Below, in pieces: positions 1-64,000 of a DNA stretch of 64,000 nt. Each line of letters opens with the position of its first letter. Position 1 is the stretch's first letter. A model generated the notes under the pieces. The model made no database searches. It worked only from the letters and a program-made list of their open reading frames with translations, and was not told the DNA's origin. The DNA lies in contig CATLLJ010000003.1 of the NCBI GenBank assembly GCA_950022495.1, forward strand, positions 76,277 to 140,276. The letters run 5' to 3'. The position numbers and the translations under genes were made by a program. Source of the stretch: an uncultured bacterium (GTDB lineage: Bacteria; Cyanobacteriota; Vampirovibrionia; Gastranaerophilales; Gastranaerophilaceae).

Positions 1-493
1 CTTGAAATTCAGTACAAGCTCTTACACATGCTCCGCAGAGAATACATTTGTTAGGGTCTCTAACTAATGATGGACTGCTGTCATCAACCGGTAAATAGTC
101 TTCCAAATCTTTATCAGGGAACCTGATATCTTTAATGCCGTATTCTTCGGCGTATTTTTGAAGTTCGCAATTACCGCTTCTGTCGCAGGTAAGACATTTT
201 TTGTCGTGGTTTGCAAGAAGAAGTTCAAGAACAGTTTTTCTGATTCTTCTTGTTTTTTCTGTATTCAAATGAATTTTTAAACCGTTTTCAGGCGGCATTG
301 TACAAGATGATTGAATTCCGCGTCCTTCAACTTCAACAACGCACATTCTGCAAGCTCCGAAAGATGTTAAATCAGGGCGGTAACAGAATGTAGGAACATT
401 CATTCCTGCTTTTCTGATAACTTCCAACAGGTTAGGTTCATCGGTGAATTCAACCTCTTTTCCGTCTATAAATAATACTTTTTTATCTGTCAT
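1..493 (-). CDS. hydA: FeFe-hydrogenase large subunit HydA, N-terminal part (cut by window edge)
   Basis: Translation from the ATG at 491-493 gives a NuoG/HydA-type N-terminus beginning MTDKKVLFIDGKEV. It continues with a plant-ferredoxin-like [2Fe-2S] domain (CYRPDLTSFGACRMC), a His/Cys cluster region (CDRSGNCELQ) and the start of a 2[4Fe-4S] ferredoxin domain (CILCGACVRACTEFQ). About 164 codons are inside the window; the H-cluster domain would lie beyond base 1. It is the third gene of a hydC-hydB-hydA run, and hydE at 61210-62211 supports a hydrogenase. NuoG of a complex I-like enzyme is the alternative, because the catalytic domain is not visible. Confidence 0.8.
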   Translation of the reverse strand, partial: MTDKKVLFIDGKEVEFTDEPNLLEVIRKAGMNVPTFCYRPDLTSFGACRMCVVEVEGRGIQSSCTMPPENGLKIHLNTEKTRRIRKTVLELLLANHDKKCLTCDRSGNCELQKYAEEYGIKDIRFPDKDLEDYLPVDDSSPSLVRDPNKCILCGACVRACTEFQ

Positions 494-520
494 TTTTTAA
501 TTCCTTTTTCTTTTAATCAA

Positions 521-561
521 CCCCTCCTCGAAATCAAAGATTTCGGTCCTCCCTCAAGGGG
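521..561. repeat. Inverted-repeat hairpin between hydB and hydA
   Basis: The short hydB-hydA gap holds CGAAATC-AAA-GATTTCG (529-545), flanked by CCCCT at 521-525 and AGGGG at 557-561, so a long interrupted hairpin can form. No T-run follows on the coding (minus) strand. It may be an mRNA-processing or stability hairpin, or a small dispersed repeat; the sequence cannot decide. Confidence 0.5.
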
Positions 562-578
562 AGAACATGAGTATCGGG

Positions 579-2441
579 TTACTCTAAAACTATCGCTTTG
601 AACGGACAATTTGTTAAACAAGCTTCGCACTTGATACATTTAGATTGATCAATGTGATGAGGCTGTTTAACTGTTCCTGAAATTGCACCAACAGGACAAG
701 TTCTGGCACATTTTGTACAGCCTTTACAAAGAGATTCTTCAATAACAATCTTCTTCATTGCGGTACAAACACCTGCCGGACATTTTTTATCCTTAATGTG
801 TGCAATATATTCATCTCTAAAGTATTTCAAAGTAGAAAGAACCGGATTTGGTGCAGTTTTACCTAAACCGCATAAAGAACCGTCTTTAACTGTTTGAGCA
901 AGTTCTTCCAATAGTTCAAGGTCTTTCATTTCACCTTTGCCTGCTACGATTTTTTCTAAAATCTTAAGCATATTCTTTGTACCTTCACGGCACGGAACAC
1001 ATTTACCGCAGCTTTCGTGTTGTGTGAAGTTCATAAAGAATCTTGCAACTTCAACGATACAAGTATCTTCAGCCATAACAACAAGTCCGCCGGAACCAAC
1101 CATTGCACCTGCTTTGATTAAGTTATCGTAATCCATAGGGATATCAAGATGTTCTTCTGTCAAGCAGCCGCCTGAAGGTCCGCCGATTTGTACAGCTTTG
1201 AATTTCTTACCGTTACGAACTCCGCCGCCGATATCGAAAATGATTTCTCTTAGGGTTGTACCCATCGGAACTTCAATAAGACCTGTATTATTAACTTCGC
1301 CTGTTAATGCAAAAGTTTTTGTACCTTTTGAAGTTTCTGTTCCCATAGAACTAAACCAGTCTGCACCTTTTAGTATAATAACAGGTACATTGGCAAGAGT
1401 TTCTACGTTATTAATAAGGGTTGGTCTGCCAAATAAACCTTTATTTGCAGGGAATGGCGGTTTTGGTCTTGGCATTCCGCGTTCACCTTCAATTGATGCG
1501 ATAAGAGCTGTTTCTTCACCGCAAACAAAAGCTCCTGCACCTTCTTTAATATGAATGTCAAGGTTAAAACCTGAACCCATAATATTTTGACCTAATAAAT
1601 GTCTTTCTTCTGCATCTGCAATAGCTTTTCTTAAACGTTTAATTGCCAATGGGTATTCTGCACGAACATAAATATAAGCTTCGTCAGCCCCGATTGCAAA
1701 TGCTGCAATCGCAATACCTTCTAATAATTTATGAGGGTCGCCTTCCATAACGGATCTGTCCATAAATGCACCAGGGTCACCTTCGTCACCGTTACAAACA
1801 ACGTAAGATTTTCCGCCTTTATTTGCCGCAGTAAATCTCCATTTACGACCTGTTGGGAAGCCGCCGCCGCCTCTTCCGCGTAGTCCTGATTTTTCAATTT
1901 CATCAACAACCGCCTCAGGATTATTTTCTTCTAAAACTTTTGCCAGAGCTTCGTAACCGCGTACCGCAATTGCTTCATCTAAACATTCTGCGTTTATGTG
2001 TCCGCAATTTGCTAAAGCTGTTCGAGTCTGCTTTGCATAGAAATTGATGTCTTCACTTCTGTGAATTTTTTCATGTGATTTTGGATCTGTATATAAAAGT
2101 CTTTCAACAGGTTTGTTGTTTTTAATATGACTTTCATATATTTCTTCAACATCTTCAAGATGAACTTTAACATAAGTTACATCTTTGTCAGGGATAATAA
2201 CCAGAACACCTTGTTCACAGAAGCCGTGGCATCCTGTTGGAACAATTGTCATCTTGTCATAATCTGATAATACAGAAACATCTGCACCAAGTTCTTTAAA
2301 TTTTTCAATAATACTTAATGAACCATTAGCTACACATCCTGTACCTGCACAAACAAGAACTCTAAGTCCCTGTTTTTTTATTTCTTCCTGAGCTTTTAAT
2401 TGCTCTTGTCTTATATCCATATTTAATGCTGTTTTTTCCAT
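579..2441 (-). CDS. hydB: NADH-binding flavoprotein subunit of multimeric FeFe-hydrogenase (HydB/NuoF type)
   Basis: A 620-residue protein with the full HydB layout. A thioredoxin-like [2Fe-2S] domain comes first (C31 and C36 in VCAGTGCVANG, then TGCHGFCEQG). The NuoF core follows, with the GRGGGGFPTGRKW nucleotide/FMN-binding loop near residue 190, an SLBB region and the [4Fe-4S] site ESCGKCVPCREG. Two ferredoxin motifs end the protein (CKGCTKCARTCP and CIKCEACLTNCP). In this family the subunit oxidises or reduces NAD(P)(H) and passes electrons to HydA. Its Shine-Dalgarno AAGGAGG lies inside the end of hydC, so translation is probably coupled. HndC of NADP-reducing hydrogenases is the close alternative name. 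Confidence 0.92.
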   Translation of the reverse strand: MEKTALNMDIRQEQLKAQEEIKKQGLRVLVCAGTGCVANGSLSIIEKFKELGADVSVLSDYDKMTIVPTGCHGFCEQGVLVIIPDKDVTYVKVHLEDVEEIYESHIKNNKPVERLLYTDPKSHEKIHRSEDINFYAKQTRTALANCGHINAECLDEAIAVRGYEALAKVLEENNPEAVVDEIEKSGLRGRGGGGFPTGRKWRFTAANKGGKSYVVCNGDEGDPGAFMDRSVMEGDPHKLLEGIAIAAFAIGADEAYIYVRAEYPLAIKRLRKAIADAEERHLLGQNIMGSGFNLDIHIKEGAGAFVCGEETALIASIEGERGMPRPKPPFPANKGLFGRPTLINNVETLANVPVIILKGADWFSSMGTETSKGTKTFALTGEVNNTGLIEVPMGTTLREIIFDIGGGVRNGKKFKAVQIGGPSGGCLTEEHLDIPMDYDNLIKAGAMVGSGGLVVMAEDTCIVEVARFFMNFTQHESCGKCVPCREGTKNMLKILEKIVAGKGEMKDLELLEELAQTVKDGSLCGLGKTAPNPVLSTLKYFRDEYIAHIKDKKCPAGVCTAMKKIVIEESLCKGCTKCARTCPVGAISGTVKQPHHIDQSKCIKCEACLTNCPFKAIVLE

Positions 2442-2442
2442 A

Positions 2443-2937
2443 TTATCTTTCCTCCTTCAAAAGGGTCTCAAGAATAACTTTTATTGCATCAGAGGTCATT
2501 TGAGGATAAACCTTGCCGTTAATAACGCAGACCGGAGCAAGTCCGCAGGCACCAAGACAACTGACTGTTTCTAATGAGAACAATCCATCGTTTGTTGTCA
2601 TCTGACCATCTTTAAGATTTAGATGTGCTTTAATAGCATTTAAAACAGGCATTGAACCTCTTACGTGACATGCTGTGCCATCACAAACTTTAATTTCATA
2701 CTTACCTTTTGGGTCAAGTGAAAATTGGGCATAAAATGTAGCAACACCATACACGGTAGCTGGTGAAAGTCCTTCCATTTTTGTGCCGATGTAAATTAAC
2801 GCATCCTCAGGCAGATATCTGTATTCATCCTGAACTTTTTGTAAAATCGCAATGAGGTTAGATTTTCTTGAACCGTAAGATTCAATAATTTCATCTAACT
2901 TTCTAGTATCGATTTTACGAGAAGTCTCTGTACTCAT
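2443..2937 (-). CDS. hydC: [2Fe-2S] thioredoxin-like subunit HydC/NuoE
   Basis: A 164-residue NuoE-like protein with the four-Cys [2Fe-2S] pattern, CDGTACHVRGS and later CLGACGLAPVC, and the helical N-terminus typical of the 24-kDa subunit. I chose the ATG at 2937 because ATAGGAGTACGAG sits directly upstream; an in-frame start 12 codons earlier has no ribosome site. It is the first gene of the hydC-hydB-hydA operon and docks on HydB. Confident for the family; the hydrogenase assignment comes from its neighbours. Confidence 0.9.
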   Translation of the reverse strand: MSTETSRKIDTRKLDEIIESYGSRKSNLIAILQKVQDEYRYLPEDALIYIGTKMEGLSPATVYGVATFYAQFSLDPKGKYEIKVCDGTACHVRGSMPVLNAIKAHLNLKDGQMTTNDGLFSLETVSCLGACGLAPVCVINGKVYPQMTSDAIKVILETLLKEER

Positions 2938-3064
2938 TCTCGTACTCCTATATAAAATTGTATTAACCCACAACTGCCCTGAACACTAATTAAGACCAAA
3001 GCAATTCATGACACCAGAATAACATATTTTAACCTTTAAAAGCAAGTACTTCAATCAGATGGTT

Positions 3065-4177
3065 TTATTTGAAATTTGGTATTTCTGCACAAAGGCAGTG
3101 TATTCCGCCGTTATAATCCTTTAAAAAGCCCTGAGTATCTACAAAATGAATGTTTTCAGGTTTTATATAATCTTTAACACTGTTTATAAATGCACTATCA
3201 AAATCAAATCCTATTTTTTTAGAAATTTTTGATGTTATTCCGCATTTTTTGTTTAAATCTGATTTATTTGTAATATAAACTAATTCACCTTTAGGATTTA
3301 TATGTACGATTGCGTTCATATAGTTTAATGTGTGGCATGGTATATTTGTCTTATCTATAGTAAAAATTCTTCCAGGGACTTTTATAACGTTGTATCCGGC
3401 ATAAAGAAGTTCATTTTCGACAAGTCTCAATGGTCTATAAATAAAATTAGGCAGTTCAATGTTCATAATTTCAGCTATTAATTTGATTTTTTTTAATTGC
3501 TCTCCGACTTTTTGAATTTCAGAATCATTTTTTAAGTCGTTATTTGTTTCAATTTTTTTTATTGTTTCATTGAATCTATCCAGCCATATTTTATCGTCAG
3601 CAAGCAAAATGGTTTTGTTGTTTAAAGGTCTTATAAATAAATCTAAATGAAAATCAGCCTGCGGCATCATTCTAACAGAAGTAATATCTAAATCTTTGCA
3701 TAATGATATGATATCATCTATGCTAAACTGTCCTATTAGCAGTTCTTTTTGACCATTTTTATCCATTATAAAATAATTACCGCCTGCGGTGTGCGTATGT
3801 TGGAGTTTAGGGTTGAATTCTAATCCTAAAATTTTTGCTATTTGGGCATTAAACTTATTTATAACTTTTGGATTTAAAAGAATATTTTCAGGGGTAAATG
3901 TAATATTGTCCTGTGCCCATGTGTATTTATACCCTCCCCTAATCGGAGCATCCTGTAAAGCTAGAGATGATAAATTATTTGAGCTTATCTGATTTTGTCC
4001 TTGAATAAAAACGTCAAAATTTTGTTTTTTACCAATCTCGTGCATTTGAGCTGCGATTTTTTGAAAATCCTGAGGCAGGGTTGTTGTATATCGCATGACT
4101 ACACCTTTTAAAGGTCGGGCATCATAACCTTTAAAAGCCTGAGATTGATTATAAAGATTGTAGTTTTCTATTTTCAT
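3065..4177 (-). CDS. Guanidino-group-modifying (pentein) superfamily hydrolase-like protein
   Basis: A 370-residue protein whose C-terminus, GGIHCLCAEIPN, resembles the catalytic-Cys loop of agmatine and arginine deiminases (GGxxHCxT). Other family-like elements are HTAGGNYF near residue 130 and QADFHLDLFIRPL near residue 195, which would supply the catalytic His and acidic residue. These enzymes hydrolyse guanidino groups through a Cys-His-acid set; the substrate cannot be read here. The first 25 residues (SQAFKGYDARPLKG) look like an added leader rather than part of the fold, and similar F-G/F-K leaders occur at 20713-21060 and 63196-63591. There is no Sec signal peptide. It is a single gene between hydC and the DUF2339 gene. 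Confidence 0.55.
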   Translation of the reverse strand: MKIENYNLYNQSQAFKGYDARPLKGVVMRYTTTLPQDFQKIAAQMHEIGKKQNFDVFIQGQNQISSNNLSSLALQDAPIRGGYKYTWAQDNITFTPENILLNPKVINKFNAQIAKILGLEFNPKLQHTHTAGGNYFIMDKNGQKELLIGQFSIDDIISLCKDLDITSVRMMPQADFHLDLFIRPLNNKTILLADDKIWLDRFNETIKKIETNNDLKNDSEIQKVGEQLKKIKLIAEIMNIELPNFIYRPLRLVENELLYAGYNVIKVPGRIFTIDKTNIPCHTLNYMNAIVHINPKGELVYITNKSDLNKKCGITSKISKKIGFDFDSAFINSVKDYIKPENIHFVDTQGFLKDYNGGIHCLCAEIPNFK

Positions 4178-4236
4178 TTAAATTTTATACTTTCCTCTTT
4201 GATATAAAAACTATGAAAATAAAATTTGCTACGTTA

Positions 4237-6360
4237 TTATTTTGACGAATTTTTTCTTGATGTATAAATATATGAAACCAGCATCAAAATAATTCCTAAT
4301 GCAAGAAATGCAATTAATTTATATAAAGGTTCAACTTTTGCTAAGTCATATATAAATATTCTGAAAATTGTCAAAATTATCATAAAAATTCCTGAATTTA
4401 TCAGATATCGTTTGTTTGACAGAATTCCATAAATCGTTATGCCGCCGGAATACAGCACCCAGGCAAGAGAAATTAAGTAATTGAAATTACCGCTTATGTA
4501 TACAATTCCAATGCTTTCAAAATGAATTAGGAATAAGCCTAAAAATACTGCCAGATATTTAAAAAAGTCTGTTTTATACCATTTTGAGAATATAATACTT
4601 GTCGTTATTGCAGTAAGATATGCGGCTGTTCTTATGTTTGTAACAGGCATGTAACCGTTTTGAAGATGATAATCATAAGTGTTTAGCAATAATGTAAACA
4701 TTGTAATCGGGAAGATTATCCAGCTTGCGATATTAAATAAAACATACTTTGTCTGCTGGTATAATTTTTGGGTTTGCAACGCATAAATAAACCCGATAAT
4801 TGTATAAATTAAACATTTATTAACTTGAATATAATTTTTATCAAGAGAGTTATTTGCTATTATTGAATTCAGTTCTCCAACTATATATAAGTAAGCTAGA
4901 GAAATACCTCCAAATGTTAATAAGTTGAATGTTTCTTTATCACTGTTCTTTAATAAAAATGCAGAGCCTAATATTGATAGAATAGGTATGCCAAAAACCA
5001 GAGTTCTAAAGTTTAGTATTGGCGTATAATCTGCAAATATACAGAAATCGCCGTTGTATTTTGCAAGCAGGGCTCCGGCAAAAGCTGTTGAACAAAATAA
5101 AATAACACTTCCGGTCAGGTATTTTTGTTTGAATTTAGATACCAGGACAGCTAATATAACTGCAATAACTGACCATGATATAACACTGGAAATATCATTT
5201 AGCAGGAAGAATATTCCAAGCCATGCATTTAGTAATATATAATGTACGTAGGTTTTGTACAGCTGGTTTTTAAGTATATATGAATATACAGCGATTCCTG
5301 CATATATAAATGCGGTTACTCCAAATAAATATCCTAGAGACGTATGTGCATTATGGAATAATAGAATTGAGAAAATTGTTAAAACTGCATAATTTATGAT
5401 ACTTAATGAGTATCCTGTTTTACTTGACTTATCCCGCAAAATATCATATAGAAGATAAATCCCCCACAACCCAAGCGGATAAGTGACTTTTACGGGTTCT
5501 ATCACGTATGGCATAAATGCAAACATTGTAATAATCAAGTTTATTATATTAATATAACTATAGCGTTGATTTCTTAATGTATAGACAATAGAAACAAGAT
5601 TTAAGAATATCAGATACCACATTGAAGCTTCATAAGTTGTTCCTGAAAATATTGGTGTCAGATAGCCGCCGATAAGTCCGATAACAAGCATTGATGGAGT
5701 TTTCATTTTTTCTGAAATGATAAATGTTGCAAGTAAAAGCAACGCACCCATACTTATTGCTGTTCCAGTATTGTACAGGTTGAACATTGAATATCCGCAG
5801 AATGATGTAATAAATAATGTTGCAAATCCTGTTCCAAGCAAAACTTCAGAATAATTTTTTAAATTATCTTTTTTATGCATGTAAAATGCACTTCCAATCA
5901 TTGCAAAGCCAGCGAAAAAGCTGAATATTATTTTCATAAGCGGAGTTATTGTAATAAATGGTGAAATAAGTTTGATAAAAATTACAACTGCAATTATTAT
6001 TGCAATTGCACCAATTTTATTAAAAATATTTCCTAAAAATACATTTTGTAATTCAAAATCGCTTTTTTCATTGGTAACTTCAATATATTTCGGAGGTGTT
6101 TTTATGTTTTTTTCAGGTGTAATATCCGCTTCACATTTTGTTATAACTTCAGGTTTAACCGGTTGTTCTATTTTCTCTGGGATAATTTTTTCAACAGGCT
6201 TTTGAGGTTCCGGTTGTGTATTATTAGCTTGAAGTTTGCTGATTGTTTTAGTCAAATAATCCACAGTTTTAGACACGGATGCGACTTTTTCGCTTAATAT
6301 TATAAGTCCAATCAATATCCCAACAAAAAGCAATGTATTAAAAAAGAATAAAATAACCAT
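4237..6360 (-). CDS. DUF2339 polytopic membrane protein
   Basis: A 707-residue protein. An N-terminal membrane helix (residues 3-22) is followed by a coiled-coil stretch and a Pro/Lys/Glu-rich linker to about residue 100. The rest is nearly continuous hydrophobic segments to the C-terminus, with a short basic tail. The GLIGGYLTPIFSGT loop and FNKIGAIAIIIAVVIF entry helix match what I know of DUF2339 proteins, whose function is unknown. The start is supported by AGGGGG seven bases upstream. It stands alone, so neighbours add nothing. Confidence 0.75.
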   Translation of the reverse strand: MVILFFFNTLLFVGILIGLIILSEKVASVSKTVDYLTKTISKLQANNTQPEPQKPVEKIIPEKIEQPVKPEVITKCEADITPEKNIKTPPKYIEVTNEKSDFELQNVFLGNIFNKIGAIAIIIAVVIFIKLISPFITITPLMKIIFSFFAGFAMIGSAFYMHKKDNLKNYSEVLLGTGFATLFITSFCGYSMFNLYNTGTAISMGALLLLATFIISEKMKTPSMLVIGLIGGYLTPIFSGTTYEASMWYLIFLNLVSIVYTLRNQRYSYINIINLIITMFAFMPYVIEPVKVTYPLGLWGIYLLYDILRDKSSKTGYSLSIINYAVLTIFSILLFHNAHTSLGYLFGVTAFIYAGIAVYSYILKNQLYKTYVHYILLNAWLGIFFLLNDISSVISWSVIAVILAVLVSKFKQKYLTGSVILFCSTAFAGALLAKYNGDFCIFADYTPILNFRTLVFGIPILSILGSAFLLKNSDKETFNLLTFGGISLAYLYIVGELNSIIANNSLDKNYIQVNKCLIYTIIGFIYALQTQKLYQQTKYVLFNIASWIIFPITMFTLLLNTYDYHLQNGYMPVTNIRTAAYLTAITTSIIFSKWYKTDFFKYLAVFLGLFLIHFESIGIVYISGNFNYLISLAWVLYSGGITIYGILSNKRYLINSGIFMIILTIFRIFIYDLAKVEPLYKLIAFLALGIILMLVSYIYTSRKNSSK

Positions 6361-6406
6361 AAATCCCCCTTAAGTATATATTACGAAAAATTTTAAGGGG
6401 AGTAAA

Positions 6407-7036
6407 TTATATTAATTTATCGCAATAATCCGCAATCGGGCATTTATCACACATTGGTTTAATAGGTTTGCAAACATTTTGTCCGTGAGTAACAAGCAGT
6501 GTGTTTATTGGAATCCAGAGTTCAATCGGTAGTTTTTCACGTAGTGCAAATTCAGTTTCTTCGGGAGTCTTTGTTTTTATGTAGCCAAGTCTGTTGAAAA
6601 TTCTGTGAACATGTACATCAACGCAAATTGCAGGTTCTCCATAGCCTAAAGTCATAACAAGGTTTGCAGTTTTTCTGCCGACTCCGCGGAATTTACAAAG
6701 TTCGTCAATACTATTTGGAACTTTTCCATCTAAATCTTCAACAATTTTTTTTGATAATTCTATAATTTGACCTGCTTTATTTTTATAAAATCCTACAGGG
6801 TAAATTGCATTTGCAAGTTCTTCTTCACTTATCCGCATCATTTCTTGCGGAGTTTTAGCGAGTTCAAGCATCCTTAATGTTGCAGGATAAGTTGTTTTGT
6901 CATTTGTTCTCAGGCTTAAAATACAAGCGATTAAAACTAAGTATGGATCTTTAAAGTTATCCATAAGTTTTACAAAATCGCTTTGCGGCTGTTTTGCCTC
7001 TTCCAGAATTTTAATAGCTTCTTTTATGTTTTTCAT
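6407..7036 (-). CDS. nth: Endonuclease III (DNA glycosylase/AP lyase)
   Basis: A 209-residue protein, the normal length. It has the helix-hairpin-helix FRGVGRKTANLVM with the catalytic Lys, the catalytic Asp in CVDVHVHRI, and a C-terminal [4Fe-4S] loop C-x6-C-x2-C-x5-C (CKPIKPMCDKCPIADYC). It removes oxidised pyrimidines in base excision repair. Its start codon overlaps the lpxK stop as TAATG, so the two genes are translationally coupled despite unrelated roles. Confidence 0.95.
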   Translation of the reverse strand: MKNIKEAIKILEEAKQPQSDFVKLMDNFKDPYLVLIACILSLRTNDKTTYPATLRMLELAKTPQEMMRISEEELANAIYPVGFYKNKAGQIIELSKKIVEDLDGKVPNSIDELCKFRGVGRKTANLVMTLGYGEPAICVDVHVHRIFNRLGYIKTKTPEETEFALREKLPIELWIPINTLLVTHGQNVCKPIKPMCDKCPIADYCDKLI

Positions 7037-8055
7037 TATTTAAGCAGTCCTTCAACATCAATAACAGTTTTTAATCGTAATGCAAAGATGTTATCACGGT
7101 CAAATCTTGCCAGTTTTACTGCATCTTTTTCAGTTGTAATTATGCTGCCTGTTATATCAACAATGTCAATAGGTGAGTACTGGTGATGGTCGTCAAACGT
7201 AATTGTTTTAGTTACATTAAAACCTGATAAAAAGTCGTAGAATTGCTGCGGCTGTCCTATTGCACTCATTGCAGTAACCTCAATACCTTCCATTAGTCGT
7301 TGACCCGTTTTAATATTGTATACATATTCAGGTTCTGTATAACAAAGGTGTGTTGGTATTTTTAATCTTTTTTGCATTATTTTTGCAACTTTTTCTGCTG
7401 TGTCGTGTTTGAAGTTTTTACTTACGACTACAAGTTTGTCAATTCTGTCAAGTGCCTCAGGACCTTCTCTAAGCGGACCGGCAGGCAGTAAAAGTTCGTT
7501 GCCGAAACCTTTGACACTGTCCATTAATACTATATCAATATCCCTATGCAGTTTTCTGTGTTGAAATCCGTCATCTAAAATAATATATTGAATTCCAAAT
7601 TTATTAACAGCATATTTTGCCGCGTTATATCTGTTTTTGCAGGTAAAGACATAACACCCCGGAGTGTTTTGAGAAAGCCAAAATGGTTCATCACCAGCTT
7701 CTACTGCATCAAAATATATTGTTTTGCCGTCTGAAATCATGTTGATGATTGAATTGTTTAATCTTCCGCCATACCCTCTGGACACTATAGCGACTTTTAA
7801 TCCAAGATTTACAAGGTATTTTGCAATTTCAGATACTACTGGGGTTTTTCCAACACCTCCGGTTGTCATATTCCCGACAGAAATCACAAAGGCATCAACT
7901 TTTTTAGGTTTTAGCCAGCCTTTATCATAGAAAAAGTTCTTTGCCCTGCTGCCAATGCTGTAAAATACTGAACAGAATTTCAAAAATTCAAATAAAACTC
8001 CGTTAGGTTCTCTAGTATAATGTATTTGTGTAATTTTAGTCTTTAAATTCATCAT
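7036..8055 (-). CDS. lpxK: Tetraacyldisaccharide 4'-kinase (lipid A synthesis)
   Basis: A 339-residue protein with the LpxK Walker A in VGNMTTGGVGKTPVV and the signature ILDDGFQHRKLHRDIDIVL. It phosphorylates the 4' position of the lipid A disaccharide at the inner membrane, which implies an LPS-bearing outer membrane. It follows the MCE gene by four bases and overlaps nth by one base. Two adjacent ATG codons open the gene, and no clear Shine-Dalgarno is seen, consistent with coupling to the upstream gene. Confidence 0.95.
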   Translation of the reverse strand: MMNLKTKITQIHYTREPNGVLFEFLKFCSVFYSIGSRAKNFFYDKGWLKPKKVDAFVISVGNMTTGGVGKTPVVSEIAKYLVNLGLKVAIVSRGYGGRLNNSIINMISDGKTIYFDAVEAGDEPFWLSQNTPGCYVFTCKNRYNAAKYAVNKFGIQYIILDDGFQHRKLHRDIDIVLMDSVKGFGNELLLPAGPLREGPEALDRIDKLVVVSKNFKHDTAEKVAKIMQKRLKIPTHLCYTEPEYVYNIKTGQRLMEGIEVTAMSAIGQPQQFYDFLSGFNVTKTITFDDHHQYSPIDIVDITGSIITTEKDAVKLARFDRDNIFALRLKTVIDVEGLLK

Positions 8056-8059
8056 AATA

Positions 8060-9427
8060 TTAGAATAGCAATCTGAATAGCAAGAATCGTTTATTTAATT
8101 TGTCAGAGAATTTTCTCAAGTTTGAAGTTGTAACAACTGTATCTTCGACAATTCTCTTTAAGTCAGATGCTTGATTTGGACTTGTTGGACTTACGCAATT
8201 TACAGCTTCAAGTGCAGTTGATACTTCTACCATTGCGTTATTGACATTGGTAATAGCAGAAGTAATTTGACCTTTAAGTTTATCATCACGTGTCATAGAA
8301 TTTACGCTTTCACTGATTTGAGCAAGGTTTTCTGAAATAATCTTAAGGTTTTTACCTGTTTGTTCAGCATCAGCAGCATCCATAATCTTGTTCAGGTTTT
8401 GAGATAATTTATCTACAGAGTCTGCGGTTGATAACAATGTCTTTTTAAATTGTTTATCGCCGATAATATTATTAACATTTGCAGATAGTTTTCCAAAATC
8501 TTCAGTTGCCTGCTGTGTCATTGCAAGAAGTTGTTCAATATCTTGTTTTGAAGAATCAAGTAATGTATCAACTTTATCAAGAGTAACGCTTGAACGTGCA
8601 GATAATGCATTAACATTTGCAATAGTTCTTTTTAAATCAATAATAGTTTCGTCAGTTAAAATTTCATTAACCTTCTGGGTTGTTTCAGTCAGGGTTTCTG
8701 CCGCTCTATACTGCCAATCCATAAAGTCAGATAATCTTAACGGTTCAATAATAGTGTATGGTGATTTTTGTTTTGGATATTGAAGCGGAAGTTCATCTAA
8801 CGGAACTATTCTTAGTTTCAATGAATCTTCATCTCTAACTGCTGAACCTCTTAAAAATTCCGGCAGAATTAAACCCGGAAGGTTAATAAAGTATTCAACT
8901 TTATAAGCTTTTGGTGTTGAGATGCTGTTTTTATAATTAAAAGGTATAGAATCTCTGGTTACAACTTCTGCACCTTTAATTACTCCGACATCATAGTATT
9001 TGCCGCTTAATTTCATTTGTACTTTATCGTTTTTATATAATATTTTGTTATCCACCATTGGAATATATATAGTATTTACTTTTGGTGGCGTTATTTCTAA
9101 GAATAATTCACCTATAAGACCTGATTGCTGAATTGAAAAAGAGGATGCTTCCGGAATTTGTACAGATGGATCTGTAATTACAAATTTAACGTTAACAAAA
9201 CTGTCTTCACCTTCAACAATCGGGGTTATTTCTTCAACCTGACCGACTTTTAAGCCCATTATTTGAACTCCGGCTCCGGGTCTTAATCCGTTTACATCTT
9301 TGAATTGTATTTCAATTCTTTTTGCAGATGAAAAAGCTCTTCCTTTTACTTTTAATACTGTTCCAACTAAAAGAATTAATGCTGCCAGTGTCAGTAATCC
9401 AACTTTGAAAGATGAAGAAAATTTCAT
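8060..9427 (-). CDS. MCE/MlaD-domain lipid-transport protein
   Basis: A 455-residue protein: one N-terminal membrane anchor (about residues 8-26), an MCE domain around residues 36-115 (DVNGLRPGAGVQIMGLKVGQVEEI), then a long helical, probably coiled-coil region with many Ser/Thr/Asn residues. MCE proteins form hexameric periplasmic tubes that move lipids between membranes. No permease (MlaE) or ATPase (MlaF) gene is adjacent; lpxK follows directly. The long C-terminal helix is closer to PqiB/LetB-like or cyanobacterial single-MCE proteins than to short MlaD. Confidence 0.85.
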   Translation of the reverse strand: MKFSSSFKVGLLTLAALILLVGTVLKVKGRAFSSAKRIEIQFKDVNGLRPGAGVQIMGLKVGQVEEITPIVEGEDSFVNVKFVITDPSVQIPEASSFSIQQSGLIGELFLEITPPKVNTIYIPMVDNKILYKNDKVQMKLSGKYYDVGVIKGAEVVTRDSIPFNYKNSISTPKAYKVEYFINLPGLILPEFLRGSAVRDEDSLKLRIVPLDELPLQYPKQKSPYTIIEPLRLSDFMDWQYRAAETLTETTQKVNEILTDETIIDLKRTIANVNALSARSSVTLDKVDTLLDSSKQDIEQLLAMTQQATEDFGKLSANVNNIIGDKQFKKTLLSTADSVDKLSQNLNKIMDAADAEQTGKNLKIISENLAQISESVNSMTRDDKLKGQITSAITNVNNAMVEVSTALEAVNCVSPTSPNQASDLKRIVEDTVVTTSNLRKFSDKLNKRFLLFRLLF

Positions 9428-9685
9428 TATAAACCTTTCTCTACTAAAACAATTTATATTTATTCAATATTATTTTATCAGAAACATATTTGTTCTGTAA
9501 AGTTTTTAAAGTAAAGGGTGGATTCAGGTATTTGAAAATACATTAAATAGTTGATTTTTGTCTAAAAGAATACATAAAACTTAATAATTAAAGTATAATT
9601 ATTATAGATTACCTTGACTTTAGGAAAAATATTATTAAACCCTTAGTAAAGGTAGAAAACTAAATAAAACAGAAGGAGAACTTAT

Positions 9686-10747
9686 ATGGGTTTGGCAGCA
9701 TCTCAAGCACGATGGATTTCACTCGCTGCAAGAAAATCAAATGTAGAATACGAAGGACAGCAGATAAATCAGGCTAGAACTGCTTTAGCTAATCAGAGTT
9801 CCGAGTTATGGAATAAATTGTATACAATGGAGGTTCCGACACCGCCAAGTACTACTGATTATACTAAAACCCAGTATACCTTCACTAATGGTGATACAGT
9901 ACAAACTGTTTCCGATATTCAAACAGCAGATTATACTGATGCAGATGGTATTCAGTATAATGCTTATGTTACTTATTATGCAAAGGTTTCTGAATATACA
10001 GGTATAAGAAATACTAACAATAATCCGCAGGTTCAATATGTAGTTCCGGAAGGCTCTGAAAATGGTTATTATATGGTTGGTACAAAAACTTTGTCAAGAC
10101 TTTCTGATGTAGATAAAGAAGACAGAAATGATACTAATCAAAATTCTTTATGGGGTACATATTGTGTAGCTTTAGATAAAATTGCTGAAGATTGGCCTGA
10201 TACGCAGTTAGCAAAAGATTGGCAGGAATATAGAAAAAATGGTACTGAATCTGCCCTGGAGAATATTTATTTATGGACTGACGGTAAAAACGAAGTTAAT
10301 TTTGCAACTGGTACTGGCGGTAATGATTCACTTGAAGCATGCCGTAATGATTCAACTGCAGCATTACATTCATATTATGCAGATTATCAGACAAAAAATC
10401 AGGAACTTTCAAAATATGCAGTTATTGAATACGATTCAAGCGGAAGAGCAAAATCTCTTCAATTAGAAGGTTCAACAGTAGTTTATGCATTAGATACTGC
10501 CAGTACAATGGATGAAAATGCTTATAATGATGCTGTAAATAATTATAATTATGAAAAGCAGGTTTATGAAAAGCAGGTTCAGGATATCAATGCTAAAACA
10601 GAGCAAATTCAAACAGAAGACAGAACGTTAGAACTTCGTTTGAAAGCTCTTGATACTGAACAAAGTGCACTTCAAACAGAAATGGAAGCTGTTAAGAAAA
10701 TTATTTCTAAAAATATTGAAGGTACATTTAAAACATTTGAAAGTTAA
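9686..10747 (+). CDS. Uncharacterised protein with flagellin-like helical ends
   Basis: A 353-residue protein. The N-terminus (MGLAASQARWISLAARKSN, then a helix rich in Gln, Asn and Ala) and the C-terminus (LELRLKALDTEQSALQTEME) are predicted long amphipathic helices. The middle, residues 45-270, is Tyr/Thr/Asp/Asn-rich and probably beta or disordered. Helical ends around a variable middle are the layout of flagellar axial proteins, but I do not recognise flagellin motifs, so the resemblance is only architectural. There is no Sec signal. AGAAGGAG precedes the ATG, and the next gene follows after 33 bases. Confidence 0.5.
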   Translation: MGLAASQARWISLAARKSNVEYEGQQINQARTALANQSSELWNKLYTMEVPTPPSTTDYTKTQYTFTNGDTVQTVSDIQTADYTDADGIQYNAYVTYYAKVSEYTGIRNTNNNPQVQYVVPEGSENGYYMVGTKTLSRLSDVDKEDRNDTNQNSLWGTYCVALDKIAEDWPDTQLAKDWQEYRKNGTESALENIYLWTDGKNEVNFATGTGGNDSLEACRNDSTAALHSYYADYQTKNQELSKYAVIEYDSSGRAKSLQLEGSTVVYALDTASTMDENAYNDAVNNYNYEKQVYEKQVQDINAKTEQIQTEDRTLELRLKALDTEQSALQTEMEAVKKIISKNIEGTFKTFES

Positions 10748-10780
10748 TAAAATAATAAGTTTAATAACAAGAGGTCAAGA

Positions 10781-11596
10781 ATGTCTTATAAAAATGATAG
10801 TAACCTGGTAATAGCAAATAGATTCAGTAGTGCAAGCTCTACTGCTAAAGCACAAATGTGGGAAACTTACGACCGGTTAAGAGATTTAACCGTATCCGGA
10901 AGCGGTACCGGAACAGGTTTTGAATCTGCCGGCGGATTGCTTTATAATCTTGCAAGTTTACTTGCACCATCATCTTTTGCAACTGTTTTTGGCGGCTCTG
11001 AAACAATGAACATTTCCGGAACATCTTACTATTCAAAAACAAATACGGGTTCAGCTTACGGGGTTGACTCATTGTATAATTATTCAGGATTTCCATCAGG
11101 TGCTGCTTCTATATCTTCGATATACGGGCTTGCAACCGGCGGAGCTGCTTCAGTTTTAAATGGCTGGGGTTCTAATGCCGGAACTCCGACAGGTTTTGCT
11201 TCAAGTGTTGGTGGTTTGGCTGATATCACCAGTGCTGCTGCTTATGGTATAGGTACCGGAACAGGATTAGGTAAAATTGCATCAAATATTGTCATGCCTT
11301 TTGCAAGTTGTATTTCTGGTTTTGGCGGAATTTTGACTGCAGTTTCTCCTTATTTAGGTGTTTATGGTGCCGGAACTACTGTTTTGGGTAACTTAATGCA
11401 GGGTACTTCTTCTGCCGCTCTTGCTGCTTATCAAAATATTTCAGGCAACATTACAAATAATGCTGACGTAATCCTTTCAACTAAAGTAAGAAACATTGAA
11501 ACTGTATGTAAAATGCTTGATACGCAGGGCGATGTTGCTAAGAAAATGTTAAAAGAAGGTATTGATAGCGACAGTAAAGCTATTCAAAATTTATAA
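10781..11596 (+). CDS. Uncharacterised Gly/Ser/Ala-rich protein
   Basis: A 271-residue protein of low complexity: repeated GTGTG, SGAAS, ATGGAAS and GTGTGLG stretches with many Tyr residues in the middle, and a charged helical C-terminus (LSTKVRNIETVCKMLDTQGD). Residues 165-210 are hydrophobic and glycine-rich enough to insert into or cross a membrane. There is no Sec signal. It has a good ribosome site (AAGAGGTC) and sits in a two-gene operon with the helical protein at 9686. Function not recognised; an exported structural or pore-like role is a guess. Confidence 0.5.
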   Translation: MSYKNDSNLVIANRFSSASSTAKAQMWETYDRLRDLTVSGSGTGTGFESAGGLLYNLASLLAPSSFATVFGGSETMNISGTSYYSKTNTGSAYGVDSLYNYSGFPSGAASISSIYGLATGGAASVLNGWGSNAGTPTGFASSVGGLADITSAAAYGIGTGTGLGKIASNIVMPFASCISGFGGILTAVSPYLGVYGAGTTVLGNLMQGTSSAALAAYQNISGNITNNADVILSTKVRNIETVCKMLDTQGDVAKKMLKEGIDSDSKAIQNL

Positions 11597-11622
11597 AACT
11601 TGTACTTTTTATTATGTTTTTG

Positions 11623-11655
11623 CGGATAATGTAAATTTTTACATTATCCGTATTA
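11623..11655 (+). terminator. Hairpin terminator after the 9686-11596 operon
   Basis: CGGATAATGTA pairs with TACATTATCCG around an AATTTT loop, followed by the T-rich TATTATTTCT. It separates the operon from the next promoter. Confidence 0.7.
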
Positions 11656-11671
11656 TTTCTTAATGAAATAT

Positions 11672-11699
11672 TAAAGTTTATAATAGTATGTACCGATAT
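11672..11699 (+). promoter_or_regulatory. Sigma-28 (FliA)-like promoter
   Basis: TAAAGTTT (11672-11679), 12 bases, then ACCGATAT (11692-11699). This is very close to the flagellar sigma-28 consensus TAAAGTTT-N11-GCCGATAA. It lies 126 bases upstream of the gene at 11825. The same -35 and spacing recur before the two large paralogues at 48555 and 51104. Confidence 0.65.
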
Positions 11700-11824
11700 A
11701 AAACATGTGATAAGTTAACTGTGAATTTACGTGTTAAGAAATATTACAAAACTTATTATTAAAAGTCAATTAATATTTATGTAATGTTTTTAAGTATATG
11801 TAGGTTCATAGTGTAAGGAGCAAA

Positions 11825-12097
11825 ATGTTTCAAGAAGCTTTGAGTCTATACATACAGAGAATTCAAGATTTTCTGATTTATGCGAAGAATTATTTTATTC
11901 GCAAGAATCCGATTCAGGCTCTTGCAACTTCAATTACAGAAGGAATCAAGGATTTTCTAACAGTAAAGAAAAAGTTAAAAATGGCTCAGTACAGGTTAAA
12001 TTATCACACCCACCAGTTTCATAAAATGGAACAACTGATAGCCGAAAACAGCCAGCATAACTTTTTGAAAGGATCAAACTTAGATCAAAGAAGGTAG
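11825..12097 (+). CDS. Small helical protein behind a sigma-28-like promoter
   Basis: A 90-residue protein, predicted mostly alpha-helical, basic, with no signal peptide or membrane segment. TAAGGAGC precedes the ATG. It is the first gene of a two-gene unit with 12115-12444. Late flagellar units often hold small chaperones or filament-related proteins, but this sequence matches none I know, so no function is assigned. Confidence 0.5.
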   Translation: MFQEALSLYIQRIQDFLIYAKNYFIRKNPIQALATSITEGIKDFLTVKKKLKMAQYRLNYHTHQFHKMEQLIAENSQHNFLKGSNLDQRR

Positions 12098-12114
12098 TAA
12101 AGGCAGGTACTCTA

Positions 12115-12444
12115 ATGGGTTTGTTTATCGGAATAATAGAACGGCAAAGAAATCAAATATTGCGTTCTCATTACGAATGGCAATTGCATCTTATTGCTGA
12201 TGCCAAGATGGCTGCTACTAAAGCTGCAAGTGACCTTCTTCAAGTTGGTACCGATTTTGAAGCTGATTCTTTAATTGCTAAAAAATTAGAACAAAGAAAA
12301 TATAAACTAAAAATTTTAGAAGAAAAATTAGATCAAAGAAAAGCTGATATTGAAACTAAATTACAAGCATTGAAAGCAATTGAATCATCAAATCAACAAA
12401 TGATTGATAATGGTATTCAAAGAATGGCTTATAAGGTAGCTTAA
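12115..12444 (+). CDS. Small coiled-coil protein, second gene of the sigma-28-like unit
   Basis: A 109-residue protein with a continuous charged coiled coil from about residue 50 (KKLEQRKYKLKILEEKLDQR). Its heptad style resembles the C-terminus of the protein at 9686 (LELRLKALDTEQSALQTE), suggesting a related or co-assembling family. It begins 17 bases after the upstream stop. Its stop shares TTAA with the stop of the convergent gene. A FliJ-like or FlgN-like chaperone is possible on size and fold only. Confidence 0.5.
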   Translation: MGLFIGIIERQRNQILRSHYEWQLHLIADAKMAATKAASDLLQVGTDFEADSLIAKKLEQRKYKLKILEEKLDQRKADIETKLQALKAIESSNQQMIDNGIQRMAYKVA

Positions 12445-13037
12445 GATCTGATAAATAAATTTATAATATCGTTCATCACGGCAGACTGTTTTTGGTACTG
12501 CTGTGATTTTGCTTCAAGTACACCGATTTGTTTTTTGTATTCAACGATATTTGTCTGGCATTCTTTTGCGTTATTTGCTAAAGCCATTTGAACCTGTTTA
12601 GCTTCTTCAATAACACTTTTCATAGATATTCCAAGAGCTTCCATTGTTTGCTTAATAATAATAGCTCCGGTTTGTTTAGAAACTCCGGCAGGAAGTTTAC
12701 CAATTAGTTGTCTAAGGACTGCAACATTTTGCGGATAATCAAAATCATCTTGAATATCTGCAATTACACTTGCTCCAAGATTTTGAATAAGACTTTGCTG
12801 AAACGCGTTGTTAATAGCTGAGGAATTTTGGTAGTTGAATGAAGGGTTTATGCTCTCAGTTTCTTGCGGCATATTATCCATGTTAAATTCTGAGTCAAAA
12901 GGATTATCAGATGTGTTGTCGAAAGTTTCAACTTTTTCAATGTTTTCTGCCGGTTCGCTAATCATGTCAGTATCTTGCATTTTTAAAGCATCGACAATCT
13001 TTTTCCCAACACTATCATTCATTTTATTTGCTGCCAT
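12441..13037 (-). CDS. Uncharacterised protein with acidic disordered N-terminus and helical C-terminus
   Basis: A 198-residue protein. Residues 15-75 are acidic, Asn/Ser-rich and probably disordered. The rest is helical, ending in a coiled coil (VEYKKQIGVLEAKSQQYQKQ) and a short hydrophobic end (NDIINLFIRS). AAGAGGAAACA precedes the ATG and a strong sigma-70 promoter lies just upstream. It lies convergent with the sigma-28-like unit and not far from the fli cluster, but nothing in it names a function. Confidence 0.5.
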   Translation of the reverse strand: MAANKMNDSVGKKIVDALKMQDTDMISEPAENIEKVETFDNTSDNPFDSEFNMDNMPQETESINPSFNYQNSSAINNAFQQSLIQNLGASVIADIQDDFDYPQNVAVLRQLIGKLPAGVSKQTGAIIIKQTMEALGISMKSVIEEAKQVQMALANNAKECQTNIVEYKKQIGVLEAKSQQYQKQSAVMNDIINLFIRS

Positions 13038-13073
13038 TGTTTCCTCTTCAAATTATTATCCTAAACATTGTAA

Positions 13074-13102
13074 ATTATATCTAAGACATGCTAAATTATC
13101 AA
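13074..13102 (-). promoter_or_regulatory. Sigma-70-type promoter
   Basis: On the minus strand, TTGATA and TATAAT are separated by exactly 17 bases, about 40 bases upstream of the ATG at 13037. Confidence 0.65.
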
Positions 13103-13198
13103 GAAAATATCTATAATTTAATCCAAATAGTTTAAGTTATATTAACTTGATAGGAGTATGGCTTTATGTTAAACTTTGGAAAGTAAGTGAGGGATATT

Positions 13199-14134
13199 AT
13201 GGAAAATATTGAAATAAAAGATTTTAAAGATTTGCAGTGCGGTGAAAATATTTATCAATCAGCTTGTGTTGCACCTGTTGAAGGGGGCGTTGATTATGAT
13301 ATTTTAACTGAAAATAAGGATTTAGAATATATTGATATATTAAATTTTTCAAAAGCTGTTACAATTTTGGCCGAATTCTTTGATGTAAATGCTTCAGTTG
13401 TAGTTAAAGATTCATTTGTTTGCTCAGCTGCATTGGGCAGTTCTGAAGAAGTTGCTTTTGAGAAAGTTTTAGAAGCTGATTCTTTAGCTGTTTATGGCGG
13501 AACTGTAGGTTTTACAAAAGAGGTTTCTCTGGAATTAGCTAAACAGTTAAAATCTATGAAGGTTAAAAATATACTATCCACAAGTTATTCAAAAGAGGCT
13601 GTGGATTACCTGTCTAAATCTGCTGATATCAATGTTGTGAGAATAAATTCCCCATTGCAGGAAATTATAGGTTTTACTGCGAAAGATATAAAAGTCACTC
13701 CATTTGGAATTCTTGCACAAGAGCAAAATTTGAGCAAATTAACAAAAAATTCATTTAAAGTTGTTACTAAAGCTAAACCGGGGCAGCAACAGGCTGAGGA
13801 TGCTATTTTTGCTTGGAAAATTGCCAAGCATGTAAAATCTCATTCTGCTGTGATTGTAAAAGATTTATCAACAAAAGCTATTGTTCAGTCTGGAGTGAAT
13901 GGAGTTGTCGCGGCTGAAAAAGCAATGGATTTGGCATGTGAAAATTCTAAAGATGCAGTTCTTGCTGTTGATGGTGTAATTGAGAATGAAGAAGTTATAA
14001 ATGCAGCAATACAAGGGCGTATAGGCTTAATTATTGAAGCTGGAGACTCTAAGAATTCTGATAAGATTTTAAAACTTGCTGAAAAGTATAATATTGTAGT
14101 AATACATACAGGAATTAGGAATTATAAATATTAA
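13199..14134 (+). CDS. PurH AICAR-transformylase-domain homologue with an altered active site
   Basis: A 311-residue protein. Landmarks of the AICARFT half of PurH are present in order: LQCGENIYQSA (LRYGENPHQ in PurH), VVVKDSFVCSAALG (VIVKHANPCGVAIG), AEDAIFAWKIAKHVKSHS, and the end HTGIRNYKY (FTDMRHFRH). The IMP cyclohydrolase domain is absent. The catalytic Lys is kept but the paired His is Asp, and the GQMSR and FFPFRDG motifs are changed. It is therefore probably not a standard formyltransferase. The ATG at 13199 with GTGAGGG upstream is preferred over a GTG four codons earlier. A dCMP deaminase gene follows after 13 bases, hinting at nucleotide metabolism. Confidence 0.7.
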   Translation: MENIEIKDFKDLQCGENIYQSACVAPVEGGVDYDILTENKDLEYIDILNFSKAVTILAEFFDVNASVVVKDSFVCSAALGSSEEVAFEKVLEADSLAVYGGTVGFTKEVSLELAKQLKSMKVKNILSTSYSKEAVDYLSKSADINVVRINSPLQEIIGFTAKDIKVTPFGILAQEQNLSKLTKNSFKVVTKAKPGQQQAEDAIFAWKIAKHVKSHSAVIVKDLSTKAIVQSGVNGVVAAEKAMDLACENSKDAVLAVDGVIENEEVINAAIQGRIGLIIEAGDSKNSDKILKLAEKYNIVVIHTGIRNYKY

Positions 14135-14147
14135 TTAGAGGTGTTGT

Positions 14148-14597
14148 ATGGATATAAAACCATGGGATGAATATTTCTTAGATTTAGCAAAAACATGTGC
14201 AAGCAGATCTAATTGCATAAGAGCACAGGTCGGTGCCGTAATTGTAGGACAGGATAAAAAAATTAAAGCTACAGGATACAATGGAACGCCGTCAAAGGTT
14301 GAATCATGTGCAGAACGAGGTGAATGTTACAGAATAAAAAATAACATTGAGTCAGGTACAAGATATGAAACCTGCCGTTCAATTCACGCAGAGCAAAATG
14401 CTATTATTCAAGCAGGTCAAGACAGATGTCAGGGTGCAACAATTTATATCTGGGGGCATAATTTTATATGTATATTATGCAAAAGATTTATTGTTCAATC
14501 CGGTATAACACAGTGTGTATTGAAAAAAGATGAGAATTCTCCGATTGTATATGTTTCAGTTGAAGACATACGTAAAGAATTAGAAAATCAAAGATAG
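14148..14597 (+). CDS. Deoxycytidylate (dCMP) deaminase family protein
   Basis: A 149-residue zinc-dependent cytidine/dCMP deaminase. The active-site HAEQNAI lies near residue 80 and the second zinc pair is CILC near residue 108. It begins with the usual WDEYFLDLAKTCASRS helix and keeps VGAVIVG and the TGYNGTP substrate loop. These enzymes convert dCMP to dUMP for thymidylate synthesis. The canonical Pro before the zinc Cys pair is Ile here, a small deviation. It is co-directional with the PurH-like gene. Confidence 0.88.
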   Translation: MDIKPWDEYFLDLAKTCASRSNCIRAQVGAVIVGQDKKIKATGYNGTPSKVESCAERGECYRIKNNIESGTRYETCRSIHAEQNAIIQAGQDRCQGATIYIWGHNFICILCKRFIVQSGITQCVLKKDENSPIVYVSVEDIRKELENQR

Positions 14598-14620
14598 TAG
14601 AATAAATAATTTGAAATTTG

Positions 14621-14650
14621 AAAAGCTGCAATTTTATTTGCAGCTTTTTC
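14621..14650 (+). terminator. Rho-independent terminator after the deaminase gene
   Basis: AAAAGCTGCAA pairs perfectly with TTGCAGCTTTT around TTTTAT, followed by further T residues. Confidence 0.85.
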
Positions 14651-14746
14651 GTCATCATGTTGATTTTAATCAAAATATTATTAAATATTATGTAGTTCCT
14701 ATCGTGTCGAGTTTATCATCTTTTTGGTTGATTTTTTGTATAAAAG

Positions 14747-14776
14747 TTGAACAAAAAGCTTAAAATAAGGTATTAT
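14747..14776 (+). promoter_or_regulatory. Possible sigma-70 promoter of the fli cluster
   Basis: TTGAAC and TATTAT are separated by 18 bases, ending 19 bases before the fliE start. Plausible but not strong. Confidence 0.4.
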
Positions 14777-14795
14777 AAAATTGAGAGGTAGTATT

Positions 14796-15131
14796 ATGCA
14801 TAGCAACTTTCCACAATATGATTTAGCGGCAAGAATCCAGCATTCAAAGTTTGATTCAGGATTCGGGATGCCAAGTATGAGAATGGATAGAGTTGAAAAA
14901 CCTGAAACCGCTGATTTTAAACAGGTAATGAGCGGTCTGGTTGAAAATTTGAATTCTGAAATTAATGCTCCTGACAATCTGCTGAAAGATGTTATGTCAG
15001 GAAATCAGAATGTTGATATCCATGATGTTATGACAGCTATGGCTAAATCCGAAATCAGCGTGAATGTTGCAACTCAAATTACAGGTAAAGTTATTAATGC
15101 TTATGACAGAATAATGCAGATTTCTGTATAG
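14796..15131 (+). CDS. fliE: Flagellar hook-basal body protein FliE
   Basis: A 111-residue protein. Its C-terminal half (DFKQVMSGLVENLN, then IHDVMTAMAKSEIS and NAYDRIMQISV) follows the FliE pattern of a helix that joins the MS ring to the rod. The ATG at 14796 is preceded by GAGAGGTAG; the longer reading from TTG at 14781 has no ribosome site. It heads the fliE-fliF-?-fliH-flhA cluster. FliE is specific to flagella rather than injectisomes, which argues for a flagellar origin of the system. Confidence 0.8.
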   Translation: MHSNFPQYDLAARIQHSKFDSGFGMPSMRMDRVEKPETADFKQVMSGLVENLNSEINAPDNLLKDVMSGNQNVDIHDVMTAMAKSEISVNVATQITGKVINAYDRIMQISV

Positions 15132-15193
15132 GTGAGAAACATATTCTATCTTATTAAAATACGCGTATAATTTAAACAGACAGTGGGACGGAA

Positions 15194-16882
15194 ATGGATT
15201 TTAGTAAACTTTTAGAAAATAAACCTTTATTATTTGGGATAGCAGGCGGAGCAGCTGTTATTGTTATTCTTATTGTTATAATCATTGTTTTAGCTGTTGG
15301 AGGCGGCGGAAATAACAAAAATACAGGCACTCCTGTTGGTGGAGAACCTTTAACTGCTAACGTAGATTTGTTAACTACAGATAATTTAGGTAAAGCTTTA
15401 GAAATTCAAGCATTACTTGCAAAACAGGGTATTACGGTTGAAAGACAGCTTGATGGTACAAAATCAAAGCTTACTTTAAATGCTAAAAATTGTTCTACAT
15501 TGACTAAAAAATGTACTGTTACAGATAGAGATAATGCAATTATTACTATTGTACAAAGCGGTTTGATTGACCAGAATGTAGGACTTGAAATTTTCGATAA
15601 AGGTGATTTTACCTCAACTAAAGAAGATAAAAGAATAAGACTTGCAAGAGCTATGAATGGCGAACTAGCAAGACTTATTAAACAAATAAAACCTATTCAA
15701 AACGCTACAGTATTTATTTCAATTCCGGAAGCCGGTTCAATGTTTGATAATCCAAAACCTAAAACAGCTACAGTTCAGTTAGTTATGCCGGCGGGTAAAG
15801 ATTATGAAAAACTTGATCAAATGAAGGTTAAAGCTATTACAAACCTTTTGATAGGCAGTGTATCAGGTTTGACTGCTGAAAATGTTGCGATTACTGATAC
15901 TAACGGTAATGTTTATCACAGTGTTATGAATGCAGAAGATGAAATGCTTCAACGTTTGGAAGAAAATGATAAGTATATGCAGCAAAAGGTTTCTAAACAG
16001 TTAGACAGATTAGTCGGAGCCGGAAATTACGTTGCTACCGTAAGTACTTTCTTAAGACAAGCTCCAATTGAAAGATTTTCTATTGAGTATGATCCGAATA
16101 AAAAAGCTTCTGTTACAGAACAATCTTTTAGAGAAGGTTTAGGCGATCAAACAAAAGACCAATCTCAAGGTATAAATGCTGTAAGTACATATTTACCTAA
16201 CGGATTGCCAACTGGCGGTACTGATTCAAGCCAGAATAGAAATTACTCCCGTCAGGCTACAGAAACTCAGTATGGTGTTACTAAAACTCAAACTAATGAA
16301 TATATTAAACCGGGTGTAATCGAAGATATTTCAATTGCAGTAACATTAGACAGAAATAATTTGCCAAGTGATACAACAATTGAAGAATTGAAAGAACTAA
16401 TTGCGAGAGCTGCAAGTCCAAAAGTTGCCGCAGACGATGTTTCTATCGCATTTACAAATTCAAATGATCCGTACTTAACTCCTGACAGGCAGCAAAATTT
16501 GCCGAAGCCTGATGAGTCAGGTAATCCTTGGTGGCTTGCTCTTGCGTTATCAGGTGTTGGTTTAGTAATAATTTTTAATGCAATTTCATCTAAGGTTAAA
16601 TCTGTTAGAGAAGAAAATGAAGCTGAAGTTGAAGCTTTACGTCAAAGAGCAATGGAGCAAGAAAGACAGTTAAGTGATATTAATTCCAGAGCAAGTCAGT
16701 TGACTCAGCGTCAATCAGAATTGGCTCAGGATTTAATTAATCAGCAGCAAAGAGCTCAAATCCCTCAATTTGATGAAAATCTATTAATCGATTCTCTTGA
16801 TAGTATTTCAAATGAAATTACAGAGGATGCAGCTGATAATATTAAATCTTGGATTGAAGAAGGTTCTACCAAAGAAGGGTAA
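15194..16882 (+). CDS. fliF: Flagellar MS-ring protein FliF
   Basis: A 562-residue protein, the normal FliF length. Membrane helix 1 spans about residues 14-37. The ring-building YscJ/FliF domain follows (LARAMNGELARLIKQI, ATVFISIPEAG and the LIGSVSGLTAENVAITD motif). Membrane helix 2 is WWLALALSGVGLVIIF near residue 450. The C-terminus is a coiled coil ending DNIKSWIEEGS, where FliG binds in known flagella. It forms the inner-membrane ring around the export gate. Injectisome SctJ proteins are much shorter, so the flagellar type is clear. Confidence 0.93.
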   Translation: MDFSKLLENKPLLFGIAGGAAVIVILIVIIIVLAVGGGGNNKNTGTPVGGEPLTANVDLLTTDNLGKALEIQALLAKQGITVERQLDGTKSKLTLNAKNCSTLTKKCTVTDRDNAIITIVQSGLIDQNVGLEIFDKGDFTSTKEDKRIRLARAMNGELARLIKQIKPIQNATVFISIPEAGSMFDNPKPKTATVQLVMPAGKDYEKLDQMKVKAITNLLIGSVSGLTAENVAITDTNGNVYHSVMNAEDEMLQRLEENDKYMQQKVSKQLDRLVGAGNYVATVSTFLRQAPIERFSIEYDPNKKASVTEQSFREGLGDQTKDQSQGINAVSTYLPNGLPTGGTDSSQNRNYSRQATETQYGVTKTQTNEYIKPGVIEDISIAVTLDRNNLPSDTTIEELKELIARAASPKVAADDVSIAFTNSNDPYLTPDRQQNLPKPDESGNPWWLALALSGVGLVIIFNAISSKVKSVREENEAEVEALRQRAMEQERQLSDINSRASQLTQRQSELAQDLINQQQRAQIPQFDENLLIDSLDSISNEITEDAADNIKSWIEEGSTKEG

Positions 16883-16889
16883 GTTATAG

Positions 16890-17897
16890 ATGGCAACACA
16901 GAATTTTGATTACGAAGCATTTGCACAAAATCTTGCAGCACAGGCTCAAGACTTAGTTCCTGCTGATTTTGATGACAATCAGAAACAATACGTAATTAAT
17001 ACTTTGGGAAATTTTTCACTTCTTTCAGGTAAAACTATTGCAGAAGATCCTAATCTGAATTTTAACGAGGATCAAGCTGTTACAATTACTCAGATTATTG
17101 CGGAATGGTCTTTTCACAAGTCTGTTGATGTAATCCGTTCAGGTATTCCTCAACAATATTGGGACGGTATAATGCAAAAAATTGCATATACAATCTTTGA
17201 GATAGCAAAACAAACTTTTTCACAAGGACTACCTCATGATAAAATTCTTGAATTAATTGAACATCATGTTAAAAAAGCTTATCTGGAAGCAATTCAAGAA
17301 TTAAAGGAAAATGGGGCTATTGATGAAGGTTTGATGGAATACGCGGCCTCTCAATCTAATATGGATAAGATGGCCCAAGAAATGCAGCAACAGCCTCAAG
17401 ATGGTCAAATGATGCCGAATGGTGATATGTCTCAAATGCCTGTAGATGGCGGTATGCCTCAGGATCCAGCATCTTTTGCTAAAGTGGATTCTCGAGTATT
17501 GAAACTTGCGACTGTTGCAATGTTATTTAAAAAGATGAACCAAGATAAAGTTCAGTCTATTTTAAATAAGTTTGATAGTGAAGATGCAAATGCAGTAATT
17601 AAATTTATGAACATGCCTGATTTGCCTGAACGAGTTGGTGCTCATAATGCTTTGAGATGTTTACAGGAAATCAAGATGAACCTTCCTCAGCCTACAGACT
17701 TATCTCCGCATAGGGTTATTCTTAAATTGAAGAAATTTGCATCACATTACGAAAGTAAAGATTTAGACACAGTCTTAATCAGGGAGCGTATCGGGGTTAA
17801 ACGTCTTGTGTATAACGCACTGGAGGATAAATACTATGATAAAATGCCTCCAAAAGTTGCAAGTATTGTTGCCACACATCTTCTTAATAGTGTATAA
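16890..17897 (+). CDS. Unrecognised FliG-sized protein in the fliG position
   Basis: A 335-residue protein between fliF and fliH, the usual place and length of FliG. I cannot find the FliG hallmarks (the EHPQ motif or the charged torque helix). The N-terminal 160 residues are helical. A Gln/Met/Pro-rich linker (about 165-200) follows. The C-terminal part (VAMLFKKMNQDKVQSILNKF) vaguely recalls FliG middle-domain helices. It may be a strongly diverged FliG or a different switch/C-ring part. It starts seven bases after fliF, with GGG ten bases upstream of the ATG. Confidence 0.55.
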   Translation: MATQNFDYEAFAQNLAAQAQDLVPADFDDNQKQYVINTLGNFSLLSGKTIAEDPNLNFNEDQAVTITQIIAEWSFHKSVDVIRSGIPQQYWDGIMQKIAYTIFEIAKQTFSQGLPHDKILELIEHHVKKAYLEAIQELKENGAIDEGLMEYAASQSNMDKMAQEMQQQPQDGQMMPNGDMSQMPVDGGMPQDPASFAKVDSRVLKLATVAMLFKKMNQDKVQSILNKFDSEDANAVIKFMNMPDLPERVGAHNALRCLQEIKMNLPQPTDLSPHRVILKLKKFASHYESKDLDTVLIRERIGVKRLVYNALEDKYYDKMPPKVASIVATHLLNSV

Positions 17898-17909
17898 TAT
17901 TATCAAATC

Positions 17910-18620
17910 ATGATTATTAAGAAAAATAAGAAAAAAATAGTTGATGAGGGAGTGGAACAACAGGTTCCAAAACAAGATCAAGAACTTCAGGTCGAGTCTG
18001 AGCAAGAAGAAAAAGACATCGACTTATTTGACCTTGACAATATTGATTTTAAGCAGCGTCAAGAACGCCGTAAAGGTGATAGACGCCGTGGTTTTCGCAG
18101 AATTGATGATAGAAACTTGATATCAAGAGCGAGAGAGGAAGCTAATGCTATTCGTGAAGCTTCTGCAAAAGAAGGTTATAATGACGGAATAGCAGCTGCC
18201 AAGGAAGATATTCAATTTTTAAAAGATGCAATGGCTGAATTTTATAATGCTAAACAATTTGTATATGACAGTATTGCTCCCGATTTATTGGAAATAAGCG
18301 TTGATATTGCTAAAAAAATCATTAAAAAAGAATTGTCTGAAAATTCCGAAATATTACTTGAAAATATTAAAGAAATTCTGGCAGGACTATCAAAAGAAGA
18401 GTCTAAAATTGTTTTAAAAGTTAATCCTTCACAGGTTGATATGTTAAAACAAGAAATGCCCGAAGCTGTTAAAATGGCAGGCTTAGAGGCAAGGGTTCTC
18501 ATTGTTCCTGATGAAAATACAATGGAAGGCGGATGCATGGTTACGACAGACAACGGCGTAATTGATGCAACTATAGAAACACAATTGTCAATAATTACTA
18601 AAGCATTGAAGGAAGTGTAA
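17910..18620 (+). CDS. fliH: Flagellar export-apparatus stator FliH (SctL family)
   Basis: A 236-residue protein. The N-terminus is charged and Gln/Glu/Arg-rich; a helix follows with ASAKEGYNDGIAAAKED, the Gly-spaced region typical of FliH. The conserved C-terminal domain carries EISVDIAKKIIKKEL and later GGCMVTTDNGVIDATIETQL. FliH dimers bind the FliI ATPase and the C-ring. No fliI follows here; flhA overlaps by one base (TAATG). No ribosome site is seen, so translation is probably coupled to the preceding gene. Confidence 0.88.
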   Translation: MIIKKNKKKIVDEGVEQQVPKQDQELQVESEQEEKDIDLFDLDNIDFKQRQERRKGDRRRGFRRIDDRNLISRAREEANAIREASAKEGYNDGIAAAKEDIQFLKDAMAEFYNAKQFVYDSIAPDLLEISVDIAKKIIKKELSENSEILLENIKEILAGLSKEESKIVLKVNPSQVDMLKQEMPEAVKMAGLEARVLIVPDENTMEGGCMVTTDNGVIDATIETQLSIITKALKEV

Positions 18621-20716
18621 TGGCAGCACCGGAGGGAAATAACGCAAATCCATTAAGTGAAATATTTATGGCGTTATTCGTATTAGCGCTTATCTTAATC
18701 CTGCTTGTTGAATTACCAAGCTGGATTATGAACTGCTGTATTTGTTTAAATATTACTCTCGGTATTGTTCTTTTGATGTTCGCGTTATATGTACAAAAAA
18801 CACTGGAATTATCATCATTCCCATCAATTATTCTGATTGGTACAATGTTTCGTCTGGTACTATCCATTGCTTCAACCCGTTTGATTTTAGCCAAAGGGGA
18901 AGCCGGAGAGGTTATCCATGCTTTTGGAACATTCGTAACCGGCGGTAACATGGTTGTTGGCGGCGTAATTTTCTTAATTATTACGGTTGTACAGTTTATG
19001 GTAATCACAAAAGGTGCGGAACGTATTGCCGAAGTATCTGCCCGTTTTGCGTTAGACGCGATGCCTGGTAAACAAATGACCATTGACGCGGACTTTAACG
19101 CAGGATTGATATCACCTGAAGAAGCAACCAAAAAACGTGAAGACCTATCCAGAGAATCAAGTTTAATGGGTTCTATGGATGGTGCGATGAAGTTCGTAAA
19201 AGGGGATACCATTGCCGGTATTATTATTGTAATCATTAACATTGTAGGCGGATTATGCGTTGGATGTTTGATGAATCAAATGCAAATCGGTGATGCGGTT
19301 TCAAAATATACAGTATTAACAATTGGTGATGGTCTTGCATCACAGGTTCCATCTCTATTAATGTCAATTGCAGCCGGTATTTTCATGACACGAGCTTCTG
19401 CTGCAAGTCCATCATTAGGTTCTGATGTAACCGAACAGATTACAAGTAAGCCGTATGCGTTGTTTTTTGCAGCCGCATTCTTGCTTCTTTTAGCGGTAAC
19501 CGGTCCTATTACAGGTTTACCTTGGCTGCCGTTTTTGATATTTGCAGCCGGATTGTTTGTTGCAGGTTTTCAAGTTCTTATCAATGCCGATGTTCAATCT
19601 CAATTAGGACAATTGGAAAATGTTCGTCAAAATATGCAGGATCTTGTTAACCCTAACAGAATGTATGAACGTTTGGGTGTTGATATTTTAAGCTTGCAGG
19701 TAGGTTCAAACCTGCTTGTAATTGCTGACCCTGATCAAGAGGGTCAATTGCTTGCTAAAATTGCGGCTCTTCGTCAGAGAGTTACTGATGAACTCGGCTA
19801 TATTTTACCAAATATTCGTATTATGGATTCATCTGCCCTTGATGCTAATGAATACATGATTTCTATTCGTGGTAATACAGTGGCAACCGGTTATGTTTAT
19901 CCGGGTAAATTTATGGTAATTGCTGACCAGTGGGATTCTATGAAAAAAGAGGTTCCGGAAGATGCGATTATCGGTATTGACCCGACATATCAAACTCAGG
20001 CATACTGGATTACACAGGAAGATGCTAAATCTGCAAGACTTGTTACTGCTGTTGATGCAACTGACGTTATTGTTACCCACCTTCAAGAATGTGTAAGAAA
20101 ACATGTTGATGAAGTTATGACAAAAACTGACGTTCTTAAACTTATGGAACTTGTACGTTCACAGGATCCTACGCTTGTTAATGACTTAGTTCCGACAATT
20201 ATTTCTACAAGTGATTTGCGTAAGATTTTTGTCAACTTAATTAGAGAAAAAGTTTCAATAAAAGATATTATATTTGTATTTGAGCGGCTTTGTGACTATG
20301 CAAGATTTTCCAAAGAGCCGGATATTTTATCCGAACGTTTGAGAGCGGCATTAGGTCGTCAAATTTGTTTATCAAATGTTCAGGATGATAGAGTGCTGTA
20401 TGCTTTAACGTTGTCTCCTGAATGGGAAAAAACTCTGGATGACAGCTGTCAAAGAACAGAGCTTGGTACAATGTTTTTGCTTAATCCTGTTCAGGTTCAG
20501 GAACTTATTGAAACTACAGCTACAACATTGATGAGAGCACACCAAACCTGCGGGAAACAGCCTGTTGTTTTATGTTCTCCTAGAATTAGGCTTCCGTTGT
20601 ATCAACTTTTGGAACGTCATATTCCGACTATTGTTGTAATTTCTTATTCTGAATTAATTACGGATATCAAAGTTGAAGCAATAGATACTATCGGAGATGC
20701 GTATATTAGCGATTAA
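18620..20716 (+). CDS. flhA: Export-gate protein FlhA (SctV family)
   Basis: A 698-residue protein. The N-terminal half holds about eight membrane helices with the FHIPEP-family signature FPSIILIGTMFRLVLSIAST and the FHIPEP loop ALDAMPGKQMTIDADFNAG. The C-terminal half is the cytoplasmic nonamer-ring domain (REKVSIKDIIFVFERLCDYA). It forms the substrate gate of type III export. VITKGAERIAEVSARF reads somewhat more like injectisome SctV than the usual FlhA wording, but the neighbours fliE and fliF are flagellar. Its stop shares TTAA with the convergent gene. Confidence 0.92.
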   Translation: MAAPEGNNANPLSEIFMALFVLALILILLVELPSWIMNCCICLNITLGIVLLMFALYVQKTLELSSFPSIILIGTMFRLVLSIASTRLILAKGEAGEVIHAFGTFVTGGNMVVGGVIFLIITVVQFMVITKGAERIAEVSARFALDAMPGKQMTIDADFNAGLISPEEATKKREDLSRESSLMGSMDGAMKFVKGDTIAGIIIVIINIVGGLCVGCLMNQMQIGDAVSKYTVLTIGDGLASQVPSLLMSIAAGIFMTRASAASPSLGSDVTEQITSKPYALFFAAAFLLLLAVTGPITGLPWLPFLIFAAGLFVAGFQVLINADVQSQLGQLENVRQNMQDLVNPNRMYERLGVDILSLQVGSNLLVIADPDQEGQLLAKIAALRQRVTDELGYILPNIRIMDSSALDANEYMISIRGNTVATGYVYPGKFMVIADQWDSMKKEVPEDAIIGIDPTYQTQAYWITQEDAKSARLVTAVDATDVIVTHLQECVRKHVDEVMTKTDVLKLMELVRSQDPTLVNDLVPTIISTSDLRKIFVNLIREKVSIKDIIFVFERLCDYARFSKEPDILSERLRAALGRQICLSNVQDDRVLYALTLSPEWEKTLDDSCQRTELGTMFLLNPVQVQELIETTATTLMRAHQTCGKQPVVLCSPRIRLPLYQLLERHIPTIVVISYSELITDIKVEAIDTIGDAYISD

Positions 20717-21060
20717 TCTTTTTTCGGATAGAGTTCAGCCATTGTTTTTAGGTATTTATATATTGCTGATGCCGGACTGTATAATACGGTCTCATAATTT
20801 TGAGTAACATTATCTCTAATCAGTTTATTTCCAATTATAGCTTTTGTTTCAAAATCTCTGTCATATTCTCCTAATTCATTTTTATACAGGGAACTGACAT
20901 AAATATCAATTTTGTCTCTGTCATTTCCTATCTTGTCTGCTACTTTTATGAACTCGACCAGATCTTGGTCGCATAGGTCTTTATATGAGCCGCCGCCGTG
21001 AATGTTTAATTTTGCTCCAAATGCTGGACTATTTTGACAGAAATTAAGTTTGTTAATCAT
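20713..21060 (-). CDS. Small uncharacterised protein with N-terminal F-G motif
   Basis: A 115-residue protein. It begins MINKLNFCQNSPAFGAKLNI, and the remainder is a small mixed alpha/beta sequence with many charged residues. The N-terminus resembles that of the protein at 63196 (TQNFGMAMKI) and more loosely the hydrolase at 3065. No signal peptide or membrane segment. It lies convergent with flhA. Function unknown. Confidence 0.5.
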   Translation of the reverse strand: MINKLNFCQNSPAFGAKLNIHGGGSYKDLCDQDLVEFIKVADKIGNDRDKIDIYVSSLYKNELGEYDRDFETKAIIGNKLIRDNVTQNYETVLYSPASAIYKYLKTMAELYPKKD

Positions 21061-21146
21061 ATTATATCTCCGGTTGATTATACGTGTTATGTATTATAAT
21101 ATTGAATAGGAATATTTTTGCTAGGGGCATAATAAATTTTTACATA

Positions 21147-21353
21147 ATGAAACAACTGTTTTTATTTCTAATTAAAATATATCAATGGTTTTCAAAATTT
21201 ACACCTAAAGTGTGCAGATTTTATCCAACTTGTTCTGAGTATACAAAGCAGGCAATAGAAAAGTATGGAGTACTAAAAGGCGGTTGGCTTGGAATAAAAA
21301 GAATTTGCCGCTGCCACCCCGGAAATCCCGGCGGATATGATCCTGTACCATAG
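21147..21353 (+). CDS. yidD: Membrane-protein insertion efficiency factor YidD
   Basis: A 68-residue protein with the complete YidD pattern: amphipathic N-terminus, then [43 protein letters not shown]. YidD assists YidC-dependent membrane insertion. The ATG at 21147 gives the usual short protein; a longer reading from 21084 adds residues not found in the family. No yidC, rnpA or rpmH is adjacent, unlike the common arrangement. Confidence 0.93.
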
Positions 21354-22043
21354 TTATTTAACGTTTTTAACAATCCATTTAAAGTAATCAGCATCATTTT
21401 TTGCTTTACCGGCACAGGCAATACCGTTTAATTGACTTGATGATGATAAACTGCAGTATTGTTCATGCGTAAAGCTGGTTCCTTGACTTCCCATTGCTCT
21501 AAGTTCATTATCAAGAAATTCAAAAGCAAAAAGATCATATCCTAAGATATTTGGAGGTGTTTCTGCACCATTTATATCAACGAAAATCCATATATAAGGA
21601 TTAGATGGTACATTTGGCTGTTCAAATATTAATAGTGTTCCATCTAATAGTACAAGCTGTCCGTCATCAAAATATGTGTTGGCAATATTTGTACTTTTAT
21701 TTAGTGTTTTATATTTTAGTTTTGTCTGCGGAGTGTAACAAGTTTTTGTGGTAAAGCTCAAACCTGCTCCGCAATCAAGGGTTGAGTTTAAGTAATTTTT
21801 AAATGTTTTATAAAAGATGATTCCTTGATTTCTTGGATAACTATCGGGATCTGTTGGAACTTCATCTGCTTGCATGTGTTTGAAAACCTGCTGGATTGTT
21901 GAATATGATTTTAAAAATTGGCTGCGTAATTGATGAGCTTTATATGCAGTCATAAGATTTGGTATTGTTATGGCTGAAACTACTCCGATAACACCCAGTG
22001 TAATCAAAACTTCTGCAAGTGTAAATGCAAATTTTTTAAGCAT
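21354..22043 (-). CDS. Type IV pilin-like/pseudopilin protein
   Basis: A 229-residue protein starting MLKKFAFTLAEVLITLGVIGVV, a prepilin leader (cleavage before F) and the hydrophobic assembly helix with Glu at +5. A globular domain with a Cys pair follows. Prepilin peptidase would process it, and it would join a pilus or type II-like pseudopilus. AAGGAAATTT precedes the chosen ATG; the ten upstream residues of the longest reading have no ribosome site. It ends one base after yidD. Compare the poly-G-linked pilin at 40527. Confidence 0.85.
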   Translation of the reverse strand: MLKKFAFTLAEVLITLGVIGVVSAITIPNLMTAYKAHQLRSQFLKSYSTIQQVFKHMQADEVPTDPDSYPRNQGIIFYKTFKNYLNSTLDCGAGLSFTTKTCYTPQTKLKYKTLNKSTNIANTYFDDGQLVLLDGTLLIFEQPNVPSNPYIWIFVDINGAETPPNILGYDLFAFEFLDNELRAMGSQGTSFTHEQYCSLSSSSQLNGIACAGKAKNDADYFKWIVKNVK

Positions 22044-22106
22044 AAATTTCCTTTTATGTGCGGTATTTATCACAGAATAATTATATTATACACGTATAAT
22101 CAAAAT

Positions 22107-22340
22107 ATGCAAGATGAAAATATTTATAATCAAAAAGTAGCCAAAAATATTAGAATATTAAGGAAAAATCATAAATATTCTCAAGAGTATCTTGCAGAGC
22201 TTATAGATCGAACCAGAGAACATATAAACCGATTAGAGTCAGGTAAAGAATCAATAGGATTTACAACCTTTATAAAATTAGCACAGGTATTCGGCATTTC
22301 ATTGGATGAATTAGCCGGTTTTGATAAGAACAAAATCTAA
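22107..22340 (+). CDS. XRE-family helix-turn-helix regulator
   Basis: A 78-residue protein that is essentially one HTH_3 domain: IRILRKNHKYSQEYLAELI, DRTREHINRLESGKESI, then TFIKLAQVFGISLDELAGF. The start MQDENIYNQK at 22107 is preferred because upstream residues fall outside the domain. It is divergent from the pilin gene (64-base gap), so it could control that promoter, which is inference only. Confidence 0.85.
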   Translation: MQDENIYNQKVAKNIRILRKNHKYSQEYLAELIDRTREHINRLESGKESIGFTTFIKLAQVFGISLDELAGFDKNKI

Positions 22341-22355
22341 TGGATAAATGTTTTA

Positions 22356-22676
22356 TTATTTGCAGTGTTTTGTATCATAAGAGTTATTTTTATATCTGAA
22401 TGATACCCAGATACATCTGTAATTTCTATCAATATTACTTGCTTTTTCATTTACCTCTGTAGCTCCGAGATTATAAAGTTTTTGTTCTAATCTATCATAA
22501 TCAGAACTTCTTGTCGACATATATGTTGATTTATCCAGTGATAATCTGTATTTGCTATAATTTGCACATATTTGTTTCATTTTAGCTACATTGTTATTGT
22601 AATCGGAGGAAGCGAAAGCTTTTATACCGAATATGCTGGTAAATAATAAACTTATAACTAATATCTTTTTTGTCAT
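22356..22676 (-). CDS. Small secreted protein of unknown function
   Basis: A 106-residue protein starting MTKKILVISLLFTSIFGIKA with a clear Sec signal peptide (cleavage near AFA-SSD). The mature part is Tyr/Asn/Lys-rich with Cys residues at QICANY, YRCIW and the C-terminal KHCK. The start at 22676 is chosen because it places the signal at the N-terminus; a longer reading would overlap the radical-SAM gene upstream. Confidence 0.6.
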   Translation of the reverse strand: MTKKILVISLLFTSIFGIKAFASSDYNNNVAKMKQICANYSKYRLSLDKSTYMSTRSSDYDRLEQKLYNLGATEVNEKASNIDRNYRCIWVSFRYKNNSYDTKHCK

Positions 22677-22692
22677 TTTTTGAAGCCTTTCA

Positions 22693-23961
22693 TTAAATTT
22701 CGTATAAATACTCAACTACTTCTTTTAAAGAGTATATATTTTGCTGTACAAAGAACTCTTTTCCGGTTTGCTCTTTAACATAAGATAAAGTCTTACCGTC
22801 CAAAAAGTCTTCTGTATACGGGCGAAGCATAATAGATGGGATTACAACAATATCGCAATCTACATCTTTAACTGTTCTAATTAAATCATCCGTTGTGATT
22901 AGACCTGCAACGGTAATATCCTGCCCCCAGTAATTTGATTTTACAGGGCATGTTTTAACTTCAAGATTTTTTATTTTTGAAAGTTTTTCAGAAACCTCGT
23001 TAAGCATATTTTTTGCAGCGTAAGAGCAGGCGAAAATCATTTTGTACGGTTTTGAAACTGATTTTGGAAGTTTTAATTTATTGAAGTCATCCAGAGTTAT
23101 ACGCAGCGAACCGACACCGTCATCTAACTGGCAGAAATTTCCATAATATTTTGCCGGTGGAATTGGCTGATCTGCAAGCAGAAAGAATTCATCCGAGCAG
23201 CATACACGTTTGTATTTTGAAGCTATTTTAATAGTTTCTTCCGCACATTTTGCATCAACTCTTCTTAATTCTCCGTCCGGTCTAAATTGAGTTAATCCGA
23301 CAGGAACGATTGCAACTGATAAAACTGTATTTTTCAGCTTAGATAAATCCGAAAGAGTTCTATCTAATTCAGCACCATCATTTATTCCGGGGCATAAAAC
23401 AATCTGTGCATGGAACGGTATTTTGTTTTTTCTAAACCATTGAAGATTTTCAAGAGCTTTATCTGCATTAGGATTTCGTAGCATTTTAACCCTGAGTTCA
23501 GGATTTGTAGTATGTACAGAGACATAAAACGGACCTAAATGCATACGCTTAATTCTATCTTTGTCTTCTTCTTTTAAGTTTGTTAATGTTATATAGGTTC
23601 CTTGCAGATATGACAATCTGTAATCGTCATCTTTTACATATAGTGTGTCTCTCAAACCTTTTGGCTGCTGGTCGACAAAGCAGAATATGCAATGATTCAG
23701 GCAGGGTTTTACTCTGTCAAATACTGCACTTTCAAAGACTATCCCTAAATCATCATCATAATCTTTTTCAATTTCTATTTCTTCAATTTCGCCATTTTTC
23801 TTTTTAATTTCAATAGTAAGGAGTTCTGATTTCATGTAGAAATTATAATCAATCATATCCTGCATTTTACAGCCGTCAATTGATAAAATTTCGTCACCTT
23901 TTTCAATTTCCAGTTCTTCAGCTATGGAATTTTCCAGAACACTATCAACTAATGCGGGCAT
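22693..23961 (-). CDS. PDZ-radical SAM-DUF512 protein
   Basis: A 422-residue protein. A PDZ-like domain comes first (residues 1-70, GDEILSIDGCKMQDMIDYNF). A radical-SAM-like CxxxCxxC follows (CLNHCIFCFVDQ near residue 89). The C-terminal DUF512 region ends with YTEDFLDGKTLSYVK. This architecture is a known, widespread family of uncertain function, common in anaerobes and in Cyanobacteria. It overlaps the PadR-type gene by 17 bases, so the two are probably co-transcribed. Confidence 0.85.
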   Translation of the reverse strand: MPALVDSVLENSIAEELEIEKGDEILSIDGCKMQDMIDYNFYMKSELLTIEIKKKNGEIEEIEIEKDYDDDLGIVFESAVFDRVKPCLNHCIFCFVDQQPKGLRDTLYVKDDDYRLSYLQGTYITLTNLKEEDKDRIKRMHLGPFYVSVHTTNPELRVKMLRNPNADKALENLQWFRKNKIPFHAQIVLCPGINDGAELDRTLSDLSKLKNTVLSVAIVPVGLTQFRPDGELRRVDAKCAEETIKIASKYKRVCCSDEFFLLADQPIPPAKYYGNFCQLDDGVGSLRITLDDFNKLKLPKSVSKPYKMIFACSYAAKNMLNEVSEKLSKIKNLEVKTCPVKSNYWGQDITVAGLITTDDLIRTVKDVDCDIVVIPSIMLRPYTEDFLDGKTLSYVKEQTGKEFFVQQNIYSLKEVVEYLYEI

Positions 23962-24469
23962 TGTCTTTTTCTAATCCTTCCAACATTGAAATAAAATTAT
24001 TGTATTCACAAATTGTGTTATCCAGTACTATTCTTTGATAAAAATCTACAGGGGTATATTCATCATTTAGAATTCTTTCAGCATTAATTCTGTGTAGATA
24101 TGCATTTGATTTTATTTCTTCAAGCATTTCATTGCATTCATCTTTACTTAGAAAAGATGCACAACAGAGTTTTACTTTTGCGTCTGATAAAAATTGAAGC
24201 GGATTGCTTGAAAATTGTGATAATAATAATTTTTTTAATTCTCTAATACCGTCTTTGGTAATTGAATAAAACACTGATAGTTTTCCGCCATCAGACATTA
24301 TTTTTGAAGAACGTAAACAACCTCTTTTTTCTAATCTTACTAATGCAGGTTTTAGTGCTCCAAAGCTCGGAGTTGTAAATACTCTAAAACTCTCTTGAAT
24401 TCTTTTATGTATAGAGTACATTGTAAGGTCGTGTTTTAATAAAACATATAAAATCAATAATTCAATCAT
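23945..24469 (-). CDS. PadR-family transcriptional regulator
   Basis: A 174-residue protein. The N-terminal winged helix (ELLILYVLLKHDLTMYSIHK, then SFGALKPALVRLEKRGCL and VFYSITKDGIRELKKLL) is the PadR pattern. A helical C-terminal dimerisation domain follows. It overlaps the downstream DUF512 gene. The ligand and targets are not readable. Confidence 0.8.
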   Translation of the reverse strand: MIELLILYVLLKHDLTMYSIHKRIQESFRVFTTPSFGALKPALVRLEKRGCLRSSKIMSDGGKLSVFYSITKDGIRELKKLLLSQFSSNPLQFLSDAKVKLCCASFLSKDECNEMLEEIKSNAYLHRINAERILNDEYTPVDFYQRIVLDNTICEYNNFISMLEGLEKDNARIS

Positions 24470-24547
24470 ATTAGAAGAATACCATTAATAACTTAAATTC
24501 ACAAATATGTGTCAAATTATTTTTTGTTTAGTTTTAATACTTATGTT

Positions 24548-25360
24548 ATGAGAAATACACTTCCAAGATTAACTTTGCCATTAAAATTATGCAGAGGTTC
24601 TGTAGCAGACAGGCAGAGACAGGCAAGCCGTTTAGTAAATAAATTATTTAACAATATGCAGGGCGGTTTTAATAAATATGGCGAAATGCATGTGTCAAAA
24701 GTTCAGGAATATGTAGATGAGGTTCTCCCGGGAGCTTTTAATATTCAGGTTCGAGGAGGTTTTGAAGATAAAGACTTTACGGCAAGTAATGATATTTTTT
24801 ATTCATCTTTTAGTGATAAAGCAAAGCTAATGACAATTGAACTAGGGTCTAAGAAAAATAAAATTAAGCGGACAAATCTTATTGATATTATGCATGAATT
24901 CAGACATGTAGCAGATGTATTATTTAACCCTAAATATCTTGCAAGAAATGAGTATATGGTGAAATCCGGATTATATACCGATAGATTTGATAGATTGTAT
25001 GATAATGTTTTGTATAATATTGAAGATATAGAAACTAAAGCAGGCAGAAAAGCTGCTATTAAAAAAGTTGAGCATAAAGTTCGTAAATTTTTGCGTGGTA
25101 TGTCTGCAGAGGATAAAGTTAATTGTCTTCAAGACCTTCGTTACAGTTTAGAGACAGAAAATTCTGCATACACTACCCAGCAGAAAGTTGCAAAAAGACT
25201 GAAAAAGAAACGAATACAGGTTTCTGAGGATGATTTATTCAGATGGGATAAAGATTTTATGTTTGTTGAAAAAATCGATTTACTAAAACGTTTGGCATTT
25301 GAAATTATTCAAAAAGAAAGGCAAAAATTTGCCAGAAAGTTATTAAAAAAACAAAATTAA
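24548..25360 (+). CDS. Uncharacterised protein with HExxH (zincin-like) motif
   Basis: A 270-residue basic protein. The motif MHEFRHVADVLF near residue 115 is an HExxH zinc-peptidase-type site, with possible downstream Asp/Glu ligands that I cannot place confidently. The C-terminal third is Lys/Arg-rich and helical. No signal peptide. The ATG at 24548 is preferred to a GTG 13 codons earlier, though neither has a strong ribosome site. The family is not recognised, and one motif is not proof of a peptidase. Confidence 0.5.
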   Translation: MRNTLPRLTLPLKLCRGSVADRQRQASRLVNKLFNNMQGGFNKYGEMHVSKVQEYVDEVLPGAFNIQVRGGFEDKDFTASNDIFYSSFSDKAKLMTIELGSKKNKIKRTNLIDIMHEFRHVADVLFNPKYLARNEYMVKSGLYTDRFDRLYDNVLYNIEDIETKAGRKAAIKKVEHKVRKFLRGMSAEDKVNCLQDLRYSLETENSAYTTQQKVAKRLKKKRIQVSEDDLFRWDKDFMFVEKIDLLKRLAFEIIQKERQKFARKLLKKQN

Positions 25361-25460
25361 GTTATGTAAATTTATGGTTTAATTTTATCAAATATAAATA
25401 TTCACGACATTTATTGTCTGCGTAAATGATAATTTTATCAGTATGAAAGGAAGAAATATT

Positions 25461-25856
25461 ATGGTAGATGCAGTCTCAGCTCAACAGCCGTTAAAACCGT
25501 TTACAACAGTTATGTACACAACAAAAGATGGTGAACATGTTACAGCGACTAAAAAAGATGGTGTAGTTACATTGAATGGTGATAAAAACGGTATTCGTCA
25601 GATGCCGGTTGATGATTTTTTGACAAAAGAATTACCTGAAAATGTTGCAAATGTAAATTTAGAAAAATCTCCGGAAAAGGATACGCTTGAATTATCTGCA
25701 AAACCAGCAGAAGAAGCCTCTGCGGCTAAAGATGCTCCGGCAGTTGAAGAAGCTCCTAAAGCAGAACCTGTAAAAGCTGAAGTTAAAGCAGAGACAGATG
25801 CAAAAGTTTCTGAAGAACCGAAAGCCGAAGCTAAAAAGCTTGATGTTGCAGCTTAA
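25461..25856 (+). CDS. Small protein with Ala/Glu/Lys/Pro-rich tail
   Basis: A 131-residue protein. Residues 1-60 form a compact domain (MVDAVSAQQPLKPFTTVMY and KDGEHVTATKKDGVVTLNGD). From about residue 65 the tail is Ala/Glu/Lys/Pro-rich and disordered. The ATG at 25461 has AAGGAAG eight bases upstream, so it is preferred to 25443. No signal peptide, no known domain. It stands alone with its own terminator. Confidence 0.55.
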   Translation: MVDAVSAQQPLKPFTTVMYTTKDGEHVTATKKDGVVTLNGDKNGIRQMPVDDFLTKELPENVANVNLEKSPEKDTLELSAKPAEEASAAKDAPAVEEAPKAEPVKAEVKAETDAKVSEEPKAEAKKLDVAA

Positions 25857-25875
25857 ATAATAAATTTATATAAAT

Positions 25876-25905
25876 AAAAGAGCCTGTCACAGGGCTCTTT
25901 TTATT
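25876..25905 (+). terminator. Rho-independent terminator
   Basis: AAAGAGCC pairs with GGCTCTTT around CTGTCACAG, followed by T residues. It ends at the stop of the convergent gene and may serve both strands. Confidence 0.8.
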
Positions 25906-26303
25906 TATGGTCTGCATAATTTTTGATAAACATTTGATATAGATGTTCCTTGAACTATTGGCTGGAATTTAGCAAATCTGTTATAATCTCCTGATACGAA
26001 ATTCCCCTGATTATCGTAAGAGTCAATAACTCCTATTTTGTAAGTTTGTTTGCCGCAATCAATTGTATACTGTGCTAACGTATAAGAAATCTTTTTGCCG
26101 TTAACGGGTTCATATTGACCTTTATTGTAGGATTTTAATAAAAATGAAAATCCATAAATATCTTCAGCACCCATGATTCCGTCTTCATCAATGAAGCTGC
26201 TGTCTGATACTCTTTTCCAGCCGCTTTCTGCTGAATTTTCTGCACTGTATGCGATAACTGTAGATATAAATAAAATTATTGTTGTAAGTAGTAGTTTTTT
26301 CAT
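25905..26303 (-). CDS. Secreted surface-adhesin E-like protein
   Basis: A 132-residue protein with a Sec signal peptide (MKKLLLTTIILFISTVIAYS) and a mature domain starting with SGWKRVSDSSFIDEDGI. Conserved-looking Tyr/Trp/Asp positions and a Cys pair (IDCGKQTYK and QKLCRP) recall the Adhesin_E-type domain of outer-membrane proteins. This is a weak fold-level resemblance read by eye. It probably is exported to the periplasm or surface. The GT39-like gene lies 37 bases upstream. Confidence 0.5.
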   Translation of the reverse strand: MKKLLLTTIILFISTVIAYSAENSAESGWKRVSDSSFIDEDGIMGAEDIYGFSFLLKSYNKGQYEPVNGKKISYTLAQYTIDCGKQTYKIGVIDSYDNQGNFVSGDYNRFAKFQPIVQGTSISNVYQKLCRP

Positions 26304-26339
26304 AACTTTATTATACAGATTTTCTATTAAAAATCCAGA

Positions 26340-28022
26340 TTATCTTTTTTGATATAGCAGGAAGGAATAATTATCCTTTGTGAATGAGCCAAGATAATTA
26401 AAGTCCATATCCAGCATTATTCGTGTGTCGCAAAGATGTTTTTTGAATAATGCATCAAGGAAGTTTAAACTGATTTTTTGAGCATCAGGATATTCTTTTC
26501 TTAGTTGTTCAATTGTCACCAGTGAACCTGCGTCTGTTCCATACATTGCAAGAAGTACATATCTTCCTGTTGGTACTGTATTATTCACGTTTTCGATAAA
26601 ATAGTTAAAGAAGGCATCTGAAAATACTTTATTTGAAACTATTTCTTCATATAATACCTCATTTTTATCCTGTGTAAGCATTCTTTTTTGATGCTTTTTA
26701 TCATAAAATTTCGGGTTATATGGATTTCTTGCTTCTTTATGGAAATCAAACGGAAATACTCTTGCTGCTGACAATTCTCTAAAGTAGTACGGTGCATCTG
26801 CCCCAAACGGCATTATAACTATATCATCTGAATTAAGATTTAGTCTGTCAGCTTCAAGTTTTACAGTTTTAAAAGATGTTGTTTTCATAACTTTAAAGTT
26901 GCCGGCATGGTAGTATGTGAAAATTGATGAGGCAATAATAAACAAACTTAAAAAGATTTTACAATGTTTTTCTGATAGTTTATTGAATAGCCCCATTATT
27001 GATAGAATAAATACTGGCGGTAAAATGTATAGAATATATCTTACGGTGAATACACTTACTCTGAATAATGAAAATATAACAGATAATACAAATATAGATA
27101 TAAACACATTGTAAAGCATTTGTGTAAATTTGTTGTCTGTTTTTCGGCCTTGAACAAACCCGTAAACAAAGTATACGCACGGCACAATTACCAGAATTGC
27201 AAATATAAGGGTTATTTGATAAGGTTCTAATGACGGCCAGTAGATATTGTCAGTCACTGTTGCTCCAAAGAAGTTTCTAATAACATCTACAATTTGGAAG
27301 AATTCCAAATCCCCTTCGTGTGCAATAACAAAAATACTTCTCATTTTTGCGTAATATGAAATTAGTATAATATAAGGAATTAATCCTGCAAGTTCAAATA
27401 TTTCACCTTTAAGATATTTGTTTAAGCGTTCTTTTTTATATGTGTTTAAGTATATAGTGTAGAAGGTAAATAAGGTTATGTTATAGAATATTCCGCCAAC
27501 AAGAGTGTATGGAATTAATAGATTTGTGATTATAAGTTTTACAAGTGATTTGGTATCTTCCTTTTGTTCAAAATCTATAAGATAATTTAATGATAATAAA
27601 ACCAGAAAAACTGCTATCGGATACATTCTTATTTCGCACGAAAATATTACCAATAAAGGGCTTGCTGCTGCTATTGCCGCTGCAAAAAAAGCTTGAGTTT
27701 TTGATGTGATTTTATTTGCGGTTATATAAACCAGCGGAACTGATAAAATGCTAAAAACTAATGATAAAGTTCGCATAGCAGTTTCGGTTTGACCAAAGAG
27801 TTTTATCCATAAATGTAATAAGAAAAAGTATATTGGTGTATGCTGCAAATCAAGTGTGAGAAGATTGTGCATAATTCCGGCAGGAAATGCTTGTTTTGCT
27901 GTAAACCATGAACAAGCTTCATCATACCAGATATCTGTGTGCAGGTATAATACTCTTAATGTTACAGCCAATACTATTATTAATGTAAAAAATAATATAT
28001 TTAATATTTTTTTCTTATCCAT
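26340..28022 (-). CDS. GT39/ArnT-like membrane glycosyltransferase
   Basis: A 560-residue polytopic protein. The first periplasmic loop holds LHTDIWYDEACSWF (the DE pair is the metal/catalytic site of GT-C enzymes), followed by LDLQHTPIYFFLLHLW and RTLSLVFSILSVPLVY. About ten membrane helices and a soluble C-terminal domain from residue ~390 follow. Such enzymes move sugars from lipid carriers to protein, lipid A or polysaccharide in the periplasm. Substrate not readable. No partner gene is adjacent. Confidence 0.78.
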   Translation of the reverse strand: MDKKKILNILFFTLIIVLAVTLRVLYLHTDIWYDEACSWFTAKQAFPAGIMHNLLTLDLQHTPIYFFLLHLWIKLFGQTETAMRTLSLVFSILSVPLVYITANKITSKTQAFFAAAIAAASPLLVIFSCEIRMYPIAVFLVLLSLNYLIDFEQKEDTKSLVKLIITNLLIPYTLVGGIFYNITLFTFYTIYLNTYKKERLNKYLKGEIFELAGLIPYIILISYYAKMRSIFVIAHEGDLEFFQIVDVIRNFFGATVTDNIYWPSLEPYQITLIFAILVIVPCVYFVYGFVQGRKTDNKFTQMLYNVFISIFVLSVIFSLFRVSVFTVRYILYILPPVFILSIMGLFNKLSEKHCKIFLSLFIIASSIFTYYHAGNFKVMKTTSFKTVKLEADRLNLNSDDIVIMPFGADAPYYFRELSAARVFPFDFHKEARNPYNPKFYDKKHQKRMLTQDKNEVLYEEIVSNKVFSDAFFNYFIENVNNTVPTGRYVLLAMYGTDAGSLVTIEQLRKEYPDAQKISLNFLDALFKKHLCDTRIMLDMDFNYLGSFTKDNYSFLLYQKR

Positions 28023-28049
28023 ATTTCTCTCCGTTTTTTTATGATGTTA

Positions 28050-29831
28050 TCATAAAGTATTTTTTATGTATTGTATTTCTTCTTTTCTTAAATTAAATAT
28101 TTTATATATTAGTTTGTCTATTTTGTTTATTGCTTCGCTGTTTTCTTTTATTAAAATTCTATCAATAGAGTTTTCTAGCTCATTTTTAGTTTCGGATGAT
28201 AGTATAGGAAAAGGCAGCTGCAAGAGATTGCCTTTTAGAACTTTTAGTTCATTGAATTTTTTAGTATAAATGTATTGAAATAATTCAGAATTAAGAAAAG
28301 CTAAAACTGTTTTTATGGAATGAGTTTTTACTTCCGGTATTAGAATATTTGCACTGTTCAGAACCAGACTTTGTTTATCGTCATAAGCAAAAACCAGTTT
28401 TTTTGATATGAATTTGTAGATTAACTTTTCTTTTGCCCGATATAGGCTATCAGGAGCAGTCTGCTGAAATTCTTGTCTGTTGAACGTTATAAATTTATTT
28501 GAGGCTTGGAGTTTATATTTCAAAACCTCTTTCCCTGTGTATATTTTTTCTTTGGTATCGTCGGGATGTTCAGAAATATGTTTTTTGTTGTTTCCTGTAA
28601 CTATTCCAAGCCCCCATTGTGAATTCTGCAAAGTCAGGTGAGGAATTGAATATATTTTTCTAAAGAGTTCAACATCAAAGTCCGAAATTGCAGAAAAATT
28701 AAAGTTTTTATTTGCGAGATATGCTGCTTGTTTAATTTCGCATTTGTTATCATTATTTACGATTGAAATAATATTTTGACCGTCAGGCGTATGAGATTTT
28801 TTTAAGTTTAACAATATAACATCAGACAGCACACCTGTGAATATTTTTCCACAATTTTTGATTTGAATTATTTCAAAATTATTAAGAATAAATTCTCTGA
28901 CATCTTTGTGTGTTGTTACATTTAATATGGATTCAGGCAGAATAAATATGCAATTGCCATTTTGTTGCAGTAATTTTTGAGATTTAATGATGAAGTATGA
29001 AAAAGATTCTCCTGAAAATATTTCAGGATATAATTTTTTGTATTCACTTTCTGTCATTGAACCCCAGGGCGGGTTGGTTGCAATTATATCAAAATCTTCA
29101 TTTTTTAGTATTTGAGTATCCTTTAGTACATCAATATTATAGATTTGCGGTTTAAATATAATGTTTTTAAATTTTATAATAAGGTTAATTTTAGCGATAA
29201 AACAAGCTGTTTTATCAATATCGCATCCAAAAATATTTTTGGGAGTTTCAAATTTTTCTGAAACCTTTAATAAAAAACTCCCTGTCCCGCAGCAAGGGTC
29301 TAAATATTTCATATCCGGGTGTATATTTTGTGTTATAGATTTAATAATTCGTTCCGGTGTATAATAAGACCCCTGCTTGTTTTTACTCCCTTCCTGTAGT
29401 AAAGATTGGTATACTATCCCTAAAAAGTCTTTTTCATCAGATGGTAGTTTGAATTTCAATAAATCTTTTTGTAATTTTATGTTTTCAAAACTGTTGTCTA
29501 ATATTTCAGCTAAGTATGGATTGTCGCATTTTATTTTTAAATTTTTAATACTTAACAATTTATTAGTTTTAAGCAAGTTTACAGCCAGGCTGTATATTGC
29601 AGTTTCAATGTCGTATTTTTTTTCTTGGATGCAATCAATAATTTCAGATAGTATTTTAATGTTTTTTTTATTTATAAAATATTCGGTAGGAATAATGTTT
29701 TTTGTAGAAAGCCGTTTATTTGCCCGTTTCGTCAATCGTTCTTCTAGTGCAGATTCAGACACATTTAATCTACTCCAATTATTAATAGTTGCAGCAGATA
29801 TTATTTCATCTTTCTTCATTATTGACCCCAT
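28050..29831 (-). CDS. N6-adenine DNA methyltransferase (Eco57I-like, no visible nuclease)
   Basis: A 593-residue protein. The SAM motif I is YLDPCCGTGSFLLKV near residue 180, the catalytic motif IV is NPPWG near residue 255, and the preceding GSYYTPERIIKSI is the entry common to type I/IIG methylases. The N-terminal 150 residues are helical, and the C-terminal 200 probably form the target-recognition domain. No PD-ExK or other nuclease motif is evident, and no restriction gene is adjacent, so it looks like an orphan methylase. The ATG at 29819 (MKKDEI) is an alternative start. Confidence 0.8.
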   Translation of the reverse strand: MGSIMKKDEIISAATINNWSRLNVSESALEERLTKRANKRLSTKNIIPTEYFINKKNIKILSEIIDCIQEKKYDIETAIYSLAVNLLKTNKLLSIKNLKIKCDNPYLAEILDNSFENIKLQKDLLKFKLPSDEKDFLGIVYQSLLQEGSKNKQGSYYTPERIIKSITQNIHPDMKYLDPCCGTGSFLLKVSEKFETPKNIFGCDIDKTACFIAKINLIIKFKNIIFKPQIYNIDVLKDTQILKNEDFDIIATNPPWGSMTESEYKKLYPEIFSGESFSYFIIKSQKLLQQNGNCIFILPESILNVTTHKDVREFILNNFEIIQIKNCGKIFTGVLSDVILLNLKKSHTPDGQNIISIVNNDNKCEIKQAAYLANKNFNFSAISDFDVELFRKIYSIPHLTLQNSQWGLGIVTGNNKKHISEHPDDTKEKIYTGKEVLKYKLQASNKFITFNRQEFQQTAPDSLYRAKEKLIYKFISKKLVFAYDDKQSLVLNSANILIPEVKTHSIKTVLAFLNSELFQYIYTKKFNELKVLKGNLLQLPFPILSSETKNELENSIDRILIKENSEAINKIDKLIYKIFNLRKEEIQYIKNTL

Positions 29832-29862
29832 AAATATATTTTACCAGAAACAGAAGAGATTG

Positions 29863-30381
29863 TTATTTACAGCATTGACTGCAGCAGTGTGAATTATCAA
29901 AATTATTTTTGTTATTTATGCAGTTTGAACATTTGTCCGGCATTTTTTTGTGATTGGAAAAGTATTTATAACTTTTTATCCATTTTGGTTCTTTGCAAGA
30001 GCAGGTATCAATAAATGTAAGAAAATTTACAAATTTATCCAAAACATCTTCCGTCATTGAGTATTCTATTTGTTTTGCACTTAAATCAATTTTGTCATCA
30101 TCAATTAATAATACTTGTTGTAAAAATTTAGAAATTATTGTGTGTCTTTTTAATTTTTCTTCAGCCTGTTCTTTACCTTTTGAAGTAAGTGTTATAATAC
30201 CATAAGGTTCATAATTTATAAATTTCTTTGCTGCTAGAGTTTTTACAGCTTCAGATGTTGAGGGTCCCCCTATATTTAAGTATTTTGAAACATCTTTTAC
30301 TCTTGCTGCTTGATTTGTTTTCACAATTTCGTATATTGCTAATAAGTATTTTTCAAGACTTTCAGTTAGTTCGTTTTTCAT
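29863..30381 (-). CDS. DtxR/MntR-family metal regulator with Cys-rich tail
   Basis: A 172-residue protein. The N-terminal winged helix (ESLEKYLLAIYEIVKTNQAA, GGPSTSEAVKTLAAKKFI) and metal/dimer domain (RHTIISKFLQQVL, then EYSMTEDVLDKFVNFL) match DtxR. The C-terminal ~50 residues are unusual: nine or so Cys in CSCKEPKW, CSNC and HCCSQCCK. That tail could bind iron, zinc or a cluster. Known members sense Fe or Mn; the target gene is not apparent. Confidence 0.75.
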   Translation of the reverse strand: MKNELTESLEKYLLAIYEIVKTNQAARVKDVSKYLNIGGPSTSEAVKTLAAKKFINYEPYGIITLTSKGKEQAEEKLKRHTIISKFLQQVLLIDDDKIDLSAKQIEYSMTEDVLDKFVNFLTFIDTCSCKEPKWIKSYKYFSNHKKMPDKCSNCINNKNNFDNSHCCSQCCK

Positions 30382-30522
30382 TATTAATTATCCTTTAAAT
30401 ATTTTATATCATAAAAATAAAATTTATTAATTCTTGAAAATTTAAATTGTTTGTGGTCTTTATATAATAGTATGTTTAGGTATACCGAAAAATATTTTAT
30501 ATAGAAAAAGAAAGGCGTTCAA

Positions 30523-31593
30523 ATGAAAAAAGTTTTAGTTGGATTATCCGGAGGCGTGGATTCTTCCGTTGCAGCGTTATTATTAAAAAAACAAGGATAT
30601 GATGTAATTGGTGCAACAATGTCTATCTGGGGTAAAGACGGCATGGCTTTAAAAACCGGTCATAAGAATGCATGTTATGGTCCTGATGAGGTTGAAGATA
30701 TCGAATCTGCCAGAAAATTTGCAGAAAGTATTGGTATTCCTTATTTTGTGTTTAATTGTGTTGAACAATACGAAGAAATTGTTTTGAAAAATTTTAAATC
30801 AGAATATTTGATAGGCAGAACTCCAAATCCTTGTATATGGTGTAATGCACTTGTAAAATTTGGAGTTTTACCTGAACTTGCAAAACTTAATGGTATACAT
30901 TTTGATTATTTTGCGACAGGTCACTATGCAAGAATTGAAAAGAATAATAATCGCTATAGTTTAAAATGCGGTATTGATGTAAAAAAAGATCAATCTTATT
31001 TTTTATATAGATTAAAGCAGGAACAGCTTTCTAAAATTATTTTCCCATTGGGTAGTTATACCAAAATGCAAATTAGAAACATTGCAAAAGAGAATGGGCT
31101 GATGGTTGCCGAAAAGCCTGACAGCCAGGATTTTTATGATGGTGATTATAATGAACTTCTAAATGTCTCAAACAAAGAAGGTAATATTGTTGATTGTTCA
31201 GGTAACATCTTAGGTAAGCATAATGGTATTTGGAATTATACAATAGGTCAGAGAAAAGGTCTTGGAATTTCTTCAACTGTGCCTTTATATGTTTTAGAGT
31301 TAAGAAAAGATACAAATGAAGTCGTTCTTGGGCCTCTGGATAAAACTTTTAAAAAATCATTGAGAGCTGTTAATATTAATTGGATAGGTATTTCAGAGTT
31401 GGAAAGGGAACGTAAATGTTATGCAAAAATTCGTTCAACACAAAAACCGGTTCCAGTAAAAATAATTCCGGAAGGTAAAAATGTTAAAGTATTATTTGAG
31501 GATTTGCAAAAATCTATTGCGATGGGACAATCCGTTGTTTTTTATGATGGTGACACTGTTTTAGGCGGCGGAATAATTGACGAAGTTGAATAA
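30523..31593 (+). CDS. MnmA-like tRNA 2-thiouridylase paralogue lacking one catalytic Cys
   Basis: A 356-residue MnmA-family protein. The PP-loop is SGGVDSSVAALLL near residue 10, and the first catalytic-Cys motif GRTPNPCIWCN is present. The second, normally DSQDICF, reads PDSQDFYDGDY, so the second Cys is missing. The remainder (YTIGQRKGLGI and the C-terminal beta barrel) is typical. A canonical MnmA is encoded at 56626-57681, so this copy may act on another substrate or by another sulfur route. AAAGGCG precedes the ATG. Confidence 0.7.
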   Translation: MKKVLVGLSGGVDSSVAALLLKKQGYDVIGATMSIWGKDGMALKTGHKNACYGPDEVEDIESARKFAESIGIPYFVFNCVEQYEEIVLKNFKSEYLIGRTPNPCIWCNALVKFGVLPELAKLNGIHFDYFATGHYARIEKNNNRYSLKCGIDVKKDQSYFLYRLKQEQLSKIIFPLGSYTKMQIRNIAKENGLMVAEKPDSQDFYDGDYNELLNVSNKEGNIVDCSGNILGKHNGIWNYTIGQRKGLGISSTVPLYVLELRKDTNEVVLGPLDKTFKKSLRAVNINWIGISELERERKCYAKIRSTQKPVPVKIIPEGKNVKVLFEDLQKSIAMGQSVVFYDGDTVLGGGIIDEVE

Positions 31594-31716
31594 AAAACTA
31601 GTTCTACTGGTCATGTAAATATACCCGATTAGTTAATTGTATAGACGAACTATTTATTATACTCTATTACACAAATAATAGTAAATCGTGTAATAACGAG
31701 ATAGTGAGGATTCATA

Positions 31717-33084
31717 ATGTTTGATGCTGCACATTCCAAAGAATCAAATTCTTCGGATATCGGATATATGGATAAAAAGGCTAAACGACGGTATTTTGAT
31801 TTTAAAGACGAAAAGTCTGATGATACTAATCAAGATAAAAGTGTCCAACATAACTTGTCTCTTCCTGAGCTTTTTTCTTTAAAAAAATTAAATTCTGATG
31901 AGAATAAATTTACACAGCCTCTAGCATTTCATGATTTTTTACCGTTTAATTTTATTAATTTCTTTTTATCATTCACAGGTTCTCTTAAAAGTATAGATGA
32001 TTTAAAATTTGAGAATAAACAAATTACGACATTGTTGGAATATCTTCCAATGATTGTTTATATGAAAGATAAAAATAGAAATTTTGTAACCGGCTCCAAG
32101 CATTCCAGACAATTTGTAAATGAAGGAATTGATCCTTATACTGATAATATAAAACTGGATATGTCTCTGGCTGAAGAATCAATAAAATTAGATGATTTAT
32201 ATGTTCTGCAAAATAAAAAATTGCTTGTGAAAGAAAAATCAATAATGGATAATTCTGGGAAACTTCACTGGTATAAGGTTTTTAAAGCTCCAATATTAAC
32301 CCATTCAAATACGGTACAAGGTTTGATTACTATAGTTCAGAATATTGATACTGAAAAAAATATAGATGCACAAAAAGAATTATATTTAGCGACATTAACT
32401 CACGATTTGAAAAATCCGATTCAGGCACAATTAAGTTCCTTAAAACTATTTGAAAGCGGATTATTTGGTCCTTTAAATAAGGAGCAGTCAGATATACTTA
32501 GAATTATTATTGAATCAGCCTCTTTTATGCAGGATATGTTATACTCACTCTTAGAAACTTATAAATATGATAATGGATACATTCATTTATCTGAAGAGAG
32601 TTTTCATATAGACGGGCTTCTTGAAACCTGTATAAATGAGAGTGGTGCTCTGGCTAGAGATAAAGAGATTAAAATATTGTATTCTTCAAAACTAAAAGAT
32701 AATGAAAAATTTTTATGTGTTGATAAGTGCCAATTTAGAAGAGTTGTTACAAATTTTTTGAATAATTCTATAAATTATGCCTTCAAACGTACGACAATAG
32801 AAATTTGTACATATATTGAAAATGAAAAATTTATATTTACTATTAAAAATTGCAGTCCAAAAATACCTGAAGATTTAAAAGAACATATTTTTGATAAATA
32901 TGTATCTTCTGACAAAATAGGCAGCGGCGGAATCGGGCTGGGGCTGTATTTCTGTAAGAAATTTATTGAAGTTTATAAGGGTAATATTTACGTAGATTCA
33001 GACGAAGAAAATACACAATTTACATTTGAAATCCCGTTAAAAAGTGGTGCAAATTGTTTAGACACTGATAAGATTGTCTTGTAA
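31717..33084 (+). CDS. Cytoplasmic PAS-type sensor histidine kinase
   Basis: A 455-residue protein. A charged N-terminus is followed by a PAS-like region (LLEYLPMIVYMKDKNRNF, residues ~105-215). The HisKA H-box is TLTHDLKNPIQAQ near residue 229. The ATPase domain has the N-box NFLNNSINYAF and G-box SGGIGLGLYFCKKF. No membrane segment is evident, so it senses an internal signal. No response regulator is adjacent. It converges on murG. Confidence 0.88.
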   Translation: MFDAAHSKESNSSDIGYMDKKAKRRYFDFKDEKSDDTNQDKSVQHNLSLPELFSLKKLNSDENKFTQPLAFHDFLPFNFINFFLSFTGSLKSIDDLKFENKQITTLLEYLPMIVYMKDKNRNFVTGSKHSRQFVNEGIDPYTDNIKLDMSLAEESIKLDDLYVLQNKKLLVKEKSIMDNSGKLHWYKVFKAPILTHSNTVQGLITIVQNIDTEKNIDAQKELYLATLTHDLKNPIQAQLSSLKLFESGLFGPLNKEQSDILRIIIESASFMQDMLYSLLETYKYDNGYIHLSEESFHIDGLLETCINESGALARDKEIKILYSSKLKDNEKFLCVDKCQFRRVVTNFLNNSINYAFKRTTIEICTYIENEKFIFTIKNCSPKIPEDLKEHIFDKYVSSDKIGSGGIGLGLYFCKKFIEVYKGNIYVDSDEENTQFTFEIPLKSGANCLDTDKIVL

Positions 33085-33085
33085 A

Positions 33086-34186
33086 TTATTGTAATTGCTC
33101 TATTATTTTATTTACGCCGTCAAATTTTGCCAGACTGGCTGATGCTTTTGAGATACTTTCTAATTTGTCCTTATTATTGACAAGTTTGTTAATCAGACTA
33201 AGCAGCGTTTCTTTGTTGGTATCTGAATCTTCAAGATATAATCCTGCTCCGTTGTCAACCATAAATTGTGCATTTTTTCTTTGATGATCGGCGGCTGCGT
33301 ATGGATATGGTATAAAAATTGGAGCAATAGAGCTTGCACAAAGTTCTGATATACTTAAAGAACCTGCTCTAGATACTGCAATATCTGATGCTTTTAAAAC
33401 TGTTACCATATCATCAAAATATGGTGCAATATGTAAATTACTATCGTTTTTGTAATCCGGATAAATTTCTTCTAGATTTTTTATTACATCATCAAAATTT
33501 CTCTTTCCGGTTTGGAAGATTATTTGTAAATTTAATTCTTTAGATAAAGTTTCTAAAATCTCTAGTGCTGCGGTATTTATTGTTTTTGCACCCTGAGAAC
33601 CGCCCATAATGCATAATGTTAGTTTATTTTCCAGAGTTAAATTATTTCTTGCTTTTTCTTTTGTTAAAGTGGAAAATTCTTTTCGTATAGGATTGCCGTT
33701 TGTATAACAATGGGCGTTATTTAACTTTTCTTTTGCTATGTCAAACGCAATAGAAATACTTTTTGCAAAAGGTGCAAGTTTTCTTGTTACAAGCCCAGGA
33801 TTAGCATCACAGTCGTGCATTACAAACGGAACTTTCATTGTCATACCTGCAAAAAGAGTTGGTGCTGAAACGTAACCTCCTGTTCCAAATATAACATCCG
33901 GTTTGTATTTGTTTATGTATTGACAGCATTTTATCCATGCAAATCCCATTTTTACTGTCCATTTTATAAAATCTAAACTTAGTTTTCTAGGCATTCCAGA
34001 AGAGATTACAGGTAAAAATGTATAATTTTTGTCTGCAACAATTGAAGCTTCTAAATTATTTGGATTACCTATATAAAAAATTTTTTCTGTGTCTTCTCTT
34101 TTTAATAATTCATCTGCAACTGCGATTGCCGGATAAATGTGTCCGCCGGTGCCTCCGCCGGTAATAAAATATGTTTTTTTATGCAT
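33086..34186 (-). CDS. murG: MurG, lipid II-forming GlcNAc transferase
   Basis: A 366-residue protein with GGGTGGHIYPAIAVADEL, MHDCDANPGLVTRKLAP and the donor-binding GSQGAKTIN and SRAGSLSISEL. It adds GlcNAc to lipid I at the inner membrane face. It is the last gene of the murF-mraY-murD-ftsW-murG run, overlapping ftsW by eight bases. No murC or murB follows. Confidence 0.95.
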   Translation of the reverse strand: MHKKTYFITGGGTGGHIYPAIAVADELLKREDTEKIFYIGNPNNLEASIVADKNYTFLPVISSGMPRKLSLDFIKWTVKMGFAWIKCCQYINKYKPDVIFGTGGYVSAPTLFAGMTMKVPFVMHDCDANPGLVTRKLAPFAKSISIAFDIAKEKLNNAHCYTNGNPIRKEFSTLTKEKARNNLTLENKLTLCIMGGSQGAKTINTAALEILETLSKELNLQIIFQTGKRNFDDVIKNLEEIYPDYKNDSNLHIAPYFDDMVTVLKASDIAVSRAGSLSISELCASSIAPIFIPYPYAAADHQRKNAQFMVDNGAGLYLEDSDTNKETLLSLINKLVNNKDKLESISKASASLAKFDGVNKIIEQLQ

Positions 34187-35378
34187 TTTCTGTCCTTATT
34201 CTTTTAATTCTCTGTTTTGAAATATTTAATAGAATTCCAACCATTGCTAAAGATACAATAATTGATGTTCCGCCGTAGCTTATGAATGGTAAAGTTACAC
34301 CGGTTACAGGCATGAATGAACTTGCTACAGACATATTTAGGAATGCCTGAAATCCAAAAATTATAGTTATTCCGAGTGCTAACAATTTTCCGTACATATC
34401 AGGACATCTTTTAGCAATGCGAATTCCTCTTAGTACCAGTGCTATAAATAGGCATATTATAAATAAACAGCCTAAAAATCCGAATTCTTCTGCAATGATT
34501 GCAAAAATAAAGTCGGTATGACATTCCGGTAAATATGCAAGTTTTTGAATAGAACCCCCATATCCTGTTCCAAGAACTCCGCCGGAGGCAAAAGCAATTA
34601 AAGATTGTATAATATTATAACCTTTACCTTGAGCATCACTTCCGGGATTCAGCCAGATTGTAATTCTGTCCATCTGGTATCCATGAAGAAGTTTTGGCAG
34701 CATTGTCAATATTCCTAGTCCAAGTACCCCTCCGCCTGCTGCAATAACCTGCCATGGACCTCTTGCGGCAATATAAAGTCCTAATGATGTTACCGTTAAG
34801 ATAATAGCCATACTAAGGTTTGGTTGTTTTAAAATCAGCAGTAATATTACCAGCATTGGGATGAAACAAGATGTCCAATGTTTTAAATCAGTTAAATCAA
34901 CTTTATTTTTAAATGCTGTTGCAAGCAGCATACAAAATAAAGGTTTTGCAAGTTCGGATGGCTGTAATTGCATAAAACCAAGGTTTATCCAGCGTTTAGC
35001 ACCATTGATTACAACACCGAGCGGTGTGAATTGTAATATAAAAAGTAAAACAATAACTGTCCACATGAATTTAGTGTTATATTTTTCAAGTTTTTTATAG
35101 TCAAATTTTGCTAAAAATCCCATTGCAAAAAATCCAACTCCTGCATAAACCATCTGTTTTACAAGAAATGTCGCAAGGTTTGCTCCTTCTCTCATACATT
35201 TTGGGGCTGTTGCTGAAAATATTGCTAAAAATCCGATAAATACCAGAAACATCACTATTATAAATAATGATTTATCAGGTGCAGAAAGTATTGTGTCGGA
35301 ATTGTTTTTTTTATGCCGACGTTTTTCTTTTCTTTCTTCTTCCAGTCTTTTAGGGGATTTATACTCGCGATAAGACAT
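34179..35378 (-). CDS. ftsW: FtsW/RodA-family peptidoglycan polymerase
   Basis: A 399-residue protein from the ATG at 35378: a basic, highly charged N-terminal tail (SPKRLEEERKEKRRHKKN), then about ten membrane helices with the SEDS motifs LQPSELAKPLF and GVTLPFISYGGTS. SEDS proteins polymerise lipid II, FtsW at the septum. The GGAGAGG upstream of 35378 is 12 bases away; longer starts add nothing. It overlaps murD by 20 bases. Confidence 0.92.
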   Translation of the reverse strand: MSYREYKSPKRLEEERKEKRRHKKNNSDTILSAPDKSLFIIVMFLVFIGFLAIFSATAPKCMREGANLATFLVKQMVYAGVGFFAMGFLAKFDYKKLEKYNTKFMWTVIVLLFILQFTPLGVVINGAKRWINLGFMQLQPSELAKPLFCMLLATAFKNKVDLTDLKHWTSCFIPMLVILLLILKQPNLSMAIILTVTSLGLYIAARGPWQVIAAGGGVLGLGILTMLPKLLHGYQMDRITIWLNPGSDAQGKGYNIIQSLIAFASGGVLGTGYGGSIQKLAYLPECHTDFIFAIIAEEFGFLGCLFIICLFIALVLRGIRIAKRCPDMYGKLLALGITIIFGFQAFLNMSVASSFMPVTGVTLPFISYGGTSIIVSLAMVGILLNISKQRIKRIRTENA

Positions 35379-36777
35379 ATTCTTTGAAAACCTCTCCTCT
35401 ATGTTCATAACTATTGAACATGTCAAAACTTGCACATGCCGGTGACAATAATACTACATCCGGATTTAATTCAATACCTTTATCAATAGCACTTTCCATT
35501 GATGTTTCTTTAATTATATTTGTAAAGCCGTTTTTAATAAGATTTTGTTCAAAACGTTCGGTGGCTTCTCCTATTAAAATAACGGTTTTAATATGATTTT
35601 TTATAGAGTCGCAAAATTCGGTTAAATCAGTATTTTTATCTCTTCCCCCTGCGATAAGTGCAACATCCGTATTATTGAACGAATTTATTGCAACTATAGA
35701 AGCTTCAGGGTTTGTAGCTTTTGAATCATTATAGAATGTTATGCCATTATATTCTCTAACTTTTTCAAGGCGATGTTCCGGAGCTTTAAATTCCATAATT
35801 GCATTTTTGATTGTTTCGGTTGTAATTCTTCTATTATAATTACTAGCGAGTTCTGCACAAATTATTGCACACATAATATTTTGGTAATTATGATGTCCAA
35901 TAAGCGGACAATCTGAGAGTTTAATAACAGTTTTCACATCTCCGAATTCTTTAAATTTAATTTCATCATTTTCGATATAACAGCAATTGTCTCCGATATT
36001 TCCGTCAAAAAAGAAAAGAGTGTCTTTATCAATTTTAAGATTATTTGCAAATTCAACTAATTTTTCATCTTTTGCATTTAGTACCGCAAATGCTGCGTAT
36101 TTAAACGCTTTTGTTTTTGCGTTAAAGTAATTTTCTAAACCATTATGCCAATCAATATGATCCGGAGTAAAATTTGTCCAGACTGAAACGAAGGAACTAA
36201 AAAATTCTGTCATTTCAAGTTGAAAAGAGCTGGCTTCACAAACAAGCCAATCCAAATCTTCTTTATCAACAAGATCGCTTGCAGGAATGCCGATATTTCC
36301 GCAGGCTTTTGCCTTAAGTCCGGCTTTTTGCAGGATAAATTCTGTAAGTGCTGTTGTTGTTGTTTTTCCGTTAGTTCCGGTTATTGTAATAAATTGTTTT
36401 TGTGATTTATTTTCATTATTTTCTCGACTTGCAAATTCAAGTTCTGAAATTGTTTCGATGTGATTAGCTTTCAGCTTTTGAATTATATCACTATGTGGAG
36501 GAATTCCGGGACTTGTGACTGCATAATAAGCTCTTGATATGAATGTATCGGAATGTCCGCCATATTCAACATTTATCCCCAGTTCTTTAAGTTCTTCAAC
36601 TAAATGTAATCTATCCTGTGAAACATCATTTCCTTCTGTTAAATAAACATTGGCTCCGTGTCTTTTTGCAAGTTTTGCAGCTGCTATGCCACTTTTTGAA
36701 AGTCCGAGAACAAGAACTTTTTGTCCTCTTAAATCTTGAACATATTTACTTTTTTTTAAAAAATCAAAAAATCCCAT
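35359..36777 (-). CDS. murD: MurD, UDP-MurNAc-L-Ala D-Glu ligase
   Basis: A 472-residue Mur ligase. The N-terminal VLVLGLSKSGIAAAKLAKRH nucleotide-sugar domain precedes the ATP loop TGTNGKTTTTALTEFI near residue 130. Later come FTPDHIDWHNGLENYF and NDSKATNPEASIVAI, then GGRDKNTD in the C-terminal domain. It abuts mraY by one base. Confidence 0.95.
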   Translation of the reverse strand: MGFFDFLKKSKYVQDLRGQKVLVLGLSKSGIAAAKLAKRHGANVYLTEGNDVSQDRLHLVEELKELGINVEYGGHSDTFISRAYYAVTSPGIPPHSDIIQKLKANHIETISELEFASRENNENKSQKQFITITGTNGKTTTTALTEFILQKAGLKAKACGNIGIPASDLVDKEDLDWLVCEASSFQLEMTEFFSSFVSVWTNFTPDHIDWHNGLENYFNAKTKAFKYAAFAVLNAKDEKLVEFANNLKIDKDTLFFFDGNIGDNCCYIENDEIKFKEFGDVKTVIKLSDCPLIGHHNYQNIMCAIICAELASNYNRRITTETIKNAIMEFKAPEHRLEKVREYNGITFYNDSKATNPEASIVAINSFNNTDVALIAGGRDKNTDLTEFCDSIKNHIKTVILIGEATERFEQNLIKNGFTNIIKETSMESAIDKGIELNPDVVLLSPACASFDMFNSYEHRGEVFKEYVLSRV

Positions 36778-37757
36778 TATAAAATCCCTCTGCTAAATAA
36801 TTCAAATAAAACTACAGCCAGTGTTGATAATAGAAGTGATACTAAAGAAAAGACTGTTACAACTTTCTTTTCACTCCAGCCAAGAAGTTCAAAATGATGG
36901 TGAATTGGAGCCATTTTAAATACTCTTTTGCCTGTTGTTTTAAAACTTGCAACCTGAATAATTACTGATAAGGTTTCCATTACAAACACTCCGCCGATAA
37001 AGATGAGTAAAAATTCAAATTTACCAAGAACCGCTAAAGTTCCTAATAAGCCTCCAATAGCAAGCGAACCGGTATCACCCATAAATACTTCAGCTTTTGG
37101 TTTGTTGAATTTTAAAAATCCTAACAATGCTCCTGCTACTGCGGCTGAAATTATTGCTAATTCAATTTCTCCTAAGCCGTAAGAAATAATTGAACATGCT
37201 ATAAATGCCGGTACTCCGCATCCTGCAGCAAGTCCGTCTAAACCGTCCGTCAAGTTGTAAGCATTAGAAGCTCCGGTAATAATAAATACTGCTAAAAACG
37301 GGTAAAACCATTTTAAATCAAGAGAAAGGTTTCCGATAGCGAAATTGCAAGCTGTTGGATTTGTTAATAACAATGCAAATGTAGGTAATAGTGCAGTTGC
37401 AATTTGTCTGAATAATTTTTCCCTAGGTGTTAAACCATCGTTGCCTTTGCCTTTAATTTTAATATAATCATCCTGAAATCCTGCAACTGTATAACAAATT
37501 AATGTAATAAGTGCTGTAGATGCCATCAAAGTAACTTTTTGAGCCATAGACAGAACGATTATTGAAGTAACCAGTACCGCTGCAATTATAAATACTCCGC
37601 CCGTTGTTGGGGTTCCTTCTTTTTTCGCGTGGTTTTCAGGTGCAACATCTTTAATATATTGTCCTATTGTTTTCTTTTTTAACATATCAATATAAGGTAT
37701 GCCGAAAAGCATACATAAAACCATTCCAAGTAAGAATGCTACTGCTGCCATTATCAT
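36777..37757 (-). CDS. mraY: MraY, phospho-MurNAc-pentapeptide transferase
   Basis: A 326-residue polytopic protein with the MraY signatures NAYNLTDGLDGLAAGCG, KFNKPKAEVFMGDTGSLAIG and PIHHHFELLGWSE, and DDYIKIKGKGNDGLT in the first cytoplasmic loop. It forms lipid I. It overlaps murF by four bases (37754-37757). Confidence 0.96.
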   Translation of the reverse strand: MIMAAVAFLLGMVLCMLFGIPYIDMLKKKTIGQYIKDVAPENHAKKEGTPTTGGVFIIAAVLVTSIIVLSMAQKVTLMASTALITLICYTVAGFQDDYIKIKGKGNDGLTPREKLFRQIATALLPTFALLLTNPTACNFAIGNLSLDLKWFYPFLAVFIITGASNAYNLTDGLDGLAAGCGVPAFIACSIISYGLGEIELAIISAAVAGALLGFLKFNKPKAEVFMGDTGSLAIGGLLGTLAVLGKFEFLLIFIGGVFVMETLSVIIQVASFKTTGKRVFKMAPIHHHFELLGWSEKKVVTVFSLVSLLLSTLAVVLFELFSRGIL

Positions 37758-39115
37758 AATTTATCTGTCCCTCTTTTTATCTCTTCCAAAATTTCTTCAA
37801 ATTTCATTGCTCTTGAAGCTTTTAAAAATATTGTATATTTATTGTCTAAATTTTTAAGTATGTAATCTGCGGCTTCTTTATTTGTTGTAAATTTTTCAAC
37901 TTCAAACCCTTTAGAAATAAGTTCATTACCTATTTCAGCGGCTAAATCCCCTACAGTTATATATTTTACAGGTTTTGTTTTGAAAAATCCTTTTTTTAAG
38001 TTTTTGTTTAGATTTGCAATATATTCACCGACTTCTCTGTGGTAAGTTTGCTCATTTTCACCTAATTCACCCATATCGCCCATAATAACAACAGGTTTGT
38101 CATATAGTTCAATAAATGTTTTAACTGAAGCTTTCATTGAATCAGGATTTGCATTGTAGCTGTCGTTGATAAATTTTAAACCATTGATTTCTTCAACTTC
38201 CCATCTTTTTTCAATAGGTCGGTATTGGGCTAATCCCTGACGAATTTCTTCAAAAGACATACCTGTATGGATGCCTAATTCTATTGCAGGGATTGCGTTT
38301 TCAATGTTATAATCACCTTCAACATTCAGTTCAAAATCGTGACCAAGGTATCTGAATTTAGAATAGGATGGTGCTTTTTTTAATATTTTTACGTCTTTTA
38401 ATGAGTAATAAACTTTATCTCCATTATAATTAACGTGTTTCTTTATTATATCCTGATTTTTTGCAAATAGAACGCCTTCCGGATTTAGTCCGGTTGTAAT
38501 TTCACATTTTGCAATTGCAATATTATCAAGGCTTCCAAGTCTTCCAACATGTGCAGAGCCTGAATTTGTTATTACTGCATAATCATGGTGTAAATGTTTA
38601 GAAATTAATTCAATTTCACCTAAACCTCTCATTCCCATTTCAACAATTAAAACCTCGGTGTCAGGTTCCATACTCAAAACAGTCTGACAAAAACCGATTT
38701 CATTATTGTGGTTTGAATATGTTTTATGAGTCTTGAATTTTTGGCTTAGGACAGAATAGATTATTTCTTTTGTTGTTGTTTTTCCGGAACTTCCGGTAAT
38801 TCCAATAATATAAGGCAAATGTTTTTTCTGTATATAATATTCTGCAAGTTTTAAATATGCATCCAGTGTATTTTCAACTTTTAATACAAGTTTTGCATTT
38901 TCTGTAACTTTATCTTGAGTTGTAAAATAGGCATTTATATCCGGGTTATCAATAAATTGTTCCCCGTCAAAATTAGCACCTTTTAAGGGTAAATAAATAT
39001 CTGAAGGTGTTATTTTTCTGGTGTCCGTGGATATCCCAAATTCCTGATTATCCACGATTTCATCTTTTAATACAACCGCTCCCGTTGCCTTTATCAAATC
39101 TTGTTTAAACATCAT
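37754..39115 (-). CDS. murF: MurF, UDP-MurNAc-tripeptide D-Ala-D-Ala ligase
   Basis: A 453-residue Mur ligase. The N-terminal domain holds GISTDTRKITPSDIYLPLKG, the ATP loop is ITGSSGKTTTKEIIY near residue 110, followed by NHNNEIGFCQTVL and INDSYNANPDSMKAS. It is the first gene of the cluster. The divergent rplU promoter shares its upstream region (39116-39283). Confidence 0.95.
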   Translation of the reverse strand: MMFKQDLIKATGAVVLKDEIVDNQEFGISTDTRKITPSDIYLPLKGANFDGEQFIDNPDINAYFTTQDKVTENAKLVLKVENTLDAYLKLAEYYIQKKHLPYIIGITGSSGKTTTKEIIYSVLSQKFKTHKTYSNHNNEIGFCQTVLSMEPDTEVLIVEMGMRGLGEIELISKHLHHDYAVITNSGSAHVGRLGSLDNIAIAKCEITTGLNPEGVLFAKNQDIIKKHVNYNGDKVYYSLKDVKILKKAPSYSKFRYLGHDFELNVEGDYNIENAIPAIELGIHTGMSFEEIRQGLAQYRPIEKRWEVEEINGLKFINDSYNANPDSMKASVKTFIELYDKPVVIMGDMGELGENEQTYHREVGEYIANLNKNLKKGFFKTKPVKYITVGDLAAEIGNELISKGFEVEKFTTNKEAADYILKNLDNKYTIFLKASRAMKFEEILEEIKRGTDKL

Positions 39116-39175
39116 AACCTAATAATACTGCAAATAATCAACTAAAACAATAACGTTAATAAATATTAAAAGTAC

Positions 39176-39204
39176 TTGACATCAAGTTATGACTGGATGA
39201 TAAT
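39176..39204 (+). promoter_or_regulatory. Strong sigma-70 promoter of rplU-rpmA
   Basis: TTGACA (39176-39181) and GATAAT (39199-39204) are separated by 17 bases. The 79-base leader before rplU has a GGTT-ACGA-AACC hairpin (39252-39263) that might be an L21-type autoregulatory leader; this is only possible. Confidence 0.75.
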
Positions 39205-39283
39205 AACTATACGTGATTACTCGGGTCAATCGTTTATAAAACCCCTAAAAGGTTACGAAACCCCAATTGAAAGGAAATTGAAA

Positions 39284-39634
39284 ATGTACGCAATTGTAGA
39301 AACTGGCGGAAAACAATATCAAGTAGAAGAAGGTCGCTACGTTGATGTTGAATTATTAGATGGCGAAAAAGATGCAAAAATCGTTTTTGACAAAGTTGTT
39401 ATGGTTGTAAACGGTAAAAAATCAAAAGTTGGACAACCTTATGTAAACGGTGCTTCTGCTGAAGGCAAAATCATGTTACATGACAAATCTAAAAAAGTTA
39501 TTGTTTACAAACAAAGACCTAAAAAAGGTTATAGAAAAAAACAAGGTCACAGACAAGGTTTTACAAGAGTTATGATTTCTAAAATCAGAACTTCTGCTAA
39601 AAAGTCTGTAGCCGAAGAAACAGCTGCTGAATAA
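39284..39634 (+). CDS. rplU: Ribosomal protein bL21
   Basis: A 116-residue protein starting [20 protein letters not shown], with [20 protein letters not shown] and the C-terminal [19 protein letters not shown], as in bL21. The start is the ATG at 39284 with AAAGGAAA upstream; a longer reading from the promoter -35 is an artefact. An Ala/Glu-rich tail (EETAAE) follows the core. Confidence 0.97.
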
Positions 39635-39683
39635 GTAGCCTAATTCGTATAAAGTACAAGTAGTAAAAAGGAGAAAATGAAAA

Positions 39684-39938
39684 ATGGCACATAAGAAAGG
39701 TATGGGATCTACCCGTAACGGCCGCGACTCCGAAGCGAAGCGTTTAGGCGTTAAAAAATTCGGCGGAGAAGTTGTTAAAGCTGGTAACATCCTTGTTAGA
39801 CAAAGAGGAACTAAAATTCACCCTGGTAACAATGTAGGTATCGGGTCAGATGATACATTATTTGCATTGATTGACGGTGTTGTTAAATTTGAACCACACA
39901 GACGTGACAGAAAACAAGTTAGTGTATATTCTGCATAG
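39684..39938 (+). CDS. rpmA: Ribosomal protein bL27
   Basis: An 84-residue protein: [20 protein letters not shown], then [19 protein letters not shown]. The N-terminus starts directly at AHKKG, so it is not the form that needs Prp protease cleavage. It follows rplU in the usual order. Confidence 0.97.
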
Positions 39939-39962
39939 TTGTTCAAGTTATTGTGAATTATA

Positions 39963-39995
39963 AAAAGAACCGGATTATTTAATCCGGTTCTTTTA
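39963..39995 (+). terminator. Strong rho-independent terminator after rpmA
   Basis: AAAGAACCGGATT pairs with AATCCGGTTCTTT around ATTT, followed by T residues. Confidence 0.9.
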
Positions 39996-40021
39996 CTATT
40001 TATATTCCGACATAAATTTGT

Positions 40022-40303
40022 TTAACATTCAGCTTTAACTTCGTCATTGCAGCCCATCAGAGCACCTTTGATTTCAAGCTGGCTGCCATCTGGGGCTTCA
40101 AACATTGGAACATTGGCAAACTGTGCCATTACGTTTTGTAATCCCGGAATGTCTCTGCCTATAACGCAGTAATCATTTTTTACTCCAGTACCATAACCCA
40201 TAAGTCCAAGTTTTACGTCGTTTTTTATACCATTGGTTGCAGAAGTTTTGCCAACGGAAGTTGTTTTATTTATACCATTTAAGTTAATACCGTCTAATGC
40301 CAT
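40022..40303 (-). CDS. Small uncharacterised protein
   Basis: A 93-residue protein, Gly/Asn-rich at the N-terminus (MALDGINLNGINKTTSVG). It has no signal peptide, no membrane segment and three Cys residues, two near the C-terminus (MGCNDEVKAEC). A ribosome-site-like GGAGATAG lies upstream of the ATG. No family recognised. Confidence 0.5.
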   Translation of the reverse strand: MALDGINLNGINKTTSVGKTSATNGIKNDVKLGLMGYGTGVKNDYCVIGRDIPGLQNVMAQFANVPMFEAPDGSQLEIKGALMGCNDEVKAEC

Positions 40304-40407
40304 TACTCTATCTCCATATATTATGCTCTCTATACTTTAATAAAGTTTTTTGAAAAGTCATTATTTCAGAAAGGGAATCTTTTGTTACATTTCTTAAATT
40401 TTTGGTA

Positions 40408-40435
40408 TTGTTTAATTCTTGGAGTTTGATATAAT
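40408..40435 (+). promoter_or_regulatory. Promoter of the poly-G-linked pilin gene
   Basis: TTGTTT and TATAAT are separated by 16 bases, 26 bases before the ATG at 40462. It drives the short poly-G leader frame described next. Confidence 0.5.
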
Positions 40436-40461
40436 AATTACAGATTTGAAAAGGAGAGAAA

Positions 40462-40512
40462 ATGCTAAGAATAAGAAATAACAATAAAAATCGGGGGGGG
40501 GTAACCTTTTAA
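40462..40512 (+). other. Out-of-frame leader ORF of the pilin gene, read as 9 G
   Basis: The ATG has an ideal ribosome site (AAAAGGAGAG six bases upstream). With nine G the frame runs 16 codons (MLRIRNNNKNRGGVTF) and stops at TAA 40510. With ten G (or seven) the same start would read through into the pilin frame, giving a leader ending CGCCNRFA before FTLAEV. This makes the short frame the probable OFF state of a slipped-strand switch, or a one-base assembly error. Confidence 0.7.
40493..40501 (+). repeat. Homopolymeric G9 tract (pilin leader)
   Basis: Nine consecutive G, preceded by TC and followed by TAACC, lying between a strong start codon and the pilin frame. The window is AT-rich and has only one other run this long (62380-62388). 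Confidence 0.95.
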
Positions 40513-40526
40513 GGCTCTCCAAGTCA

Positions 40527-41300
40527 GTGTTTTGCGGATGTTGTAATCGTTTTGCATTTACCCTTGCAGAAGTTTTAATAACCCTTGGTGTTATCGGTGT
40601 TGTTGCCGGAATGACTTTGCCTAATTTGATTCATAAGGCTCAAGATAGGGCGGCTATTTCTCAATTGAAAAAAGCTTATTCAGTGTTAAATCAAGCTTTT
40701 CGTCGTGCGGTGGACGAATATGGTCCGGTTGACAGCTGGTGCGACGCCGATAATTATAGAAGCGGTGGCGATAGGGCTGAGTGTACGGAAATGATTCCCA
40801 AAATTTTATCACAATATATTTCTATGCAGAATTCAAGAGTGCAGGTAACTTATAAAAATAGAGTTAAGGGTGGAACTTTCTCTATGGGATCTAATTTTAA
40901 AAATAATACTACTTTTGTGCTAAATGATGGTACAATTTTGTATTTTTATATATCACCAGGTGATAATTATAGCAGTAACTGGTGTAAAGAATCAAAAGAT
41001 GTGGTTGGTGCACGTAGATTTTATTATCACTGTGGTCAAGTTTTTGTAGATGTAACAGGAAAAAGTAAGCCAAATGTAAATAATAAAGATTTCTTTGCCT
41101 TTCAAATATATCAGGATGGTATTGCTCCTATGGGAAACAGGGCTGATGAAAAATCTTCATACTATTATACTTTCAATAGTGCTTGCAAAAGTGAGGTTGG
41201 TGCTTACGGTGCCTGTACCGGATGGGTTCTTGATATTGGGAATATGGACTATCAGTATTGTAATGATTTGAGTTATACAGGCAAAACTCAATGCCATTAA
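40527..41300 (+). CDS. Type IV pilin-like protein, probably phase-variable
   Basis: A 257-residue frame read from a weak GTG. It has the prepilin core RFAFTLAEVLITLGVIGVVAG (given here as the motif FTLAEVLITLGVIGVV), then a helix (SQLKKAYSVLNQAFRRAVDE) and a Cys-rich globular domain with about ten Cys. Cleavage is expected before F of FTLAEV. The GTG lacks a clear ribosome site, whereas the upstream ATG at 40462 has a perfect one but is one base out of frame because of the G9 tract. The protein is thus probably ON only at other tract lengths. Its stop shares TTAA with rqcP. Confidence 0.8.
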   Translation: MFCGCCNRFAFTLAEVLITLGVIGVVAGMTLPNLIHKAQDRAAISQLKKAYSVLNQAFRRAVDEYGPVDSWCDADNYRSGGDRAECTEMIPKILSQYISMQNSRVQVTYKNRVKGGTFSMGSNFKNNTTFVLNDGTILYFYISPGDNYSSNWCKESKDVVGARRFYYHCGQVFVDVTGKSKPNVNNKDFFAFQIYQDGIAPMGNRADEKSSYYYTFNSACKSEVGAYGACTGWVLDIGNMDYQYCNDLSYTGKTQCH

Positions 41301-41545
41301 TCTGTTAACAATTCATATAAAGTTGATGATTCTTGAATACTTACATTCCCTGTTGGAACCTTTAGCACTTTTGCAATAACTTTTCTACTGGCATATTCAA
41401 TAGTGATAATATCGCCTTCTTTGAGCTGTTTTGCGGGTTTTGCGGGATTGTTATTAACCAGAACTCTTCCCATGTCTGATACTTCATTAGCAACTGTGCG
41501 TCGTTTTATCAATCTTGATACTTTTAAAAATTTATCTAATCTCAT
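41297..41545 (-). CDS. rqcP: S4-domain RNA-binding protein RqcP/YabO type
   Basis: An 82-residue S4-domain protein starting MRLDKFLKVSRLIKRRTVANEV, nearly the classical YabO/Hsp15 wording, with VLVNNNPAKPAKQLKEGD. In Bacillus this protein works with RqcH in tagging stalled 50S-bound nascent chains. No other RQC gene is adjacent. Confidence 0.88.
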   Translation of the reverse strand: MRLDKFLKVSRLIKRRTVANEVSDMGRVLVNNNPAKPAKQLKEGDIITIEYASRKVIAKVLKVPTGNVSIQESSTLYELLTD

Positions 41546-41610
41546 AATGTTTATATTTTACCACATATTAATATTTTATGATATAATTTGCTTGAGGGAG
41601 TGTTGTTTAT

Positions 41611-42441
41611 ATGAAAAAGATATTATCACTATTATGTATATGTTTATTCATGTTACTTTCAGCGGTGAAAGCCTCTGCTGAAAATATTAAGTTTGTTCAG
41701 ATTACCGATGTTCATTTATCCGTTGAGTCTGAATACTCTCAAAAGGTTTTGAAAAGTGCAATTGATGATATAAATAAGCAAGAAAATATAGCTTTTGTTG
41801 TCTTCACAGGTGATAATATTAACAGTCCAAAGCCTGAAAATTTAAAAACTTTTGCAAAAATAATAAGTAAATTAAAAGTTCCATATTATGTAGCAGTTGG
41901 AAATCATGATGTTTACAAGTCTAAAAATATGTCTAAGGTTGAGTACTATGAAACTTTACGTGATGGTCATCCGTTATTTTTTCAACGCTCTGCAAATTAT
42001 TTATTTAAGAAAAAAGAGTTTGTATTCTTAATTGCTGACGGAGCAAAAGAAGTTGTACCGGGCTCTATAGGCTATTACAGACAGGATACTCTGGATTGGA
42101 TTGATGATGAGTTATCAAAATACAAAAACAGACCGGTTGTGATATTCCAGCATTTTCCTGTTGAATACCCTGATGGAGTGGATTCTAGAATTCGCACTCA
42201 TAAAACTTACAGGGTTGAAGATTATCAAGAAATTCTCGAAAAACACCATAATGTTTTAGCTATTATTTCCGGACATTTCCATGTTAATTCAGAATCCATG
42301 AAGGATGGTATTTATCATATTTCAACTCCATCTTTAATAGCTCTTCCGCAATCTTACAAAATTATTGATATAGTTACTACAAAGGAATTTTCTCCAATTA
42401 TCTATACTCAATTAAGAGAATTCCCTATTGAAGAAGAATAG
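41611..42441 (+). CDS. Secreted calcineurin-like metallophosphoesterase
   Basis: A 276-residue protein with a Sec signal peptide (MKKILSLLCICLFMLLSAVK). The metallophosphoesterase motifs are present in order: QITDVHLS (DxH), FTGDNI (GDx), GNHDVY (GNHD), QHFPVEY and SGHFHVN (GHxH). These bind two metals. Its substrate is unknown. A paralogue with an N-terminal membrane anchor lies at 58672-59661 with the same motifs, so this organism keeps a small family of them. Confidence 0.85.
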   Translation: MKKILSLLCICLFMLLSAVKASAENIKFVQITDVHLSVESEYSQKVLKSAIDDINKQENIAFVVFTGDNINSPKPENLKTFAKIISKLKVPYYVAVGNHDVYKSKNMSKVEYYETLRDGHPLFFQRSANYLFKKKEFVFLIADGAKEVVPGSIGYYRQDTLDWIDDELSKYKNRPVVIFQHFPVEYPDGVDSRIRTHKTYRVEDYQEILEKHHNVLAIISGHFHVNSESMKDGIYHISTPSLIALPQSYKIIDIVTTKEFSPIIYTQLREFPIEEE

Positions 42442-42442
42442 T

Positions 42443-42751
42443 TTATTTACAGAAAAGTTTTTTTAAGAATTTTCCAATGTCTTTTCTGAAAATGATGGCT
42501 CCTGCGGCTAGAGCAATTCCGCCAAATATTTTAAGAACCTGCGGGAACTTATAGGTATTAAGCTTTTTAGCGTTTTTTCGTCCGACGTATAAATCGTGTT
42601 CCATCTGGTTAAATATTTTTTCGCCCTCAATTGGGGAATATACAACAACAGACGGTAATTTATCCGGCGGAGTTATAACACCCACCGGAGTGCGTGTATC
42701 ATAATGCATGTGCTTATTTGCAGGATTGTCTATTTGTAACCTTTCTACCAT
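42443..42751 (-). CDS. Small single-span membrane protein
   Basis: A 102-residue protein. A polar N-terminal 65 residues precede one membrane helix (VLKIFGGIALAAGAIIF) and a basic tail (GKFLKKLFCK). No signal peptide or domain is recognised. It converges with the phosphoesterase, one base apart. Confidence 0.5.
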   Translation of the reverse strand: MVERLQIDNPANKHMHYDTRTPVGVITPPDKLPSVVVYSPIEGEKIFNQMEHDLYVGRKNAKKLNTYKFPQVLKIFGGIALAAGAIIFRKDIGKFLKKLFCK

Positions 42752-42842
42752 ATATTAATTAAAACAATTTTTGGTTTAAAATTGCTATTAAATCGCTATA
42801 TTTTGTAAATAAATATTACTTTGTTTTGATGAAATCTTTTAT

Positions 42843-42871
42843 TGACTTGATTTTTTTTATTTTTTTATATA
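42843..42871 (+). promoter_or_regulatory. Sigma-70 promoter of rplJ-rplL
   Basis: TTGACT (42843-42848) and TATATA (42866-42871) are separated by 17 bases, at the head of the long rplJ leader. Confidence 0.6.
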
Positions 42872-42883
42872 TAGTTAACCTAT

Positions 42884-43085
42884 AGCCGCAGACAATTAGC
42901 GGGCGGGCACTAAAGGGGTGGTCGTAATAAGACCTAAACCGAAATGCCAGAGTCCTTAATATTCCAGCTAATCGAGGTTACACGAAAGTAAATAGCATTA
43001 TAGACTTATGTGTAAGATTTTGCGGTAAAACTGATAAAGCAAAATCTTTTTCAGTTTTATTAGGTCGATAAATACAATTAACGAT
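42884..43085 (+). ncRNA. Ribosomal protein L10 leader
   Basis: The roughly 250 bases between promoter and rplJ contain the G-rich, structured stretch beginning CCGCAGACAATTAGCGGGCG and continuing through GGTGGTCGTAATAAGACC, which can fold into several helices. Its position directly before rplJ fits the L10/L12-binding autoregulatory leader known from many bacteria. The exact Rfam boundaries cannot be set by eye. Confidence 0.6.
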
Positions 43086-43122
43086 TGGTATTCAATCGTC
43101 GCAGAAATCAAAGGAGCTACAA

Positions 43123-43644
43123 ATGTCAACAAAAGCATTTAAATCAGAAAAAATTGACGAAATTAAATCAAAAATCGAAAAAGCTCAAGTTGCAGTTATT
43201 ACCGAATATAGAGGTTTAACCGTTGAAGATATCACTAAATTAAGACGTGAAATTCAAAAAGACGGCGGTGACTACATGGTTACCAAAAATACTCTAGCAA
43301 AAATCGCTGTTAAAGGTACAGAATATGAAGCTTTAACTGAAAAATTAACTGGACCTATCGCTTTGGCTTTCGGTTTTGAAGATCCTGTAAGCCCTGCAAA
43401 AGCTGTTACTAAATTTATCAAAGAATCTAAAAAAGGCGAAATTTTAGGTGCTGTTTTAGATGGTAAATTATTATCAGTTGAAGAAACAAAAGCATTAGCT
43501 GCTCTTCCTTCAAAAGAAGAACTTTATGCAAAAATGCTTGGTTCAATCAACTCTCCAGCTTCAGGTATTGTTGGATCAATCAACGCAGTTATGGCTCAAC
43601 TTACAAGAGCAATGGCTGCTGTCAGAGATCAAAAAGCTGCATAG
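43123..43644 (+). CDS. rplJ: Ribosomal protein uL10
   Basis: A 173-residue protein: KSEKIDEIKSKIEKAQVAVI, TEYRGLTVEDITKLRREI, MVTKNTLAKIAVKGT, and an Ala-rich C-terminus that anchors L12 dimers. CAAAGGAGC lies ten bases before the ATG. Confidence 0.97.
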   Translation: MSTKAFKSEKIDEIKSKIEKAQVAVITEYRGLTVEDITKLRREIQKDGGDYMVTKNTLAKIAVKGTEYEALTEKLTGPIALAFGFEDPVSPAKAVTKFIKESKKGEILGAVLDGKLLSVEETKALAALPSKEELYAKMLGSINSPASGIVGSINAVMAQLTRAMAAVRDQKAA

Positions 43645-43728
43645 TCTATTTGCAGCAAATTTATTCAGGTCTTTGTGCCTGACAATGTATTAGTAAAAAA
43701 CTCAAATAAAAATAAAAGGAGAAAAACA

Positions 43729-44100
43729 ATGAGTGTAGAAGCAATTTTAGAATCAATTGAAAAATTAACATTATTAGAAGCAGCTGAATTAGTAAAAGCT
43801 ATGGAAGAAAAATTCGGCGTATCAGCAGCAGCTCCAGTTGCAGTTGCAGCAGCTCCAGCAGCAGCAGCTCCAGCAGAAGATGCTGATGCAGAAGTTTCTG
43901 TTGTATTAGCTTCAGTTCCAGCTGATAAGAAAATCGCTGTATTAAAAGAAGTTAGAACTTTAACAGGTTTAGGCTTAAAAGAAGCTAAAGACTTAGTTGA
44001 AGCAGCTCCTAAAGCAGTTAAAGAAAATATCAAAAAAGAAGAAGCAGCTGAAATTAAGAAAACTCTTGAAGCAGCTGGTGCTGTTGTTGAAATCAAGTAG
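43729..44100 (+). CDS. rplL: Ribosomal protein bL12 (L7/L12)
   Basis: A 123-residue protein starting [20 protein letters not shown]. An Ala/Pro hinge is followed by the C-terminal domain ([20 protein letters not shown], then ending VVEIK). AAAGGAGA precedes the ATG. The stop is followed by a tetraloop terminator, after which a second L12-CTD gene begins. Confidence 0.97.
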
Positions 44101-44134
44101 TTTGATTTTTAACAATAAATATGATATTATGAAT

Positions 44135-44160
44135 GGGCAATCGAAAGGTTGCTCATTTTT
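44135..44160 (+). terminator. GAAA-tetraloop terminator between rplL and the L12-CTD gene
   Basis: GGGCAATC pairs with GGTTGCTC (two G-U pairs) around GAAA, followed by ATTTTT. It may reduce readthrough from the abundant rplJ-rplL message into the next gene. Confidence 0.75.
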
Positions 44161-44175
44161 CATGAGGATTTCAAT

Positions 44176-44550
44176 ATGGTTGATATGACTTTGATATGGT
44201 GTGCAATACTATTGATGTTAATTGTTATTGTGCGAGATTATCTTAAGAAAAAATATAATATTAATATTGATAATATAAATGTTACAAGGAATGGTTTTTC
44301 AAAGAAAACGGTTAATATTCCAGTTATAAATAAAGGAACTGGATCATTATCATTGACAATGGTCGATGCGGGTGCTAATAAGGCGACAGTAATGGCAACA
44401 TTAAGACAAATTACCGGTTTGGATTATGCTTCTGCAAAGACTGTAGTTAATAGTTTACCGGCAACTTTTATTACTTCAATTTCAGAGAAAGAAGCTGATT
44501 TAACTAAAAAAGCTTTGGAATTTGTCGGTGCAAAAATAGAAATAAAATAA
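44176..44550 (+). CDS. Membrane-anchored L7/L12 C-terminal-domain protein
   Basis: A 124-residue protein. Residues 3-20 are a membrane helix (MTLIWCAILLMLIVIVRD), then a linker of about 35 residues. From about residue 60 it is a recognisable L12 C-terminal domain: SLTMVDAGANKATVMATLRQ, ITGLDYASAKTVVNSLP, and EFVGAKIEIK. That domain binds translation factors in bL12, but here the ribosome-binding N-terminus is replaced by a membrane anchor. GAGGATTTCA precedes the ATG at 44176. It lies 75 bases after rplL, so a duplication of the neighbouring gene's CTD is likely. Confidence 0.75.
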   Translation: MVDMTLIWCAILLMLIVIVRDYLKKKYNINIDNINVTRNGFSKKTVNIPVINKGTGSLSLTMVDAGANKATVMATLRQITGLDYASAKTVVNSLPATFITSISEKEADLTKKALEFVGAKIEIK

Positions 44551-44574
44551 GATATTTGTTCAATTTATTATAAT

Positions 44575-44607
44575 AAAAAACACTTAAATTTTTTAAGTGT
44601 TTTTTAT
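44575..44607. terminator. Bidirectional terminator
   Basis: AAAAAACACTTAAA pairs with TTTAAGTGTTTTTT around a short T loop. It sits between the convergent genes ending at 44550 and 44633. Confidence 0.85.
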
Positions 44608-44632
44608 TTGTTATATTTTATTGTCAGTTTAC

Positions 44633-45316
44633 TTATACTGTTAAAATGAATCCGCCTTTATCTGCATTTTTTAAAGCTTCGCCATCAATTTTAGCTCTAA
44701 GATTTTTGATATATTTATATACATAATCACGCGGTAAATCTAAAAGTGTTGCAAGATCTTTTGCATAGACAATTTTATTTTGATGAGCTGCAAAGTAGTC
44801 AAATACTTTTTGTTCTCTGTCAGTAAGTGCTTTTTTAAATACAATTCTTACATCGTCTCTTAATTCATCTCCGGTTATTGCTTCAGGAATAATTTCAGCA
44901 GCTTTTTTAACCGGTTTTTCAGTTTTTTTAGAAGATGCTTTAACTTCTTTATTAGTATCTAATTTAGCTGCAGATTCTTTTTTTGCAGCAGGTTTAGATT
45001 TTTTTACTTCAGCCTTTTTCTCGCTTTTTGCAGGTTCATCAATTTTAAGATTTTTTGCAGAAAATGGAGACACATAAATTTCTTTTTCTTTTTCAAACGC
45101 TCTGTCTGCAATGTTGCTGAGTCTTTCAGCTTTAGTACCCCAATCTGATTCGTTAGAAATTACAGGCTGTCCGTGTAACACGATATCAACAAGATCATTT
45201 GTTGATTTTTTTTCTTCTACCTTTTTCCCCAATCTGGCAGCAAATTCTTCTAATGTAATTTTTTCTAATGAACTTCTCCATTGTTTAATCTCTTCCTTGC
45301 TCAGATATTCAGACAT
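44633..45316 (-). CDS. Protein with Lys-rich linker and C-terminal winged-helix-like domain
   Basis: A 227-residue protein. Residues 1-85 are helical. A Lys/Ala/Ser-rich disordered linker (about 90-145) follows. The C-terminal 75 residues (LTDREQKVFDYFAAHQNKIV, then LATLLDLPRDYVYKYIKNLR) resemble a winged helix like those in response regulators, but there is no receiver domain. DNA binding is therefore likely but not shown. AAGGAG precedes the ATG. Confidence 0.55.
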   Translation of the reverse strand: MSEYLSKEEIKQWRSSLEKITLEEFAARLGKKVEEKKSTNDLVDIVLHGQPVISNESDWGTKAERLSNIADRAFEKEKEIYVSPFSAKNLKIDEPAKSEKKAEVKKSKPAAKKESAAKLDTNKEVKASSKKTEKPVKKAAEIIPEAITGDELRDDVRIVFKKALTDREQKVFDYFAAHQNKIVYAKDLATLLDLPRDYVYKYIKNLRAKIDGEALKNADKGGFILTV

Positions 45317-45486
45317 TAATTATCTCCTTACTATAACTATTCTTAAACATATCCTTTATATTCTATAATCTAGCATAAACCATGCCCCATGACTCAAAAT
45401 ATTTCGCAACGTAAATTTTTATTTATTTTGTTTACATTTTTAACATATATATTGATTTTTGGCATGTACTGATGGAATATTTAGGC

Positions 45487-46314
45487 TTACAGCAGTCTTG
45501 TACTTATTTTCCCGAATTTTGCAGATAAATTGTCAATAAAATGTATCAAATATAATTCAGGTTCAAGATCTTTTTGAGCCAAATCAATGATTGCACCCCA
45601 GTCTGCTCTTCCGTGATGTGCTGCAATCATTTTTGCTATTCTTTTAAAACCTGCATTCATACAAATTGAAAATCCGTATTGTGAGTGTGAAATCCATTCT
45701 TCTCTAAAGTTTGGAGCATAGTCAATTAATCCGGTTTCTGTATTAACAGTGTATTCAAATATTTTTCCAAAATCGTGGAGCAAACAGGCTGCATAAATTT
45801 CATCTCTATCGGCTTGATATGCAAATTTATCCATATTTAATTCTGCAAATTCAGCACATTCGACAGTATGAACTAATAAACCGCCAACATAATTGTGGTG
45901 CATAAGTTTAGCCGCAGGAATAATTTTAAATGCCTCTTCATGTTCTTTAAATAAATTAGATACAAAGCTTTTTAATTTTTCATCCTGTATTTTTTCGATA
46001 TATGCTTGGAGTTTAGACCAGTACTGTTCTATTTCTTTAGTATCTAACCCAAGTTTTGCTTCATGAATAAGTTCAAGTGCAGATACAAGGCAATTGTTGA
46101 ATTTTTCATTAAAACTTGCAGAAACAATTCTGACTAAATTTCCGGTTCTGAATATTTTGCTTTCAAAGCGATTTAGGGTCTCTTCCCATAAAATACAATT
46201 TAATAACGTATCATCAACTGTATTTTTGAGCTGTAATTTTCCCATTTTTGTTCCGGCTTTAGTGTCACCTATTGAAAAAATGACAACTTCGTATGTATCT
46301 TCAGTGTTAAACAT
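45487..46314 (-). CDS. YhaM-like 3'-5' exoribonuclease (OB-HD)
   Basis: A 275-residue protein. An OB-fold-like N-terminus (residues 1-85) is followed by an HD domain: KLMHHNYVGGLLVHTVECAE, CLLHDFGKIFEY and the ISHSQYGFSI and AAHHGRADWG segments. This order is that of YhaM. It probably degrades RNA or DNA 3' ends in a metal-dependent way. GAGGAATAC precedes the ATG. Confidence 0.82.
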   Translation of the reverse strand: MFNTEDTYEVVIFSIGDTKAGTKMGKLQLKNTVDDTLLNCILWEETLNRFESKIFRTGNLVRIVSASFNEKFNNCLVSALELIHEAKLGLDTKEIEQYWSKLQAYIEKIQDEKLKSFVSNLFKEHEEAFKIIPAAKLMHHNYVGGLLVHTVECAEFAELNMDKFAYQADRDEIYAACLLHDFGKIFEYTVNTETGLIDYAPNFREEWISHSQYGFSICMNAGFKRIAKMIAAHHGRADWGAIIDLAQKDLEPELYLIHFIDNLSAKFGKISTRLL

Positions 46315-46394
46315 TTTGTATTCCTCTTTTATTATTCATAGCTCCTGAGGGTTGCTCAGAATATTTGATTTGTCTGACAATGAGAATGTCTAAG

Positions 46395-47417
46395 TTAATT
46401 TTTATCTCTGTTAATTATTTTGTCATTACCCCAGACAAATGAATCTCTAATTTCTTTTCCTACCGTTTCAATAGGGTGTTCAGCATTATCTTTTCTAAGC
46501 TTATTGAATTTGTGGCATCCTGATTTCATTTCTGTAGTAAATTCTTCTGCAAACGCACCTGATTGAATATCTTTTAAAATTTCTCTCATTGCATTTTTAG
46601 AAGCTTCTCCAATTACTTTAGGTCCTCTTGTCATATCGCCGTATTCTGCTGTATTAGAAATAGAGTATCTCATATCAGCTAATCCGCCCTGATTAACTAA
46701 ATCAATGATTAATTTCATTTCGTGAAGAACTTCAAAATATGCCATGTGCGGAGAATATCCGGCTTCTGTAAGAACTTCAAATCCAGCTTTCATCAGTGCA
46801 GAAACTCCGCCGCAGATTACAGCCTGTTCTCCAAAAAGGTCAGTTTCTGTTTCTTCTTTGAATGAAGTTTCGATTATTCCGGCTCTTCCTGCACCTATTG
46901 CAGATGCATAAGATAGTGAAACTTCTTTAGAATCTCCTGTTGGATCCTGATAAATTGCAATTAAAGACGGTACCCCTTTACCCTCTTCATATTGACTTCT
47001 TACAGTATGTCCTGGACCTTTTGGTGCAACCATTATTACGTTAACATCAGCAGGTGCAATAATTTTTTTATAATGAATATTAAATCCATGTGAAAACATC
47101 AAATATTGACCGGAGTGCATATTTGGTTTTATTTGTTTTTCGTAAACTTCAGCCTGAAGCTCATCAGGAATTAGTATTTGAACAATGTCTGCCCATTTTA
47201 CGGCGTCTTCGATTGACATTGTTTTAAATCCGTAATTTTTAGCTTTTATATCTGATTTGCCGCCCTGTCTAAGTCCCAAAACAACATTACAGCCTGAATC
47301 TTTCAAATTCATAGACTGTCCGTAACCTTGAGAACCAAAACCAATAACAGCAATTTTTTTTGATTTAATTAAATCTTGATTAATATCTTTATCAAGATAG
47401 ATTTTAAGACTCTCCAT
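46395..47417 (-). CDS. ilvC: Ketol-acid reductoisomerase
   Basis: A 340-residue class I enzyme: VIGFGSQGYGQSMNLKDSGC (NADPH site), MVAPKGPGHTVRSQYEEGKG, and the metal-binding ETDLFGEQAVICGG and EMKLIIDLVNQGGL. It catalyses the second step of valine, leucine and isoleucine synthesis. The ATG at 47417 is preferred to a GTG two codons earlier because GAGGTGGAT sits immediately upstream. No ilvB/ilvD is adjacent. Confidence 0.96.
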   Translation of the reverse strand: MESLKIYLDKDINQDLIKSKKIAVIGFGSQGYGQSMNLKDSGCNVVLGLRQGGKSDIKAKNYGFKTMSIEDAVKWADIVQILIPDELQAEVYEKQIKPNMHSGQYLMFSHGFNIHYKKIIAPADVNVIMVAPKGPGHTVRSQYEEGKGVPSLIAIYQDPTGDSKEVSLSYASAIGAGRAGIIETSFKEETETDLFGEQAVICGGVSALMKAGFEVLTEAGYSPHMAYFEVLHEMKLIIDLVNQGGLADMRYSISNTAEYGDMTRGPKVIGEASKNAMREILKDIQSGAFAEEFTTEMKSGCHKFNKLRKDNAEHPIETVGKEIRDSFVWGNDKIINRDKN

Positions 47418-47495
47418 ATCCACCTCAATTTCTTTTGCTTCATTATGGTATCACGAAGAGAGTAATATTTCTACAATAATTTTCAATAGAATTCT

Positions 47496-48473
47496 CTAAT
47501 TTGTAGTAATTTGATTTTCGCCAAGCAGGAATACTTTCCAATCTGTAGATTCTTGTTTTACTGTTTTGTAGCAGTCTTTCACTAATATTTGCTGTGTCTG
47601 TATCGGTGTATAATTCTGTTCTTTCAGATAGTTTTCCAACTCCTCAGAATTTTTCATATATTTTTTTTGTTTAATGATTGGATAGAATGCTTTTTTCTTG
47701 CAGGCAATCTCACATAACATATTATTAATTATATCTTTGTATGAAAGCGAGTATGCCCCATTTGTTGTTATATCAAGGATATAATTAAGGTTATCGCTTG
47801 TAGTTATTGAACAATATCCAAGTATTTTATCGGATTCTTCAAAAAGATATCTGTTTTTGTAATAATCCGCAAACCCTCCAAAAAACGGGTTTTGAAACTC
47901 TTTTGGATGTCTGGTTAATGAAACCTTGTACATACTGTTAATTTCGTTGTTGTAAAATTCTGCAATGTTTTTAGCATCGTTATTTTGGGCATAACGCCAT
48001 TTTAAAGTACATTTTTCCGGAAGTGGTTTGTCTATTTTCCATAAAGTTTCGGAGGAACATTGTCTAAAGCCGCAGCCGTTTATAAATAAATTAAGCAGTT
48101 CATCATGGCATTCGTCAATTGTTACAGTAAATGTATTCGCTCCTTTTTCCTGAAACTTTTGAGTAATAAAATGAACAAGCTGTTTGCCTATTTCGTAAAG
48201 ATTTTCTTTAAATATTAGTCTTGTTATGTTTATTTTGTATGGATTTCCAGGAGTTCTAGCTACAGTTATTAATCCTAGAATTTCATGCGATTCTGTTAAT
48301 ATAAAAGACTCGGGTTTAAATTTCATTGAAAGCGGAAGTATTGCATTTAGAATTCCGGCTGGTTCTTCCATAAGGGATTTTCCAAGCTTGTCGTTTTCTT
48401 CCGTACAAAGATACGATATAAGCTTTTTTAATTTTGGATAGTCAAAACACGTTAATCTTCTTATTTTTATCAT
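47496..48473 (-). CDS. Tandem GNAT acetyltransferase-like protein
   Basis: A 325-residue protein with two repeats that look like GNAT domains. The first begins IKIRRLTCFDYPKLKKLI and holds EILGLITVARTPGN; the second has RYAQNNDAKNIAEFYNNEI and DKILGYCSITTSD. The typical acetyl-CoA loop is not clear in either half. Substrate unknown. Confidence 0.55.
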   Translation of the reverse strand: MIKIRRLTCFDYPKLKKLISYLCTEENDKLGKSLMEEPAGILNAILPLSMKFKPESFILTESHEILGLITVARTPGNPYKINITRLIFKENLYEIGKQLVHFITQKFQEKGANTFTVTIDECHDELLNLFINGCGFRQCSSETLWKIDKPLPEKCTLKWRYAQNNDAKNIAEFYNNEINSMYKVSLTRHPKEFQNPFFGGFADYYKNRYLFEESDKILGYCSITTSDNLNYILDITTNGAYSLSYKDIINNMLCEIACKKKAFYPIIKQKKYMKNSEELENYLKEQNYTPIQTQQILVKDCYKTVKQESTDWKVFLLGENQITTN

Positions 48474-48554
48474 AATCCTATTATAATTTCTTTGTTTGTT
48501 CTTAGCAAGTAAATATGTATGAATTGTTTGATTGTTAATTTTTGTAACTGTTTT

Positions 48555-48582
48555 TAAAGTTTTGGACTATAAATGACGATAC
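48555..48582 (+). promoter_or_regulatory. Sigma-28 (FliA)-like promoter of the first large paralogue
   Basis: TAAAGTTT (48555-48562), 12 bases, GACGATAC (48575-48582). Identical -35, spacing and -10 stand before the second paralogue, although the spacers differ. The 367-base gap 48474-48840 otherwise holds a shared leader element (48583-48625), a leader ORF and a possible later TATAAT at 48659-48664. Confidence 0.65.
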
Positions 48583-48620
48583 TGCATGTGAAGTAGAATG
48601 ATTTAAATCGAAAGGTAAAA

Positions 48621-48656
48621 ATGACAGTAGGTTCAGTAAAATGTAATACGGGTTAG
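48621..48656 (+). CDS. 11-codon leader ORF (MTVGSVKCNTG)
   Basis: An ATG ten bases after an AAAGG ribosome site, 11 codons then TAG. The matching ORF before the second paralogue has the same length, ribosome site and MTxxSV start but a different end. It lies in the 5' untranslated region predicted from the sigma-28-like promoter, about 185 bases before the main start. Confidence 0.4.
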   Translation: MTVGSVKCNTG

Positions 48657-48798
48657 TGTATAATGTACAACATTCTTAACATATTTTAATAATCTTAAAT
48701 CAAGGATTATTAAAGGGTTTTAGGTAAGTTGTACATATTAAGTATATAAAAAGTATGCAATTTCAAGTCAAAAAAAACGTTAATAAAAACATATAGTG

Positions 48799-49038
48799 AA
48801 TAAGTACAAGAAAAAATAAATTAAGAAAGGATCAACCGAAATGAGTGTGAATGGAGCAAATCAAGTAATCACTGCAAAATTTACAGCAATCCAAGCGCTG
48901 GAAAAAGCAGGCGACAAAAAAGGAGCAGAAGCATTAAGACAACAATTGCTGGACTTTGGCTTTACCAAAGATCAAATAGATGAAGGTATTTTGAACTTAG
49001 GCAAAGGTCCAGAAGGGACAGCAGAACAACGAGCAGCC
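48799..49038 (+). repeat. 240-bp exact direct repeat, copy 1
   Basis: Identical base for base to 51256-51495: the 42 bases before the start codon and the first 66 codons of the paralogue. Beyond 49038 the genes stay similar in protein but differ at many synonymous sites. Confidence 0.95.
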
Positions 49039-50928
49039 CGTGGAGCAGCAAACCAGGGAGCAGTAGACGAAGTCTCTCAGATGAAACAACAATCACAAGC
49101 CCAACAACAAGCACCAGTAGCAGGTTTTGGTCAAAATCCAGCTCAGGTAGCTGCAATGCAGCAAGGTCTAAAACCAGCAGCCGAACAGCCAACTCTAACT
49201 CCGGAACAGCAAGCAGCCAATAATCAAAACTTTGTAACCCGTGGTGGTCATAGAGCGTCTGTGGAACAGTTAATTGCTGAAGGCGAAAAAATCGACACAA
49301 AAGAAGAACAAAAAGCATTAGGTATAGAAAAAACATTTGACAAAGATGTACGTAAAAACTTGAAATCTTTACGCAAACAAATGGCTCTAGATACAATCTA
49401 TACAGATAAAGCCGCATATGACGCGAAAGTAAATGAACTGAAAGCTCAAGGCAAATGGGATAAGAAAAATCCATCAGTAACCTACATGAAACCAGGAGCC
49501 TTAGAAGCGGCTAAAAAATTAGATGAATCGTTGAAAAAACAAGGCATCTCCATGTTCAATGCCGACGGTTCAATCAACAAAGAAGTATCCCAAACGGTAG
49601 CCCAATTAATCGCAGGTTACGGCGGCGATAGAGCAGACTTGAACGAAACCAAAGCCCTAGCCAAAGAGCTTGGCGTAAAAGAAGGCGACATAAAAGACTT
49701 CATTAGAGCAAATAACGTAGATGCTCAGAAAAATAAAAAATTAGTAGCAATCTTAACCGGTATCGGAGCCGGTGTAGGAGCATTCTTTGCAGGTCCAATC
49801 TCTAACGTATTAGGTCTTGGTCTGGCCGCCAAAGAAATAGTAACCAATACAATAACTAACAACACTACAGTAGATAACAACACTACAATAACTAACAACA
49901 ACGATATTCGTTATGACGAAGATGGCAGTGCTCATATCCACAATGATTCGTTTACAACAGGCAGTTCAACAACAACCAATACTTCGTCCACCACAAGTAC
50001 CTCATCCGGTACCGGCAAGAAAAGCCGCTGGAACGCTAAACAAATAATCGGTGATCTGATCGGAGCCGGTGTTGTGGGTCTAGGCGTCGGCAAGCTAATG
50101 GAAGCATTGTTGAACAAAGACAACAATATCTTGAAAGATGGCAAACAAATAGATGCCTTACTGAAAGACGATAAATCAGTAAAAGGTAAGAAAAACCAAG
50201 AAATTGTAAAACGATTAATAATGGCAGATGCACCGGATGAAGTGAAATTAAATGCCTTAATCGACGCATTCGGTAATGCGAAAGGCGGCAAGTTGAATAC
50301 CCGTGAATTGATTGGTGCATTGTTGCAGGTTAATTCATATAAAGCCCCAACAACACCAACAACATCAACACCTCCATCATCAACTGAGCCGACAACATCA
50401 ACACCTCCAACTTCAACAGAGCCGACTACATCTACTCCACCGGCAGAAAAGCCTGAAGTAGCATATAGAACAGTAAAACAGGATGATACTACTTATGTAG
50501 CTAAAAAAGGTGATGTTGCTTCAAATATGGTTAGAGCATTCTACCCGAATATTCCACCATCAAAATTATACAAAGCATTGAATGCCTGGGGTGCAGCTAT
50601 TGGTAAAACTGACTTAAATTCAATTACAGTTGGTGTTAAATACTCATTCCCGCCAATTACGATTGATGGCGTAACCTATGAAGCTAATCCTGATGCTGAT
50701 CCTAAAGCTGCATCTGGAAGAGGCAGAAAAATTAAGTATCGTAAAGATTCAGATCATACAACATCAGGTCACTATACTGAAGTAGATCCAAATGGTTCTA
50801 AAGAGGGTTACCACTATGACCGATATGGATCTCGTCACTCTTCTCAAGAGTCAGCAGCTCGAGCAAATGATGAAGATTTTGCAAGACGGAAACGAGAAAA
50901 TCCAAATCTTGTACGTAATGACGAATAA
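48841..50928 (+). CDS. Large paralogue 1: two hydrophobic segments, LysM-like C-terminus
   Basis: A 695-residue protein, no Sec signal. Residues 1-66 are identical to paralogue 2. A helical region continues to ~295. Hydrophobic Gly/Ala segments lie at about 301-333 (GIGAGVGAFFAGPISNVLG) and 401-424 (DLIGAGVVGLGVGKLM), separated by an Asn/Thr/Ser-rich stretch. A conserved helical domain reaches ~500. Then comes a Thr/Pro/Ser linker, a LysM-like domain near 540-600 (YVAKKGDVASNMVRAFYP to ITVGVKYSFPP) and a charged tail. The two spaced hydrophobic segments recall type III translocators. GAAAGGATC precedes the ATG. Function unknown; an exported surface or target-membrane protein is inferred. Confidence 0.6.
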   Translation: MSVNGANQVITAKFTAIQALEKAGDKKGAEALRQQLLDFGFTKDQIDEGILNLGKGPEGTAEQRAARGAANQGAVDEVSQMKQQSQAQQQAPVAGFGQNPAQVAAMQQGLKPAAEQPTLTPEQQAANNQNFVTRGGHRASVEQLIAEGEKIDTKEEQKALGIEKTFDKDVRKNLKSLRKQMALDTIYTDKAAYDAKVNELKAQGKWDKKNPSVTYMKPGALEAAKKLDESLKKQGISMFNADGSINKEVSQTVAQLIAGYGGDRADLNETKALAKELGVKEGDIKDFIRANNVDAQKNKKLVAILTGIGAGVGAFFAGPISNVLGLGLAAKEIVTNTITNNTTVDNNTTITNNNDIRYDEDGSAHIHNDSFTTGSSTTTNTSSTTSTSSGTGKKSRWNAKQIIGDLIGAGVVGLGVGKLMEALLNKDNNILKDGKQIDALLKDDKSVKGKKNQEIVKRLIMADAPDEVKLNALIDAFGNAKGGKLNTRELIGALLQVNSYKAPTTPTTSTPPSSTEPTTSTPPTSTEPTTSTPPAEKPEVAYRTVKQDDTTYVAKKGDVASNMVRAFYPNIPPSKLYKALNAWGAAIGKTDLNSITVGVKYSFPPITIDGVTYEANPDADPKAASGRGRKIKYRKDSDHTTSGHYTEVDPNGSKEGYHYDRYGSRHSSQESAARANDEDFARRKRENPNLVRNDE

Positions 50929-50946
50929 TAGGATTCTTAATAAAAG

Positions 50947-50980
50947 AATAAGGGTTGGTAGTAAAATACCAATCCTTATT
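50947..50980 (+). terminator. Hairpin after paralogue 1
   Basis: AATAAGGGTTGGTA pairs with TACCAATCCTTATT around GTAAAA, with one G-U pair. No T-run follows, so termination may be weak. Confidence 0.5.
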
Positions 50981-51103
50981 AACCTATTCAAAAAGTATAT
51001 AATTTATAACAAATTTTTGTAATGTAAAGTTATGTAAAACTGCTAATTTGCCTACTCTCACTTGCTTGTGTCGGAATTTGTAAAGAAAATTTTGATTTTG
51101 TAT

Positions 51104-51131
51104 TAAAGTTTGCAATAAGAAATGACGATAC
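51104..51131 (+). promoter_or_regulatory. Sigma-28 (FliA)-like promoter of the second large paralogue
   Basis: TAAAGTTT (51104-51111), 12 bases, GACGATAC (51124-51131). From AAATGACGATAC onward, 51120-51173 is nearly identical to 48571-48625. The gap 50929-51297 also holds the hairpin at 50947 and a leader ORF. Confidence 0.65.
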
Positions 51132-51168
51132 TGCATGTGAAGTAGAAAGATTAAATCGAAAGGTAAAA

Positions 51169-51204
51169 ATGACTATAGTTTCAGTAAGAGGCAAACCTCA
51201 ATAG
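51169..51204 (+). CDS. 11-codon leader ORF (MTIVSVRGKPQ)
   Basis: Same ribosome site, length and MTxxSV start as the ORF at 48621. Its 3' half contains GAGG-CAAA-CCTC, a small hairpin at 51188-51199. Confidence 0.4.
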   Translation: MTIVSVRGKPQ

Positions 51205-51255
51205 GCTATCTTGAATATAATTAAGTATTTTAAATACATTAATACAAATAAGCAT

Positions 51256-51495
51256 AATAAGTACAAGAAAAAATAAATTAAGAAAGGATCAACCGAAATG
51301 AGTGTGAATGGAGCAAATCAAGTAATCACTGCAAAATTTACAGCAATCCAAGCGCTGGAAAAAGCAGGCGACAAAAAAGGAGCAGAAGCATTAAGACAAC
51401 AATTGCTGGACTTTGGCTTTACCAAAGATCAAATAGATGAAGGTATTTTGAACTTAGGCAAAGGTCCAGAAGGGACAGCAGAACAACGAGCAGCC
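51256..51495 (+). repeat. 240-bp exact direct repeat, copy 2
   Basis: Identical to 48799-49038 at an offset of 2457 bases. Confidence 0.95.
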
Positions 51496-53481
51496 AGAGG
51501 TGCGGCAAACCAAGGGGCCGTAGATGAAGTTGCCCAAATGAAAGCTCAATCTCAACAAGCTCCTGTAGCAGGATTTGGACAAAACCCGACTCAAGTAGCA
51601 GCAATGCATCAAGGCTTGAAAGCTGAAGCAGAACAACCAAAATTAACCCCTGAACAACAAGCCGCAAATAATGAAGCCTTTGTTACTAGAGGTGGACATA
51701 GAGCTACATTAGAAGAATTGGCAGAACAATACGAAAAAATAGATACCAAAGAAGAACAAAAAGCGTTAGGTATAGAAAAAACATTTGACAAAGATGTACG
51801 TAAGAATTTAAAATCTGTGCGTAAACAAATGGCATTGGATACCATTTATACAGATAAAGCCGCTTATGAAGCCAAAGTCAATGAATTAAAAACTCAAGGC
51901 AAATGGGATAAGAAAAATCCATCAGTAACCTATATGAAGCCAGGAGCTCTGGAAGCAGCAAAAAAATTAGATGAATCGTTGAGAAAACAAGGCATCTCAA
52001 TGTTTAATGCAGATGGTTCAATCAATAAAGAAGTATCCCAAACCGTAGCCCAATTAATCGCAGGATATGGCGGCGATAGAGCAGATTTGAACGAAACAAA
52101 AGCCTTAGCGAAAGAACTTGGCGTAAAAGAAGGCGACATAAAAGACTTCGTACGAGCAAATAATGTAGATGCCCAAAAGAATAAAAAATTAGTCGGCATC
52201 CTAACCGGTATCGGAGCAGGTGTCGGAGCATTCTTTGCCGGTCCAATAACAAATATTCTGGGCTTAGGCTTAGCCACAAAAGAAATCGTAACGAATACAA
52301 TAAACAACAATACTACAGTAGATAACAATACAACAATAACAAACAATAATGATATCCGTGTAGACGAAGATGGCAGTACCCATATCCACAATGATTCGTC
52401 CACAACAGGTTCATCTACCACGACAAATACCTCATCAACCACAAGTACAAGTTCCGGCACAGGTAAGAATAGCCGATGGAATGCAAGACAAATAATTGGA
52501 GATTTAATGAGTGCGGGCTTAGTCGGTCTTGGCGTAGGCAAACTGATGGTATCATTATTGAACCACGATTCAAATATTTTAAAAGACGGCAAACAAATAG
52601 ATGCGTTGTTAAAAGATGAAAAATCAGTAAAAGGCAAGAAAAACCAAGAAATCGTAAAACGATTAATAATGGCAGATGCACCGGATGAAGTAAAATTAAA
52701 CGCTTTAATAGATGCATTTGGTAATGCTAAAGGTGGTAAATTGAATACCAGAGAATTAGTTGGTGCATTAGGACAGGTTATGGCTTATAAAAAACCTGAA
52801 CCACCAAAACCTCCGGTTCCTCCAACTCCACCACCAGAACCACCAAAACCAACAACTACAGAAGTTGAAGTTTGGGATATCAATGGCGACAACTTTGTAG
52901 ATGATAATGGACAAGCTGTAACTGTTGAGGGACATAATGCAAAAGGTTCAGTTGGCCACGCAAGAGACCATGAATTATTAAGAAAACGTAATGCTCCGAC
53001 AGAAAACAATGACCCAACTGCAAAAGCTCAATATGTAATTGCTGATGAACGCGGTGAAATCAGAGTTACCCCATCAGTTGTTGACGGCAAAAACAACTAC
53101 AATGAACCGGCAGAAATTACAATGTCAGATAATACTAACGGCAAAGTAAATACCTATACTTATAGAAAACTTACTCAAGCTGAAATCGATGCCGGACAAG
53201 CTTCAGATGGTACAAAATTAACCGGATTGCAAGGACGTAAAGGACCGTTCTATGTATTAACATCAGCAACGGATCCAAAAGGCAACTTGAAAACTGCTCA
53301 TACAGAAGTCTTCCAGTTAGAATTGGTACCTGAAGAAGAAATTGTCGAAGAAAAAGATGAAAAAGGCAACGTTAAACGTACAAAAATTAAACGTAATAAT
53401 TACAAATTAGAACAATATCAGGGTATGAACGGTTCAGGCAGAACCAGTATGGTATGGAATAACAGAGCCCGTCGTCGATAA
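51298..53481 (+). CDS. Large paralogue 2: same core, different C-terminal domain
   Basis: A 727-residue protein homologous to the first paralogue along residues 1 to about 495, with the same hydrophobic segments (about 298-331 and 400-421) and Asn/Thr/Ser-rich spacer. After a Pro-rich hinge (KPPVPPTPPPEPPKPTTTEV) the C-terminus is unrelated: about 200 residues starting EVEVWDINGDNFVDDNGQAV and ending in the basic NNRARRR. I do not recognise this domain; it reads as beta-rich. No Sec signal. It shares promoter, leader and ribosome site with paralogue 1. Confidence 0.6.
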   Translation: MSVNGANQVITAKFTAIQALEKAGDKKGAEALRQQLLDFGFTKDQIDEGILNLGKGPEGTAEQRAARGAANQGAVDEVAQMKAQSQQAPVAGFGQNPTQVAAMHQGLKAEAEQPKLTPEQQAANNEAFVTRGGHRATLEELAEQYEKIDTKEEQKALGIEKTFDKDVRKNLKSVRKQMALDTIYTDKAAYEAKVNELKTQGKWDKKNPSVTYMKPGALEAAKKLDESLRKQGISMFNADGSINKEVSQTVAQLIAGYGGDRADLNETKALAKELGVKEGDIKDFVRANNVDAQKNKKLVGILTGIGAGVGAFFAGPITNILGLGLATKEIVTNTINNNTTVDNNTTITNNNDIRVDEDGSTHIHNDSSTTGSSTTTNTSSTTSTSSGTGKNSRWNARQIIGDLMSAGLVGLGVGKLMVSLLNHDSNILKDGKQIDALLKDEKSVKGKKNQEIVKRLIMADAPDEVKLNALIDAFGNAKGGKLNTRELVGALGQVMAYKKPEPPKPPVPPTPPPEPPKPTTTEVEVWDINGDNFVDDNGQAVTVEGHNAKGSVGHARDHELLRKRNAPTENNDPTAKAQYVIADERGEIRVTPSVVDGKNNYNEPAEITMSDNTNGKVNTYTYRKLTQAEIDAGQASDGTKLTGLQGRKGPFYVLTSATDPKGNLKTAHTEVFQLELVPEEEIVEEKDEKGNVKRTKIKRNNYKLEQYQGMNGSGRTSMVWNNRARRR

Positions 53482-53500
53482 AACTAATTTAATATAAATG

Positions 53501-53536
53501 AAATCAGTGAGGTTTTACCGCCTCACTGATTTTTTA
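53501..53536. terminator. Bidirectional terminator
   Basis: AAATCAGTGAGG pairs with CCTCACTGATTT around TTTTACCG, followed by T residues. It ends at the stop of the convergent ispE. Confidence 0.88.
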
Positions 53537-54343
53537 TTGTTCTAAAATTTTTACACCAAAAGGAATTGTTTTTAAGTTATTTTTAACCCAGTATTTTTCA
53601 TGATTTTGAAATTCGCTATTTAAAGAGTAATATGTCGAACCAGAACCAGTCATTACTGAAGTCGGATATGTGGTTTTGATGAATTTTAGTGCTTGATAAT
53701 CATCTATTACTGCCCATTCTAAATCGTTAACAAAATTTTCTCTTCCTGTTTTATGGGTTTCGTTATTTTTTGAAAATTTAGTATATGCTTCTTTAGCTGA
53801 AATTCCTAGGCTTTCGGGTTTTATTAAATGAATATTCAGTTCTTCAAATTCTAATGGTTCAATAATTTCGCCCCTGCCTTTTGTTTGCAACTTTCCGCCG
53901 GTTAAACATACATTCAAGTCTGACCCTAATTGTGCACATAATTTATGCAGTTCATTGTTAGAAAGTTTGTTGTTAAATAATTTGTTAAGTCCGTATAATG
54001 TTCCGGCAGCATCTGTACTTCCGCCGGCAAGACCTGCTGCTATAGGTATGTTTTTTTCGATAAAAATTGAAATTTTTGTTTGTGTAATATTGCAATTCTC
54101 AACAAATAATTTAGCTGCTTTGTATACCAGATTACTATCATCATACGGAATTTTTGTGGAATTACCGTTTAGAACAATTTTGTTTTCTTCTGAGTCGGAA
54201 ATTTCTATTGTTAAATAATCAAATAAATTAATTGTCTGCATAATGCTTTCAATATTATGAAACCCATCTTTTCGTTTGTTAATAACTTTCAATGTTAAAT
54301 TGATTTTAGCGGGGCATTGAACTTTTACTGTTTTACTTTGCAT
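53534..54343 (-). CDS. ispE: IspE, 4-diphosphocytidyl-2-C-methylerythritol kinase
   Basis: A 269-residue GHMP kinase: VQCPAKINLTLKVINKRKDG, the ATP loop PIAAGLAGGSTDAAGTLYGL near residue 90, and VMTGSGSTYYSL near the end. It belongs to the MEP isoprenoid pathway. The ATG at 54343 is chosen because the family begins just before CPAKINL; it overlaps ksgA by 11 bases, with GAGGA upstream. Confidence 0.93.
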   Translation of the reverse strand: MQSKTVKVQCPAKINLTLKVINKRKDGFHNIESIMQTINLFDYLTIEISDSEENKIVLNGNSTKIPYDDSNLVYKAAKLFVENCNITQTKISIFIEKNIPIAAGLAGGSTDAAGTLYGLNKLFNNKLSNNELHKLCAQLGSDLNVCLTGGKLQTKGRGEIIEPLEFEELNIHLIKPESLGISAKEAYTKFSKNNETHKTGRENFVNDLEWAVIDDYQALKFIKTTYPTSVMTGSGSTYYSLNSEFQNHEKYWVKNNLKTIPFGVKILEQ

Positions 54344-55175
54344 TTTTGAGTAATTCCTCGGATAGTTTGCCAAACATTTCAATAGAAAGTTTTTCACCTC
54401 TGGTGTTTTCATCAATTCCTAAAGTTGAAAGAGCTTTTATTATGTTTTCTTTTAAAAATCCTCCGTTAAGCAGGCAATTTTTAATATTTTTTCTGCGTTG
54501 AGCAAATCCTGCTTTAACTGTTTTTCGGAAGTGGGTGTAATCTGTTAATTTTAGTTTCGGTTCTTTGCGAACTTCAAGCTGGACAAGTGCAGAGTTAACT
54601 TTAGGAGCAGGATAAAAAGATTTTCTGCCGACTAATTTTAGTATTTTAACATCTGCCCAGAATTGTGAAAGTATTGTTAATAATCCATATTGCTTACTTT
54701 GTGAATTTTCGTCAGCTACCATACGTCTGGCAACTTCTTCTTGCACCATTAAAATTATATTTGTAATTTTATTTCTGTTTTTGTTATTTAAATCGTCAAT
54801 TTCACCGAGAAGGTGTGCAATAATCGGGCTTGTAATATAATATGGAATGTTTGCTACAACTTTAAAGGTTTCATCACATAATGAAGATAAATCTGTTTTG
54901 AGTACATCATTATGAATGATTTCTAAATTAGGGGCGTCTAGTTTTTTTAGTTCTGCAATAGCTTCTTCATCCAGTTCAATTGCAATGACTTTTTTTGCAT
55001 GTTTTACAAGCTGTTCTGTTACAAAACCAACACCCGGACCGATTTCAATAATTGTATCTTCCGGTGTGATTTTTGCGAATTCAATTATGTCCTGAATTGT
55101 TTCTCCATCAACGAGAAAGTTTTGTCCAAGACGTTTTTTTGTTCTAAAATATTTTGCACGTTCAAAGTAGTTCAT
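54333..55175 (-). CDS. rsmA: RsmA (KsgA), 16S rRNA dimethyladenosine transferase
   Basis: A 280-residue protein: KKRLGQNFLVDGETIQDII, SAM motif IEIGPGVGFVTEQL, catalytic VANIPYYITSPII and the C-terminal GFAQRRKNIKNCL. It dimethylates two adenines in helix 45 of 16S rRNA. It is coupled to ispE, a common pairing. Confidence 0.96.
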   Translation of the reverse strand: MNYFERAKYFRTKKRLGQNFLVDGETIQDIIEFAKITPEDTIIEIGPGVGFVTEQLVKHAKKVIAIELDEEAIAELKKLDAPNLEIIHNDVLKTDLSSLCDETFKVVANIPYYITSPIIAHLLGEIDDLNNKNRNKITNIILMVQEEVARRMVADENSQSKQYGLLTILSQFWADVKILKLVGRKSFYPAPKVNSALVQLEVRKEPKLKLTDYTHFRKTVKAGFAQRRKNIKNCLLNGGFLKENIIKALSTLGIDENTRGEKLSIEMFGKLSEELLKNAK

Positions 55176-55274
55176 CTTACTAAATATAATAACACACTTG
55201 GGGAAATGTTTACAAAATTTTATTTGATATTGTAAATAATGTTATAATAATATATGTAAAAAGGGATATTGATA

Positions 55275-56609
55275 ATGGTAAGACTTGAACAACAAAAGTG
55301 TTTAGATAGGGATGACATATTAAAATTGTATACTAAAGGTTATACAAAGGCGGAAGATTTTAAAATCGGCATGGAGTATGAGAGATTACCTATTTCTACG
55401 ACTTCATTTAAAGCTATTGATTATTGGAGTGAGTTTGGTATAAAAAACTTTTTGGAAGAATTTGCTAAAGAATATACGTGGGATTATATTCTGGATGCGA
55501 AAAATATTATCGGGTTGAAAAAAAATCATGATACGATAACGCTGGAACCTGGGTCGCAAATTGAAATAAGTGTTGAACCTCAAAAAACAATCTTTCAGGT
55601 TAAAGAAAAAATAGATACAATTAACGAATGTATGAATTGTATTTTGTACGGAACAAATGTTACCTTTTTGAATTATGGCGTATCCCCGTATTCTACTCAT
55701 AAATCTATAAATATTATTCCTAAAAAACGTTATAGAATTATGGCAAATTACTTGTGGGGGATTCTTTCTGATGTAATGATGAGAGAAACAGCAGGTATTC
55801 AGTGCTGTGTTGATTTTAAATCAGAAGAAGACGCAATGAGAAAGTTTAAACTTGCGAACAAGCTGTCTCCGTTTATGACTGCAATGTTTGCAAATTCTCC
55901 TATTAGGGGCGGAGTTGATACCGGCTATAAAACTTTTAGAGGTTTAAGCTGGATAAATACTGATAACGATAGATGTGGTTTTTGCGGTAAAATCAGTGAA
56001 GATTTTTCATTTGATGAATATATTGATTGTATTTTGAAAACTCCGATGATATTTATTCAACGTAATGGTCTTCATATTGAATTGAATGGTGATATCACAT
56101 TTGATGAGTTTATGAAAAACGGCTATATGGGTGAATTCCCAACTATTGAAGATTACGAACTGCAGGCGAATCTATGTTTTCCTGAGGTTAGGATGCGTAA
56201 TTTTATTGAAATTCGTAATCACGATTGTGTTGGCGGAGATTTAAAATATGCAATTCTGGCTATTTATAAAGGGCTTATGTATGATAATTCAGCTATGGAA
56301 GAGTGCGAAGAATTATTGAAACATCTTCAGTATAAAGATTTCTCAGAACTTAGATATAATGTACCAAAATTGGGGCTTCAAACTAAGGTTAAGAAGGCAA
56401 AAGTTGAAGATTTTGCAAAAGAAATTATTAACATTGCAGAAAAATCTCTTAAAAATGCACAAACCGGCGAAGAATTATTCTTAGATTCTATTAAAGAATT
56501 TACGTTAAAAGGTAACAGTCCGGCAGATGTTATTCAGAAAAAATGGAACGGCATCTGGAATAAGGATTTAAGGAAACTTATAAAATATCTTAATTCTTTT
56601 GAGGTGTAA
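55275..56609 (+). CDS. gshA: Glutamate-cysteine ligase (GCS2/plant-type GshA)
   Basis: A 444-residue protein. KIGMEYERLPI near residue 30, the ITLEPGSQIEISVEPQKTI motif near 95 and FANSPIRGGVDTGYKTFRG near 210 match the plant/alphaproteobacterial GshA family. It makes gamma-glutamylcysteine, the first step of glutathione synthesis. The ATG at 55275 has AAGGG upstream. No gshB is adjacent, so the end product could be gamma-Glu-Cys itself. Assigned from motifs read by eye. Confidence 0.75.
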   Translation: MVRLEQQKCLDRDDILKLYTKGYTKAEDFKIGMEYERLPISTTSFKAIDYWSEFGIKNFLEEFAKEYTWDYILDAKNIIGLKKNHDTITLEPGSQIEISVEPQKTIFQVKEKIDTINECMNCILYGTNVTFLNYGVSPYSTHKSINIIPKKRYRIMANYLWGILSDVMMRETAGIQCCVDFKSEEDAMRKFKLANKLSPFMTAMFANSPIRGGVDTGYKTFRGLSWINTDNDRCGFCGKISEDFSFDEYIDCILKTPMIFIQRNGLHIELNGDITFDEFMKNGYMGEFPTIEDYELQANLCFPEVRMRNFIEIRNHDCVGGDLKYAILAIYKGLMYDNSAMEECEELLKHLQYKDFSELRYNVPKLGLQTKVKKAKVEDFAKEIINIAEKSLKNAQTGEELFLDSIKEFTLKGNSPADVIQKKWNGIWNKDLRKLIKYLNSFEV

Positions 56610-56625
56610 ATAGGAAGTTTTTTAT

Positions 56626-57681
56626 TTACCAGCAGATATAACCGCCGCCGATTAAGTGACAGTCATTTATATCATAGATAACTCCGGATTGCCCTGCTGT
56701 GATTGAATTAACTGGTTCGTAGAATTCAATTTCTGCTTTGTCTTGTAAAACTTTTACACGGGCTTTTTTCGCCTGCATGTTGTAGCGGATTTTCACCATA
56801 GCGTCAAATTCAGATTTATTAATAGGATAAGAGAAATTTAAATCTTCAATAACGAGTTTTGAACGGTAATCATCCTCTTTTTTACCAAGGTAAACAATGT
56901 TTTTATCAGCGTCAATGTCAATTACATATAATGGATACGGTGCAGCTATGCCGATTCCTTTTCTTTGTCCGATTGTATATTGATAATGTCCGGTGTGAGT
57001 TCCTAATTTTTTTCCTGTAGACAATTCAATAAAATCTCCGGAGATTTCTCCAAGTTTATCTGTAAGATATTTCTTTGTCGTATCAGGTTTTTGGATAAAA
57101 CAGATATCTTGGCTTTCTTTTGAAGATTTTGGCGGTAAGTCGAAATCGTAAGCAAGCTGTCTTACCTGAGTTTTTTCGTATTCATACAACGGAAAAATAG
57201 TTTTAGAAAGCTCTTTTTGTCCTAACCTATATAGGAAATACAATTGATCCTTGTGTTCATCCTTTGCCGGATATAGTTTGTAAATCCCATTGATATTTCT
57301 AATATCTGCGTAATGACCTGTTGCAAATATATCAGCACCAAGAGTGTTTATTGCATAATCAAAAATCTCACCCCATTTTATAAATTGGTTGCAAACTATA
57401 CAAGGGTTGGGAGTTCTTCCATTTTTATAAGAGGTTTCAAAATAATCAATAACATATTTTTGAAATTTGTCGCAAACATCAAGAATATAATGTTTAATGC
57501 CAAGTTTATCAGCAACATTTTTTGCGTTTTCACATATTTTATCAGCCGCAGGAGTATTTACCATTTTCCCGGTTATTCCGATGACTTCGTATCCTTGTTG
57601 TTGTAATATTTTTGCTGTTACCGAACTATCTACACCTCCGGAAAGGGCTACGGCTGCAATGTTCTTTTTGTTGTTGCTCAT
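56626..57681 (-). CDS. mnmA: tRNA 2-thiouridylase MnmA (canonical copy)
   Basis: A 351-residue protein with PP-loop LSGGVDSSVTAKIL, both catalytic Cys motifs (GRTPNPCIVCNQF and SQDICFIQKP), TGHYADIRN and YTIGQRKGIGI. It thiolates U34 of Lys, Glu and Gln tRNAs. This copy keeps the Cys pair that the paralogue at 30523 lacks. The start follows TTAAAAATA without a strong ribosome site. Confidence 0.92.
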   Translation of the reverse strand: MSNNKKNIAAVALSGGVDSSVTAKILQQQGYEVIGITGKMVNTPAADKICENAKNVADKLGIKHYILDVCDKFQKYVIDYFETSYKNGRTPNPCIVCNQFIKWGEIFDYAINTLGADIFATGHYADIRNINGIYKLYPAKDEHKDQLYFLYRLGQKELSKTIFPLYEYEKTQVRQLAYDFDLPPKSSKESQDICFIQKPDTTKKYLTDKLGEISGDFIELSTGKKLGTHTGHYQYTIGQRKGIGIAAPYPLYVIDIDADKNIVYLGKKEDDYRSKLVIEDLNFSYPINKSEFDAMVKIRYNMQAKKARVKVLQDKAEIEFYEPVNSITAGQSGVIYDINDCHLIGGGYICW

Positions 57682-57764
57682 TATTTTTAACCTCGTAGTT
57701 TTTTATATTATCTTACAAATGCCGGTGAATATTCAAGTGGGTAATTTTATGTTATAATTCAGGT

Positions 57765-58670
57765 ATGAAGAAGTTTTTATTATCATTGATTTTGATAACG
57801 GCGGTATGTTGTACTAATATTTCTTTTGCTAATGAGATAGAAGAGGATTATTTAGATATAGCTGCTGATTATTGTATTGCAGGGGATTATAATTCTGCGA
57901 TGGAATATTTGAACAAAATTCTTCTGATTAATCCTGATAATAAACAGATCAGTGATTTGAAAAAGGGTTTAAATCATATTATTGCACAGGATAAGAGATC
58001 TTATGTAGCAAATATAAATCCATTAGTAACTCAGGCAATGGAATATAAGCTCGCAGGCAGCACCGCCGGAGAAGAGTCGGCTTTAATTCAAGCATCCAAA
58101 GGCAATAATGCATATCTTGCATATTATTATCTTGGTAATTTTTATCGTGCTAAAAAAGATTATTTAAAAGCTTTAGATTCATACAATTCAGCAGTTTCTA
58201 ACCGTCCTGATTTTGCACAGGCTTATCTTGCTTCTGCTATTGTATTGTACGATATTGGAAACTTTCAAGCTGTCTTAAATCCAATTGATAAATATCTAAC
58301 GTTTAATCCTCAGGACGATTTTGCTTATGCTGTTAAATCAAGAGCTGAATTTGCATTAGGAATGCTTGAACAATCAAGACATGATAATGACCGTGCTCTC
58401 GATATTAATGATTGTCCTGAATATCGATTTGATAAAGCTAAAATTTTATATAAATATGAAGCGTTCAAAGATTCTAAGGAGTTGTTTACAAGTTTGTTAA
58501 ATGATATTCAAACTTCAAAAATATACGAGTATATGGCTTTGTGCGACATAGGCATGGGAAATTATAACAGTGCTTTGTTAAATCTTGATAAAGCAATCAT
58601 TCTCTCTGATGATGACGAATTTTTAGAGAATAAATATAATGAAGTAAAAGAAATACTGGAAAATAATTAA
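57765..58670 (+). CDS. Secreted TPR-repeat protein
   Basis: A 301-residue protein with a Sec signal peptide (MKKFLLSLILITAVCCTNIS) and several TPR helices-pairs: AADYCIAGDYNSAMEYLNKI, AYYYLGNFYRAKKDYLKALD, and MALCDIGMGNYNSALLNLDK. TPRs mediate protein binding, here probably in the periplasm. It begins a run of four co-directional genes (57765-61213); the next starts one base after its stop. Confidence 0.8.
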   Translation: MKKFLLSLILITAVCCTNISFANEIEEDYLDIAADYCIAGDYNSAMEYLNKILLINPDNKQISDLKKGLNHIIAQDKRSYVANINPLVTQAMEYKLAGSTAGEESALIQASKGNNAYLAYYYLGNFYRAKKDYLKALDSYNSAVSNRPDFAQAYLASAIVLYDIGNFQAVLNPIDKYLTFNPQDDFAYAVKSRAEFALGMLEQSRHDNDRALDINDCPEYRFDKAKILYKYEAFKDSKELFTSLLNDIQTSKIYEYMALCDIGMGNYNSALLNLDKAIILSDDDEFLENKYNEVKEILENN

Positions 58671-58671
58671 T

Positions 58672-59661
58672 ATGAAAAATAAACGTAAATATTCCAAAAA
58701 AACTAAAAAAGAAGGCTTTTTCACCAGATTGACAAATGCTGTAATCACAATATGTTTAACTGCAGGCATGTTGTGGGGGCTTCAAGCGTATAGCGGTGCA
58801 ACAAGTTTAAAGTTTGCTCAGGTTAGTGATGTTCACTTTTTAGAAAACGGGTCAAATACAACCTTTAAAATGATTGGTGAATCTCCAAGATTGTTAGATG
58901 ATGCAATAGAGCAGATTAATGAACAGAATGATTTAGATTTTGTAATGTTTACGGGTGACTTAATCGACAAATCTTTTGAAAAAGAACTGAGAGCGGTATT
59001 ACCTCATGTTGAAAAGTTAAATACCCCGTGGTATTTTGCATTTGGTAATCACGACCGCTGTGTCGGCGGATATTTGACAACTGAAGTTTATCTAAAGATG
59101 TTGAATGAAGTAAATAAAAATTACAAGTTTAAAAAGGCGTACTATTCGTTTGAACCAAAGAAAAGTTACAAAGTTATTGTACTGGATGACATAATTACTA
59201 ATGAAATTACATCTAACGGTTTTATTGACGAAGTTCAATTAAAATGGCTAAAAAATGAACTGGATAAATCAAAAAATGATACGGTTTTGATATTTCTGCA
59301 TGTCCCTTTAATTGAACCGTTTGCCAGTCCAAATCACAAATTAAGAAATGCAAGTCAGGTAATCAGCCTGATTGAAAGTTATAAAAATCCTATTGGAGTT
59401 TTTCAAGGACACTATCATGCAACAAAGGTAACCCAGCATGATAATGTTTTGTATGTCAGCACTCCGGCACTTGTGTCTTATCCTAACGCATTTAGGGTTG
59501 TAAATGTTACTAACTACAGTGATAAAACAGTTTTTGAGTTAAACTGGCATGAAACAAGACAAAAAACTATTCAAAAGATGGCAAAATTACTTGTGTTTAG
59601 CGGTTCGATATATGCCGGTGAAGCAAAAGATCAAACCGGAGTTTATGAAATTAAGAAATAG
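58672..59661 (+). CDS. Membrane-anchored metallophosphoesterase
   Basis: A 329-residue protein with a basic N-terminus, one membrane anchor (about residues 20-41) and the metallophosphoesterase motifs QVSDVHFL, FTGDLI, GNHDRC, FLHVPL and QGHYHAT. It is a paralogue of the protein at 41611. It probably faces the periplasm. It is coupled to the TPR gene upstream. Confidence 0.83.
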   Translation: MKNKRKYSKKTKKEGFFTRLTNAVITICLTAGMLWGLQAYSGATSLKFAQVSDVHFLENGSNTTFKMIGESPRLLDDAIEQINEQNDLDFVMFTGDLIDKSFEKELRAVLPHVEKLNTPWYFAFGNHDRCVGGYLTTEVYLKMLNEVNKNYKFKKAYYSFEPKKSYKVIVLDDIITNEITSNGFIDEVQLKWLKNELDKSKNDTVLIFLHVPLIEPFASPNHKLRNASQVISLIESYKNPIGVFQGHYHATKVTQHDNVLYVSTPALVSYPNAFRVVNVTNYSDKTVFELNWHETRQKTIQKMAKLLVFSGSIYAGEAKDQTGVYEIKK

Positions 59662-59676
59662 TTATAGAGGGTTGTA

Positions 59677-60597
59677 ATGAGTGAATTTAAAGTAAAGTTC
59701 AGAGGTGTTAGAGGCAGTTTTCCTGTTGCGAATAAGAATTTTATGCAGTATGGCGGAAATACATCTTGTGTTGAAGTTAATGTCGGCGGACATCTGATTA
59801 TACTTGATGCCGGTACAGGCATTGTCGGAGTTGGGGATGATCTTATGGAACAATATATATCATCTGCTGTCAATCCGCAGGACAGAAAGCCTATTGCTGC
59901 AACTATTTTAATTTCACATATTCATCAAGATCATTTGCTTGGTTTAACTTTTTTCAAACCTATGCATATTCCATCAACTGATATAAGAATATTTGGCAGT
60001 TCTTCTCCATCTGTTGATTTATCTCAAAATCTATCAGAATTAATTTTTGGCAAAACTTTTCCTCTTGATTTAGGAGATATTGCCTGTCATTTAGATATAA
60101 AAAACATAACAGAAGAACAAAGAATTATTCTTAAATCAGGTGAAGCTCCTATTCTTGTTGCGGATAATTATGTGCCTGAAGAAAATGATGTTGTAATAAG
60201 TTTTTATAAATCTTATGTTCATCCGCAGGATGGAGTGATGATTTATAAGATTGAGTATAAAAACAAAACTCTTGTTTATGCAACTGATAAAGAATGTTAT
60301 ATGGGCGGAGATAAAAAGTTTACAAAATTTGCAAGAAATTGTGACCTGTTAATTCATGATGCTCAATATACAACTGAAGATTATTTAAATCCGTCATCCC
60401 CAAAACAGGGTTATGGTCATTCAACATACGATATGGCTATTGAATCAATGAAACAATCAAAAGCTAAAAACCTTGTATTTTATCATTTTGATCCGGGCTA
60501 CGACGATGTTAAATTAAATCGAATTAAGGAACATTATTCAGTTGATAATAAAAATGTTCAACTTGCTTATGAAGGTTTAGAATTTGAACTTCTTTAG
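59677..60597 (+). CDS. Metallo-beta-lactamase-fold hydrolase
   Basis: A 306-residue cytoplasmic protein: FRGVRGSFPVANKNFMQYGG, DAGTGIVGVG, the HxHxDH site SHIHQDHLLGL near residue 80, later LIHDAQYT and GHSTYDMAIE. This is the wording of MBL-fold phosphodiesterases that sit near cyclic-nucleotide or signalling genes. Substrate not readable. It lies between the phosphoesterase and the second TPR gene. Confidence 0.85.
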   Translation: MSEFKVKFRGVRGSFPVANKNFMQYGGNTSCVEVNVGGHLIILDAGTGIVGVGDDLMEQYISSAVNPQDRKPIAATILISHIHQDHLLGLTFFKPMHIPSTDIRIFGSSSPSVDLSQNLSELIFGKTFPLDLGDIACHLDIKNITEEQRIILKSGEAPILVADNYVPEENDVVISFYKSYVHPQDGVMIYKIEYKNKTLVYATDKECYMGGDKKFTKFARNCDLLIHDAQYTTEDYLNPSSPKQGYGHSTYDMAIESMKQSKAKNLVFYHFDPGYDDVKLNRIKEHYSVDNKNVQLAYEGLEFELL

Positions 60598-60637
60598 TGT
60601 TTGAATTTGTACGAATAATTATTATATAGGATAGTAG

Positions 60638-61213
60638 ATGAAACAACTTATTATTACTTTGTTATTATGTTTAGGTATAAGTGCACCTGTTTTAGGTGCA
60701 GGTACCAGTGTTTCATATACTATTGATCCTGAAAAAAATGCATTTGCTCATAATAATATGGGAATTATGTATGTAGAAGAAAAGTGTTATTATGCTGCAA
60801 TTCAAGAATTTAAGATGGCAATAAGTCTAAACCCTAAAAAGCAGGCTACTGCGGTTTATTTTAATAATTTAGGTAAAGTTTATATGACCATAGGTTATCC
60901 AAACTTGGCACTGGATTGTTTTCAAAATGCAGTAACCCAATATACATTGAATTTAGAATATTATAAAAATCTTGCCAATTGCTATAAAGAATTAAAGCAG
61001 CTGGATGAACAGTTAGTGAAATATTCTGCTGATAATGACAAAAATCCTTTAAATAAAGTTATGCTTGGATTTTTGTACGAAGAATCAGACAATAAAAAGA
61101 AAGCAATTATGGTTTTTGATGAATTTGCAATGTCTGAACCTGATTTAATTATTACCCCTGCGGTCAAAAAACACATTCAGGATTTAGTAGAAGAATTAAG
61201 AAATAATTCTTAG
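60638..61213 (+). CDS. Small secreted TPR protein
   Basis: A 191-residue protein with a signal peptide (MKQLIITLLLCLGISAPVLG) and TPR-like repeats (HNNMGIMYVEEKCYYAAIQE, NNLGKVYMTIGYPNLALDCF). AGGATAG precedes the ATG. It converges with hydE, whose stop overlaps its own. Confidence 0.75.
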   Translation: MKQLIITLLLCLGISAPVLGAGTSVSYTIDPEKNAFAHNNMGIMYVEEKCYYAAIQEFKMAISLNPKKQATAVYFNNLGKVYMTIGYPNLALDCFQNAVTQYTLNLEYYKNLANCYKELKQLDEQLVKYSADNDKNPLNKVMLGFLYEESDNKKKAIMVFDEFAMSEPDLIITPAVKKHIQDLVEELRNNS

Positions 61214-62211
61214 TCAGCTATCTTTTTATGAAATCCAAAATCGGTGGAGATTGTTCTGCCAATTGAAGTTATTTTTGCTTCAATACAATTTCTGCATTTA
61301 TCAGGATTTTCATGTATACAGATTTTGTTAGGGTAAATCTCATATTTTTCGCGATATTCTGTGGTTGTGACATTAGGCATTACGACATTAGCCCCGCTTT
61401 GCAGTGCGATAATTCTGCCATTAGGGTTTAGTGTTTCCATTGCGGTTGTTGCAGGAATATTTATGTCTTTAAGCAAAATTCTTGTTAGAGCCATTACTTT
61501 TAGTGCAAGTATGAAATCTCCATGTTGTGCATCTTTTAACGGTGTTTGCGGGTGTGGAATAAATGGACCGATACCAATCATATCAGCACCTATTTCCTTA
61601 AAAAATAAAATGTCGTCAGCAAGTGAGTCAATGGTTTGCTCAGGTAATCCGACAAGACAGCCTGTTCCAACCTCATAACCAAGGGTTTTTAAATTTTCTA
61701 AGCATCTTATGCGGTTATTGAAATCCATATTCGGATGCATTTTTTTGTATAGTTCTTTGTCTGTTGTTTCAATACGAATTAAGTATCTGTCTGCACCTGC
61801 CTGTTTGAAAGCTTTGTATTCGTAAAAACTTCTTTCACCAATGCTGAGTGTTAATGCAACATCAAGCTCTTTAATTTTTTTTATAATTCTGCACATTGTG
61901 TCTGTATCAAAAAAATTATCTTCTCCTGATTGTAAAACAACGGTTTTGTATCCCATTGATGCAGCATGTCCGGCATAAGTAACTATGTCATCTTCTGATA
62001 TTCTATATCTGTCTATAGTTTTATTTTCGGCGCGTAACCCACAGTATTTACAATTGCATCTGCAAATATTGGAAAATTCTATTAAGCCTCTCAAATGAAC
62101 TTCGTCTCCGAGATATTCTTTTCGGATTTTATCTGCAAGATTAAATAACCAATCATTTTTGCTGTCAGTATTTAGGATTTCAATTATTTTATTTTTAGAT
62201 ATTTTAGTCAT
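61210..62211 (-). CDS. hydE: FeFe-hydrogenase maturase HydE (radical SAM)
   Basis: A 333-residue radical SAM protein. The SAM cluster site is CRCNCKYC (CxxxCxxC) followed by GLRAENKTIDRYRIS, which is HydE wording rather than BioB. The second cluster site CX7CX2C (CIHENPDKCRNC) lies near the C-terminus. HydE helps build the dithiolate-bridged diiron H-cluster. hydF and hydG are not in this window. It supports the hydrogenase reading of the genes at 1-2937. Confidence 0.9.
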   Translation of the reverse strand: MTKISKNKIIEILNTDSKNDWLFNLADKIRKEYLGDEVHLRGLIEFSNICRCNCKYCGLRAENKTIDRYRISEDDIVTYAGHAASMGYKTVVLQSGEDNFFDTDTMCRIIKKIKELDVALTLSIGERSFYEYKAFKQAGADRYLIRIETTDKELYKKMHPNMDFNNRIRCLENLKTLGYEVGTGCLVGLPEQTIDSLADDILFFKEIGADMIGIGPFIPHPQTPLKDAQHGDFILALKVMALTRILLKDINIPATTAMETLNPNGRIIALQSGANVVMPNVTTTEYREKYEIYPNKICIHENPDKCRNCIEAKITSIGRTISTDFGFHKKIAD

Positions 62212-62337
62212 TATAATTTTTATAACATAAACAGAACTACTTTTTCTTATTATTAATTAACAAACTCTGTTAAAATCTGAACTTTTATTTGATACTATCG
62301 TTATAGTAAATGTGAAGTCTGTAATAGGAGAATTGGT

Positions 62338-62781
62338 ATGAAAAAATTGATTTGTTTAATCGCGTTTACATTAGCTATTGGGGGGGGGCCTTGTATTGCT
62401 GCTCCCGGTGGACCACACGGTGGTCATGGCGGTCGCCCGCCAATGCACGGCGGAGTATCAATGGGACATCGTCCGCCTATGCATAGACCTCCGATGCCTC
62501 ATCATGTTGGCATGAGACCTCCTGTTCATCATCCAATATATCGTCCAATGCCGATAAGACCTATTTATAGACCTTATTATTACTCATATTATCCGTCAAC
62601 ATATTATTCAACTTATACTTATTATACACCTACTACATATTCTTATACTCCGGTAACTCCTGTTACGTCAGAAGTTAACACTGTAGTTGTACGTGATCCT
62701 TATGCGGGTATAAATACCGCAGCGAACGTTATAAATACAGCTGCTAATGTTGCATCAACAATTAGATTTTTAACATGGTAA
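62338..62781 (+). CDS. Secreted His/Pro/Tyr-rich protein with G9 tract in its signal peptide
   Basis: A 147-residue protein. The signal peptide MKKLICLIAFTLAIGGGPCI contains the G9 tract as three Gly codons (62380-62388), in frame here. The mature part begins with a Gly/His/Pro stretch (about residues 25-60), followed by a Tyr/Pro/Thr-rich region and a short helical C-terminus. Shifts of one base would stop translation early: at TAG 62484 with ten G or at TGA 62513 with eight. This is the pattern of a phase-variable gene read in the ON state. AGGAGAATT precedes the ATG. A metal-binding or coat-like role is possible; unknown. Confidence 0.7.
   Translation: MKKLICLIAFTLAIGGGPCIAAPGGPHGGHGGRPPMHGGVSMGHRPPMHRPPMPHHVGMRPPVHHPIYRPMPIRPIYRPYYYSYYPSTYYSTYTYYTPTTYSYTPVTPVTSEVNTVVVRDPYAGINTAANVINTAANVASTIRFLTW
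62380..62388 (+). repeat. Homopolymeric G9 tract (secreted protein)
   Basis: Nine consecutive G after ATT and before CC. Same length as the tract at 40493-40501. Confidence 0.95.
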
Positions 62782-62801
62782 ATTCCCCTAAAATAAAAAA
62801 A

Positions 62802-62825
62802 AGCCGTTACTTAAAAAGAACGGCT
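62802..62825. other. Hairpin in the gap after the His-rich gene
   Basis: AGCCGTT pairs with AACGGCT around TACTTAAAAAG. An A-run precedes it, so it would act as a terminator for the minus strand; on the plus strand it has no T-run. The gap 62782-63195 also holds a 24-codon ORF, a perfect hairpin and an inverted repeat pair. Confidence 0.45.
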
Positions 62826-62845
62826 ACCAGACTTGGGGAGGAGGT

Positions 62846-62920
62846 ATGAAAAACTTTTGTTTTCCATATCTATATTATTTATATCGGCAACAAAATTTTT
62901 TTCTTTATTTAAATGGTTAA
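62846..62920 (+). CDS. 24-codon ORF behind a perfect Shine-Dalgarno
   Basis: GGGGAGGAGG stands almost directly at the ATG, with only one base of spacing, so it may not initiate well. The peptide MKNFCFPYLYYLYRQQNFFL continues for four residues and is hydrophobic-aromatic. Uncertain. Confidence 0.2.
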   Translation: MKNFCFPYLYYLYRQQNFFLYLNG

Positions 62921-62947
62921 AATCTCATCTATTTAGATGAGATTTTA
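62918..62947 (+). terminator. Perfect hairpin terminator
   Basis: TAAAATCTCATCT pairs with AGATGAGATTTTA around ATTT. Its stem overlaps the end of the 24-codon ORF. Confidence 0.65.
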
Positions 62948-62981
62948 TTACTATAACGGAAAGTGTTCACCGCAATTAATA

Positions 62982-63096
62982 CCCTGAAACAAGTTCAGGG
63001 TGACAGGGAAAAACTATTAGATAATTAGGCTTTATACAGGCATTCATTGTAAAATTTCCCAGATGGGAACCGTCATGCTGAACTTGTTTCAGCATC
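62982..63096. repeat. Inverted pair of REP-like elements
   Basis: CCCTGAAACAAGTTCAGGGTGAC (read here as CCCTGAAACAAG then TTCAGGGTGAC, 62982-63004) and GTCATGCTGAACTTGTTTCAGC in part (63073-63096) are inverted relatives sharing TGAACTTGTTTCA. Such CTGAAACAAGTTCAG palindromes are typical of REP/MITE-like intergenic repeats. No transposase is nearby. Confidence 0.55.
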
Positions 63097-63195
63097 TCTA
63101 TATTATTTGAGCATGTTATAATTTTTTAATAAACTAGCAAAAAATTTTTTTAGATGTTTTAAACTAAAAGAACTTAAACAGGAAAGGTAATAAAA

Positions 63196-63591
63196 ATGAG
63201 AACAGATTTTAATTCAACTCAAAATTTCGGCATGGCTATGAAAATTTGTCCAGGAGCAAGAAGTGCTATAACAAGACGTATGAAGACTGATAAAGAAGTA
63301 TCTGCTTTAAAAGGTTTCATTGAAACTCAAAAAACAAATCCCTATTCAGTTGATTTACGTGAAAGAGGAAAAGGTACAGGTTACTTAGAAGCTTTTATTA
63401 AAGATGAAACAAAACAAGATACAAAAACACTTATTCTTGTTGAAGAAAGTTGGTTTGGCAGAACTTTCAGAAGCCCTATTGCTTTTATTAAAAAAGTATG
63501 CGGTATTGCTGATGAATTGAATGAAAAGAACTTCAATCCTTCAATGAAATCAAAAGTTTCTGAAGTTTTGAAAGATGTTCCGGAATATTAA
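63196..63591 (+). CDS. Small uncharacterised protein with N-terminal F-G motif
   Basis: A 131-residue protein: MRTDFNSTQNFGMAMKICPG, then a helical and mixed charged sequence with one Trp-containing segment (EESWFGRTFRSPIAFIKKV). The opening resembles the protein at 20713 (PAFGAKLNIHGG). ACAGGAAAGG precedes the ATG. No signal peptide, no known domain. Confidence 0.5.
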   Translation: MRTDFNSTQNFGMAMKICPGARSAITRRMKTDKEVSALKGFIETQKTNPYSVDLRERGKGTGYLEAFIKDETKQDTKTLILVEESWFGRTFRSPIAFIKKVCGIADELNEKNFNPSMKSKVSEVLKDVPEY

Positions 63592-63611
63592 TTTATTATT
63601 ATTTAAAAGTT

Positions 63612-63657
63612 AAAAAGAGCGACTGGTTGAAACTATCCAACCAGTCGCTCTTTTTAA
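63612..63657. terminator. Bidirectional terminator
   Basis: AAAAAGAGCGACTGGTTG pairs with CAACCAGTCGCTCTTTTT around AAACTATC, with A and T runs on both sides. It separates the convergent genes at 63591 and 63692. Confidence 0.92.
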
Positions 63658-63691
63658 TTATAATATTTGGAACTTATCTATTAGTTTACCT

Positions 63692-64000
63692 CTAGCTGAC
63701 TTGCATTTCTTTTTCAAATCCAAACAATGAACTTACAGATTCATCATCATGGATTCTTGAAATTGCCTGAGCCAGTAACGGTGCAACTGATACCTGTTTA
63801 ATATTTGGAGGCATTTTGCTCATATCTAGCGGAATAGTGTTTGTAACAATACATTCTGTAATAGGAGCAGAACCTAATCTTTCCACTGCTGGTCCTGAGA
63901 ATACAGGGTGTGTTGCTCCGACATAAATTTCTTTTGCCCCCTTAGATTTTAAAAGTTTAGAAGCTTCGCAGATAGTTCCTGCTGTGTCAATAATATCATC
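63692..64000 (-). CDS. prs: Ribose-phosphate pyrophosphokinase, C-terminal part (cut by window edge)
   Basis: The minus strand is open to the window edge and reads DDIIDTAGTICEASKLLKSK (the PRPP loop), then YVGATHPVFSGPAVERL, ECIVTNTIPL and ISRIHDDESVSSLF at the C-terminus, as in Prs. It makes PRPP from ribose 5-phosphate and ATP for nucleotide synthesis. The start lies beyond 64000. Confidence 0.93.
   Translation of the reverse strand, partial: DDIIDTAGTICEASKLLKSKGAKEIYVGATHPVFSGPAVERLGSAPITECIVTNTIPLDMSKMPPNIKQVSVAPLLAQAISRIHDDESVSSLFGFEKEMQVS

Follow-up and report, generated by a model that had tools for sequence, protein, structure and literature searches.

An uncultured member of the Gastranaerophilaceae carries a type IV pilin-like gene that is out of frame, as assembled, with its ribosome-site-bearing ATG by the length of a tract of nine G, and the same arrangement precedes many other prepilin genes of this genome and of its relatives. 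The best explanation, to which we give a probability of about 0.8, is translational phase variation by poly-G slippage in a multigene pilin repertoire that is mostly OFF. The stretch of 64,000 nucleotides analysed here (the window) belongs to a genome of 1.93 Mb (99% complete), of which, beyond the window, the stretches around tracts and prepilins were examined.

Anatomy of the Locus

The pilin gene is solitary, its flanking genes lying on the opposite strand (Table 1). A sequence-only reading had described an ATG with a ribosome site leading into nine G, a frame that dies after 16 codons, and a prepilin core within reach of a change in tract length, and all of this was recovered, the G count being exactly nine. 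As assembled, the ATG gives MLRIRNNNKNRGGVTF and then TAA, with MLRIRNNNKN as the peptide ahead of the tract. One additional G (or two fewer) joins the ATG to the prepilin frame (...GGGNLLRLSKSVFCGCCNRFA-FTLAEVLITLGVIGVVAG; core FTLAEV, with F at 40557), which is open to its TAA and then has a leader of 32 residues. Across the tract this frame reads GGG-N-L-L-R-L...NRFA-FTLAEVLITLGV, the segment TAACCTTTTAA being GGT AAC CTT TTA (GNLL). The same reading had called the promoter strong. The −10 element is a perfect TATAAT, but the best −35 matches the consensus at only three of six positions, and the consensus scan returned no promoter on the + strand at the locus because the −35 falls below threshold. 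The in-frame GTG had been said to lack a clear ribosome site and to give a leader closer in length to that of the other pilin. It is indeed preceded by only AAGG, 12 nt upstream, and its leader of 10 residues is nearer to those of ordinary prepilins.

Table 1. Features of the pilin locus (positions in the window)
Feature	Position	Strand	Basis or remark
Weak −35, TTGTTT (3/6 consensus match)	40408-40413		Sequence
−10-like TATAAT	40430..40435	+	Sequence
Shine-Dalgarno AAGGAG, ending five bases 5′ of the ATG	40451..40456	+	Recurs as SD-ATG in other modules
ATG leader frame as assembled (OFF state): 16 codons, then TAA 40510-40512	40462..40512	+	
G9 tract; ON at 10 (or 7) G	40493..40501	+	
Post-tract segment TAACCTTTTAA	40502..40512	+	TAA in both non-pilin frames at once
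GTG in the pilin frame, alternative start with poor ribosome site, absent from most paralogs	40527..40529	+	
Mature type IV pilin-like protein FTLAEVLITLGV..., 247 aa, stop TAA 41298-41300	40557..41300	+	

The product has a class III leader with an FTLxE core and a hydrophobic N-terminal helix, and the pilin with its upstream frame matches the Pfam family N_methyl (PF07963) with 23.8 bits (cut-off 21.2). The AlphaFold2 model (pLDDT 89.8) predicts a helix of 53 residues (3-55) followed by an alpha/beta domain. Because a Foldseek search of this model against the PDB gave nothing at E ≤ 0.001, the protein would be termed pilin-like by its N-terminus and overall layout only. Within a pilus it may be a major, a minor, or an adhesive subunit. 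The genome encodes a prepilin peptidase and pilus assembly ATPases, and 52 prepilin-like genes were found in it.

Poly-G Modules in the Genome

G/C runs in the window do not exceed five bases, except for two of length 9. Genome-wide there are 14 distinct runs of at least nine (all nine or ten long), against 0.58 expected under a first-order model of the window, an excess that is not due to chance. Twelve of these 14 runs sit in prepilin leaders (12 of the 52 prepilin-like genes). An SD-ATG makes 11 of the 12 modules readable, and not one of these 11 is in frame, which has a probability of about 0.01 if one in three is expected in frame by chance. Nevertheless, 10 of these 11 OFF modules have intact ORFs, of 221-305 codons. 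Most modules share a leader resembling MLKFNNIKK(F/I) and the post-tract sequence GTAACCNNTTAA, which encodes G-N-L-L in the pilin frame and places an immediate TAA in both others. The post-tract motif of the window gene recurs in 10 of this genome's modules, and several species in the genus have it too. A few members are broken: the copy on contig C19 is frameshifted, and the one on C12 (L056, C12:24102) has the tract TGGGGGGAGAGG and has lost its ATG. Together with L308 and L318 of another genome (G043; GGGGTGGGGG; G6), L056 has an interrupted or shortened tract and is apparently a locked switch copy.

The second G9 of the window (62380-62388; feature 62338-62388 and on) lies in the signal peptide of a Gly/His/Tyr-rich secreted protein (MKKLICLIAFTLAIGGGPCIAAPGG...) and is in frame as assembled. 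It is a further candidate for phase variation and also an internal control for the counting of G9. Elsewhere in the genome (L051, 795-1358; contig C18, tract at 12010), a hexapeptide acyltransferase has a G9 inside its ORF, in frame, and resembles phase-variable glycan-modifying genes.

Distribution in the Order

The module consists of an SD-ATG, a tract of G8-13, off-frame stops, and the prepilin core. A search for this design as nine or more G followed within 18-78 bases by codons for FTLAE picked out 99 of the 383 genomes covered in the order, representing 18 of 52 genera and almost all from one family. Reversed-pattern controls over the same 383 genomes gave no match, and 84 genomes from outside the order all lacked the design. 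The module also occurs in a sister genome within the genus; the lineage is Gastranaerophilales, which is the gut-dwelling, non-photosynthetic branch of Cyanobacteriota. Within the family, the GTAACC motif after the tract is confined to the genus of the window, and most genera have a post-tract sequence of their own, usually with off-frame stops close by again (median of 13 bases past the tract to clear both off-frame stops). In the two closest homologs of the window pilin (53-54% identical), tracts of G9 and G10 occupy the corresponding position, the flanks are unrelated, and both genes are OFF. Hence, the tract persists while its surroundings change. Scans of viral contigs found no copy or relative of the window pilin, and one match to the motif. 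A scan of genome contigs led back to the same species representatives.

Several observations were made along with this survey. The metagenome-assembled genome JAMPCZ01 (G014), deposited as 'Muribaculaceae bacterium NALB_7821b_15', belongs by genome search to the genus of the window and has 37 copies of the module, so that its public name looks wrong. Contig ends that fall at tracts in this genome were weighed as possible evidence of length mixtures, but the repeated leader sequence explains them. In L007, L015, L090, L097, and L102, dispersed repeat-like sequences (HCEE..., CHPELDSGS, FRTCFGI) lie in frame between tract and core and add as many as about 130 residues to the leader, which seems to be insertion-tolerant. 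Partial copies of the core (such as FTLAEGATHV...IAARFG before FTLAEV) occur in the leaders of L003, L053, L054, L042, L039, L043, and L288, as if an element had duplicated its own target in frame. One prepilin leader (L205, about 2733-2760, genome G117) has two G12 tracts, two bases apart, before FTMAEI. In a different phylum, four TonB-receptor-like genes of Aliarcobacter vitoriensis (L128, L144, L158, L160) have G9 and then TAACCTATTAAGTGC in the signal peptide, with the double-stop layout of the pilins, and all four are, as assembled, out of frame with their ATG. A common origin of the GGGGGGGGGTAACCTATTAA shared with these receptors is not claimed, as the scan selected for the motif and about 30 chance matches are expected by simple base counting over 257 Gb.

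Tract Length and Reading Frame

Among 131 modules with a clear SD-ATG (the ATG of each being picked by rule), from 39 genomes, 19 are ON, 69 need +1, and 43 need +2 (112 OFF). The modal tract length is 9-10. Both ON and OFF alleles thus occur in this set, the window gene itself being seen only OFF. When lengths were permuted within each genome, so that its set of lengths and its leader phases stayed the same, 29.8 ON modules were expected, and 19 or fewer were obtained in 0.02% of shuffles (P = 0.0002, an approximate value, since related copies are not independent). Most of the sample was gathered by a pattern of at least nine G, which affects a plain comparison with one-third and leaves the shuffle unbiased. 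Because 19 ON are observed against 29.8, length is not independent of frame. The tract length thus responds to the upstream reading frame, with the ON length depleted. Such depletion would follow from a leader that is translated into pilin in a system where OFF prevails, and it is hard to obtain from sequencing error or from an idle tract.

Copies that are nearly identical differ in length in several genomes. In G082, copies with almost identical flanks have G10, G12, and G13; in G093, near-identical copies have G12 and G13, one of them ON; and of three copies in G071 two are G11 and OFF and one is G10 and ON. Two observations count against switching: five near-identical G9 copies in G082 show no length variation, and all the assembled readable copies of the window's genome, like the eight of eight in G045, are OFF, which is more uniform than free switching predicts. 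The orthologs of G044 and G045 have G11 and G9, respectively, and both are OFF, with dN of 0.091 and dS of 0.347. This shows that the protein is under purifying selection although both consensus alleles are OFF. In the testable pairs, dN/dS comes to about 0.26 and about 0.04. The idea that the tracts result from lost mismatch repair is rejected, as mutS1 is present in 32 of 32 genomes tested, with or without tracts, and there is therefore no obvious hypermutator background.

Alternative Explanations

A miscounted homopolymer was the main alternative put forward in the sequence-only reading; the true tract would then have ten G and the gene would never be out of frame. A systematic undercall by one would make modules needing +1 the commonest, which they are (69 of 131), and in G045 each of the eight modules is G9 and needs +1. 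Against this, 43 modules need +2 and 19 are ON, so that both OFF frames and the ON frame occur; two non-pilin G9 tracts of the same assembly are in frame; and length tracks the upstream phase within genomes, a phase that sequencing error cannot know. A miscount has accordingly become very unlikely. There is also a slight chance of a constitutive start at GTG 40527, the ATG ORF being then a short leader peptide. This codon is in frame and would give a leader of more ordinary size, but it lacks a good Shine-Dalgarno sequence, and 117 of 141 modules, including most paralogs of this genome, have no ATG, GTG, or TTG between tract and core. The GTG is hence rejected as the general start of the family and weakened as an alternative start here. 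It would, moreover, not explain why a hypermutable tract is conserved and why its ON lengths are depleted.

The tract might also act during expression, programmed ribosomal frameshifting or RNA polymerase slippage yielding a fixed in-frame fraction from an OFF gene. Long G runs are slippery, and the OFF ORFs are intact and under purifying selection, as such a mechanism would have it. However, the needed shift is not conserved (+1, +2, and 0 occur, even among near-identical copies), and ON lengths would not be singled out. No stimulatory structure was found downstream of the tract (mean fold z of −0.15 over 139 modules). With neither a conserved direction of shift nor a structure, programmed ribosomal frameshifting is rejected, and the explanation as a whole is highly improbable, though slippage during transcription could contribute some expression of OFF alleles. 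That the gene is a decaying pseudogene can practically be dismissed. It is out of frame and a few family members are broken (the C19 and C12 copies), but almost all OFF genes of this genome have full ORFs, and the homologs of other species keep both tracts and intact ORFs, at the low dN/dS values given above.

Slippage switching, which the sequence-only reading had proposed for this gene, is in contrast supported by a recurrent module conserved in position, by tract lengths that follow the frame in the 131 modules, by near-identical copies that differ, and by intact OFF ORFs under selection. Every member of this multigene type IV pilin-like family has a separate poly-G tract, placed after the SD-ATG leader and before the core of the prepilin, and replication slippage within the population would lengthen or shorten this tract in steps of a single G. 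Of every three lengths, one would join the ATG to the pilin frame and turn the gene ON, with a leader of about 32 residues, and in the two remaining frames translation would meet TAA stops directly past the tract (OFF). With most members OFF in the population consensus, a cell would show few of many pilins at once. The pilins are presumably exported and assembled, and the benefit may be evasion of phages, evasion of host immunity, or a change of adhesion. The wider proposition is reasonably likely, namely that the family as a whole has a default-OFF repertoire, with unlinked pilin genes that number from a few up to dozens in a Gastranaerophilaceae genome, each with its own double-stop poly-G switch, and a combinatorial choice of filaments.

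Comparison with Known Systems

The best-documented cases of phase variation come from mucosal pathogens. In Neisseria gonorrhoeae, pilC1 and pilC2 undergo translational phase variation through poly-G, as reportedly described by Jonsson et al. in 1991. In Campylobacter and Helicobacter, poly-G tracts switch mainly glycan, flagellar, and membrane genes, and the variation of Neisseria pilE occurs by gene conversion from silent cassettes. The tracts described here resemble the contingency loci of Campylobacter and Helicobacter in length (G8-G13, modal 9-10) and in their translational ON/OFF logic, whereas the lineage is cyanobacterial and prepilin leaders are switched. As with pilE, pilins are diversified, but each gene has its own leader and tract.

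The gonococcal pilC undergoes poly-G (G9-G15) frameshift ON/OFF switching of a pilus protein, and the likeness of pilC1 and pilC2 to the present genes lies in this frameshift switch and in a product of the type IV pilus system (PMC5320596). In contrast, pilC is a pilus-assembly gene in two copies, and here it is the pilin-like subunits themselves that would be switched; at least a dozen genes in each genome, unlinked to one another, encode them, and stops in the two off frames are built in after every tract. The opa genes of Neisseria likewise form a multigene family of surface proteins in which every copy has a slippage tract of its own close to the 5′ end, but the tract is a CTTCT pentamer and the products are outer-membrane adhesins instead of a G tract and pilins (PMC5320596). 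In C. jejuni, poly-G tracts have an insertion bias at 8-9 and a deletion bias at 10-11 (cited in PMC4085013), a balance of slippage that the modal length here matches. Since poly-G genes switch in meningococci that are proficient in mismatch repair (PMC4085013), the presence of mutS1 is compatible with switching. For earlier genomes of the group, only partial sets of flagellar and pilus genes were mentioned, one genome having type IV pilus genes (PMC5877343). In the open-access literature searched, nothing was found on phase variation in Gastranaerophilales, nor on a gut lineage of cyanobacteria that switches its pilin subunits by the dozens through poly-G. What is known is thus poly-G switching of a pilus protein and, from opa, the switching of a multigene family, and what is new is many pilin subunits, each with a double-stop poly-G switch and mostly OFF.

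Implications

In conclusion, the genome comparisons suggest that an uncultured gut lineage within the cyanobacterial phylum has a large set of phase-variable pilins. Switching would account for the way in which gene callers split or mis-start these pilins. Metagenomic tract lengths would be a ready read-out of selection on gut surface filaments, and the question of what drives it (phages, host antibodies, or adhesion) becomes testable in existing read data. If the family-wide, default-OFF reading is true, gut Cyanobacteriota would have a phase-variable surface on the scale of that of mucosal pathogens.
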